From Planctomycetota bacterium (lineage in GTDB: Bacteria; Planctomycetota; Planctomycetia; Pirellulales; Thermoguttaceae), in assembly GCA_030612765.1 (NCBI GenBank), contig JAUWNG010000019.1, positions 1 to 38,164 of the forward strand: DNA of 38,164 nucleotides, written 5' to 3'. Under the pieces are notes generated by a model. The model worked only from the letters and a program-made list of their open reading frames with translations, was not told the origin of the DNA and ran no database searches. Both the position numbers and the translations under genes were made by a program. Below, piece by piece: positions 1 through 38,164 of this stretch. The stretch's first letter is position 1, and every line of letters starts with the position of its first letter.

Positions 1-1
1 C

Positions 2-112
2 GACCATCTGAAAAACCGTGCAATTCCAAACCAACAAACTGAAACGCGGCTACGAAGTAAAATCCTCAACAAATTCACTCGCCTCGGACTCCCCGAGTTC
101 GAGTGGAATTAG
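2..112 (+). CDS. 3' end of an unrecognised gene (partial)
   Basis: An open frame runs from the window edge to TAG at 110-112. It gives 36 residues ending GLPEFEWN, rich in Lys, Arg and Asn. The start lies outside the window, and I do not recognise the family. It converges on the minus-strand channel operon, with only a short heptamer repeat between them. The frame is short enough to be open by chance, so this is tentative. Confidence 0.35.
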   Translation, partial: DHLKNRAIPNQQTETRLRSKILNKFTRLGLPEFEWN

Positions 113-123
113 TCAACAAGGCC

Positions 124-140
124 ACTGACAACTGACAACT
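124..140. repeat. Short heptamer repeat (ACTGACA)n
   Basis: Two and a half copies of ACTGACA lie between two convergent genes. The same unit occurs upstream of tpiA near 14449-14470. It belongs to the dispersed seven-base repeats described in the findings. Confidence 0.5.
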
Positions 141-146
141 CCCCGC

Positions 147-1982
147 TCACTTCCTTTCCACCATCAGCCCGCTCCCTTCCAACAGCGCGACCAACTCGGC
201 GAACCGCCGTTCGCCGCCGGGGGCGACGGAGACCTTCAGCACCGGCCGCCAATACATGCTTCGCCCGGCAATCCCCCACGCCTCCATCTGTTCCCAAACG
301 GCCGAGATCAGCGTGTCGACCGACGACTCGACGCGCGGGCCGAGCGGCACGACTTTGTTATCCCTCGGGCCGCGGTCGGAGAACACTACTATCCGGTCGA
401 CGTGGCACTCGATGCGGATCGGCCGTCGAATACCAACCGACCCGCTCGCGGCGTCGCGCAGCCCCCAGCCTTTTCCACGCTTGGCGGTCAAACTTGTGGT
501 TATCGAGCATCCGCCGCCATTTTGATCGGACGGATCGTCATTTCGCTCCACGTCTAGCCTGCCGGGTGGCGGCTCGGGAGTCGGCTCCCACCCACCCGGC
601 AGCAGCGGCCGACCGCTTCCCACGGCCGACGACTGGCCCGACGGGTCTTGCTCGCGCGGCGGCCGGCCGACCACGTATCCCTCGGGCCGAGTGTCGTTTT
701 CGCCGTCGGCGGCGTTGGCGAAGCCAGTGGCACACGATTGATCGGCGACGGCGGCGTTGGCTCTTCTCAAGGGATTTGTGTCGGCGGCATTGCCCGAGGT
801 TGGCGGTCCCGGTGGATCGCCGTATCCGTCCCCCGCGAGCGCAGTCGCGGGGCGTTTTTCCGCTCCCCCCGCCCCTCGTCCCTCGTCCCTCGCCCCTCGT
901 CCCTCGTCCCTCCTCGCCGCAACTGGGCCGGCGGGACGAACCGGCCGGTAGCCGCCCGCGCCTGAGTTGGAAGAGACCTCCTCGCGGACGAAACCGCCGC
1001 CGCTGGGCTTCGCCCGATACACGACTTTTGTTCGGACGTCCCGGTGCGTGGGCGCGGCCGCGGCCAGCCGGGCCCGGCTTATCCGCGCCGAGGCGACCAC
1101 CTGACGGACGACTCGGGCCAAATGCGGATCGGGCGGTCGGAACGCCAGGTTCCAATCGTCGCCGATCAACTCGTAACCGAAGTCGGAACCCCACGAGGTC
1201 ATCGCCGCGCGGGCGGCATAGTAGGCGTTGATCCCCTCCGGCCGGACCAGCAGCATTGGATACGGTTCGCCCGCCTCGGCGTCGAAGTTCGACTGCTCCA
1301 GCATGTACTCACGCGCGGCGCGCATCGCGGCCGCCAGCGGATTGCCCGGCCCCAGCGGCCCGTCGAAGTCGGAATCGGTCAACTCGATGCCTTCGGGTTG
1401 CAACACCACGGCGTCCGCGCGACATTCAATGTAGATCGGCCGGCGATGCGTTTGATTCGGTCCCTCGTAAGGGACTATCGCGTAAGAGGGTTTTTGGGCG
1501 GCGGACTGGTTGCGGGCTTCGGCAATCCGCCGGGCAGCCGCGTCGATTTCGGCGCGGACGCGCCGCAATTCCGCCTTGGTTTCACTGCCCCGCCGCCGGT
1601 CGGTTTGCTCCAGACGGTCGAGATCGTCCAGGGTGTTTCGGCATCGTTCAAACTGCTCCCGCAATCGTCGCCCGTGGTCCTCGAAGTGTCCCAATTGCAG
1701 TCGGGCGTCGGCCAATTGAGCCTCGGTTTTCGCCCGCGATTGGCGCAGCATCTCGATGCGCCACCGGGCGTCCTCCAGCCGCATCCGCACGTCGACCGTT
1801 TGTTCGGCGGCTTTGGCCAGCGCGGCCGCCTCGGCCTGGCGTTTGGCGACGAAAGTAATGGCCATCAGCAACGGAACCAACGCGCCCATCGTGCAGATCA
1901 ATACCGCCAGAAACGGAAACATCGCGATGCGCGATTCCGCCCGGGTAGCGTGTCGGCGTTTTGGTCGGAGGACGAATTTCAT
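147..1982 (-). CDS. Large single-TM partner of a MotA/ExbB-like channel, with duplicated C-terminal module
   Basis: This 611-aa protein has a basic N-terminus and one membrane segment at about residues 21-46, followed by an Ala/Glu/Arg-rich coiled coil to about 165. Two related modules follow, at about 180-300 and 519-611. Each opens with RRPI-x-IEC-x2-D and includes a P-x-L-x-V-x-P-x-G stretch. The roughly 200-residue linker between them is Pro/Gly-rich and partly encoded by a heptamer array. The start codon overlaps the stop of the upstream channel gene by four bases (1979-1982), so the two are probably translationally coupled. The topology of one TM plus a periplasmic domain resembles ExbD/TolR/MotB, but I see no OmpA-like peptidoglycan motif. 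A role as stator or force-transducing partner is inference from gene order. Confidence 0.75.
   Translation of the reverse strand: MKFVLRPKRRHATRAESRIAMFPFLAVLICTMGALVPLLMAITFVAKRQAEAAALAKAAEQTVDVRMRLEDARWRIEMLRQSRAKTEAQLADARLQLGHFEDHGRRLREQFERCRNTLDDLDRLEQTDRRRGSETKAELRRVRAEIDAAARRIAEARNQSAAQKPSYAIVPYEGPNQTHRRPIYIECRADAVVLQPEGIELTDSDFDGPLGPGNPLAAAMRAAREYMLEQSNFDAEAGEPYPMLLVRPEGINAYYAARAAMTSWGSDFGYELIGDDWNLAFRPPDPHLARVVRQVVASARISRARLAAAAPTHRDVRTKVVYRAKPSGGGFVREEVSSNSGAGGYRPVRPAGPVAARRDEGRGARDEGRGAGGAEKRPATALAGDGYGDPPGPPTSGNAADTNPLRRANAAVADQSCATGFANAADGENDTRPEGYVVGRPPREQDPSGQSSAVGSGRPLLPGGWEPTPEPPPGRLDVERNDDPSDQNGGGCSITTSLTAKRGKGWGLRDAASGSVGIRRPIRIECHVDRIVVFSDRGPRDNKVVPLGPRVESSVDTLISAVWEQMEAWGIAGRSMYWRPVLKVSVAPGGERRFAELVALLEGSGLMVERK
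873..914. repeat. Heptamer array (CCCTCGT)n inside a coding region
   Basis: Six consecutive seven-base units, CCCTCGT with two variants. Seven is not a multiple of three, so the array reads through all frames and produces a seven-residue period (RDEGRGA twice) in the linker of the channel partner. Confidence 0.85.
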
Positions 1983-3157
1983 GCCGCATGAGTGGCGCGT
2001 CGGGAGGGTTCAAGGTTGATCTGTGGCGTGGTGCCCGGCGATTCGGCCAGCCGTGCGCTGAGCATGTTCACCGCCGCCGCCAGACTGAGGACGGTTTGCT
2101 GGAAATGTTTCGCGCCGGCCAGCGAGGCGAGGTTGCGGTTCAGCGCGTCTTCCAACCGCGTGACCTCGCCGGCGGCCTCGACGGCCCTCTGTAGCACTTC
2201 GGCCTGGCGAGAGAGTTCTCCGGTGGCGGCCGACATCGCTGCCTGCACTTGCCCTCCGGCGGCCTCCGCCATCTTCGACCATTGTTCGGCTGCCGATTCG
2301 ACCGAGTCGCGCCACAATTCGGCCTGCCTCCGCGCCAATGTCTCCGACGCTTGCAGCATCATCTCGGTCATCCGCTGCATGGCGACGATCTGCCCGTCGG
2401 CGCCGCCTGGGACCGCCGGAAACCGATCAAACAACTCGTCCTGTACACGACTGTCCACCTCTTCCAACAACCGGTTTTCCAACTGCTCCACGCAGAAGTG
2501 GACGAACATTAAAATTATTGCCAGCGAAAGGGCCAAGGCGGTAGTGTCGAACTTCAAACCCAGACCTTTTAACACCTTGAACATCGATTGGTCCATGGCG
2601 CTAAAATCGATGCCGTTCAGCGCCATCGTGATGCCGATCACCGTGCCGAGAAAGCCGAGGATCGGGATTGCCCAAACTATCACGCGGAACAGGCCGTGTC
2701 CGGAATGCACGTGGGCGGCGTCCACGTCGGAAAGATATTTCAGTTCGTCGCCCAGCGAATCGGCCGAGCCGCGCCAGCGGACGTGCTTCAGCGCCGCGCG
2801 GAGCCGCGAGATGTAGTATTCGCCCCAACGCCGCTCGGGCAGCCGATCCAGCCGCGCCAGCAAAGCGTCGCACTGCTCGGCCGGTTGCGACGTTTTCACC
2901 GCCGGTCCCAGCGGCGAGTCGCCGAGTGCCGCTCGTTGCGCGAACGTATCGAACAATTTGATCGTCAGCGCCGCCAACCCGACGGCGAACATGATCGTCT
3001 CTATGTACTCCACCGGGTGGCCGGCGAAGTAACGCTTCACCAACGGCAAACCCAACGGCCCGTAGTGGACCAGGGCGTAAAACCCCACGGAACCCAGTAT
3101 CCCCCATAGGAATGGCGATCTGCCGATCGCCCGGATCGATTGACTTAACTTGCTCAT
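1979..3157 (-). CDS. MotA/TolQ/ExbB-family proton-channel protein
   Basis: This 392-aa membrane protein has hydrophobic segments at about 16-38, 50-70, 158-180 and 204-225. The third contains the Gly-rich stretch ILGFLGTVIGITMAL, characteristic of MotA/TolQ/ExbB proteins. A long Ala/Glu-rich helical tail (about 226-370) follows. Family members form the ion-conducting core of energy-transducing complexes in the inner membrane. The next gene overlaps it by four bases and supplies the likely single-TM partner. No Zorya helicase or nuclease genes are adjacent, and neither TonB nor flagellar genes are present, so the process being powered is unknown. ATG at 3157 is preceded by AAGGA about 11 bases upstream, partly inside an inverted repeat. 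Confidence 0.85.
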   Translation of the reverse strand: MSKLSQSIRAIGRSPFLWGILGSVGFYALVHYGPLGLPLVKRYFAGHPVEYIETIMFAVGLAALTIKLFDTFAQRAALGDSPLGPAVKTSQPAEQCDALLARLDRLPERRWGEYYISRLRAALKHVRWRGSADSLGDELKYLSDVDAAHVHSGHGLFRVIVWAIPILGFLGTVIGITMALNGIDFSAMDQSMFKVLKGLGLKFDTTALALSLAIILMFVHFCVEQLENRLLEEVDSRVQDELFDRFPAVPGGADGQIVAMQRMTEMMLQASETLARRQAELWRDSVESAAEQWSKMAEAAGGQVQAAMSAATGELSRQAEVLQRAVEAAGEVTRLEDALNRNLASLAGAKHFQQTVLSLAAAVNMLSARLAESPGTTPQINLEPSRRATHAA

Positions 3158-3159
3158 GT

Positions 3160-3239
3160 CCGATTAGGTCCTTCGTTCGATGTTGTTCCTTGCATAGCGC
3201 GCAGAGGGGCCGCAGCATCCTCAAAATCGACCTAATCGG
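3160..3239 (-). promoter_or_regulatory. Leader inverted repeat next to the channel gene start
   Basis: CCGATTAGGTC at 3160-3170 and its exact reverse complement at 3229-3239 are separated by 58 bases. The near arm lies three bases from the channel gene start codon and includes the end of its AAGGA ribosome-binding sequence. Folding in the mRNA could hide the site, or the arms could be protein-binding half sites. This is inference from position only. Confidence 0.35.
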
Positions 3240-3623
3240 TAAAGTTTATGAGTCGAATCGGCTACGGAAAGGGATTGCGGGGAGTGTGAGTGGATGAGAG
3301 GGAAATGGGGTTGAGTGGGGGGGAATGAGAGTTGGTGGGAGGGGTCTCGATCCGCCTTGTCGGCAAAGTTTGCCAAAGTTGATGTCGGCAGGTGCCGATG
3401 ATGAGAGTCTGTGTAATATATTTCATTTCACGGCTCACGGCGTGTATTCCCAAGGGGGGAACAGTCCGGTGTCGGCCCATCGGCGGGCTGCCCGGACTGT
3501 TGCATTTCTTGTTCGCCGTTGAACGCCGACCGTGGTCTCCCTCTGAGGCCCGCACCACGCTGGCAATTCCCTACGATTGGGGATAAATTATACTGGTTCC
3601 AATAAGCTGACCTCGGCGCTAAC
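3240..3623. other. Intergenic region between divergent channel operon and kinase
   Basis: I see no supportable gene here. It holds a G-rich stretch around 3295-3350, a small palindrome TCGGCAGGTGCCGA near 3388-3401, and TATACT at 3589-3594, which could be a -10 element for the kinase, although no good -35 is visible. Confidence 0.4.
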
Positions 3624-5207
3624 ATGTCTTCCCAATCCCCCCCAGCTCCCGACCCGCACCAACCCGCCGAGGGCGATCTATCCGGGCGACGCTTGGGTGA
3701 CTTCCACCTCTTGCGGCGGCTGGGGCGCGGGGCGATGGCCGAGGTCTATCTGGCCGAGCAGGAGCGTCTGAAGCGGCGGGTGGCTATAAAAATACTCAAA
3801 CCGGAGCTGGCCGACGACCGAACGTATCTCCAGCGGTTCGAGTTGGAGGCCCAGGCCGCCGCCTCGTTGGTCCACACCAACATCGTGCAGATATACGAGG
3901 TCGGCTGCGTCGACCAATTGCACTACATTGCCCAGGAGTACGTGCAAGGCCGGAACCTCCGCGATTACCTTTCCCGGCATGGTCCGCCCGATCTGAGCCA
4001 CGCGCTGTCGATCATCCGCCAGGTTGCGTCCGCGCTGGCCAAGGCGGCCGAACGGGGCGTCGTCCACCGCGACATCAAGCCGGAAAACATCATGCTCACC
4101 TCCAGCGGCGAGGTGAAGGTGGCCGACTTCGGACTGGCCCGGCTGACTCGCGAAGGCGCCTCGAACGACCTGACCCAGATCGGCATCACGCTGGGTACGC
4201 CTCTTTACATGAGCCCGGAGCAGGTCGAAGGCAAGCCGCTCGACCCGCGCAGCGACATCTATTCGTTCGGCGTGACCTGCTACCAGATGCTCGCCGGCGC
4301 GCCGCCGTTTACCGGCGAGACGGCGTTGGGGGTTGCGGTGCAGCACTTGAAGTCGCGGCCTCGGCCGCTCGAATCGCTGCGTCCCGACCTGCCTCCGTCG
4401 CTGTGCCGGATCGTGCATCGGATGTTGGCGAAAAATCCCTCGGAGCGTTTCGATTCGGCCCGCGATCTGCTCCGCGAATTGCGCCGGGTGCAGATGGAGC
4501 ATTTCGGCGACAATTGGCCCGAGGATCTGCCCGGCTGGGAGTCGCTGGCGGCGGAGATGCCCGACGATCCGCGTGTCGCGGCCACCCAACGGCTGGACGA
4601 GTTGATGAAATCCACCGCCCGAATGCGGCCCGGCCGGCGTCGTTGGGGCTGGCTTGCGGCGGGGCTAATGGCCGCGTTCGCCCTCGGCGGCGCCGCGGCC
4701 TGGTGGTTGGTCGTCCCGCCGCCGCTGTTGGCCGACGCGAAACCCGCTCCGCCGAAGGTTCCCAAGGAGCCTAGCGTCGAGCGCCAGTGCTATCGCGCCA
4801 GCCAGATTGGCACGGAAGCCGCCTGGCAAAGCGTGCTCGACTATTACCCCGACAAGAAATCCTACGCACTCCGCGCCAAGCAACAACTCTCGTTGATCTT
4901 CTTGCGCAAGGAAGAGTATACTCGGGCGATGGCGATTTTCGACGAGCTGGCCACCTTGGACGAAGACCAGCCCGAGCTAAGGGCCTTCGGCCTGGCCGGA
5001 CAATGCGGCGTATTGAGTCTCCGCGGCCAGTGCGACGAGTCGGACGCCGTCCTACGCCGGCTTTGGCCCATCCACGACCGACTCGACAACAGACAGATGA
5101 AAAGATTGTTGCAATACGCCATCGAGAGAAACCGATCGAAGCTAGGCCAACAGACCGCACGGGAGTGGGGCCGCTGGCTTGCCGAGCAGTTCCGCGAGGG
5201 CGATTGA
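3624..5207 (+). CDS. Membrane-anchored Ser/Thr protein kinase (PknB type)
   Basis: This 527-aa protein has an N-terminal Hanks-type kinase domain at about residues 25-290. Visible motifs are the Gly-rich loop GRGAMAEVYLA, the catalytic Lys in VAIKIL, HRDIKPEN, DFGLAR and the activation segment GTPLYMSPEQ. One membrane segment at about 345-366 is followed by about 160 residues of helical, TPR-like character, probably outside the cytoplasm. Kinases of this layout phosphorylate protein Ser/Thr residues in response to envelope signals, and they are abundant in planctomycetes. ATG is chosen from the domain start; no clear Shine-Dalgarno precedes it. No phosphatase or dedicated substrate gene is adjacent, so the target is unknown. 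Confidence 0.93.
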   Translation: MSSQSPPAPDPHQPAEGDLSGRRLGDFHLLRRLGRGAMAEVYLAEQERLKRRVAIKILKPELADDRTYLQRFELEAQAAASLVHTNIVQIYEVGCVDQLHYIAQEYVQGRNLRDYLSRHGPPDLSHALSIIRQVASALAKAAERGVVHRDIKPENIMLTSSGEVKVADFGLARLTREGASNDLTQIGITLGTPLYMSPEQVEGKPLDPRSDIYSFGVTCYQMLAGAPPFTGETALGVAVQHLKSRPRPLESLRPDLPPSLCRIVHRMLAKNPSERFDSARDLLRELRRVQMEHFGDNWPEDLPGWESLAAEMPDDPRVAATQRLDELMKSTARMRPGRRRWGWLAAGLMAAFALGGAAAWWLVVPPPLLADAKPAPPKVPKEPSVERQCYRASQIGTEAAWQSVLDYYPDKKSYALRAKQQLSLIFLRKEEYTRAMAIFDELATLDEDQPELRAFGLAGQCGVLSLRGQCDESDAVLRRLWPIHDRLDNRQMKRLLQYAIERNRSKLGQQTAREWGRWLAEQFREGD

Positions 5208-5275
5208 CACTGCGGGCGGCGGCTGGTACAAGTTAATGATTCTTAGCTTGGCCGTGTGCCGACAACAAAGGAAAA

Positions 5276-5348
5276 GCCCCCTTCGTCTAGTGGCCTAGGA
5301 CGTCGGATTCTCAGTCCGATAACACCGGTTCGACTCCGGTAGGGGGTA
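5276..5348 (+). tRNA. tRNA-Glu (anticodon CTC)
   Basis: A complete cloverleaf can be drawn. The acceptor stem GCCCCCT pairs with AGGGGGT (the first pair is G-U), the anticodon stem TCGGA/TCCGA encloses loop TTCTCAG, and the T arm is ACCGG-TTCGACT-CCGGT. The anticodon CTC reads GAG. CCA is not encoded and must be added after transcription. It lies about 70 bases after the kinase gene. Confidence 0.95.
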
Positions 5349-5393
5349 CTTGTGTGTTTTGGTTTACTATCGCATTGAACCGCAACGGTTGGC

Positions 5394-5422
5394 AAAAAGC
5401 CCTTGTTTTCGGGGGCTTTTTT
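5394..5422 (+). terminator. Rho-independent terminator after tRNA-Glu
   Basis: AAAAAGCCC at 5394-5402 pairs with GGGCTTTTT at 5413-5421 and is followed by T. The hairpin ends in a T run, the standard intrinsic terminator layout, 46 bases after the tRNA. Confidence 0.65.
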
Positions 5423-5502
5423 CGTTGTCTTGCGAAAACGCGCCTCTGTATTCCGCATTCCGCCAAACTGGCCGCTGAAGCGGCCAGCCCTTCGCACTCT
5501 TC

Positions 5503-5586
5503 ACTACCCACTACCCACTATCCACTATCCACTACCCACTATCCACTATCCACTACCCACTACCCACTACCCACTATCCACTATCC
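5503..5586. repeat. Twelve-unit heptamer array (ACTACCC/ACTATCC)n
   Basis: Twelve exact-length seven-base units alternate between ACTACCC and ACTATCC without interruption. The array lies between the tRNA-Glu terminator and the surface-protein promoter. The same unit in the other orientation occurs at 18259-18304, and in the same orientation at 19177-19232. Confidence 0.95.
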
Positions 5587-5638
5587 CCCTCGATAAGACC
5601 AATTTTTCCGGATATCCGGCAGCCTTCGTGTTGTTTCA

Positions 5639-5667
5639 TTGACACCACCATTCGTTCTGGATAATAT
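5639..5667 (+). promoter_or_regulatory. Strong sigma-70-type promoter for the giant surface protein
   Basis: TTGACA at 5639-5644, a 17-base spacer, then TAATAT at 5662-5667. This is a near-consensus housekeeping promoter, giving a leader of roughly 100 bases before the gene at 5775. A palindrome CCGGATATCCGG lies just upstream at about 5609-5620. Confidence 0.6.
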
Positions 5668-5774
5668 GGGGGCATACTGTAGCCCGTACTCAGAGAGATG
5701 AGTAACAGGCTGAGCGTCTACTGTTTCCATTGTCGGAAGTGGTCGCTCTTTCTATGTTCCAAAGGACTGCCGCA

Positions 5775-8700
5775 ATGTCTTTTACCCGCCGTTCGCTTTT
5801 CGAACCGCGTCGTCGTTTGGGTTCTTATGAGTCATCGAAGGGAGGGAAGCTCAGCGGTGCAATCGGTCGAGATTCCCGCTCCCGCCGTCTGCATCTCGAA
5901 CCGCTGGAAGACCGCACGCTGTTGTCGGTCGGCGCCGGCGGCATGGTCTGGAACGATCTGAACCTGGACGGCATCCGCGACCTCGACGAGCCGGGCGTGG
6001 CCGGAGCGGTGGCCGAAGTCTTTTCCTCGACCGACGCGGTAATCGGCAACGAGGACGACGTTTCCCTCGGCGTGGCAATCACCGACGCCGACGGCCTCTA
6101 TTCGTTCGACGACTTGCCGGACAGCCCGAACTTTTACGCGGTCTTCCGCACTCCGGTCGGCTACGAGTTCACCGCTCAAGACGCCGGCGGCGACGACACG
6201 TTGGACAGCGACGCCGACGCGGTGGGCGTAACTTCGTTGTTCACGATCCCCGCCGGCCAAGCCGACACGACAATCGACGCCGGGCTGATCGGCGATTCGC
6301 CCGAGTTCGGCTGGGCTCTGAACGTCGGCGCGACGTTTGATGAAGCCGCCGCCGAGGCCGTGGTCGTGGACGATTCGGGCAACGCTTACATAACCGGCTA
6401 TTTCGACGGCACGATCGATTTCGACCCCGGTTCGGGGATTCTCAATCTAACCAGCGCCGGAGGGGCGGACGTCTTCGCGGCCAAGTATTCGGCCGACGGA
6501 GCGCTCGTTTGGGCCAAGAGCTTCGGAGGAACGGAAACAGACAAAGGATTCGACATCGCACTGGCCGACGACGGCAGCCTCTTCGTCGCCGGATATTTTT
6601 ACGGTACGGCCGATTTCAACCCCGGCGCGGAAACATTCGAGTTGACCAGCGCCGGACTGAACGACGCTTTCGCAATGAAACTCAACGCTGGCGGCAATCT
6701 CGTTTGGGCTTCCGGCATGGGCGGCGAAGGTGCCGAACTGGCCCACGCCATCGCCTTGGCCCCGGATGGAAGCGTCCATACGACCGGTTATTTCATGGAA
6801 GCGGGCGTTCCAATCGAGGATCCCAACACGGACATTTTCATCTCGAAGCTGGACCCGGGCGGCAATCCCGTCTGGGAAAAGATCATTGGCGGCGACAACG
6901 CCGACGAAGGTGCGGGCATCGCCGCGGACGACGAGGGCAATGTTTACGTCACCGGGTATTTTTCCGGCGTGGTGGATTTCGATCCGGGCGAGGACATTTA
7001 CAACATTACAGTCGGCGACGACTCCTGGAATGTTCAGAACTCCTTCGTGCTGAAGTTGAACGCGGACGGCAATTTCGTCTGGGCCACCGGATTGGATGGA
7101 AACGACGTCGATTTGCTGAACGACATCGCCGTCGCCCCCGACGGGAGCGTTTACGCCGCGGGAACCTCCATTGAAAAGTCCATCTGGATTATAGGGCCAT
7201 TTCAAGTTCCATTCTTTCCGATTATATACGGCGGTCCCAACGGCGGCTGTATAACGTTCGGTTCAATTGCTTCCGACTACCCATTTCTGTTTTCGTCGGG
7301 GATTGATTCTTTCGCCGCTTCCGATGCGGATTTCGACGAACCGGAAGCATCGCTCTCGTCGTACGGCCTGACCGCGGAAGTAAATTCCGTCGACCTGGGC
7401 GCGCGGTCCGGCAGCATCCTCGTCAAACTGGATTCCGCGGGCAACCTGGTCTGGTGCGAAAACACCGGTTCATCGGAAAGCGAAGGCAGCGGACTTTCGC
7501 TAGGAAACGACGGCAACATTTATGCCACCGGAACCCTTGTCGGCGTCGCTGATTTCAACCCCGGATCGGATGCCTTCGCGCTCGACGGCGGAGACGGAAG
7601 CGGGTTCGTGTCGGTCTTTAATCCTGACGGCGAGTTTGTCCAGGCCTTTCTGGCCGGTTCCCCGGACAACCTGACGGAGCTTGACATCGCGGTCGCCACC
7701 GACGGTGCCGTATACGTATCCGGGTTTTTCTTCGGCACACTCGATTTCGACCCTGGCGCGAATGTTTTTTCCCTCGTAAGCACAGGCGAAGTCGACCTCT
7801 TCCTATGCAAGTTCCTGGCCTTCGACGGACCGACCGACGTGTTGCTGTCCGAAAACAGCGTGGGCGACGGTCAGGCCGCCGGTACGCTGGTCGGTGTTCT
7901 GTCCACCCCCGGCGAGCAATCCGTAGCGACCTATACGTACTCGCTGGTCGAGGGAAACGGTGCGGACGACAACGGTTCGTTCATCATCGTCAGCGATCAG
8001 CTCCAAACCAACGCCGTATTCGACGCCGCCGATAAATCTTCCTATACCATCCGCGTCCGTTCGACCGACTATGCCGGCCAGTACGTGGAGAAGGAGTTTA
8101 CGATTACGGTTGCCGACGTTACGCCCCCCGATGTCGTGCTGACGGCCCCGGCGTTCGACAACTCCGGCTCGCCGGCGGTCACGGTCTCTGCGATGGACGG
8201 AGAGGTCGCGCTGACCAACGACTCGACGGTGCTGCTGGACGTTGATTTGAACAACGACGGCGATTTCGACGACGACGGCGAAGCCGACTATACGACGGCT
8301 ACGCTCGTCGATGGAACGGCGACCTTCAACGTCTCGCCCGAGTTGGAAGACGGAACCTACAACCTTCGGGCGCGGGTCTCCGATGCGGCGGGCAACGAAG
8401 GCGCCAGCAACGTGGCCACGATGGTCGTCGATACGACCGCGCCGACGATTTCCGCCGTGCTGGTGGTGGAGGAGATGGGGACTCGGGACGGGGTGTTGAC
8501 GACCAGCGAGAGTTTGCTGATGACCTTCAACGCGGTCGATCCTGACGGCGTGGCCAGTGTGACCGTTCAAGTGGACGGTCAAAACGTCACGCCCGTTTAC
8601 GGTCCATACGCGGCGGCGTCCGGCGTAAATTTTGGAGTGCCGCTGGGCACGCTGTCCGCTGGCGCCCACAGTTATTCGATCGTGGCCACCGACAAGGACG

Positions 8701-10472
8701 GCAACCCGACCTCGCCACCGTACACCGGCACGTTTATCGTAGTGGTGGAGGATCAGGAGCGGTGGGTGCCATACGCACCAACTCCGTCACAAACGTATCT
8801 TCAGGCGTCCGCTGGTCCGACAGGCGTCACGGTGGGCGTCACGCTTACATTCACGGATACGGGCTACCGCGTCCTCGACTGGGGTAATATCGTTGGCAGC
8901 GGCAATACGATTGCCGTGAATGCACAAATTGAGGATTGGACCGGCCTAGCAATGATGGCCATCACGACGGTCGGGCACTCCTATGACCTCGGTGCGCTGG
9001 CGCCGGGGACGTACACCTTCACCTTTATGGCTTGGGGAAAGCCGGTTGAGTCTGTAACTTTCACCGTGGATACCGGCCCGACAATCTCTAGGGTGTTGGT
9101 GGTGGAGGCGACGGGGCCTCGGGACGGAACGCTGATGGCCAGCAAGAGTCTGCTGATGACCTTCAACGCGGTCGATCCTGACGGCGTGGCCAGTGCGACC
9201 GTTCAGGTGGACGGTCAAAACGTCACGTCTGTTTACGGTCCATACGCGGCGGCGTCCGGCGTAAATTTTGGAGTGCCGCTGGGCGCGCTGTCAGCGGGCA
9301 CCCACAGTTATTCGATCGTGGCCACCGATAAGGACGGCAACCCGACCTCGCCACCGTACACCGGCACGTTTGATGTTTCGCCCGCAATCAGGCCGATAAT
9401 CTCTCATGTCGTCCTCGTCGAGGCGGGAACGGGAAGCAACCGCGACGGCACGCTGGAATCGAACGACAGGCTGCTTATTACCTGGAACGCCGCCAGTGCC
9501 GATGGTATCGCCGCGCGGTCGTTGGAAATCGACGGTCAGACCGTCGCCGCGGTCGGCGGACCGAACGCCGACGGCAATTGCTACGGCGTATTCGGACCGC
9601 TGGCCGCCAGAAGCCACGTTTATTCGATCAAAGTCACCGACAACAACGGTATTGCATCCACCCATAACGGCATTTTCAATGTGATTGCCGCAGCGTCCGT
9701 CGCTCCGCAGATCGGCGACATTGTGGTGGCCGAAACGGCCAACCTCGCCAGGGACGGACTGCTGAACACCGAAGAGACGCTGGTGCTCACCTGGACGTTG
9801 ACCGACGCGGACGGCATCGCGTCGAAGTCGCTGTCGGTTGACGGAATTTCCGTCGCCACGATCTACGGCCCTTATGGAAACGCATACGCCGGCCGGCTGG
9901 GCCAATTGGCCGCGGGCACGCACGCCTATCAGATTCAGGCGACCGACACGACCGGTCAGACATCCGCGCTCAGCGGCACGTTCCATGTTTACTCCGCGTT
10001 GACGGTCGATACCTCGACCGCCGCGATCGGATCGGTCCAGGCGTTGACCGACGCCGAACTGGCTTCGATCGCAACGGAAGCGGCGCATCGCCTGGAAGCG
10101 GTGTTCGGCAGCCGGGTCTCGACGGCCTTAAGCAGCGTTTCCATCCAAGTCGCCAACTTGCCGGGCAACCTGCTCGGCGCTACGACGGACGAGAAGATTC
10201 TGATCGACCGCGACGCCGCCGGTCACGGCTGGTTCGTCGATCCGACGCCCGGCGACGATGAGGAGTTCATCCTCGACGACCTTGGCTCACTGGCTGCACG
10301 GCAGAACACCGCCGCCGACGGGCGGGCCGACCTGTTGACGACCGTAATGCACGAACTCGGTCACGTACTCGGCTACGATCACGCCGACGAGGGACTGATG
10401 GACGACTTGCTCCCCTTGGGAGCGCGACGGACAGCCGCCACGGATAAGGTTTTCGCCGGGTACGGGCAGTAG
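5775..10472 (+). CDS. Giant surface protein: LEPLEDR N-terminus, beta-propeller, cadherin/Ig-like repeats, M10-like metallopeptidase end
   Basis: The protein is 1565 aa from ATG 5775, chosen because AAAGGA sits nine bases upstream; in-frame starts at 5730 and 5754 are possible. The N-terminus carries the planctomycete motif LEPLEDRTLLS, seen in very large exported proteins. In order there follow an SdrD-B-like domain (NDLNLDGIRDLDEPGVAGA), SBBP-type propeller repeats (VYVSGFFFGTLDFDPGA and relatives) up to about residue 690, a cadherin-like domain, Ig-like domains, and four related modules opening with a V-x-V-x-E ... RDG-x-L pattern. The C-terminus has HELGHVLGYDH, the HExxHxxGxxH zinc site of matrixin-like peptidases, preceded by LIDRDAAGHGWFVDPTPGDD. 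It is probably exported and surface attached. Whether the protease acts on itself or on outside proteins is unknown. Confidence 0.9.
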   Translation: MSFTRRSLFEPRRRLGSYESSKGGKLSGAIGRDSRSRRLHLEPLEDRTLLSVGAGGMVWNDLNLDGIRDLDEPGVAGAVAEVFSSTDAVIGNEDDVSLGVAITDADGLYSFDDLPDSPNFYAVFRTPVGYEFTAQDAGGDDTLDSDADAVGVTSLFTIPAGQADTTIDAGLIGDSPEFGWALNVGATFDEAAAEAVVVDDSGNAYITGYFDGTIDFDPGSGILNLTSAGGADVFAAKYSADGALVWAKSFGGTETDKGFDIALADDGSLFVAGYFYGTADFNPGAETFELTSAGLNDAFAMKLNAGGNLVWASGMGGEGAELAHAIALAPDGSVHTTGYFMEAGVPIEDPNTDIFISKLDPGGNPVWEKIIGGDNADEGAGIAADDEGNVYVTGYFSGVVDFDPGEDIYNITVGDDSWNVQNSFVLKLNADGNFVWATGLDGNDVDLLNDIAVAPDGSVYAAGTSIEKSIWIIGPFQVPFFPIIYGGPNGGCITFGSIASDYPFLFSSGIDSFAASDADFDEPEASLSSYGLTAEVNSVDLGARSGSILVKLDSAGNLVWCENTGSSESEGSGLSLGNDGNIYATGTLVGVADFNPGSDAFALDGGDGSGFVSVFNPDGEFVQAFLAGSPDNLTELDIAVATDGAVYVSGFFFGTLDFDPGANVFSLVSTGEVDLFLCKFLAFDGPTDVLLSENSVGDGQAAGTLVGVLSTPGEQSVATYTYSLVEGNGADDNGSFIIVSDQLQTNAVFDAADKSSYTIRVRSTDYAGQYVEKEFTITVADVTPPDVVLTAPAFDNSGSPAVTVSAMDGEVALTNDSTVLLDVDLNNDGDFDDDGEADYTTATLVDGTATFNVSPELEDGTYNLRARVSDAAGNEGASNVATMVVDTTAPTISAVLVVEEMGTRDGVLTTSESLLMTFNAVDPDGVASVTVQVDGQNVTPVYGPYAAASGVNFGVPLGTLSAGAHSYSIVATDKDGNPTSPPYTGTFIVVVEDQERWVPYAPTPSQTYLQASAGPTGVTVGVTLTFTDTGYRVLDWGNIVGSGNTIAVNAQIEDWTGLAMMAITTVGHSYDLGALAPGTYTFTFMAWGKPVESVTFTVDTGPTISRVLVVEATGPRDGTLMASKSLLMTFNAVDPDGVASATVQVDGQNVTSVYGPYAAASGVNFGVPLGALSAGTHSYSIVATDKDGNPTSPPYTGTFDVSPAIRPIISHVVLVEAGTGSNRDGTLESNDRLLITWNAASADGIAARSLEIDGQTVAAVGGPNADGNCYGVFGPLAARSHVYSIKVTDNNGIASTHNGIFNVIAAASVAPQIGDIVVAETANLARDGLLNTEETLVLTWTLTDADGIASKSLSVDGISVATIYGPYGNAYAGRLGQLAAGTHAYQIQATDTTGQTSALSGTFHVYSALTVDTSTAAIGSVQALTDAELASIATEAAHRLEAVFGSRVSTALSSVSIQVANLPGNLLGATTDEKILIDRDAAGHGWFVDPTPGDDEEFILDDLGSLAARQNTAADGRADLLTTVMHELGHVLGYDHADEGLMDDLLPLGARRTAATDKVFAGYGQ
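8512..8733 (+). repeat. Intragenic direct repeat, copy 1
   Basis: About 220 bases coding for an Ig-like module recur at 9148-9369, offset by 636 bases (212 codons), with only around ten differences, several of them silent. The near identity of the DNA indicates a recent duplication or gene conversion within the surface protein. Confidence 0.85.
9148..9369 (+). repeat. Intragenic direct repeat, copy 2
   Basis: Second copy of the module at 8512-8733. A different Ig-like domain (about 8736-9079) separates the copies. Two further modules downstream (9385-9690 and 9700-9990) share the layout but are much more diverged. Confidence 0.85.
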
Positions 10473-10482
10473 TCGAAAGTCG

Positions 10483-11631
10483 TCAATCGCCAAGGTTCCG
10501 CTGCCACTCGACTCCCAGCATGATTACGTTGATGCCCGAGCCGATCCCCAACAGTGCCACGCGGTCGTTTGGTTGGAGATGGCCGTTTTCGATGCCGATC
10601 GCGGCAGTCATCGGCAAGGCCACCGCGCCGGTGTTGCCTAGATATTCAACCGTGGAATAGTCGATCCGTTCGTCCAGGCCGAGGGTCTCGAACAACAGCC
10701 GGCGATGGGCACGGCCGACCTGGTGGCAGAATGTTTTTTGTATGTCGGCGGCCGTCCAGCCCATCTCGGCGAGAAATTCATCGAACGTTTCGCGGGCCAC
10801 GGCCACCCCTTCGCGCATCAACTTCTCGGAGTCGGTCCACATTAACAGCGGCGGAGCGTTTGCGCCGCCCTCACCCCCGGCCCCTATTCCGAGTGGAGGA
10901 TTGTCTCCGCCCTCACCCCCGGCCCCTCTCCCAAAGGGAGAGGGGAGATTGTTTTCGTCGCGGCCGCCCTGGCAGAGACGGCAGTGTTCGCTGCTCGTGC
11001 GCATCGTGCCGCCGAGGAGTCGATTGCCCGTGCGGCTCAGCTTGCGGTCGCAAAGCAAGATCGCGGCGCTGCCCGAGCCGATCGTCAACGAGGCGAACGC
11101 GGCCTTGACGTCTTGGCGGGAGAGCGTCTCGTCGGTGTTCAGGTGAGCGATTGTCGCCTCGACCAGGTCGCGTCCGTTTTCCGTGCCCACCACCACGCCG
11201 GCGTGGATTTGGCCCAGTTCGATCATGTTGGCCACCTGCACCACGCCGTTGAGCAGCCCGAGGCAGGCGTTGGAAACGTCGTAGACGGCGCAGCGGTCGG
11301 GCAGGCCCAGGCGGTGATGCACGCCGCAGGCGGTGGCCGGCTCGAGAAAGTCGCGGCAAACCGAGCCATGCAACAGCGCGCCGATCTGTTGCCGGTCGAT
11401 GCCCGAGATGCGGATTGCCTTCTCGGCCGTCTCGACGCTCATCCGGCTGGGTGGATCGCCAAGCGGCCAGAAACGACGTTCGGCGATCCCGGTCATCAGT
11501 TCCAGCCGTCCCTCGGGTAATCGAAGCCGAGCGTACAGCGGCTCAAGGCGCGACTCGATCTCGGCCGAGGTTGCGATCTGCTCGGGTAGGGAGTGCGAAA
11601 TGGCCTCCAAACAGACGTTTTCGTATTGCAT
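10483..11631 (-). CDS. 3-oxoacyl-ACP synthase III-like (FabH/thiolase fold) condensing enzyme
   Basis: The protein is 382 aa from the ATG at 11631 (MQYENVCLEA); an upstream ATG at 11673 would add a Ser/Arg-rich 14-residue extension that looks non-native. The FabH-type triad is visible: Cys123 in VSNACLGLL, His303 in FCHQVGRAH and Asn333 in EYLGNTGAV. Enzymes of this fold join acyl-CoA to malonyl-ACP, or acyl chains to each other (OleA). The lack of neighbouring fab or ole genes leaves the substrate open. Residues about 229-261 are a Gly/Pro-rich insertion encoded by a dispersed DNA repeat. The gene converges on the surface-protein gene with a 10-base gap. Confidence 0.88.
   Translation of the reverse strand: MQYENVCLEAISHSLPEQIATSAEIESRLEPLYARLRLPEGRLELMTGIAERRFWPLGDPPSRMSVETAEKAIRISGIDRQQIGALLHGSVCRDFLEPATACGVHHRLGLPDRCAVYDVSNACLGLLNGVVQVANMIELGQIHAGVVVGTENGRDLVEATIAHLNTDETLSRQDVKAAFASLTIGSGSAAILLCDRKLSRTGNRLLGGTMRTSSEHCRLCQGGRDENNLPSPFGRGAGGEGGDNPPLGIGAGGEGGANAPPLLMWTDSEKLMREGVAVARETFDEFLAEMGWTAADIQKTFCHQVGRAHRRLLFETLGLDERIDYSTVEYLGNTGAVALPMTAAIGIENGHLQPNDRVALLGIGSGINVIMLGVEWQRNLGD
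10849..10947. repeat. Dispersed GC-rich repeat inserted in frame in the FabH-like gene
   Basis: Two copies of CCGCCCTCACCCCCGGCCCC (starting 10865 and 10907) sit 42 bases apart. The second is followed by the hairpin CTCTCCCAAAGGGAGAG. The reverse complement of the same unit lies in non-coding DNA at 30216-30249. The 42-base period keeps the reading frame. Confidence 0.85.
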
Positions 11632-11727
11632 TGATCGACTCGCGCGGCTACGGCTATACGGTGAACGGCTCATTGTACGGGCCGATCATCGAGTGCGAAA
11701 GGCATCGAGTATCTATCCTTTTCGACG

Positions 11728-11875
11728 TCATCGTTTAACCCGGAGCCATCGGCGACGGGCAGTCTCCCACTACATCCCCGTCGCCGATGGCTCCGGGTTA
11801 AACGATGAATAACCAGCCGCCGCACATCCCCGTCGCCGATGGCTCCGGGTTAAACGATGAATAACCGGCCGCCGC
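11728..11875. repeat. 52-bp tandem repeat plus inverted copy
   Basis: The 52-base unit at 11772-11823 is repeated at 11824-11875 with one mismatch. A 33-base inverted copy of its core (CCCGTCGCCGATGGCTCCGG ... TTAAACGATGA) lies at 11728-11760. Transcripts could fold into alternative hairpins. It lies upstream of the FabH-like gene and has no coding potential. Confidence 0.9.
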
Positions 11876-12226
11876 ATGTGGAAAACCACATCGCCGGCAG
11901 TGCTAGCAATACAAGGAGTTGTGCCATAAGGGGTTGCGCCCCACAAAATACGGATAAACCCTTGTAGCTTACCCCGGCGTTACATACATTCACCGGCGAC
12001 TTGTACTTCCATCGACGGTGACACGTCGAAGCTCAAAAGGAGTCACGAGACCTCAGCATCGCCCCAATTACATGCCTTGGCCCCTGCGCGACGGAGCGCG
12101 CGATACGGTTCGCATTCTCCTTCCCGCCAAGTCGGCCGAGTTCCCCCCCCTTCCGGGCAAGATGCCGCGGTCGAGTCCTCCGCTTCTACTTAACCGACAC
12201 AGGATGTGTCCAAGAAGGAGTGCAAG
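11876..12226. other. Leader region of the amidotransferase gene
   Basis: No convincing gene. A plausible promoter is TTGTAG (11962-11967), 17 bases, TACATT (11985-11990). An AAGGAG at 12038-12043 has no start codon at a usable distance. The real ribosome site is AAGGAG at 12215-12220. Confidence 0.35.
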
Positions 12227-12979
12227 ATGGCTGCGAAACCGTTGATCGGCGTCAATGTGGACTATCGGTCCGCACGAAAGGGTTCTTCCGCGTACTGTTA
12301 TATTCATGCCGGCTACTGCAATTCGCTGGTCGCCGCCGGCGCCGTGCCGATGCTTCTTCCGCCGATGATCGATCGGGCCGATCTGTCTCGGGTGCTGGAC
12401 ATGCTGAACGGCATGCTATTTATCGGCGGGGCCGACCTCGACTGCCGGCGCGACAGCTTCATGCTCCACCCCTCGATGCGGATTATGGACCATCGCCGCG
12501 AGGAATTCGACCGCGGGCTGATGGAACTGGCCGCCGAACGACGAATTCCGGTGATGGGCGTCGGCTGCGGAATGCAACTGCTGAACCTCTCGCAGGGCGG
12601 CACCCTGTCCCTGCACATTTCCGAGGACATGCCGAAGGCGGTCCCGCACCTCGACGCCACGGACCCCAACCATCGCCACGCCCTGCAAATCGAGATGGGA
12701 ACGATCATGGAGCGGGTATACGGCGAAGGTGAAATCCGCGTGAACAGCATGCACCATCAGGCGATCGACGACGTCGCGCCGGGCTTCAACGTCACCGCCC
12801 GATGCCCCGACGGAGTGATCGAGGCCATCGAGAGCGTTACCGACTGGTTCGCCTTCGGCACCCAGTTTCATCCCGAGCACGAATCCGCCTCGGCGTTGGA
12901 CCTGCGCATTTTCGAGGAGTTCGTCGTCGGCATCACCGGCGAGGTGCTGGAAGCCAGCGAAATGCGCCTGGTCGCGTAG
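12227..12979 (+). CDS. Class I glutamine amidotransferase, gamma-glutamyl-GABA hydrolase (PuuD/peptidase C26) type
   Basis: The protein is 250 aa. ATG 12227 is chosen over GTG 12206 because AAGGAG lies six bases upstream. The triad is visible: nucleophile Cys114 in GVGCGMQLLN, and His215 and Glu217 in QFHPEHES. Members hydrolyse gamma-glutamyl bonds, for example in gamma-glutamyl-GABA during putrescine breakdown or in gamma-glutamyl peptides. No other putrescine genes are adjacent, so the substrate is uncertain. It stands alone, with pheA the next gene on the same strand after a repeat-containing gap. Confidence 0.88.
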   Translation: MAAKPLIGVNVDYRSARKGSSAYCYIHAGYCNSLVAAGAVPMLLPPMIDRADLSRVLDMLNGMLFIGGADLDCRRDSFMLHPSMRIMDHRREEFDRGLMELAAERRIPVMGVGCGMQLLNLSQGGTLSLHISEDMPKAVPHLDATDPNHRHALQIEMGTIMERVYGEGEIRVNSMHHQAIDDVAPGFNVTARCPDGVIEAIESVTDWFAFGTQFHPEHESASALDLRIFEEFVVGITGEVLEASEMRLVA

Positions 12980-13040
12980 CGCTGCAACGCGTTAACGGGA
13001 CGCTGGTGTCACAATAGCTGGGGGCTAATATGGTTGGACC

Positions 13041-13140
13041 GTAAGCGTTCACGGGCTGGCTGGGGACTGGTCCATTTTCGGCCGAAAAACGCATTTCGCG
13101 GGTAAACGGTTGGCTGAAAACTTGGGACCAGTCCTCACGG
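13041..13140. repeat. Dispersed ~100-bp repeat, copy 1
   Basis: Begins GTAAGCGTTCACGGGCTGGC and contains the inverted pair GGGGACTGGTCC / GGGACCAGTCC. A diverged copy in the same orientation lies at 23853-23952, downstream of tRNA-Ser. It sits in the gap between the amidotransferase and pheA, which holds no gene. Confidence 0.85.
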
Positions 13141-13272
13141 TTATGGCTCTATGGCGGGGAAAAAACATTTTCTCCACCATAACCCACGATTGCGTGACCG
13201 GCTGGTCCAATCATTAGGTCTATTGTGATATTTGTTTTCAGAGCCAATAAACTATGTGACAACGGTAATTGC

Positions 13273-14394
13273 ATGGCCAAACGCAAGGCAAAAAAAACGA
13301 TATCCACCGGCACGAGGCGCAAATCGCCCGCCAAGCCGGCCCGCTCCACGGGCACGGCGACCAAGATCAAGCGCCTCGATTCGGAGTTGGTCCAGTTGTT
13401 GCAGCAACGGGCGGATTTGGTCCTCGAATCGGCGCGGCGCGGCGGGCAGCTTGCGTTGGGGCCGACGACGCCCGATGGTGAAGACGAAACCCTGCGCCGA
13501 CTGGCGAACAAAAGTCGCGGGCCGATGCCGGCCCGCTCGGTCAGCGCGGTGTTGCGCGAGGTTGCCGGCGGCTGCCGCGCGCTGATCCGGGCGCCTCGCG
13601 TCGCCTTCCCAGGCCCACCGTTCGGATTCGGTCATCTAGCGGCGATGCAACATTTCGGCCGGAGCGCGGAGTGTGTGCCGGTCGACGGCGTCGCGGCCGT
13701 GTTCGACGAGGTGCATCGCAAGCAGTCGGACTTTGGGTTGGTTCCGCTGGAAAGCTCTACCGACGGCCACCTGGCCGACGCTTGCGACACGTTGCTGCGG
13801 AACGAATTGAAGATCTGCGGAAAAGTGACGCTGTGCGTTCGCCACGCGCTGCTGAGCAAATGCCCTCGCGCGGAAGTGCGGGAAGTGTACGGCGTGCCGA
13901 CGGCCTTGTCGCAATGCCGCAATTGGCTGGCCAAGCACTTGAACTTCGCCCGGCCGATCGAGGTCACGAGCACGTCTACCGCTTGCCAGTTGGCCGGCGG
14001 GAAGCCCGGCGCGGCGGCCGTCGCCGGCCGGGAAGCAGGTATCTGCTTCAATCTGGAGGTTTTGGCGGAGGACATCGAGGACAACGCCGCCAATACCGCC
14101 CGTTTTGCGGTGGTCGGCGACCAACTGCCGCCCCGGACAAAAAACGACCGCGCCGCGTTGTTGTTTCAGTTGGAACACCGGCCCGGCGCCTTGGCCGACG
14201 CCGTGGCGGTATTGAAGCGGAACAAGATCAATCTGACGTGGATCGAGTCGTTGCCGATCGCCGGTCCGGATCGAGCGGCATTGTTTTTTGTGGAGATCGA
14301 GGGGCACGAGGCCGACAAGCGATTATGCCGCAAGCTGGCGTCTTTGCAGCGCAAGACGCTTCGGATGGAGTTGCTCGGATCGTATCCGGAGTAA
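13273..14394 (+). CDS. pheA: Chorismate mutase / prephenate dehydratase (P-protein)
   Basis: The protein is 373 aa from ATG 13273; GTG 13225 would add 16 residues. A basic N-terminal tail leads into a short chorismate-mutase-like helix region (about 30-60, IKRLDSELVQLLQQRADLV). The prephenate dehydratase domain follows (about 115-290), with VAFPGPPFGFGHLAA, LVPLESSTDG and the ANTARFAVVG motif. A C-terminal ACT domain (about 295-370, LEHRPGALADAVAVL and TWIESLP) normally binds phenylalanine for feedback inhibition. The enzyme converts chorismate through prephenate to phenylpyruvate in the cytoplasm. The usual Glu-Asn of VENSTEG is Glu-Ser here. Whether the reduced mutase segment is active cannot be judged by eye. 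Confidence 0.92.
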   Translation: MAKRKAKKTISTGTRRKSPAKPARSTGTATKIKRLDSELVQLLQQRADLVLESARRGGQLALGPTTPDGEDETLRRLANKSRGPMPARSVSAVLREVAGGCRALIRAPRVAFPGPPFGFGHLAAMQHFGRSAECVPVDGVAAVFDEVHRKQSDFGLVPLESSTDGHLADACDTLLRNELKICGKVTLCVRHALLSKCPRAEVREVYGVPTALSQCRNWLAKHLNFARPIEVTSTSTACQLAGGKPGAAAVAGREAGICFNLEVLAEDIEDNAANTARFAVVGDQLPPRTKNDRAALLFQLEHRPGALADAVAVLKRNKINLTWIESLPIAGPDRAALFFVEIEGHEADKRLCRKLASLQRKTLRMELLGSYPE

Positions 14395-14399
14395 GAAAG

Positions 14400-14474
14400 T
14401 GGCTAGTGGCTAGTGGTCAGTGCGAAACCGCAAGCGGTTTTCTAGCCACTGACAACTGACAACTGACAACTAAT
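14400..14474. repeat. Composite heptamer/palindrome repeat upstream of tpiA
   Basis: TGGCTAG heptamers (from 14401) run into CAGTGCGAAACCGCAAGCGG, whose GAAACCGC-AA-GCGGTTTTC part can form a hairpin. Then come ACTGACA heptamers to 14471. The same core occurs near 25328-25345 inside the FecR-like gene and, inverted, at 21516-21538. Confidence 0.9.
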
Positions 14475-14492
14475 AATTAGGAGACGTCTTGG

Positions 14493-15248
14493 ATGCGACG
14501 ACCGTTTATTGCCGGAAATTGGAAGATGAACACGAATCGGGCCTCGGCCGTGGCGCTGGCCGAGGGGGTGGCAAAAGGGGCTGATTCCATCGATGGGGTG
14601 GATCTGGTCGTCTGTCCGCCAAGCTGCTACCTGGAGGCCGTCGGCCGGGCGATCGCCGGCTCGAAGGTCGCACTGGGGGCGCAAAACATGTATCACCAAC
14701 CGGACGGGGCCTTTACCGGAGAACTCAGCGCCGCGATGCTACGCGACCTCGGCTGCACTTACGTCATCCTCGGCCACAGCGAACGGCGGCACATCCTGGG
14801 CGAGACCGACGAAGAGGTCAACCGGAAGGTCCATGCCGCGCTCGCCGCCGAACTGACGCCGATCGTCTGCGTCGGCGAGTTGCTCGCCCAGCGCAAAGCG
14901 GGGCAGACAATGACGGTCATCCGCCGCCAGATCGATGGCTCGCTGGCCGGACTATCACCCCAGCAGATGACCGGCATTGTGATTGCTTACGAGCCGGTTT
15001 GGGCTATTGGGACGGGCGAGGTCGCTACCCCCCAACAGGCGGAGGAAGTCCATTCAGCCCTTCGCAAAATCGTCGAGGATAGTTATAATGACTTGATTGC
15101 CGACTCGGTGCGAATACAGTATGGGGGAAGCGTCAAGCCGGAAAATGCCGCCGAACTGCTCGATCGGCCCGACATCGACGGCGCCTTGGTCGGTGGGGCC
15201 AGCCTGAAAGTCGAGCAGTTCTTGGGCATCGTCGAAAAAGCCGGTTGA
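14493..15248 (+). CDS. tpiA: Triose-phosphate isomerase
   Basis: A full-length 251-aa enzyme. AGGAGA at 14479-14484 precedes ATG by eight bases. Catalytic residues are visible: Asn9 and Lys11 in AGNWKMN, His95 in ILGHSERR and Glu167 in AYEPVWAIGTG. The phosphate-binding IQYGGSVKPENA is near the C-terminus. It interconverts dihydroxyacetone phosphate and glyceraldehyde-3-phosphate. The glycolytic gene pfkA lies further along the same run. Confidence 0.98.
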   Translation: MRRPFIAGNWKMNTNRASAVALAEGVAKGADSIDGVDLVVCPPSCYLEAVGRAIAGSKVALGAQNMYHQPDGAFTGELSAAMLRDLGCTYVILGHSERRHILGETDEEVNRKVHAALAAELTPIVCVGELLAQRKAGQTMTVIRRQIDGSLAGLSPQQMTGIVIAYEPVWAIGTGEVATPQQAEEVHSALRKIVEDSYNDLIADSVRIQYGGSVKPENAAELLDRPDIDGALVGGASLKVEQFLGIVEKAG

Positions 15249-15273
15249 TTTTTTTAGGACTGCAAGAAAGCAC

Positions 15274-15332
15274 GTAGGACGGATTTCCAACTCCGTCCCG
15301 TTTTCAAGGACGGATTAGGAAATCCGTCCTAC
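15274..15332. repeat. Inverted repeat between tpiA and secG
   Basis: GTAGGACGGATTTCC at 15274-15288 and its exact reverse complement at 15318-15332. There is no T run, so a classic terminator is unlikely. It may be a dispersed palindrome, and it could stabilise or attenuate a tpiA-secG transcript. Confidence 0.85.
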
Positions 15333-15350
15333 AACAATGGAAAAAGACAC

Positions 15351-15731
15351 ATGAATGGCTTCGCGACCTCTTTGTTGATGATCCTGCTGCTAACCACGGC
15401 GATTTTTTTGATCGTGCTGGTGCTGGTCCAGCGCGGCAAGGGCGGCGGTTTGGCGGGGGCTTTCGGCGGCATGGGAGGCCAGAGCGCGTTCGGCACAAAG
15501 GCCGGCGACCTCTTTACTAAAATCACGATCGGCGTGGCCAGCTTCTGGATCATCCTATGCATTGTCACCGTGAAGGTTTTGGGCATCGGCGGAGGAGGAC
15601 CGTTGGATCAAGAGTTGGGTGGCGAGGTGGAGCGGAAGCCGGGCGTTTCGGCTCCGGCACCCGATGAGAAACAACCCGCCGGCGAAGCCACACCGGCGAC
15701 CGAAAATAAACCAGCCCCGAAAACAGAATAG
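15351..15731 (+). CDS. secG: Preprotein translocase subunit SecG
   Basis: A 126-aa protein with two membrane helices (about 7-27 and 56-75). Between them lies the family signature [18 protein letters not shown] with [12 protein letters not shown]. SecG associates with SecYE and assists preprotein export. The C-terminal tail (about 85-126) is Pro/Ala/Glu-rich, longer than in E. coli but common in planctomycetes. Co-orientation with tpiA resembles the tpiA-secG pairing known in many bacteria. Confidence 0.95.
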
Positions 15732-15767
15732 AAGTAGGGGGCGTGAAACGCACCAACCACAATCATT

Positions 15768-15892
15768 CGGCGGGGTGGCACTGGCGTGTCGCCAGTGCTA
15801 ACGGGAACACGGGCAAAATGCCAGCGCCACCCGCCGAACAGTGACATCGGGAAAAAACTCGCACGCTAGGCACTGGCGAGACGCCAGTGCCA
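15768..15892. repeat. Nested palindromes between secG and yicC
   Basis: TTCGGCGGGGTGGC (15768) pairs with GCCACCCGCCGAA (ends 15839) and encloses CACTGGCGTGTCGCCAGTG. A second palindrome, GGCACTGGCGAGACGCCAGTGCC, follows at 15870-15892. The shared CACTGGCG...CGCCAGTG core marks two copies of one element. A third small hairpin, GCCGCGTGGACGCGGC, lies near 15904. Confidence 0.85.
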
Positions 15893-15940
15893 CCCGCCGC
15901 CGCGCCGCGTGGACGCGGCGGCTAAACAATAAACTCTTTC

Positions 15941-15975
15941 CGAATCCCGAACCCCCAGTCCCGAACCCCGAATCC
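15941..15975. repeat. Heptamer array before yicC
   Basis: Five seven-base units (CGAATCC, CGAACCC, CCAGTCC, CGAACCC, CGAATCC) end a few bases before the GGAG ribosome site of yicC. Confidence 0.85.
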
Positions 15976-15994
15976 CCTTTGGAGTGACCTTGCC

Positions 15995-16885
15995 TTGTTA
16001 CGGAGCATGACCGGTTTCGGAGAGTCGCATTGCCGGCGGGACGGCCTCTCGGTGGCGATTGAAATACGCGCGATCAACAACCGCTTCCTCAAACTGACCG
16101 TTCGCACCAGCGAAGGCTACGCCGCGTTGGAGCCGTTGGTCGAGGCGGCGGTGCGACAGGCCGTCCATCGCGGGACGATCCAGGTGAACGTCCGGGTCGA
16201 TCGCCGGCGTTTGCCCGAGGATTACAAAATCAACGTCGATGTACTGGAGCAATACCACAAGCAACTTCGCTCGGTGATGCAGGGCTGGGAAAAAACGGAA
16301 ACCCGCGATCCGCCTCTGGAAGCCATTTTGCCGCTGCCGGGAGTTGTGAACGACACCTTCGACAATGCCTCCGACGCCGGGACGGATTGGCCGATGATCG
16401 AACCCACGCTACGGGAAGCGCTGGAAAACCTCGGACGCATGAGGGCCGAAGAAGGGCGTGCCATGGCCGCCGATCTGGAGGCCAATTGCCGCACGGCCGC
16501 CGAGAGTCTCGACCGGGTCCAGCAGCGGGCACCGTTGGTCGTCGAAGACTATCGCAACCGGCTCCACGAACGGCTCCAGCGGGTGTTGGCCGAGTATAAG
16601 GTAACTCTCGAACCGGCCGACTTGATTAAGGAAGTCAGTCTCTTCGCCGACCGCGGCGACATCTCCGAGGAGATCGTCCGGCTGCGGAGCCATCTGCAAC
16701 AGTTTCGCTCTACGATGGAGTTGACCGAAAGCTCCGGCCGGAAACTCGACTTCCTCACTCAAGAGATGTTCCGCGAAGCCAACACGATCGGGTCGAAGGC
16801 CAACGACGTGGAGATTGCCCAAGAGGTCATCGAAATTAAAACGGCGGTGGAACGAATCCGGGAAATGATCCAGAACATAGAGTAA
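15995..16885 (+). CDS. yicC: YicC-family protein (RNase/RNA-turnover factor)
   Basis: A 296-aa protein. TTG 15995 is chosen because it yields the family-typical MLRSMTGFG start, with GGAG ten bases upstream. Family signatures are present: SMTGFG at the N-terminus, EIRAINNRFL, and the C-terminal KLDFLTQEMFREANTIGSKAND. YicC proteins are linked to RNA decay as endoribonucleases or adaptors of RNase/PNPase. It lies three bases upstream of gmk, matching the conserved yicC-gmk-rpoZ order found in many bacteria, so co-transcription is likely. Confidence 0.96.
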   Translation: MLRSMTGFGESHCRRDGLSVAIEIRAINNRFLKLTVRTSEGYAALEPLVEAAVRQAVHRGTIQVNVRVDRRRLPEDYKINVDVLEQYHKQLRSVMQGWEKTETRDPPLEAILPLPGVVNDTFDNASDAGTDWPMIEPTLREALENLGRMRAEEGRAMAADLEANCRTAAESLDRVQQRAPLVVEDYRNRLHERLQRVLAEYKVTLEPADLIKEVSLFADRGDISEEIVRLRSHLQQFRSTMELTESSGRKLDFLTQEMFREANTIGSKANDVEIAQEVIEIKTAVERIREMIQNIE

Positions 16886-16888
16886 ATT

Positions 16889-17479
16889 GTGCCGGCGTCG
16901 CAAGGAAAATTGATCGTGATTTCAGGCCCCTCGGGAGCCGGCAAGACGTCGGTCATGCGGCGCGTGTATCGGGAGTGCCGCGTGCCGTTGGTCCGTTGCG
17001 TTTCGGCCACCACCCGGCCGCCGCGCCCGGACGAGACCGACGGGGTGGACTATCACTTCCTGACCGACGACGAGTTTCAGCTACGCCGGCAGAGGGGTGA
17101 GTTCGTCGAGTGCTTCAAGGTATTTAGTTATAACTACTGGTACGGAACTCTCTGGTCGGAGGTAACCCCTGGCCTTAGCGCGGGAAAATGGATAGTTTTA
17201 GAGATTGACGTGCAGGGCGCTCGGGAGGTCGTAAGCAAGTTTGCCGACGCAATTACGATCTTTGTGCGGCCCAGTTCGCGCGAGGAATTGCAACGCCGGC
17301 TGCGCGGCCGCGGCACCGAATCGGAAGAGGCCGTCCTACGCCGGCTTGCCCGGGCCGATGGCGAACTGGCCTTGGCCGACCGATACAAACACCAAGTCAT
17401 CAACGATCGCCTGGACCAGGCGGTCCACGATATCTGCAAGATTCTTACACAAGAATGGGAGAAGAGCCGACATGATTGA
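16889..17479 (+). CDS. gmk: Guanylate kinase
   Basis: A 196-aa enzyme starting at GTG, with P-loop GPSGAGKTS at residues 13-21. The GMP-binding region includes SATTRPPRPDETDGVDYHF. It phosphorylates GMP to GDP with ATP. Its end overlaps the rpoZ start by eight bases, which indicates translational coupling. Confidence 0.97.
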   Translation: MPASQGKLIVISGPSGAGKTSVMRRVYRECRVPLVRCVSATTRPPRPDETDGVDYHFLTDDEFQLRRQRGEFVECFKVFSYNYWYGTLWSEVTPGLSAGKWIVLEIDVQGAREVVSKFADAITIFVRPSSREELQRRLRGRGTESEEAVLRRLARADGELALADRYKHQVINDRLDQAVHDICKILTQEWEKSRHD

Positions 17480-17732
17480 AGAACTGCGGGAAGAAGAGAT
17501 TGTCAAGAAGGTCGGGGGGCGATTCAAGCTATCGACGCTGATCCAGAAACGCCTGGTGCAACTCAACGCCGGCGCCCGGCCGTTGGCCAACGCCGATAAC
17601 AAGAACAAAATGCAGGTCGTCATCGACGAGATCATGCAGGACAAGATTTTCCTCGACACCGAATTGAACGTGCAAGTGGCGGCGGGCGCCAAAGAACCCG
17701 GCCCAATGGATATGGACTTCCGCAATCTATGA
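17472..17732 (+). CDS. rpoZ: RNA polymerase omega subunit
   Basis: This 86-aa protein starts at ATG 17472, inside the end of gmk. The core GGRFKLSTLIQKRLVQLNAGARP matches the omega-fold segment (compare RFxLVxxAxxRAxQL in other phyla). Omega aids assembly of beta-prime into RNA polymerase. Position directly after gmk is the classical gmk-rpoZ order. Its stop overlaps the next start as ATGA (17729-17732). Confidence 0.9.
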   Translation: MIEELREEEIVKKVGGRFKLSTLIQKRLVQLNAGARPLANADNKNKMQVVIDEIMQDKIFLDTELNVQVAAGAKEPGPMDMDFRNL

Positions 17733-18274
17733 CCGGACGCGAAATACTGATCGGGGTCAGCGGTGGAATCGCCGCCTACAAGACCGCCGAACTGGTGAGC
17801 CGACTTGTGCGGGCCGGGGCGGGCGTGACGGTCGTCATGACCCGCGCGGCCACGCGGCTGGTCGGTCCCAAGACGTTCGAGGCGCTGAGCGGCCGGCCGG
17901 TGTTGACCCGCGTCTTCGGCCGCGGCGCCCATCCGCACATCGAACTAGCCGCCAACGCCGAGTTGCTCTGCGTTGCCCCGGCCACGGCGAACATCCTGGC
18001 CAAAGCCGCCTGCGGATTGGCCGACGACCTGCTTAGCACGATCCTGCTCTCGTTCGACGGTCCGGTGCTGATGGCCCCGACGATGAACAACCTGATGTGG
18101 GAGAAGCCGGCGGTCCAGCGCAACGTGGCCCGACTCCGAGAGGACGGCATCATTCTGATCGACCCCAAGGAAGGACGCCTCAGTTGCGGCACCAGCGGCC
18201 CAGGCAGAATGGCCGAGCCGGAGACGATTTTTCAGGCGATTGCCGAGCGGCTGGAAGTAGTGGATAGTGGATAG
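17729..18274 (+). CDS. coaC: Phosphopantothenoylcysteine decarboxylase (CoaC half of CoaBC)
   Basis: A 181-aa flavoprotein with GVSGGIAAYKTAELV at the N-terminus, catalytic His70 in HPHIELA, APATANILAKAACGLADDLL, the substrate-recognition PTMNN (117-121) and Cys153 in GRLSCGTSGPGRM. It decarboxylates phosphopantothenoylcysteine in CoA synthesis. In most bacteria this domain is fused to the ligase CoaB. Here the ligase is a separate gene about 1 kb downstream, with two small membrane genes between. The last residues and stop codon are encoded by the beginning of a heptamer array. Confidence 0.95.
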   Translation: MTGREILIGVSGGIAAYKTAELVSRLVRAGAGVTVVMTRAATRLVGPKTFEALSGRPVLTRVFGRGAHPHIELAANAELLCVAPATANILAKAACGLADDLLSTILLSFDGPVLMAPTMNNLMWEKPAVQRNVARLREDGIILIDPKEGRLSCGTSGPGRMAEPETIFQAIAERLEVVDSG

Positions 18275-18304
18275 TGGGTAGTGGGTAGTGGGTAGTGGGT
18301 AGTG
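18259..18304. repeat. Heptamer array (AGTGGAT/AGTGGGT)n at the coaC end
   Basis: Six exact units from 18259 to 18300 plus a partial one. This is the reverse complement of the type at 5503-5586 and 19177-19232. It provides the stop codon of coaC. Confidence 0.92.
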
Positions 18305-18310
18305 ATTTTA

Positions 18311-18332
18311 GGTGGCAGTTGTACTGCCATCC
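18311..18332. repeat. GGTGGCAGTT hairpin repeat, variant copy
   Basis: GGTGGCAGTT followed by the imperfect complement ACTGCCATCC. It is a diverged relative of the hairpins at 27401, 30163 and 30341. Confidence 0.65.
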
Positions 18333-18363
18333 CTTGGGAAGCTGGCCATAGGAGGAGATTTCG

Positions 18364-18666
18364 ATGGACAGTACATGTGTATCTCCGCAGTCTAAGCCAC
18401 AGATGTCGGGGCTGGCTATCGCCTCCCTTGTGTTCAGTTGTCTATCCATAGTACCACTTCCTGGACCCTTGGGATGCTTGCTGGGCATTGTATTCGGTCA
18501 TCTCGCAAGAGGACAAATCCGAAAGAATCCGGATACTTGTGGCGAAGGTGTTGCTCTGGCAGGGCTGATTATCGGCTACACTTTCCTCGTTCTCTACGCC
18601 ATTGTAATCCTCTGGGTCTATAGCATAGACTTAGTGCCCGGCTCGCTAGAGGTTCACCAATTATAG
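18364..18666 (+). CDS. Small DUF4190-type membrane protein
   Basis: A 100-aa protein with a strong GGAGGAG seven bases before ATG. A hydrophilic, Pro/Ser-containing N-terminus precedes two hydrophobic segments (about 17-45 and 65-88), linked by GHLARGQIRKNP. The SGLAIASLVFS ... LGIVFGHLARGQI pattern is that of DUF4190 proteins, small membrane proteins of unknown function. Together with the next gene it interrupts the coaC-coaB pair. Its good Shine-Dalgarno contrasts with the SD-less coaB and pfkA, which suggests a different origin. Confidence 0.75.
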   Translation: MDSTCVSPQSKPQMSGLAIASLVFSCLSIVPLPGPLGCLLGIVFGHLARGQIRKNPDTCGEGVALAGLIIGYTFLVLYAIVILWVYSIDLVPGSLEVHQL

Positions 18667-18784
18667 ATCCCTCAGTACAAGATAGTCGCACTTCGGTTGG
18701 CGCAGCAGTCATACAGCCACCCCCTGAATCGGTACAGGAGCAGCCGCGGCGATATGATTGCCCAGCCAATGTGAGGAACCGAAC

Positions 18785-19162
18785 ATGGAAGCCAAACCAA
18801 TCCAGCTTTCTATATTCCCTGAAATGTTGATGGGCTGGCTTATCTTGTTCGTGCTGGTCGCGCTGTTCCTTGCAGCATTCCTCCATTGGAGACTCGCCCG
18901 GCATTGGTCGCTCCTGGTACTGGCAATCGCTCCGCTGTGTTTTCTGTTTGGGTACATCAGCTTCCGTATTGGTGAGATGCCGATACGAGGTGCCACGCTT
19001 GACGAAATCGCTTCCAATTCGCGGCGGGCCATCCAACCTCTCATCACCGTAAGCGTGTGGCTAATATTTGCGGGGGTCATGTGCGCTGGAATTGGTGCAA
19101 TAGGGTCAATATCCAGAACATTGAGGCTAGGTCGATGGAAGAAAAAGGAGGGTGCAGGATAG
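18785..19162 (+). CDS. Small membrane protein of unknown function
   Basis: A 125-aa protein. ATG 18785 is chosen because TGAGGA lies eight bases upstream; a TTG at 18758 is less likely. Three hydrophobic segments are visible (about 12-35, 42-60 and 88-112) and the tail is basic (RLGRWKKKEGAG). I do not recognise the family. It forms a cassette with the DUF4190-type gene between coaC and coaB, bounded by inverted heptamer arrays. Confidence 0.6.
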   Translation: MEAKPIQLSIFPEMLMGWLILFVLVALFLAAFLHWRLARHWSLLVLAIAPLCFLFGYISFRIGEMPIRGATLDEIASNSRRAIQPLITVSVWLIFAGVMCAGIGAIGSISRTLRLGRWKKKEGAG

Positions 19163-19176
19163 CGTGTCAGTACCCG

Positions 19177-19232
19177 CCACTACCCACTACCCATTGCCCA
19201 TTGCCCACTGCCCACTACCCACTATCCACTAA
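19177..19232. repeat. Eight-unit heptamer array forming the coaB 5' region
   Basis: Eight exact units (CCACTAC, CCATTGC, CCACTGC and CCACTAT variants). The final A of unit eight is the A of the coaB ATG, so the array replaces any Shine-Dalgarno. Confidence 0.95.
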
Positions 19233-19876
19233 TGCCCCGCATCCTCATCACTTCCGGCCCGACGCGGGAATACCTCGATCCGGTGCGGTATTTTACCAAC
19301 GCGTCGAGCGGTCGGATGGGGGCGGCGCTGGCGGCGGCCGCCGTCGAGGCAGGGCATCAAGTAGTTGTAGTTAGCGGGCCGGTGGACGTGGAATACACAG
19401 CCGGGACGGAAGTGCATCGCGTCGTTTCGACCCGGGAAATGCTCGAGGCGTGTTTGCGGCTTTTTCCGGCCTGCGACGGATTGATTGCCGCGGCCGCGCC
19501 CTGCGATTATCGACCGCCGTCGGTCGCACGGCAAAAAATTCACAAGACCGGAGAACCGCTCCGTTTGGAATTGGTGGAAACGCCCGACGTCGTGGCCACC
19601 CTGGCGGCCGACAGGAAAGACTCCCAGTGGATCGTGGCTTTCGCGTTGGAGACCGAAGACCCGCGAACCGGGGCAATGAAAAAGCTGCAACGGAAACGCT
19701 GCGATCTGATCGTCGTCAACGGTCCCCAGGCCGTGCAGTCGATCGACACGGAAGTCGAGATACTCGACCGACGCGGAGAATCGCTGGGCCGCTTTGCCGG
19801 CGATAAGAGCGACGTGGCAAAAGAGATTATCGGCGTAATCAATCGACAATTGATCCATCCAAAACAAGAACCGTAA
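19232..19876 (+). CDS. coaB: Phosphopantothenate-cysteine ligase (CoaB half of CoaBC)
   Basis: A 214-aa protein with the nucleotide-binding [18 protein letters not shown] followed by SSGRMG near the N-terminus, [10 protein letters not shown], and KIHK in place of the usual KIKK. It joins cysteine to 4'-phosphopantothenate, producing the substrate of CoaC. It has no recognisable ribosome-binding site because a heptamer array runs right up to ATG. A GTG or ATG further inside would remove the conserved start, so this start is secure. Physical separation from coaC is unusual, since the fused CoaBC is the common bacterial form. Confidence 0.94.
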
Positions 19877-19910
19877 CTACCCCCACTATCCCCACTACCC
19901 ACTACTTCCC
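19875..19910. repeat. CCACTA-type repeat between coaB and pfkA
   Basis: A degenerate array (ACTACCC, CCACTATC, CCCACTACCC, ACTACTTCCC) fills the entire coaB-pfkA gap and ends directly at the pfkA ATG. No Shine-Dalgarno is present. Confidence 0.8.
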
Positions 19911-20900
19911 ATGCGAATCGGTGTTTTCACAAGCGGCGGCGACGCCCCGGGCATGAACGCCTGCATCCGCGCGGTCATCCGCTCGGCGGTCTCCAAGGGA
20001 CACGAGGTCATCGGCATCTGCCGTGGATACCAAGGTCTGCTGGAAGAAGACTTCTTCCATCAGGCCGACGGCGAGCCGTTGATGCGGCTCCGTTCGGTCT
20101 CCAATATCTTGCAGCTTGGCGGAACGGTGCTGGGCACCAGCCGCAGCGAACTGTTCCGCACCGAGGAGGGAGTAAAACGGGCCGCCGACGTCCTGCGGAA
20201 ACACCGCATCGACGCCCTGGTTCCCATCGGCGGCGACGGCACCTTTCGCGGCGCGGTCGAACTGGCCCAACATTGGGACGGACAAATCGTCGGGTGCCCC
20301 GGCACGATCGACAACGACCTGCTGGGCACCGACTACACGATCGGATTCGCCACGGCCGTCAACACGGCGGTCGAGGCGGTAGACAAGCTGCGTGACACGG
20401 CCGAGAGCCACGAGCGGCTGTTCCTGGTCGAGGTCATGGGCCGGCACAGCGGATTCATCGCCCTGTGGACCGCTTTGGCCGGCGGGGCCGAGGTGGTCGC
20501 CCTGCCGGAAACCCACACCGACGTCCCCGCAACGGTCGAACACCTCAAGACATTAAAGGCGCGGGGTAAGAAGTCGATCATGGTCGTGGTGGCCGAAGGG
20601 GACGAACTGGGCGGGGCAGTCATTTTTGACGACAAGCTCCGCCGGGCGGGATGTCCGTTCGACACCCGAGTGCTCTTGCTCGGCCACCTGCAACGCGGCG
20701 GCACGCCGGTCCCCGACGATCGCATCCTGGCCACGCGGCTGGGCGACCAGGCCGTCCGCTCGTTGGACCGCGGCGCCAGCGGCATGATGGCCGGCGTAAT
20801 CCGCGGCGAGTTGGTCCTCACTCCGTTCGAGGAGACCTACGCCCAGCACAAGGCCGTGCCCGAAAGCTTGCTGGATGTTCTTCGGACTATGGCAAGTTGA
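19911..20900 (+). CDS. pfkA: ATP-dependent 6-phosphofructokinase
   Basis: A 329-aa enzyme with TSGGDAPGMNACIRA at the N-terminus, GGDGTFRGA (107-115), PGTIDNDLLGTDYTIGF with catalytic Asp134, and VEVMGRHSGFIAL for fructose-6-phosphate binding. Gly at the position after GGD and Gly before TIDND favour ATP over pyrophosphate as phosphoryl donor (the PPi type has Asp and Lys there). It carries out the committed step of glycolysis and lies in the same run as tpiA. The start codon follows a CCACTA repeat with no Shine-Dalgarno. Confidence 0.96.
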   Translation: MRIGVFTSGGDAPGMNACIRAVIRSAVSKGHEVIGICRGYQGLLEEDFFHQADGEPLMRLRSVSNILQLGGTVLGTSRSELFRTEEGVKRAADVLRKHRIDALVPIGGDGTFRGAVELAQHWDGQIVGCPGTIDNDLLGTDYTIGFATAVNTAVEAVDKLRDTAESHERLFLVEVMGRHSGFIALWTALAGGAEVVALPETHTDVPATVEHLKTLKARGKKSIMVVVAEGDELGGAVIFDDKLRRAGCPFDTRVLLLGHLQRGGTPVPDDRILATRLGDQAVRSLDRGASGMMAGVIRGELVLTPFEETYAQHKAVPESLLDVLRTMAS

Positions 20901-20901
20901 T

Positions 20902-20982
20902 GGGGGGAGAAGAGGGAAGGGTGAAGGGCAGATACGGCTTTTTTCTCTCCCTCTCCCCTCTCCCCTCTCTCTTCTCCCCTCT
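20902..20982. repeat. Purine-rich / pyrimidine-rich inverted repeat with CTCTCCC heptamers
   Basis: GGGGGGAGAAGAGGGAAGGG on one side and a CTCTCCC-type heptamer run ending TCTTCTCCCCTC on the other can pair into a long hairpin just after pfkA. It may act as a 3' structure, but no T run follows. Confidence 0.7.
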
Positions 20983-21076
20983 AGTAATTACGCTCGGCTC
21001 GACCTTATAATGGTACGTAGCGTCCGGCGGTTGCCGGCAAGCGTTTCAACTCATCGCGAGCGTGGAAGGTGCGGCT

Positions 21077-21484
21077 ATGCCTGTCCCCATGGAACTTTCC
21101 CGGATTATTATCAGCGAAATCAACGACCAGCAGGTAATCTACCTGAAGGAGATCGACGGCGAACGGTCTTTTCCGATCCTGATCGGCATCTTCGAGGCCA
21201 CGAGCATCGACCGGCGGGTGAAGGGCTATCCGTCGCCGCGGCCGCTGACGCACGATCTGATCGTCAACGTGGTCGAGAACCTCGGGGGAGAGTTCCAGGA
21301 CGTGATGATATGCGAGTTGAAGGACCACACGTATTTTGCCCGGTTGAGGGTTCGCCACGACGGCGAGCTGATCGAGATCGACGCCCGGCCTTCGGACGCC
21401 ATCGCCGTGGCGGTCACGTGCGACCCGATGCTGCCGATCTACGTGAACGAAGACGTGCTGAACGACGTGCTGGGGGAGCAATAG
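21077..21484 (+). CDS. Bifunctional nuclease (BFN/DUF151) family protein
   Basis: A 135-aa protein. ATG 21077 is chosen because GGAAGG lies seven bases upstream. The family signature is present: YLKEIDGERSFPILIGIFEA, RPLTHDLIVNVVENLGGE and EIDARPSDAIAVAV. Such proteins are small acidic cytoplasmic proteins; members have been reported to degrade DNA and RNA. The physiological role in planctomycetes is not known. It stands alone after pfkA, separated by a long palindromic repeat. Confidence 0.88.
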   Translation: MPVPMELSRIIISEINDQQVIYLKEIDGERSFPILIGIFEATSIDRRVKGYPSPRPLTHDLIVNVVENLGGEFQDVMICELKDHTYFARLRVRHDGELIEIDARPSDAIAVAVTCDPMLPIYVNEDVLNDVLGEQ

Positions 21485-21489
21485 GGAGG

Positions 21490-21597
21490 GATTGGGAATT
21501 GGGGATTAGGGAAAGCCGGCCGCTTGCGGTTTCGCACTGACCACTGACCACTACTTCCAACCGCTCGCCAATCACTAATCCCCAATCCCCAACCCCT
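21490..21597. repeat. Composite repeat and heptamer array upstream of the PAP2 gene
   Basis: GATTGGGAATTGGGGATTAG at 21490 is complementary to the AATCCCC heptamers at 21577-21597, and together they form a large stem. Inside lie the inverted GCGAAACCGC core (21516-21538) and ACTGACC heptamers. The last heptamer ends one base before the PAP2 start codon. Confidence 0.88.
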
Positions 21598-22329
21598 ATG
21601 GATTACTGGAAGAAGACAGCGGTCGACGTGGTTTCCGCCCTCCGTCGGCCGGCCGTGTGGATTCCGGCGGCGGTGTTGGCGGCGGGGACGACCATTTTCT
21701 GGACGACGGACCTCGACGTCGCGTTGCTGCGTCCATTTTTCTCGGATGATGCGGCCGGCCAAACTCGATGCGCACGTTGGCCGCAGATGCACGCGCAACC
21801 CTGGCAAGCACTTTACGACTGGGGCGTGTATCCCGCCTGGATTCTCGGCGGCGGCGGTCTGATCGTCTGGATCGTGAGTTTCTTCTGGGCGAGAATCGAA
21901 CGCTGGCGCGATCCGGGGCTTTTCTACGCACTGCTGCTGATCGTTGGTCCGGGAATACTCGTCAACGAAGTCTGCAAACCCTTCTGGCAGAGGCCCCGCC
22001 CACACGATACCGCGCCGTTCAGCGGTCAGCGAGACTTCATCCCGGTTGGGCAACGAGGCTGTGTCGCGTCGGACGCTTCGTTCCCCAGCGGGCACGCGGC
22101 GACGGGCTTTTACCTGATGGCCCCGGCGTTTGTCATCTATCGACGCCGGCGGCGGCTGGCTGCGTCGTTCCTGCTGCTGGGACTAGCCGGCGGCGCCGTG
22201 ATCGGTTTGGCGCGGATGGCCGTCGGCTGCCACTTTCCCAGCGACGTACTTTGGTCGGGCGGGCTGGTCTACTTCACCGGCTTGGCGCTGGCCGCCCCGT
22301 TTCGGTTTGGACGGGAAAAAGAGAAGTAG
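21598..22329 (+). CDS. PAP2-type membrane phosphatase
   Basis: A 243-aa membrane protein with several hydrophobic segments. The three acid-phosphatase motifs are visible: K-P-F-W-Q-R-P-R-P, FPSGHAATGFY and GLARMAVGCHFPSDVLW. The last has Ala-Arg where many families have Ser-Arg. Members dephosphorylate lipid phosphates such as phosphatidic acid, undecaprenyl diphosphate or lipid A, with the active site facing outward. The substrate cannot be told from sequence alone. A heptamer array adjoins ATG with no Shine-Dalgarno. The TAG stop is the first three bases of a palindromic repeat. Confidence 0.9.
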   Translation: MDYWKKTAVDVVSALRRPAVWIPAAVLAAGTTIFWTTDLDVALLRPFFSDDAAGQTRCARWPQMHAQPWQALYDWGVYPAWILGGGGLIVWIVSFFWARIERWRDPGLFYALLLIVGPGILVNEVCKPFWQRPRPHDTAPFSGQRDFIPVGQRGCVASDASFPSGHAATGFYLMAPAFVIYRRRRRLAASFLLLGLAGGAVIGLARMAVGCHFPSDVLWSGGLVYFTGLALAAPFRFGREKEK

Positions 22330-22395
22330 GCCGGGTTGCAACCCGGCGGTTATTCGCAATCACTACCCGAACATGCCGGGTCACGACCCGGCCTA
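22327..22395. repeat. Palindromic repeat between convergent PAP2 and Trm112-like genes
   Basis: TAGGCCGGGT at 22327-22336 and ACCCGGCCTA at 22386-22395 form the outer stem. Each arm is itself palindromic (GCCGGGTTGCAACCCGGC, GCCGGGTCACGACCCGGC). Position between convergent genes would suit a bidirectional transcription stop, but T runs are missing. Confidence 0.85.
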
Positions 22396-22404
22396 CGGAA
22401 CTCG

Positions 22405-22662
22405 CTATTCGATCTGCGACAGCGCGATGGCCTCGTCGACCAACAACACGGGTATGCCGTCTCGAATTGGATACAAGATGGTTTTGTCGGCGCGTAGCAG
22501 GCCGCCGTCCAGCGGCTGCTCGACTCGCTGTCCGGAATGGTTTTTCACCCGCCCCGCCGCGATCGCCCGGTTGAGCCGAGCGATAGTCCCTTCGTCGGCG
22601 ACGCTGAGCGGGGTGTGGTCGGTTGGACAGGTAAGGATCGGAAGCAGTTTCTCGTCGATCAT
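22405..22662 (-). CDS. Trm112-like small protein
   Basis: An 85-aa protein with LLPILTCPTDHTPL near the N-terminus and LYPIRDGIPVLLVDEA near the C-terminus, the typical layout of bacterial Trm112p-like (YcaR-type) proteins. The normal zinc-type Cys set is reduced; only the CP motif remains visible. Eukaryotic Trm112 activates methyltransferases, while the bacterial relatives have less defined roles. ATG at 22662 gives the expected length. Confidence 0.87.
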   Translation of the reverse strand: MIDEKLLPILTCPTDHTPLSVADEGTIARLNRAIAAGRVKNHSGQRVEQPLDGGLLRADKTILYPIRDGIPVLLVDEAIALSQIE

Positions 22663-22789
22663 CGGAGTACGCGCTCGAATCGGTGGAGAATGTCAGTCGC
22701 TCCAGGATGGCCGATCTTGCACGAATTTGCAAGCCCGCCGATCGATTTGAAGTGCCGGGTTGCCTCCTGCAATCGCGACAATAGCAGTT

Positions 22790-22933
<144 letters not shown>

Positions 22934-22943
<10 letters not shown>

Positions 22944-23230
22944 GGCGTTTTGCTGCGCGAGCGTCGCCGGGGAGGCGCCGCCGTACTCCAGTCCTTCGTC
23001 AGGGTCTCGAATACTTCCGGCGATTCGTATCGGATGACGTTCTTTCCCTCGGGCATCGGTCCGATCAAGCCGCGGAACACCGGCAGTCCCCGCAACCCCA
23101 GGTCCGTGCTGCAATCGTCCACGCCAACCTGACAATGCCGCTTTAGCAGCGCCTCGCTGTTGTCGTAGTCGCGGATGCGGATTTGCCCATCGGCCCCCCG
23201 AGTGACCACGCGATAGGTGTCTTTATCCAT
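22934..23230 (-). CDS. Unrecognised 98-aa protein
   Basis: ATG at 23230 is preceded by AAGGAA eight bases upstream, supporting a real gene. The protein begins MDKDTYRVVTRGADGQIRIR, contains two Cys (HCQVGVDDCSTDLGL), and ends in a basic Arg/Ser tail. It has no membrane segment. Its stop codon lies within the direct repeat that flanks the palindromic element (22924-22943), so its native C-terminus may have been altered. I do not recognise the family. Confidence 0.6.
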
Positions 23231-23613
23231 AAATTGTGTTCCTTGTTGTTTCGAGACCGTGTTGCACGGCAGTCGGGGTTGAGGTTCCGGCCGAGGCCGA
23301 TGCGCCTCCACCATCATTCGGCGGTATCGGCAGTCCCGAACCGGCAAACGTAGACAATCTGCTTGCGCCGACACAGCACGAGCATCCCTACGAACCGTCA
23401 GATTGCGCACCGCGGCCATTGTCGCTACCACCCGATTTTCAGGACCTATCACGGAGTGGGAATGTATGGATTCCGCCGTGCAATCATACGATCGCCTTGC
23501 CGGAATCTGCTGAAATTATGCGTTGTAACGCCTGTCGGGCCATTACCGGCTATTCAGACGAGGTTCCTTCTTGTCGGCAAAGGGCCGATGAGATAAATTA
23601 CTAGTAAGCGGTC
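23231..23613. other. Intergenic region upstream of tRNA-Ser
   Basis: One open frame on the + strand (23236-23604) lacks a ribosome site and any recognisable domain, and its composition is not protein-like. I see no supportable gene or RNA before the tRNA at 23614. Confidence 0.45.
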
Positions 23614-23696
23614 GGAGGGTATGCGAATTGGTTAGCAGCCTGACTCGAAATCAGGTGCGGCGTAAGCCGTTGAGGGTTCGAGTCCCTTGCCCTCCG
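23614..23696 (+). tRNA. tRNA-Ser (anticodon CGA)
   Basis: A class II tRNA: acceptor GGAGGGT pairs with GCCCTCC (one G-U), the anticodon stem CCTGA/TCAGG encloses CTCGAAA, a long variable arm GCGGCGTAAGCCGT follows, and the T loop TTCGAGT is present. Anticodon CGA reads UCG. The discriminator is G, and CCA is not encoded. Confidence 0.95.
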
Positions 23697-23720
23697 CTTC
23701 GTATTGTCTCGCACGTCTTC

Positions 23721-23766
23721 GCACAAGCCCGAAACTCGTAAAGGGTTAGGGCTTGTGCCGTTTCTT
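23721..23766 (+). terminator. Possible terminator after tRNA-Ser
   Basis: GCACAAGCCC at 23721-23730 pairs exactly with GGGCTTGTGC at 23749-23758 and is followed by CGTTTCTT. The stem is strong and the T run weak. Position 24 bases after the tRNA supports a termination role. Confidence 0.45.
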
Positions 23767-23852
23767 GGTTCCGGGTCTTCTTCGTCGCACCCCATCGCGT
23801 CGTCCGGCGCCAAAACTCGCCCTGACTGCTGCGCATGCGCTGCGCTTTTCTG

Positions 23853-23952
23853 GTAACCGTTCACGGGCCAGCCGGGGACTGGTCAATTTTCCGGCGAAAA
23901 AACGCATTTTGCCGACGAACCGTTAGCCGAAAACATGGCCCCGTCCCCTTCC
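23853..23952. repeat. Dispersed ~100-bp repeat, copy 2
   Basis: GTAACCGTTCACGGGCCAGC ... GAAAACATGGCCCCGTCCCC, matching 13041-13140 over most of its length in the same orientation. It is the main content of the gap between tRNA-Ser and the sigma factor gene, which otherwise holds no gene. Confidence 0.82.
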
Positions 23953-24041
23953 CGCGACCCCTTGGCATTCACGAAACCAAGCACGCTTCAGTCGGATGCA
24001 CTCCCCCCTCTTGGATTTATCGGGGGGGGGGATGTACAGAA

Positions 24042-24068
24042 TTGGCCGCGAGGTGGAATTATCATAAT
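24042..24068 (+). promoter_or_regulatory. Possible promoter of the ECF sigma gene
   Basis: TTGGCC (24042-24047) and CATAAT (24063-24068) are 15 bases apart, a short spacer. They are followed by a GGTGAGGG ribosome site (24079-24086) nine bases before ATG 24096. Weak by itself. Confidence 0.3.
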
Positions 24069-24095
24069 AGAGAGAGAAGGTGAGGGTATCTATCC

Positions 24096-24620
24096 ATGGA
24101 CCGCGACTCAATAGTCCGGCTACTGTTCGACGAGCGGGTGAAACTGCTTGCCTGGATTCGGGCGATGGTCCGCGACGAACACGTGGCCGAGGATATTCTG
24201 CAGGAGGTATCCGTCGTGGCGGTGAGCAAATGCGAGGAAATCCGCGACGCGCGTGCTTTCCCGTCGTGGGCCCGCCAGGTTGCCCGGCACAAGGCCCTGC
24301 ACGTCTTGCGGAAACAAAGGAGCGCTCCGGCCGTCTTGGACAACGAGACGTTGACGTGGTTGGAGCCGCATTGGCGGACATACGATTCTCTGAGTTTGTC
24401 CGACTTGAAGGAGTATTTGCTGGAGTGCCAGAATCAGTTGAGCCCTTATGCCCGCCAATTGGTTTGCATGCGCCACCAGGAGGGCAAGAGCGGCGCCTCT
24501 ATGGCAGAGGCATTGGGCCGTTCGTTGAACACGATCTACGTGGCCCTCAGCCGCGCTTACAAGAAGCTGGGTGATTGCATTCGGAAACGGATGGCGGAGC
24601 AGGAGCGTAGCGCTACCTGA
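24096..24620 (+). CDS. ECF-type sigma-70 factor (planctomycete family)
   Basis: A 174-aa protein. Region 2 includes LAWIRAMVRDEHVAEDILQEVSV, with FPSWARQVARHKALHVLRKQ after it. Region 4 includes LSPYARQLVCMRHQEGKSGASMAEALGRSLNTIYVALSRAYKKL, a helix-turn-helix. This form is typical of the expanded Rhodopirellula-type ECF group. The downstream FecR-like membrane protein starts seven bases after its stop and is probably its sensor or anti-sigma partner. The likely targets are the exported genes that follow, which is inference from order. Confidence 0.93.
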   Translation: MDRDSIVRLLFDERVKLLAWIRAMVRDEHVAEDILQEVSVVAVSKCEEIRDARAFPSWARQVARHKALHVLRKQRSAPAVLDNETLTWLEPHWRTYDSLSLSDLKEYLLECQNQLSPYARQLVCMRHQEGKSGASMAEALGRSLNTIYVALSRAYKKLGDCIRKRMAEQERSAT

Positions 24621-24627
24621 TCACGAT

Positions 24628-26346
24628 ATGTCCACCTCCACAAACTTTGATGTCGAATCGGGCGTGTTGGCCGTTCGCTATTTGGACGGATCGGCCTCCC
24701 CGGAGGAGGTCGAGCGTTTGGACGCGTTGTTGGTCGCCGATCCGGCCCGTCGCGAGTGGTTTGCCACCCTCTGTATCGTGGTCACTGGTTTGGGCGAAGT
24801 CACCGCCGCGCCGTCTCTGCCTCAGGGGGATGCCGAGTCGCTGGAAATACACGTCCCGCCGCCCATAAACAACCCGTCTCTCTTTGGCGACGCCTATCAC
24901 GGCACGATGGGATTTTTCTCCCAGGAAATACCCTTGGCTTGGTTGATTACCACGGTGATTATGGGCATGATGCTGCTGGGTGCTTGGGCCATAAAAGTCA
25001 CCCACCACCAACATATCGCCGAGGCGCCGTCGCAGTCGGCACCGTCGGAAGCCATGCAGGAGATGGTGTTTGTCCGCCGGATCACAGGCATGGTCGATGT
25101 GAAATGGTCCGACGATCCCCGCTATCTGCCCCCGCCGGACTTCGCCCACGTCCCCTTAGACCGTAAATACATCCTCTCTTCCGGGCTGTTGGAAATCACC
25201 TACGACTCCGGCGCGAAGGTCATCCTCGAAGGCCCCTGCACCTACGAGGTCGAATCCACCGCCGGCGGCTATCTCGCGCTGGGAAAACTCACTGCAAAAG
25301 TGGTCAGTGGTCAGTGGTCAGTGGCCAGTGCGAAACCGCAAGCGGCAAATCAGAAATCTCCTTCATCCTTCATCCTTCATCCTTCATCCCTCTTCTCCGT
25401 CCGCACTCCCACCGCCCTCATCACCGACCTGGGCACCGAATTCGCCGTGGAAGTAGATGGGCAAGATGCAGCGATGGTTTGTGTCTTTGAGGGTGCAGTC
25501 AGTGTCGTTGACCGCAACAGCCAAGGTCGCGAGCTTGTCCGTGCGGGGGAAGCAATCCAGATTGCCTCGGGCACGATACGGCGAGTCGACTCGGGTAAGG
25601 CGTCAAAACACTTCGTTCGCCGGATTCGTCCACGCACCGTGACGACGCTCTTGACCGACGACTTCACGATGCCGTTGCTGAACCAAAAGTGGAAATGGGA
25701 CAATCCCCACTATAAGAACAAGTACAGCCTGACCGAGCGCCCGGGCTGGCTGCGAATCTCGCTGGCCACCGGCAACGAGGACACTTGGGCAGGCCGCCGC
25801 GGCGACGGGCCGTTCCTACGCACCGAAACGTCGAACTATCCCGCTCCTGACTTTTCCGTGGAGACGCTGATCGACATAGGCACGGCAAACAGCGGGAACA
25901 TCCCCATCGGTCTCGTGACCGGCCTGATGCTGTACGACACGGACCACTATGTCCCCGACGACTCCACGAACACCTACTATCCGTTCGACTTTACCTACGG
26001 ATTCCACCAAAGTGGCAACAAGGATATGCGGATTGAAGTGCAGGCGTGCGGCGTCCATGAGCCACTGCTATCGACTAGTGTCGTCTTCGCCTCGGCCTAC
26101 CTGAAAATGGACCGCGACGCCGCCGACAAGACGTGGACCATGTACTACAAGCAGAACGCGGCGGACCCGTGGACCCGGTTGGGCGTCGTCGACGACAGTA
26201 GTCTGCCGGGCGGGTGTACGACCGAGATGGAATTGGGGCTGTTCGCCAAAACCTATCAACATCATAGTTCGGAAGCGAAAGTCGACTTCGACTACTACCA
26301 CGTAACGCCCAACAAGGAGGACGTGAGAAAAAGCAACGGTAAGTAA
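24628..26346 (+). CDS. FecR-like membrane sensor with concanavalin-like C-terminal domain
   Basis: A 572-aa protein from ATG 24628. The cytoplasmic N-terminus (about 1-100) includes LAVRYLDGSASPEEVERLDALL, a typical anti-sigma-like segment. One membrane helix lies at about 102-122. A FecR-type domain follows (about 150-310, IILEGPCTYEVES-like and VRTPTALITDLGTEFAVEV). The last 220 residues form a LamG/concanavalin-like beta sandwich, which often binds carbohydrate. Residues about 225-255 are encoded by a dispersed DNA repeat inserted in frame. Next to the ECF sigma gene, it probably transmits an outside carbohydrate or envelope signal to that sigma factor. Confidence 0.9.
   Translation: MSTSTNFDVESGVLAVRYLDGSASPEEVERLDALLVADPARREWFATLCIVVTGLGEVTAAPSLPQGDAESLEIHVPPPINNPSLFGDAYHGTMGFFSQEIPLAWLITTVIMGMMLLGAWAIKVTHHQHIAEAPSQSAPSEAMQEMVFVRRITGMVDVKWSDDPRYLPPPDFAHVPLDRKYILSSGLLEITYDSGAKVILEGPCTYEVESTAGGYLALGKLTAKVVSGQWSVASAKPQAANQKSPSSFILHPSSLFSVRTPTALITDLGTEFAVEVDGQDAAMVCVFEGAVSVVDRNSQGRELVRAGEAIQIASGTIRRVDSGKASKHFVRRIRPRTVTTLLTDDFTMPLLNQKWKWDNPHYKNKYSLTERPGWLRISLATGNEDTWAGRRGDGPFLRTETSNYPAPDFSVETLIDIGTANSGNIPIGLVTGLMLYDTDHYVPDDSTNTYYPFDFTYGFHQSGNKDMRIEVQACGVHEPLLSTSVVFASAYLKMDRDAADKTWTMYYKQNAADPWTRLGVVDDSSLPGGCTTEMELGLFAKTYQHHSSEAKVDFDYYHVTPNKEDVRKSNGK
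25300..25388. repeat. Composite heptamer repeat inside the FecR-like coding region
   Basis: GTGGTCA heptamers at 25300-25327 lead into GTGCGAAACCGCAAGCGG, then CTTCATC heptamers at 25361-25388. The core is shared with 14418-14437 and 21516-21538, which are non-coding. The reading frame stays open throughout. Confidence 0.95.
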
Positions 26347-26512
26347 AGATTTCGAGGCCGTGGTTCACGGCCCGCAATGCCAACGGCCGTTCCGCGTGGC
26401 GGGCGGCGGATTGTCAAACGGTAAACAGAGTGCGAGGTTTGTTCGGCCCGCGGGTGGTCCGCGGGCGAGATTTTCGTGTTTTTTGTGTTTTTTTCCTTGG
26501 GAGGAATTACTC

Positions 26513-27367
26513 ATGTCTCGTTTTCTGAAACAGTCTGTTCTTTTGACGGCAGTGGTTGGTCTACTGTTGGTTCTCACTCTAATGGCGACCGGGACGGCCC
26601 AGGCGACGCTCATTGCCTACGATGGGTTCTCGGGTTACACAGATGGAAATTTGAACGGCCAAGGCCAAGGCACGGGGTGGTATGACAATTGGGCCACGGG
26701 GGGTGCGGGGACTACCACCGTCACGTCGGCGGAAGGGCTTACCTACGATCCTTTGCTGACTCAGCAAGGCCTTGGCACAGCCACGGTTGGCGGCAGCAGC
26801 GAGGCCAATGCCATTCGCTTTACCAACACGTCCATGTCCAGTGGAACGGTGTACTTCAGCCAACTTGTCCAGCTTAGGGAACTCCCCGCCGGCGGCGGTC
26901 CCATCATGGTGCAATTGGTCGGGCAGGCCGGGAGCGACCGGGGGATAGCGCTTCATGTCGGCTGGGTTACGACTCCTCCCAATCTTATATGGAGGGTGAA
27001 TGTGAATGACGGTAGCGGTAGTACTGCTGCTAGCACCGGTATAACTTCAACGCTGGACACGACGTTCCTGGTAGGGAGGATCGACTTCGATGCCGACGGC
27101 GGCAATGACAAAGTTAGTTTCTACGTCAACCCCGACTTGGACGTCGAACCGGCCACCGCCGATGCCGTCGTAACTAATCGCAACATTGGGGCGATGAACG
27201 GGTATCGCATTTGCGTCACCCAGGCTAATCATTCGATGAAGGTCGATGAAATCCGCATCGGCACGACGTGGGCCGATGTCACTCCCATTCCCGAGCCGGG
27301 CACGCTGGCCCTGTTGGCCACCGGGCTGATCGGTTTGCTGTGCTACGCCTGGAGGAAGCGGAAGTAA
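26513..27367 (+). CDS. PEP-CTERM exported protein, LamG-like
   Basis: A 284-aa protein. ATG 26513 follows GGGAGGA by seven bases. A signal peptide (about 1-31, ending TAQA) precedes a beta-rich domain starting LIAYDGFSGYTDGNLNGQG. The C-terminus is a PEP-CTERM sorting signal: PEPGT, a hydrophobic helix, then CYAWRKRK. Such tails are cut by exosortase and mark surface or exopolysaccharide-linked proteins. The last 19 residues are identical to those of the next gene. No exosortase gene is in this window. Confidence 0.9.
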   Translation: MSRFLKQSVLLTAVVGLLLVLTLMATGTAQATLIAYDGFSGYTDGNLNGQGQGTGWYDNWATGGAGTTTVTSAEGLTYDPLLTQQGLGTATVGGSSEANAIRFTNTSMSSGTVYFSQLVQLRELPAGGGPIMVQLVGQAGSDRGIALHVGWVTTPPNLIWRVNVNDGSGSTAASTGITSTLDTTFLVGRIDFDADGGNDKVSFYVNPDLDVEPATADAVVTNRNIGAMNGYRICVTQANHSMKVDEIRIGTTWADVTPIPEPGTLALLATGLIGLLCYAWRKRK

Positions 27368-27372
27368 GTGTA

Positions 27373-27425
27373 ATCCGCACACTCCGTGTGCGGAACCGTT
27401 TGGGTGGCAGTTCAACTGCCACCCA
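27373..27425. repeat. Two hairpins after the PEP-CTERM gene
   Basis: TCCGCACACTCCGTGTGCGGA (27373-27393) is a perfect stem with a three-base loop. TGGGTGGCAGTTCAACTGCCACCCA (27401-27425) belongs to the GGTGGCAGTT family (18311, 30163, 30341). Either could end transcription, though no T run follows. Confidence 0.85.
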
Positions 27426-27428
27426 AAC

Positions 27429-27550
27429 ATGTTGGATGTTGGATGGCGGATGTAGGAAGAATGTTGGATGGCGGATGGTGGATGTGACGAACAAGTCCAT
27501 CCACCATCCAAAATCCACCATCTACCATATGGAGTTGGATGGTGGATGTG
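27429..27550. repeat. Heptamer arrays of ATGTTGG/ATGGCGG type with inverted part
   Basis: ATGTTGG, ATGTTGG, ATGGCGG, ATGTAGG, then ATGTTGG, ATGGCGG, ATGGTGG. An inverted run (CATCCAC, CATCCAA, AATCCAC) and a final TTGGATG GTGGATG follow. The inverted runs can pair. The 265-base gap to the next gene is almost wholly repeat. Confidence 0.9.
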
Positions 27551-27632
27551 TCCGAAGGGACGCAGTTTCGCCCAGCCCAGTGATCCTTGCCGGAGGCAGG
27601 TTTTTCGTCGAAACAGAAAGCGGAGGTATCCC

Positions 27633-30125
27633 GTGAAATACTATGCGTGGCTGTTCGTTGCGGCGGCGACAATCGTCTGCGCGGCGCCCCGGCCGGCGGC
27701 GGCCGGCAGCGCGGCCGACTACAACGTCGTCTGGAACTCCCCCAGCACCAACTCGCAAGGCTCAATGCCGCTGGGCAACGGCGACATCGGGGTCAACGTC
27801 TGGACGGAGAACGGCCGCGACCTTGTGTTCTACCTCGGCAAGACCGACGCCTGGGACGAGAACGGCAGCCTGCTGAAGCTGGGCAAGGTCCGCGTGAGTC
27901 TGCCGGAGGGCACGTTCGCCGCCGCCGGACCCTTTAAGCAGGAGTTCCGTCTTCAGGACGGCACGATCCAGATTGACACCGGTCAGGGCAACGCCGCCAC
28001 CACGGTGACGCTCTGGATCGACCCGAACAATCCGGTCGTTCAGGTCGACGTCCAACGGGCGACGGCGTTCAACGCCGACGTCAGCTTCGAGCCTTGGCGG
28101 ACCGAGCGCCGGCAATTGACCGGAAAAGAGCTGAACGCAGCCTGCGGCGAGATAACCGGCAGCCCGATCCCCGTGTACGTCGAGCCGGACACCGTCGTCG
28201 GCGGCCAGACCGATCGCATCCTCTGGTATCACCGCAACGAGCGGTCGGTCTGGGCGAAGAATCTTCAGGTGCAAGGTCTGGACCCGAACAACACCGTTGG
28301 GACCGACGTGCTGATGCACAATACGTTCGGCGCCGCGATCACCGGCGCCAACCTGACGAGCGTCAACTCGACCACGCTGCGCACCAGTCAGGCGGCCACG
28401 CACCAAGTCGTCTCGGTGCATGCGCTGACTGACCGGACGGACACGGCCCAGCAGTGGATCGACCAACTCGATCAGCGGATCGTCCAGACCGAGAGCGTCC
28501 CCTACGACCAGCGGAAGGCGGCCAACGACCAGTGGTGGAGCAATTTCGCCAATCAAAGCTACATCCGCGTCACCGGCGGTCCCAACGCCGAGGCCGTCTC
28601 GCGGGGCTACGCCTTGCAGCGCTCCATTAACGCCTTTTCCGGGCAGGGCGCCTCGCCGATTAAGTTCAACGGCTCGATCTTCACCGTGGACACCTACGGG
28701 CTCGGGGGCGCGGAAGGCAACTTGAACGCCGATTACCGCCGCTGGGGCGGTTGCTACTGGTTTCAGAACACCCGATTCCCTTACTGGTCGATGCTCCAAA
28801 ACGGCGATTTCCAGCAGATGCAGCCGCTGTTCGACATGTATCTGCAAAACCTGGACGTGGCCAAGGAGCGCGTGCAAACGTACTACGGCAGCCAGGGTAC
28901 GCAGGGCGCATACTTTCCCGAGACGATGAACCACTGGGGAAACCAGGACAGCGGCGGCTACGGCTGGAACAACCCCGACCCGGGAAGCGGCGTTGCGGTG
29001 AGCCCCTACACCCGCTACGAGTGGCAGGGGGGCATCGAAGTGACTGCGATGATGCTCCAGTATTACGACTACACCGGCGACCGGCAGTTCGTCCGCGAGA
29101 AGCTGTTGCCGCTGGCCACGGAGATCGTCGCGTTCTACGACACGCACTACCCGCGCGACGCCGCCGGCAAGATCCGCTTCGAGCCGGCCCAGTCGCTGGA
29201 GACATGGTGGACGGCGGTCAATCCCTTGCCCGAGGTGGCCGGGCTGCACTACGTGCTCGACAAGCTGCTGCAATTGCCCGAAGCGGAGACGACCGCCCAG
29301 CAGCGCGATCAATGGGCGCGGATGAAGTTGGAACTGCCCGCTATCCCCACGCGGACGACGGGCGGCAAAACCATCTTCGCCCCCGGCCAATCATACTCCA
29401 ACCGTCGGAACTGCGAGCACCCCGAACTGTACGGCGTCTTTCCCTACCTGATCTCCGGCGTGGGCAAGGACAACCTTCAGATGGGGATCGACACCTTCAA
29501 CAACCGCAGGGAGAAGCGCAACGGAAGTTGGCACCAGGACAGTATCCAGGCGGCGATGCTCGGGCTGACCGACACCGCCCAAAGCCTGGTCGTCCAGAAC
29601 TTCCTTGCATCCAGCAGTCGGTTCCCCGGATTCTACGGTCCCAACAACGACTGGATTCCCGACCAGTGTCATCCCAACGTGGCCTCGATCGCCTTGCAGC
29701 GGATGTTGATCCAGGTCGATGGCGAGCAGGTGGAGTTTTTTCCCGCTTGGCCGACCGACTGGGACGTCGAGTTCCGGCAGTTCGGCCCCAATGGGATGAT
29801 CTTCATGGGCGACTACGAGAACGGCGCCGTCAAATGGATGGACCCGACCGCCGACGGCCTGTTGAGCCAAGTGGACTACCAACTGGTGATGGCCAACTTG
29901 GGCTACGACAACCAATCGAACGAGGGGGATCTCGCCTCGCTGTTGCTGGGCGACGTGAACTTCGACGGCCGAGTGACGGACGGGGACCGCGCGGCGCTGT
30001 TTGCCGCGGCCGTGGAGTTGGGCATCGATCCGTCCGGCTGGCAGGTTCCCGAGCCTGGCGCGACGGCGTTGCTGGCCACGGGCCTGATCGGTTTGCTGTG
30101 CTACGCATGGCGGAAGCGGAAGTAA
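27633..30125 (+). CDS. Exported DUF5703/GH95-like glycoside hydrolase with dockerin-like segment and PEP-CTERM tail
   Basis: An 830-aa protein starting at GTG 27633, six bases after GGAGG. A signal peptide (about 1-25) precedes a DUF5703-like N-terminal domain (NVVWNSPSTNSQGSMPLGNG, DIGVNVW). Next is an alpha/alpha-barrel region similar in layout to GH95 alpha-L-fucosidases, then a Ca-binding dockerin-like motif GDVNFDGRVTDGDRAAL (about 773-789). It ends in PEPGATALLATG followed by CYAWRKRK, a PEP-CTERM anchor. Probable role is removal of sugars such as fucose from outside polysaccharides. I cannot confirm the catalytic residues by eye, so substrate and activity are inference. Confidence 0.88.
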   Translation: MKYYAWLFVAAATIVCAAPRPAAAGSAADYNVVWNSPSTNSQGSMPLGNGDIGVNVWTENGRDLVFYLGKTDAWDENGSLLKLGKVRVSLPEGTFAAAGPFKQEFRLQDGTIQIDTGQGNAATTVTLWIDPNNPVVQVDVQRATAFNADVSFEPWRTERRQLTGKELNAACGEITGSPIPVYVEPDTVVGGQTDRILWYHRNERSVWAKNLQVQGLDPNNTVGTDVLMHNTFGAAITGANLTSVNSTTLRTSQAATHQVVSVHALTDRTDTAQQWIDQLDQRIVQTESVPYDQRKAANDQWWSNFANQSYIRVTGGPNAEAVSRGYALQRSINAFSGQGASPIKFNGSIFTVDTYGLGGAEGNLNADYRRWGGCYWFQNTRFPYWSMLQNGDFQQMQPLFDMYLQNLDVAKERVQTYYGSQGTQGAYFPETMNHWGNQDSGGYGWNNPDPGSGVAVSPYTRYEWQGGIEVTAMMLQYYDYTGDRQFVREKLLPLATEIVAFYDTHYPRDAAGKIRFEPAQSLETWWTAVNPLPEVAGLHYVLDKLLQLPEAETTAQQRDQWARMKLELPAIPTRTTGGKTIFAPGQSYSNRRNCEHPELYGVFPYLISGVGKDNLQMGIDTFNNRREKRNGSWHQDSIQAAMLGLTDTAQSLVVQNFLASSSRFPGFYGPNNDWIPDQCHPNVASIALQRMLIQVDGEQVEFFPAWPTDWDVEFRQFGPNGMIFMGDYENGAVKWMDPTADGLLSQVDYQLVMANLGYDNQSNEGDLASLLLGDVNFDGRVTDGDRAALFAAAVELGIDPSGWQVPEPGATALLATGLIGLLCYAWRKRK

Positions 30126-30130
30126 AGTTT

Positions 30131-30192
30131 AGTGGCCAGTGGCCGGTGGTCAGTGGCCAACCGTTGGGGTGGCAGTTAAACTGCCACCCCAA
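30131..30192. repeat. AGTGGCC heptamers followed by a GGGTGGCAGTT hairpin
   Basis: AGTGGCC, AGTGGCC, GGTGGTC, AGTGGCC at 30131-30158. Then GTTGGGGTGGCAGTTA and its inverse to 30192. Just after the GH-like gene. Confidence 0.88.
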
Positions 30193-30215
30193 CAAGGATA
30201 GAAAAACTCCCCGCG

Positions 30216-30313
30216 CTCCCTTTGGGAGAGGGGCCGGGGGTGAGGGCGGTTGGCGGCGTGGATGAACGTGCCGAACGCCGCCTTCACCCTAACCCTCTCC
30301 CGCATGGAGAGGG
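30216..30313. repeat. GC-rich dispersed repeat (same family as in the FabH-like gene)
   Basis: CTCCCTTTGGGAGAGGGGCC then GGGGGTGAGGGCGG (30216-30249) is the reverse complement of the unit inserted in frame at 10907-10940. A related CTCTCCCGCATGGAGAGGGG hairpin ends at about 30313. Confidence 0.85.
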
Positions 30314-30340
30314 GACAAAGGATGGCGGATGTGACTCGCT

Positions 30341-30365
30341 GGGGTGGCAGTTAAACTGCCACCCC
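30341..30365. repeat. GGGGTGGCAGTT hairpin, second nearby copy
   Basis: A perfect palindromic hairpin identical in core to the one at 30166-30190. It lies 27 bases from the end of the small antitoxin-like gene. Confidence 0.88.
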
Positions 30366-30392
30366 AACAAAAGGTCATGTAGCGCTGTCATA

Positions 30393-30602
30393 CTAACCGG
30401 AGGACTGTGCGCCGGCAAGGGGCTTGGAGGCGCCGAACTTGCGGTGCATCGCCCGCGCGTAGTCCGACTTGCCTGACGCGGCTTTGATAAACTCGGCAAA
30501 GGAAGGGAATTCGCTTCGATGAACCTCATACTCCGCCTGAATCTCGGCCTGAATCCGGTTCTTCATCTCCACGCAACTATATGTCTTATTCTTGGTCGTC
30601 AT
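30393..30602 (-). CDS. Putative antitoxin partner of a PIN-domain protein
   Basis: A 69-aa basic and helical protein (MKNRIQAEIQAEYEVHRSEF) that overlaps the end of the PIN-domain gene by 17 bases. Such size and overlap fit an antitoxin or accessory subunit. No classical DNA-binding motif such as AbrB or RHH is obvious. The order toxin then antitoxin is the reverse of the common type II layout. Confidence 0.65.
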   Translation of the reverse strand: MTTKNKTYSCVEMKNRIQAEIQAEYEVHRSEFPSFAEFIKAASGKSDYARAMHRKFGASKPLAGAQSSG

Positions 30603-31053
30603 AACCTAGCTCCATCGGACTATGGATTTCGATTGCCGGGTAGCCGTTCTGAATGTTGACGCCCTTGAATTTGTGAATCCGGTTGAGGTTGACGATATGC
30701 TGAAAGTTCCAACTCAGTATCAGGTCGGCGCGGGCGACCGCGGCGGCGGCGACGTGCGTGGCGTCCGCTCGCCGCGAGGCGGACAATGCGCCCGCGTCGA
30801 TGTACGCCTGGGCCAGTGCGTCCACCTCGGCGTCGATCGGAACCTCCGCAACGCAGTCCTCCGTCAAACCGTCGAGATGCCGGCGCACGGCTTCGGGGGC
30901 CTTCCGCAGTTCGTAATACGTCAACTCGGAGACCAGCACGAGATAACGGCCTTGTCGCACTTGGCCGAAAAAAGCCAGACTCTTGGGCGAGAACTCGGAG
31001 TCCTCGCACCCGCCGATAACCGACGTGTCCACGTATACTCGAGGTCTAATCAT
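30586..31053 (-). CDS. PIN-domain ribonuclease (VapC-like toxin)
   Basis: A 155-aa protein. Acidic residues typical of PIN nucleases are visible: Asp9 in RVYVDTSV, Glu43/Glu48 in SELTYYELRK, Asp97 in RRADATHVAAA, and Asp110 in ADLILSWNFQHI. Members cut RNA, often tRNA or rRNA, with Mg ions. The small overlapping downstream gene is the candidate antitoxin. Its ATG is directly back to back with the ATG of the divergent DUF1559 gene (CATATG at 31051-31056), so no promoter can fit between them and one start or promoter lies elsewhere. Confidence 0.85.
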   Translation of the reverse strand: MIRPRVYVDTSVIGGCEDSEFSPKSLAFFGQVRQGRYLVLVSELTYYELRKAPEAVRRHLDGLTEDCVAEVPIDAEVDALAQAYIDAGALSASRRADATHVAAAAVARADLILSWNFQHIVNLNRIHKFKGVNIQNGYPAIEIHSPMELGYDDQE

Positions 31054-32190
31054 ATGTACTATTTTACGTCACAAACCCGCACGCTACAAGTCGCCCGCAA
31101 CGACCGCTCCCGCCGGCAAAAAGCCGCCCTCCCGGACTGCGATCCGGGGGCGTTTCTCTCCCCTCTCCCCTCTCCCCTCTCCCCTCGCGCGTTTACGCTC
31201 GTGGAACTTTTGGTGGTGATCACGATTATTGGGATTTTGATCGCGTTGCTGCTGCCGGCGGTGCAGGCGGCCCGCGAGGCGGCCAGAAGACTGCAATGCT
31301 GCAACAACCTCAAGCAACTCGCCCTCGGCTGCCTGCAACACGAGGAGACGCATCAGTTCTTTCCCTCGGGTGGTTGGGGATACGGTTGGGCAGGCCACCC
31401 CGATCGCGGCGCCGGCCCTAGGCAGCCCGGCGGTTGGGGATACCATGTCTTGCCTTATATCGAGCAAACCGCGTTGCACCAGCTTGGCGCCGGACTAACG
31501 GGCGCGGCGTACGGGACCGCCAACCTGCAACGGATCGCCACCCCGCTTGCCGTCTTCCACTGCCCGAGCCGTCGCCGGCCGCTCGTTTACCCGGCGTTAT
31601 CCATCTTTCCGGGCGTCGTGGGACAGCGCATGGTCTCCGGGCCCATGACCCAAGCCGCCCGGAACGATTACGCCATCAACGGCGGCGACCTATGGAACGA
31701 CTACGACATCGGCCCCATGACCCTCGAGGAAGGCGACACGACCTATACTTGGCCGGCCGTCCAGATATTAAATAGTTGGGGGGGCACGACCGGCATAAGT
31801 TACGAGCGGAGCAAAGTGATCATGGCCGATATCAAGGACGGCACCAGCAACACCTACCTGGTGGGCGAAAAGTACCTCGATCCCGACAACTACGCGACGG
31901 GCGGCGACTACGGCGACAACGAGAGCATCTATAGCGGCGATTCCCGAGACATCGTCCGCTGGACGGCTTTGAACTCCAACCCGCAGTCGGCGGCGGAGTA
32001 CCTTCCGCCATTCCAGGACATCCCCGGGATGAACCTGCAGTGGTTGTTCGGCAGCGCCCACTCCATCGGCTTCCACATGGCCATGTGCGACGGCTCGGTG
32101 CAGTTCATCAACTACACGATCGAACCCGAAGTCCACCGCTGCCTGGGCAACCGCCAGGACGGCAAGACGATCGACGGCAAGAAGTTCTAG
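31054..32190 (+). CDS. DUF1559 pseudopilin-like protein
   Basis: A 378-aa protein. The prepilin signal FTLVELLVVITIIGILIALLLP begins at residue 47 (cleavage before Phe47, Glu51 as the +5 residue), followed by AVQAAREAARRLQC and NNLKQLAL, the DUF1559 hallmark. The C-terminus has MCDGSVQFINYTI. These are numerous in planctomycetes and probably exported through type II/IV pilin-like machinery. The leader before the cleavage site (46 residues) is longer than the usual few residues and includes LSPLPSPLSP from a CTCTCCC heptamer array. The -1 residue is Ala rather than Gly. The start is uncertain; ATG 31054 is the nearest. Confidence 0.88.
   Translation: MYYFTSQTRTLQVARNDRSRRQKAALPDCDPGAFLSPLPSPLSPRAFTLVELLVVITIIGILIALLLPAVQAAREAARRLQCCNNLKQLALGCLQHEETHQFFPSGGWGYGWAGHPDRGAGPRQPGGWGYHVLPYIEQTALHQLGAGLTGAAYGTANLQRIATPLAVFHCPSRRRPLVYPALSIFPGVVGQRMVSGPMTQAARNDYAINGGDLWNDYDIGPMTLEEGDTTYTWPAVQILNSWGGTTGISYERSKVIMADIKDGTSNTYLVGEKYLDPDNYATGGDYGDNESIYSGDSRDIVRWTALNSNPQSAAEYLPPFQDIPGMNLQWLFGSAHSIGFHMAMCDGSVQFINYTIEPEVHRCLGNRQDGKTIDGKKF
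31156..31183. repeat. CTCTCCC heptamer array inside the DUF1559 gene
   Basis: Four exact CTCTCCC units immediately before the prepilin cleavage region. They supply part of the unusually long leader peptide. Confidence 0.9.
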
Positions 32191-32218
32191 TGGACCATCA
32201 AACCTCACAATGACGGGG

Positions 32219-32265
32219 GGGGCAGACATTCTTGTCTGCCCAGGGCAGGTAAGAATGCCTGCCCC
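32219..32265. repeat. Inverted repeat between DUF1559 and Gfo/Idh genes
   Basis: GGGGCAGACATTCTT (32219-32233) and AAGAATGCCTGCCCC (32251-32265) pair with one mismatch. It lies 28 bases after the DUF1559 stop and may separate the transcripts, but no T run follows. Confidence 0.82.
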
Positions 32266-32283
32266 ACCGTGAAGAAATTCAGG

Positions 32284-33600
<1,317 letters not shown>

Positions 33601-33643
33601 TTCGACTCCTACCTTTACCTTAAGCAACCGGGAAAAACCTACC

Positions 33644-34612
33644 ATGTCCAACCGTCGAAATTTCATCAAAGAGTTCGCCGCCGCGGCGTCTGCCGTGGCG
33701 ATAACGACCACGGGAGCGGCTGTTGCCGAGGAGCCGACAAGAGAGGCCGCCCGCCGGACCTGCGGCAACCAGCGGCGATGGCGAACGGCCTTCGGGCTAA
33801 ACGGTTTTGCATCCTCCGAAAGCACGTTCAAGAAAACGTTTCCCATCTGGGAGGTTTTGGAGTTTGCCCAGCGCGAAGGTTTCGAGGGTATCGAAATAGT
33901 GCCCAACTGGCCCCAGAAGGAAATGTACGTGAATCTGGCCGACGAGGCCCGAATCGCCAGCCTGCGGGGGCTCTTCGCGCGGTACAATCTGAAAATCTTT
34001 TCCATCCAGACGTCCGGACAGGAGGCTTTTCAGAAGGATCGGAGCGTGCGCGAGGGCTGGGTGAAGCGGTTTGCCGACTTGGCCCGCTTTGCCCACAAGG
34101 CCGGCTGCGAGTGCATCGGCTACTGGCCGGCGGGAGACGTGGCCGGACAGACCGTGAACCAGGCCATCGATTCGCTGGTCTGGTCGCTGCGGGAAGTAGG
34201 CAAGATCGTCAACGATGAGGAGCTAATGTTCGGAATCGAGATCGAGCCGCCCTTCGCCTTCAACAAGATCGAGCACATGATTAAGATTCTCGACGGCGTC
34301 GATCATCCCCAGGTAAAGGCGATTTACGACCCGAGCCATTGCGACTTGATGAACGGCAGCCGAGGAAAGCCGCACGAACTGTTGGAACGAATCGGCGTAC
34401 ACCGTATCGGGTATACCCATTTCACCGACAGCGACGGTACGCTTTTCCGCGGCACCTCGAAGCACCTGCCTTGTGGCGACGGGCACATCGACATCCGCAA
34501 ATCGCTTGAGACCCTTTGGGAGGGCGGCTTCGAGGGCTGGTTCATGATCGACGCCTGGAACACCCAAAACCCCTACGACGCCTGCCGCAAAGGCCGCCTG
34601 GCAGCCTGTTGA
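33644..34612 (+). CDS. Tat-exported sugar phosphate isomerase/epimerase-like TIM barrel (3' end altered)
   Basis: A 322-aa protein. The Tat signal NRRNFIKEFAAAASAVAI leads into an AP-endonuclease-2/xylose-isomerase-like TIM barrel: FEGIEIVPNWP, GCECIGYWPAGD, EIEPPFAFN and IYDPSHCDLMN with metal-binding type Glu/His/Asp residues, and WFMIDAWN near the end. It probably isomerises or epimerises a sugar together with the preceding oxidoreductase. The stop codon TGA lies inside the left end of a palindromic repeat (34602-34731). The protein ends abruptly after RKGRLAAC, so the native C-terminus has probably been lost. Confidence 0.88.
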   Translation: MSNRRNFIKEFAAAASAVAITTTGAAVAEEPTREAARRTCGNQRRWRTAFGLNGFASSESTFKKTFPIWEVLEFAQREGFEGIEIVPNWPQKEMYVNLADEARIASLRGLFARYNLKIFSIQTSGQEAFQKDRSVREGWVKRFADLARFAHKAGCECIGYWPAGDVAGQTVNQAIDSLVWSLREVGKIVNDEELMFGIEIEPPFAFNKIEHMIKILDGVDHPQVKAIYDPSHCDLMNGSRGKPHELLERIGVHRIGYTHFTDSDGTLFRGTSKHLPCGDGHIDIRKSLETLWEGGFEGWFMIDAWNTQNPYDACRKGRLAAC

Positions 34613-34731
34613 AAAAGTCGGTTTTCGAGAAATCGGGTGCCACTGCTGGCTTGTCCAGCAGTGTTTTTCCGGGTGTTTCTCCCCACACTGCTGGGCAAGC
34701 CAGCAGTGGCACCCTTTTTCAACGGACTGCT
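34602..34731. repeat. ~130-bp palindromic element (copy 2)
   Basis: CAGCCTGTTGAAAAAG at 34602-34617 and CTTTTTCAACGGACTGCT at 34714-34731 are terminal inverted repeats. Inside is the same GTGCCACTGCTGGCTTG palindrome as at 22811-22927. It sits exactly at the junction of two convergent genes. Confidence 0.92.
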
Positions 34732-35757
34732 AAGCGCTCCGCCACCGGCGGCGCGGGCCAGCACGAGCGCTTCCTCCGCGCCGAACCAGTCGCACTCGGC
34801 GGTGCGTACCGTACCCGGAGCGGCCCCCTCGCGCCGAAGCCGCTCCAGGCGTTCGCGGACCTGCCGCAAACGGCGGGTGGCCTCTTCCTCCGTCGGAAAC
34901 TCCCGCAACGGCAAATCGACCATCGCACGCCGACACGAAATCGATATCTCGCTTCGATAATGAACCTCCGCCAGCGCCGCCGCCACCGAACTGCCGAGGG
35001 CCTCGCCCAGCCGTTGGGCTTCGGCATAAGTGTTGCCGTGGACCACGTGCCGAGGGCTTTGATTGCCGCACGGTCCCGTATGATACACCACCGGACATCC
35101 GCCGAGGACCGTCCGTTACAGGTACTGCCGGGCCAGCGCTGGAAAATCGCCGCTAAGCAAGGTCGAATCCTCGTGGAGCACCGTCGGGTGCATGGAGCAA
35201 ACGAGCATCGCGGCGATCGGCGCATGGTCGTCGGCCGTTCGGACCGAAAGCACCGGCACGCGCGGGTTCGACGGTCCGGCCGGATCGCGGCGGTTGCCGC
35301 CGACGACCGATCCGTCGGCCACGGCCAATCCGATCTCGGCCGGCCGAGCAGCCTCGTGTGCGGCAATGGCCGCCGCCACGATCCCGTCCTCCATCTGTTG
35401 AAGAAATCGCGGATCGGGATCGGGAACCACCGGGTCGGCCTCGTTGCTCAGATATTTTACCGTTACCGGACCGGAATGAGTGTGGGTGGCGGTCGTCATG
35501 ACGTTCGCCGTCGGAACGCCGATTGAATCGCCGATCCGCCGCCGTGCCCGAGCGGCCAAGTCATTTGGGACGAAGATCGCATCGACGGCCACGAACAGGG
35601 CGGCGGTTTCGCCGTCGCTTAAGAACAGGGCCGACGCCAGCAGGGGATCGTGGACGCCGGTGCTGCGCCGGGCGACGTGTGGATAGCCGAAAAGGAAATG
35701 CGGTTCGTCGGGTGTAACGTCGACCGCCGCGGCGCCGGCCATCAATTGTGTGTGCAT
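34732..35757 (-). pseudogene. Broken neutral/alkaline ceramidase-like gene
   Basis: Translation from ATG 35757 gives a ceramidase-like N-terminus (AAAVDVTPDEPHFLFGYPH), the zinc-type motif TATHTHSGPV and NPRVPVLSVRTAD, then SMHPTVLHEDSTLLSGDFP. A TAA at 35116-35118 interrupts the frame after ARQYL. Homology-like sequence resumes in the very same frame (RTVLGGCPVVYHTGPCGNQS), so it is a nonsense change, perhaps CAA to TAA, not a frameshift. The gene then runs into the palindromic element, where the coding pattern ends. The normal C-terminal part of the family is missing. Neutral ceramidases hydrolyse N-acyl sphingosines; here function is probably lost. Confidence 0.8.
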
Positions 35758-35770
35758 GTTCTCCGACCCT

Positions 35771-35922
35771 TTGTTGTCGCGATCATTTATATTTTCCTTC
35801 TGTTGCGGAAAGTAGGGTGGGACAAGCGCAGCGCGGTCCCACCAAAGACGCGAAAAAGCATGGGGGGACCGCGCTGCGCTTGTCCCACCCTACTTTCTTG
35901 TTGTCACGATCATTTGTATTTT
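35771..35922. repeat. 31-bp-arm palindrome flanked by 25-bp direct repeats
   Basis: AAGTAGGGTGGGACAAGCGC ... (35810-35840) has its inverse at 35865-35895. Just outside lie TTGTTGTCGCGATCATTTAT ATTTT (35771-35795) and a copy with two mismatches at 35898-35922. The element occupies most of the gap between the ceramidase-like pseudogene and the DeoR regulator. Confidence 0.92.
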
Positions 35923-35949
35923 GTTCCCCTCGCCCCCACAAGTGTCCGC

Positions 35950-35977
35950 TTGACGAACGGTCGTAAATGTGCATAAT
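35950..35977 (+). promoter_or_regulatory. Promoter of the DeoR-aminotransferase operon
   Basis: TTGACG (35950-35955), a 16-base spacer and CATAAT (35972-35977). AGGA at 35997-36000 then lies eight bases before the ATG at 36009. Confidence 0.6.
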
Positions 35978-35986
35978 GAACATTAT
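35973..35986. promoter_or_regulatory. Palindromic operator candidate overlapping the -10
   Basis: ATAATGAACATTAT is a perfect inverted repeat (six-base arms, AA centre) overlapping the -10 of the DeoR gene. A regulator bound here would block RNA polymerase, fitting self-repression by the DeoR-type protein encoded next. Confidence 0.5.
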
Positions 35987-36008
35987 CTCACAGATTAGGA
36001 CAATTGCA

Positions 36009-36797
36009 ATGGCCGCCCCGGAAATCCGTCGCCGCGAAATTCTCCGGCTCCTCGACGTCCAAAAAGAATGTTCGGTCGAGGCCCTGGCCGAGCGGTTCGG
36101 CGTGAGCGGCATGACGATCCGACGCGATCTTCAGACCCTGGCCGAGGCGGGCCGGGCGCTGCGCACCCACGGCGGAGCGGCGCCGGCCCCAAGCGTAAGT
36201 TTCGAGTTTCAGTTCCTCGAACGAGCCAAGCGGCGCGCCCCGGAAAAGGGGGCCATCGCCGCCGCCGCCGCGGAACTGGTCGAGGACGGCCAAACGGTGA
36301 TGCTCGACTCGGGCACGACCACGCTTGCGGTGGCCCGACGCTTGCGGGCAAAGCGGCGGCTGACGGTTATCACCACTTCGCTGCCGATCGCCGCGGAATT
36401 GCACGGTTGCGCGGAAACGCGGCTGATACTTCTCGGCGGACTGCTGCGGCAGGACTCGCCCGATCTGGTCGGACCGCTGACCGAAAGCAATATCGAAAAT
36501 CTTCATGCCGACGTGGCTTTCGTCGGCGCCGACGGGGTGGATCGACAGGGCAACGTTTACAGCGACTCGATGGAACTCAGTCCCATCCTCGCCAAGATGA
36601 CGACTGCCGCGAATCGGGCTTTTGTGGTGGCCGACCACGAGAAGATAGGCCGCCGGGCGCTCGCGCGCTTCGCAAACATCACCAAAATCGACGGCCTGAT
36701 TACCGACCGCGGCGTCGACCGTAATTTGACCGCACAACTAAAAAGGCACGGCTCGCGGGTTATCGTGGCACGGCCGATCAAGGAGAAATCATCGTGA
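36009..36797 (+). CDS. DeoR-family transcriptional regulator
   Basis: A 262-aa protein from ATG 36009. The N-terminal winged helix includes RRREILRLLDVQKECSVEALAERFGVSGMTIRRDL, the DeoR signature, followed by THGGAA. The C-terminal sugar-phosphate sensor domain has DSGTTTLAVARRL, ITTSLPIAAEL, GGLLRQDSPDLVGPL, FVGADGVDRQGN and the KIGRRALARFANI stretch. Members repress carbohydrate genes until a phosphorylated sugar binds. Its stop overlaps the GTG start of the aminotransferase (36794-36797), so the two form an operon. A palindrome over its promoter suggests self-regulation. Confidence 0.94.
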   Translation: MAAPEIRRREILRLLDVQKECSVEALAERFGVSGMTIRRDLQTLAEAGRALRTHGGAAPAPSVSFEFQFLERAKRRAPEKGAIAAAAAELVEDGQTVMLDSGTTTLAVARRLRAKRRLTVITTSLPIAAELHGCAETRLILLGGLLRQDSPDLVGPLTESNIENLHADVAFVGADGVDRQGNVYSDSMELSPILAKMTTAANRAFVVADHEKIGRRALARFANITKIDGLITDRGVDRNLTAQLKRHGSRVIVARPIKEKSS

Positions 36798-38056
36798 GCA
36801 CTATCGCTTCCGAGCCGTCCACGTTGGATTGGGCAAAGGTGGACCTGCAAACCTGCCCCGCCGTCCGCGTCCCGCCGCCGGGTCCGAAGTCGAACGAATA
36901 CCACCGGCGTTGCACCCGCTATCTAAAGGGACTTAGCGGCCAGGTGAAGCTGTTTCCGGTGACCTTCGACTCCGGCAAGGGTTGCGTGCTGACCGACGTG
37001 GACGGAAACCGCTACATCGACTTTTCGTCCGGCATATACGTGACCACCTTGGGCCACTGCCACCCGAAAGTCAGCGAGGCGGTGGCGAAATACGCCCGGC
37101 GGTTGATGAACGCCCACGACTTCACCACGCCCGTGAAAACGATGTTGCTCGAAAAGCTGGCCGAGGTAATGCCGGGCGATTTCGGCGGGTTTCAGTTTTA
37201 CGACGCGGGCACGGCGGCCGTCGAGGCCGGAATGCGAGTCCTGCGCGCGGCGACCGGGCGGAACGAGATGCTCAGTTGTTTCAACGATTTCCACGGCAAA
37301 ACCTACGGCGCCGTGTCGCTCGCGCAAATCAGTTCACCGGTCTACGGCCGGGTGCGAATGCCGGGTGCCCACATGGTTCCCCGGCCCGACGCTTATCGTC
37401 CCCTGTGGGAGAAGGCCGACGGCACGATCGACACCGACCGGTACATCGCCTTCTACGACGAATACATCCAAAAGGGGACCACCGGCGACGTGGCCGGATT
37501 CGTGCTAGAACCGATCCAGGGCTGGGGCGGTTCGGTGATGCCCCCCGACGACTTCTTTCCCAAGCTGCGCAAGTATTGCGACGAAAAAAACATCCTGCTG
37601 ATGGCCGACGAAGTGCTCACCAGTTGGGGACGCACCGGCAAATGGCTGTGCATGGAACACTGGGGCGTGACGCCCGACGTGGTCTCGATCGGCAAGGGGT
37701 TCGGCAACGGCTTTCCCGTCACCTGCGTTGCGGTGCGCGAACCTTACAAGGAGTGTTTCGAGAGCATTTCCGCTTCCAGCAGCTACGGCGGCAATCCGAT
37801 GGCCTGCGCGGCGGCCCTGGCGTCGACCGAGGTTATCGAAGAGGAAAACTTGCTGGATCATGCCCTGCGCCTCGGCCAAATAGCACAAACCCGGATGGAA
37901 AAAATGAAGGCCGAGCACCCGATCATCGGCGACATCCGCGCGAAGGGATGTCTGATGGGGATCGAGTTGGTCGAGGACCGAAGCACTAAGGCACCGTTGA
38001 AAGAGGCGGGAGTTTTGGTCTATCAGCTCGACTTTTGCCCTTTTTCAGGTCGCTAG
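36794..38056 (+). CDS. Class III aminotransferase, 3' end disrupted
   Basis: A 420-aa open frame from GTG 36794. PLP-enzyme motifs are visible: DGNRYIDFSSGIYVTTLGHCHP, the LEPIQGWGGSVMPP segment, LLMADEVLTSWGRTGKW with the PLP-contacting Asp, and the Schiff-base Lys in SIGKGFGNGFPVT. It resembles acetylornithine/GABA/4-aminobutyrate-type aminotransferases, but the donor is unknown. Family-like sequence stops after KEAGVLVYQ (about 38024). The remaining nine residues are unrelated, and the usual final 40-odd residues (RMSPPL-type end) are absent. The gene is thus truncated by an insertion, rearrangement or assembly join. Confidence 0.9.
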   Translation: MSTIASEPSTLDWAKVDLQTCPAVRVPPPGPKSNEYHRRCTRYLKGLSGQVKLFPVTFDSGKGCVLTDVDGNRYIDFSSGIYVTTLGHCHPKVSEAVAKYARRLMNAHDFTTPVKTMLLEKLAEVMPGDFGGFQFYDAGTAAVEAGMRVLRAATGRNEMLSCFNDFHGKTYGAVSLAQISSPVYGRVRMPGAHMVPRPDAYRPLWEKADGTIDTDRYIAFYDEYIQKGTTGDVAGFVLEPIQGWGGSVMPPDDFFPKLRKYCDEKNILLMADEVLTSWGRTGKWLCMEHWGVTPDVVSIGKGFGNGFPVTCVAVREPYKECFESISASSSYGGNPMACAAALASTEVIEEENLLDHALRLGQIAQTRMEKMKAEHPIIGDIRAKGCLMGIELVEDRSTKAPLKEAGVLVYQLDFCPFSGR

Positions 38057-38164
38057 GCGGCCTGAGTGAGGGCGAAAAGTAATAGTTCTCGTAAAGGTCG
38101 CGGTAGTTTTGTAAAGGTATCGTCTTGGCCATGTGTTACAAAAGCCCATTCCACCCACAACCAG
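38025..38164. other. Unrelated sequence replacing the aminotransferase 3' end
   Basis: From about 38025 the sequence no longer continues the aminotransferase. It contains an inverted repeat, ACTTTTGCCCT (38031-38041) with AGGGCGAAAAGT (38069-38080). On the minus strand a frame starts at ATG 38132 (MAKTIPLQNYRDLYENYYF) and runs 48 codons into the old gene. I cannot assign it. It might be the end of an insertion sequence, another gene, or a misjoined contig. Confidence 0.5.

Follow-up and report, generated by a model that had tools for sequence, protein, structure and literature searches.

The FecR-like gene on a 38,164-nt contig of a Planctomycetota bacterium (JAUWNG010000019.1; "the window" is this whole stretch) carries an in-frame insert built of short tandem repeats inside its sensor domain, and so does every paralogue that we could read in three species of the genus. 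The inserts occupy one place, hold their frame, avoid stop codons, and vary widely in sequence. Around them, the genes lose their locus identity between species, and downstream segments are replaced. We consider it probable that the insert is a translated hinge, made of repeats, and that it marks the center of a zone in which sensor halves and cargo are recombined between sigma/anti-sigma loci. Homologous recombination would be the agent of this exchange, and the cytoplasmic head of the protein presumably binds the sigma factor. It is possible that the repeats promote the exchange, beyond merely tolerating it.

The FecR-like gene adjoins the gene of an ECF sigma factor and is its predicted anti-sigma partner (Table 1). 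The sigma gene scores above the cut-off of NCBIfam TIGR02937 and below that of TIGR02989. The FecR-like protein is ordered as a cytoplasmic head, a membrane helix, the insert-bearing FecR domain, and a C-terminal concanavalin-like domain. Its match to the FecR domain (PF04773) covers residues 252–291 with 24.0 bits, at the Pfam cut-off. A comparison with solved structures gave no credible match for the window protein. The insert consists of two arrays of 7-nt units around a middle piece, with the residues ...GYLALGKLTA on its left and FSVRTPTALITDLGTEF on its right. The initial annotation had described an in-frame repeat of about 30 residues within the FecR domain, and its position and reading frame were right. 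The insert has 32 codons and exceeds the loop of most relatives by ~24 residues.

Table 1. Features of the FecR-like locus and related elements in the window
Feature	Start	End	Strand	Basis
AGTGG array + CCGCAAGCGG module, copy outside the FecR gene, 88%	14398	14437	+	
Part of a reverse-oriented copy of the AGTGG/CCGCAAGCGG module	21535	21552	-	
ECF sigma factor gene, 174 aa	24096	24620	+	Pfam Sigma70_r2 and r4_2
FecR-like gene, 572 aa from ATG	24628	26346	+	Pfam FecR + GH43_C2
Head, ~residues 1–60, staying with its sigma gene between species	24628	24807 (approximate)	+	Ortholog rank, 100-nt segments
Membrane helix	~24928	~24993	+	By-eye reading
Repeat-built insert, 32 codons, 96 nt (KVVSGQWSVASAKPQAANQKSPSSFILHPSSL)	25297	25392	+	
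Heptamer array AGTGGTC, 4.6 units	25299	25330	+	TRF
Middle piece: CCGCAAGCGG + one AATCAGA-type unit	25331	25358	+	
Heptamer array TCCTTCA, 4.4 units	25359	25389	+	TRF
Conserved block FSVRTPTALITDLGTEFAVEV adjoining the insert 3′ end	25393	25455	+	
C-terminal concanavalin-like domain	25654	26304	+	Pfam GH43_C2, residues 343–559
PEP-CTERM protein, locus cargo	26513	27367	+	NCBIfam TIGR02595; start codon by eye
DUF5703/GH95-like PEP-CTERM protein, cargo	27468	30125	+	

The FecR region has 41 matches in the window's own genome (G000), some of them split, and 50 and 38 in two other genomes from this genus. The assemblies of all three are fragmented drafts, and G021 is a metagenome-assembled genome (MAG). 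Each of the 87 paralogues that show both flanks (27 in G000, 28 in G021, and 32 in G020) has a repeat-built insert of 57–134 nt, and none has a short loop. Twelve loci with a missing flank were not counted (L065, L067, L091, L107, L110, L113, L115, L117, L118, L136, L137, and L138). L065 stops short of the site, L138 has no readable site, and L067 shows the stretch following GKLTA, broken off by the contig end. Arrays are also present in nine further truncated or diverged loci. The initial annotation had read the insertion as an event in one gene and possibly a scar there. The insert is real but not peculiar to that gene; instead, every paralogue seen in the three species has one, with differing repeat sequences.

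Most of the 87 inserts are arrays of 7-nt units. Two inserts of G021 are 8-nt arrays, and three inserts of G020, each 57 nt long, are paired palindromes. The left array types include AGTGGTC, GGGGAGA, GGGGCGA, GGTCAGA, GGTTCAA, CTCAAAG, and GGTTCAG, and the right array types include TCCTTCA, CTCTCCC, CACTATC, and CTAATCC. At least eight left and at least four right module types are combined in many ways in G000 and G021. The number of units also varies among paralogues, as it does between the window locus and its G021 sister (a comparison of species, not of strains of one). A second FecR-domain loop, after the DLGTEF block, varies in length in L166, L171, and L173 and carries further peptides of repeat-like character, such as LPSPSGRGAGGEG and GTGLASGTP.

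The insert is far beyond chance, since the 111-nt stretch that contains it has 54 matches in its own genome and period 7 accounts for 72 of 171 tandem arrays (16.7 per 100 kb, in 28 unit classes). This array survey used a 432-kb sample, made up of the window and 20 stretches of the same genome (L139–L158). Like known heptanucleotide tandem repeats, these are tandem 7-nt units dispersed over many loci. Several arrays form inverted pairs, G-rich against C-rich with a loop between, and one intergenic pair of this kind folds at z -6.2. The window also has two copies (22807–22962 and 34604–34758) of a stretch with the inverted words CACTGCTGG and CCAGCAGTG. A hairpin role was rejected for the coding insert, as the window insert shows nothing unusual in RNA folding (z -0.19). 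Among the seven inserts chosen from the 87 for folding, three other heptamer inserts gave z -1.1 to +0.8, one gave -3.1, a 57-nt insert gave -2.0, and strong folding was seen only in an 8-nt-unit insert (-5.9). A G-quadruplex as the common cause was likewise set aside, as G-runs are missing from the AATCAGA and CTCAAAG modules and from the 57-nt inserts.

We also looked at this site outside the genus. Forty-nine loci were fetched from other genera and families, and the loop was readable in 32. Measured from GxLxA to TPxA, it has 12–13 residues in 23 of the 32 (two of these 23 are repeat fetches of the same gene) vs 36 in the window. L019 was misparsed by the loop script and has ~13 residues on reading. 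Heptamer arrays occupy the site in two of the outside loci. One is in G012 (L014, the same gene as L189, from a Rhodopirellula sp. MAG); in L189 (43–789), the insert at the same FecR site is even longer and has several heptamer arrays. The other is in G040 (L197, the same as L191, CSMAG_2310), where contamination of the bin is possible because CSMAG_2310 is so like the genus. Repeat filling thus took place at least in this genus and in G012. Loops of similar length that lack the DNA repeat, which the initial annotation had weighed against its own reading, do exist in part: L198, L201, L202, L203, and L219, of another family, have 23–30 residues and, by eye, no heptamer arrays. Therefore, the site is indel-tolerant in general.

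This tolerance of length bears on the alternative that survives best, a scar without a role, to which we give a little less than an even chance. An early heptamer element would have entered the ancestral FecR loop, been copied with the gene, and drifted by slippage and conversion. The frame alone would be policed, and the halves would be exchanged merely through the similarity of the paralogues, so that this account overlaps with the hinge explanation except for any role of the repeats. The abundance of heptamer arrays everywhere in the genome speaks for it, as does the presence of the same modules outside FecR genes. None of the 87 loci has gone back to the short loop, and the kind of array differs between loci with alike upstream neighbors, both of which a passive scar accommodates less easily. 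These two points weigh little, however, because conversion could keep any state.

The insert length is a multiple of three in 83 of 87 paralogues (P = 1e-34 vs an expectation of 1/3, for loci that are not independent), and the common lengths step by 21 nt, or three units. Only 1 of these 83 inserts has an in-frame stop in the used frame, while the other two sense frames have stops in 26 and 17 and the antisense frames in 78, 77, and 73. In the CTAATCC arrays of G020, the unit in which TAA is due in frame reads CAA in all five inserts listed. The insert is translated, and its frame and stop-freedom are policed; the initial claim that a repeat here makes protein sequence was confirmed.

Two other explanations turn on the reading frame, and we consider both unlikely, to a similar degree. 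The first is that these are phase-variable contingency loci, where one 7-nt unit more or fewer would shift the frame and turn the sensor half off or on. Three of the 27 G000 loci indeed lose the frame at the insert, and their downstream frame is open; the out-of-frame L063 has six TCCTTCA units vs four in its in-frame sisters. However, with 83 of 87 inserts in frame and lengths that step by 21 nt, most loci must be held ON. Furthermore, arrays of about four units are short for fast switching, the shift in L116, the fourth out-of-frame locus, precedes the insert, and indel errors are possible in draft assemblies. As in simple-sequence contingency loci, the number of units in a coding array would set the frame; unlike in those loci, nearly all copies are in frame, and the kind of unit differs, not its number alone. 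The second explanation is a selected protein loop, in which the low-complexity peptide itself acts, for example as a linker sensitive to protease during signal release, with the exact sequence of little importance. The upkeep of the frame and the avoidance of stops would suit such a loop, but the insert peptides are wholly different among paralogues. In the AlphaFold model of the window protein, the insert is the least confident stretch of the core and is flanked by two predicted strands, a point in favor of this reading, although the model is of poor quality (mean pLDDT 46).

Next, we consider how the paralogues correspond between species. For G000 and G021, we used 12 of 15 upstream reciprocal-best pairs; L041/L081, L064/L095, and L066/L093 were left out for short alignments (132–307 nt). 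The pairs were chosen by upstream similarity, which biases the comparison toward finding downstream loss. The two genomes are close: in the matched pairs, the upstream regions are mostly 91–98% identical. In 100-nt segments numbered from the insert, each ortholog was ranked among 22–28 G021 loci. It comes first in 7–11 of the 12 pairs between -1100 and -500, in 2 at -500 to -400, and in 0–2 from -400 through +300; over +0 to +800, it is nearest in 1–3 of 10–12 pairs. Over longer pieces, the share of paralogues lying nearer than the ortholog is 0.00 on the sigma side, 0.44 before the insert, 0.52 in it, and 0.47 after it, and the last three values match those of random partners. Four-fold sites differ at 45 of 595 positions in the sigma ORF (0.076) and 90 of 1269 in the distal head (0.071), and at 147 of 586 in the last 100 codons before the insert (0.251) and 92 of 261 in the 50 codons after it (0.352). 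Four of the twelve sigma values (L047, L055, L062, and L053) are based on very few codons or none, as the ORF finder did not pick up the sigma gene there; the distal-head value is independent of sigma ORF detection. The boundary between the stable and scrambled parts lies near -500, at about residue 60, which is the end of the cytoplasmic head. Judged from these alignments, each locus keeps its sigma gene and its head, and the FecR domain is scrambled among loci. Segmental exchange among paralogues is thus seen in comparisons between species only.

The window locus follows the same pattern. Its G021 sister (contig C140) ranks first at -700 to -300, tied with a duplicate record, and past -300 it ranks 9, 9, and 5 of 31–33. 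The sister keeps the AGTGG module and has at least three AATCAGA units vs one in the window; its contig ends there. Across the 12 pairs, the insert type is common to both members in only 2 and differs in 10. Right modules track the right flank (34 of 55 vs a mean of 22.8 after shuffling, P = 0.004). The left 100 nt is tracked weakly by left modules (18 of 54 vs a mean of 9.6, P = 0.010). Neither left nor right modules show an association with the sigma side.

Beyond the insert, 2 of 10 region pairs are colinear throughout, 6 are without long homology 3′ of the insert, and 2 have too little sequence. The colinear pairs (L220/L221 and L222/L223) match on both sides despite a differing insert and FecR core, and conversion of the FecR domain would there have run over tracts of a few hundred bp. 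In L238/L239, synteny resumes ~6 kb on; each replaced segment has a FecR 3′ half, a PEP-CTERM gene, and a DUF1559 gene, with different content. Positions 25420–27420 of the window have no DNA counterpart in G021 or G020 save two short pieces. One is a motif of 35–40 nt that follows the insert, and the other is the final ~130 nt of the PEP-CTERM gene, a piece that recurs in tens of places. For the glycosidase-like cargo gene, the closest G021 match (86%) sits on a contig in which no FecR gene was detected. It is very unlikely that near-identical paralogues were misjoined at the repeat and that the exchanged halves are assembly artefacts: several FecR contigs do end in or at the insert and the paralogues are ~85–94% alike there, but within 700 nt of the insert no exact 141-nt stretch is common to any two of the 28 complete G021 loci, whose contig names carry k141 (with the same result for G000 and G020), L238/L239 regain synteny beyond the replaced part, L220/L221 and L222/L223 are colinear around differing cores, and at the DNA level G021 lacks the window's 3′ half.

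In the hinge explanation, the heptamer pool of the genome would supply the repeat modules that fill one FecR hinge loop. The insert would stay in frame and stop-free, with its sequence and unit number otherwise free. Non-allelic exchange among ~30–40 dispersed paralogues would then convert the FecR domain or, more often, replace the entire 3′ half of the gene together with the downstream PEP-CTERM cargo, and the sigma gene and cytoplasmic head would remain in place. A fixed sigma/anti-sigma pair would in this way gain new extracytoplasmic sensor halves and cargo. Selection for paired sigma and anti-sigma factors, with free exchange of the extracellular part, would fit the boundary near residue 60. 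The homology of the FecR genes alone could be sufficient for exchange; the central place of the arrays in the zone and the travel of right modules with right flanks make a driving role for the repeats possible. Against the hinge explanation stand the draft state of the genomes, with contigs that end in or at the insert, the choice of pairs by upstream similarity, the five related long loops without arrays, the ordinary RNA folding of the window insert, the two pairs with the same insert type, and the first module kept by the window's sister. A bolder version is possible but doubtful, in which dozens of sigma/anti-sigma loci swap extracytoplasmic sensor halves and cargo operons through a recombination joint in the FecR gene and the heptamer hinge promotes the exchange and makes many junctions readable, because stop-free unit arrays keep an open frame.

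The arrangement resembles FecI/FecR of E. coli, where a sigma gene is followed by that of a FecR-domain membrane protein. PMC7406223 gives the 59 N-terminal residues of E. coli FecR as essential for sigma activity, about the size of the locus-bound head described here (~60). Unlike FecI/FecR, the present family has 30–40 paralogues, C-terminal concanavalin-like domains, PEP-CTERM cargo, a repeat-built insert, and reshuffled 3′ halves. Cyanobacterial STRR are also heptanucleotide tandem repeats. In PMC4679880, heptanucleotides are described as the most abundant class of long simple sequence repeats (LSSR) in most genomes. Our arrays share with STRR and LSSR the dominance of period 7, the many unit sequences, and the dispersed loci; unlike them, they fill one coding site in frame across a whole paralogue family. 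Gene-conversion antigenic variation at pilE/pilS and vlsE pairs a silent store with one expression site. These systems have in common with ours dispersed homologous copies, segmental exchange, and a variable middle between conserved blocks. Here, however, the product is a sensor/regulator, and the divergence is between species, not within a culture. No set of silent donors with one expression site was seen among the 87 copies: 83 are in frame through the site, and the copies compared adjoin an upstream region with 94–99% identity between species.

A search of an open library, judged by title and abstract, turned up no case in which heptamer repeats, FecR regulators, and gene conversion, each already known, come together at one coding site in a whole family of paralogues. 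The combination links two open questions, namely the role of the abundant heptamer repeats of bacteria and the wiring of sigma/anti-sigma pairs to signals in Planctomycetota. Should the exchange prove real, bacteria are able to direct an unchanged transcription switch to other signals by replacing just the outer sensor half, with a simple coding repeat at the seam. Annotation and phylogeny based on whole FecR genes will mislead in such genomes.

Additionally, several stretches around the locus recur elsewhere. Blocks at 27287–27420 (the tail of the PEP-CTERM gene) and 31190–31480 (the start of a DUF1559 pilin-like gene) are found at tens of places and might provide the distal joint when cargo is exchanged. 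The stretch at 23643–23698 borders both ends of a ~9.2-kb segment in G021 that is absent from the window (L257, with borders at ~2606–2661 and from 11856), a layout that would fit the gain or loss of an element between direct repeats. Finally, a ~104-nt stretch at 23854–23957 is present in ~30 or more places in G021.
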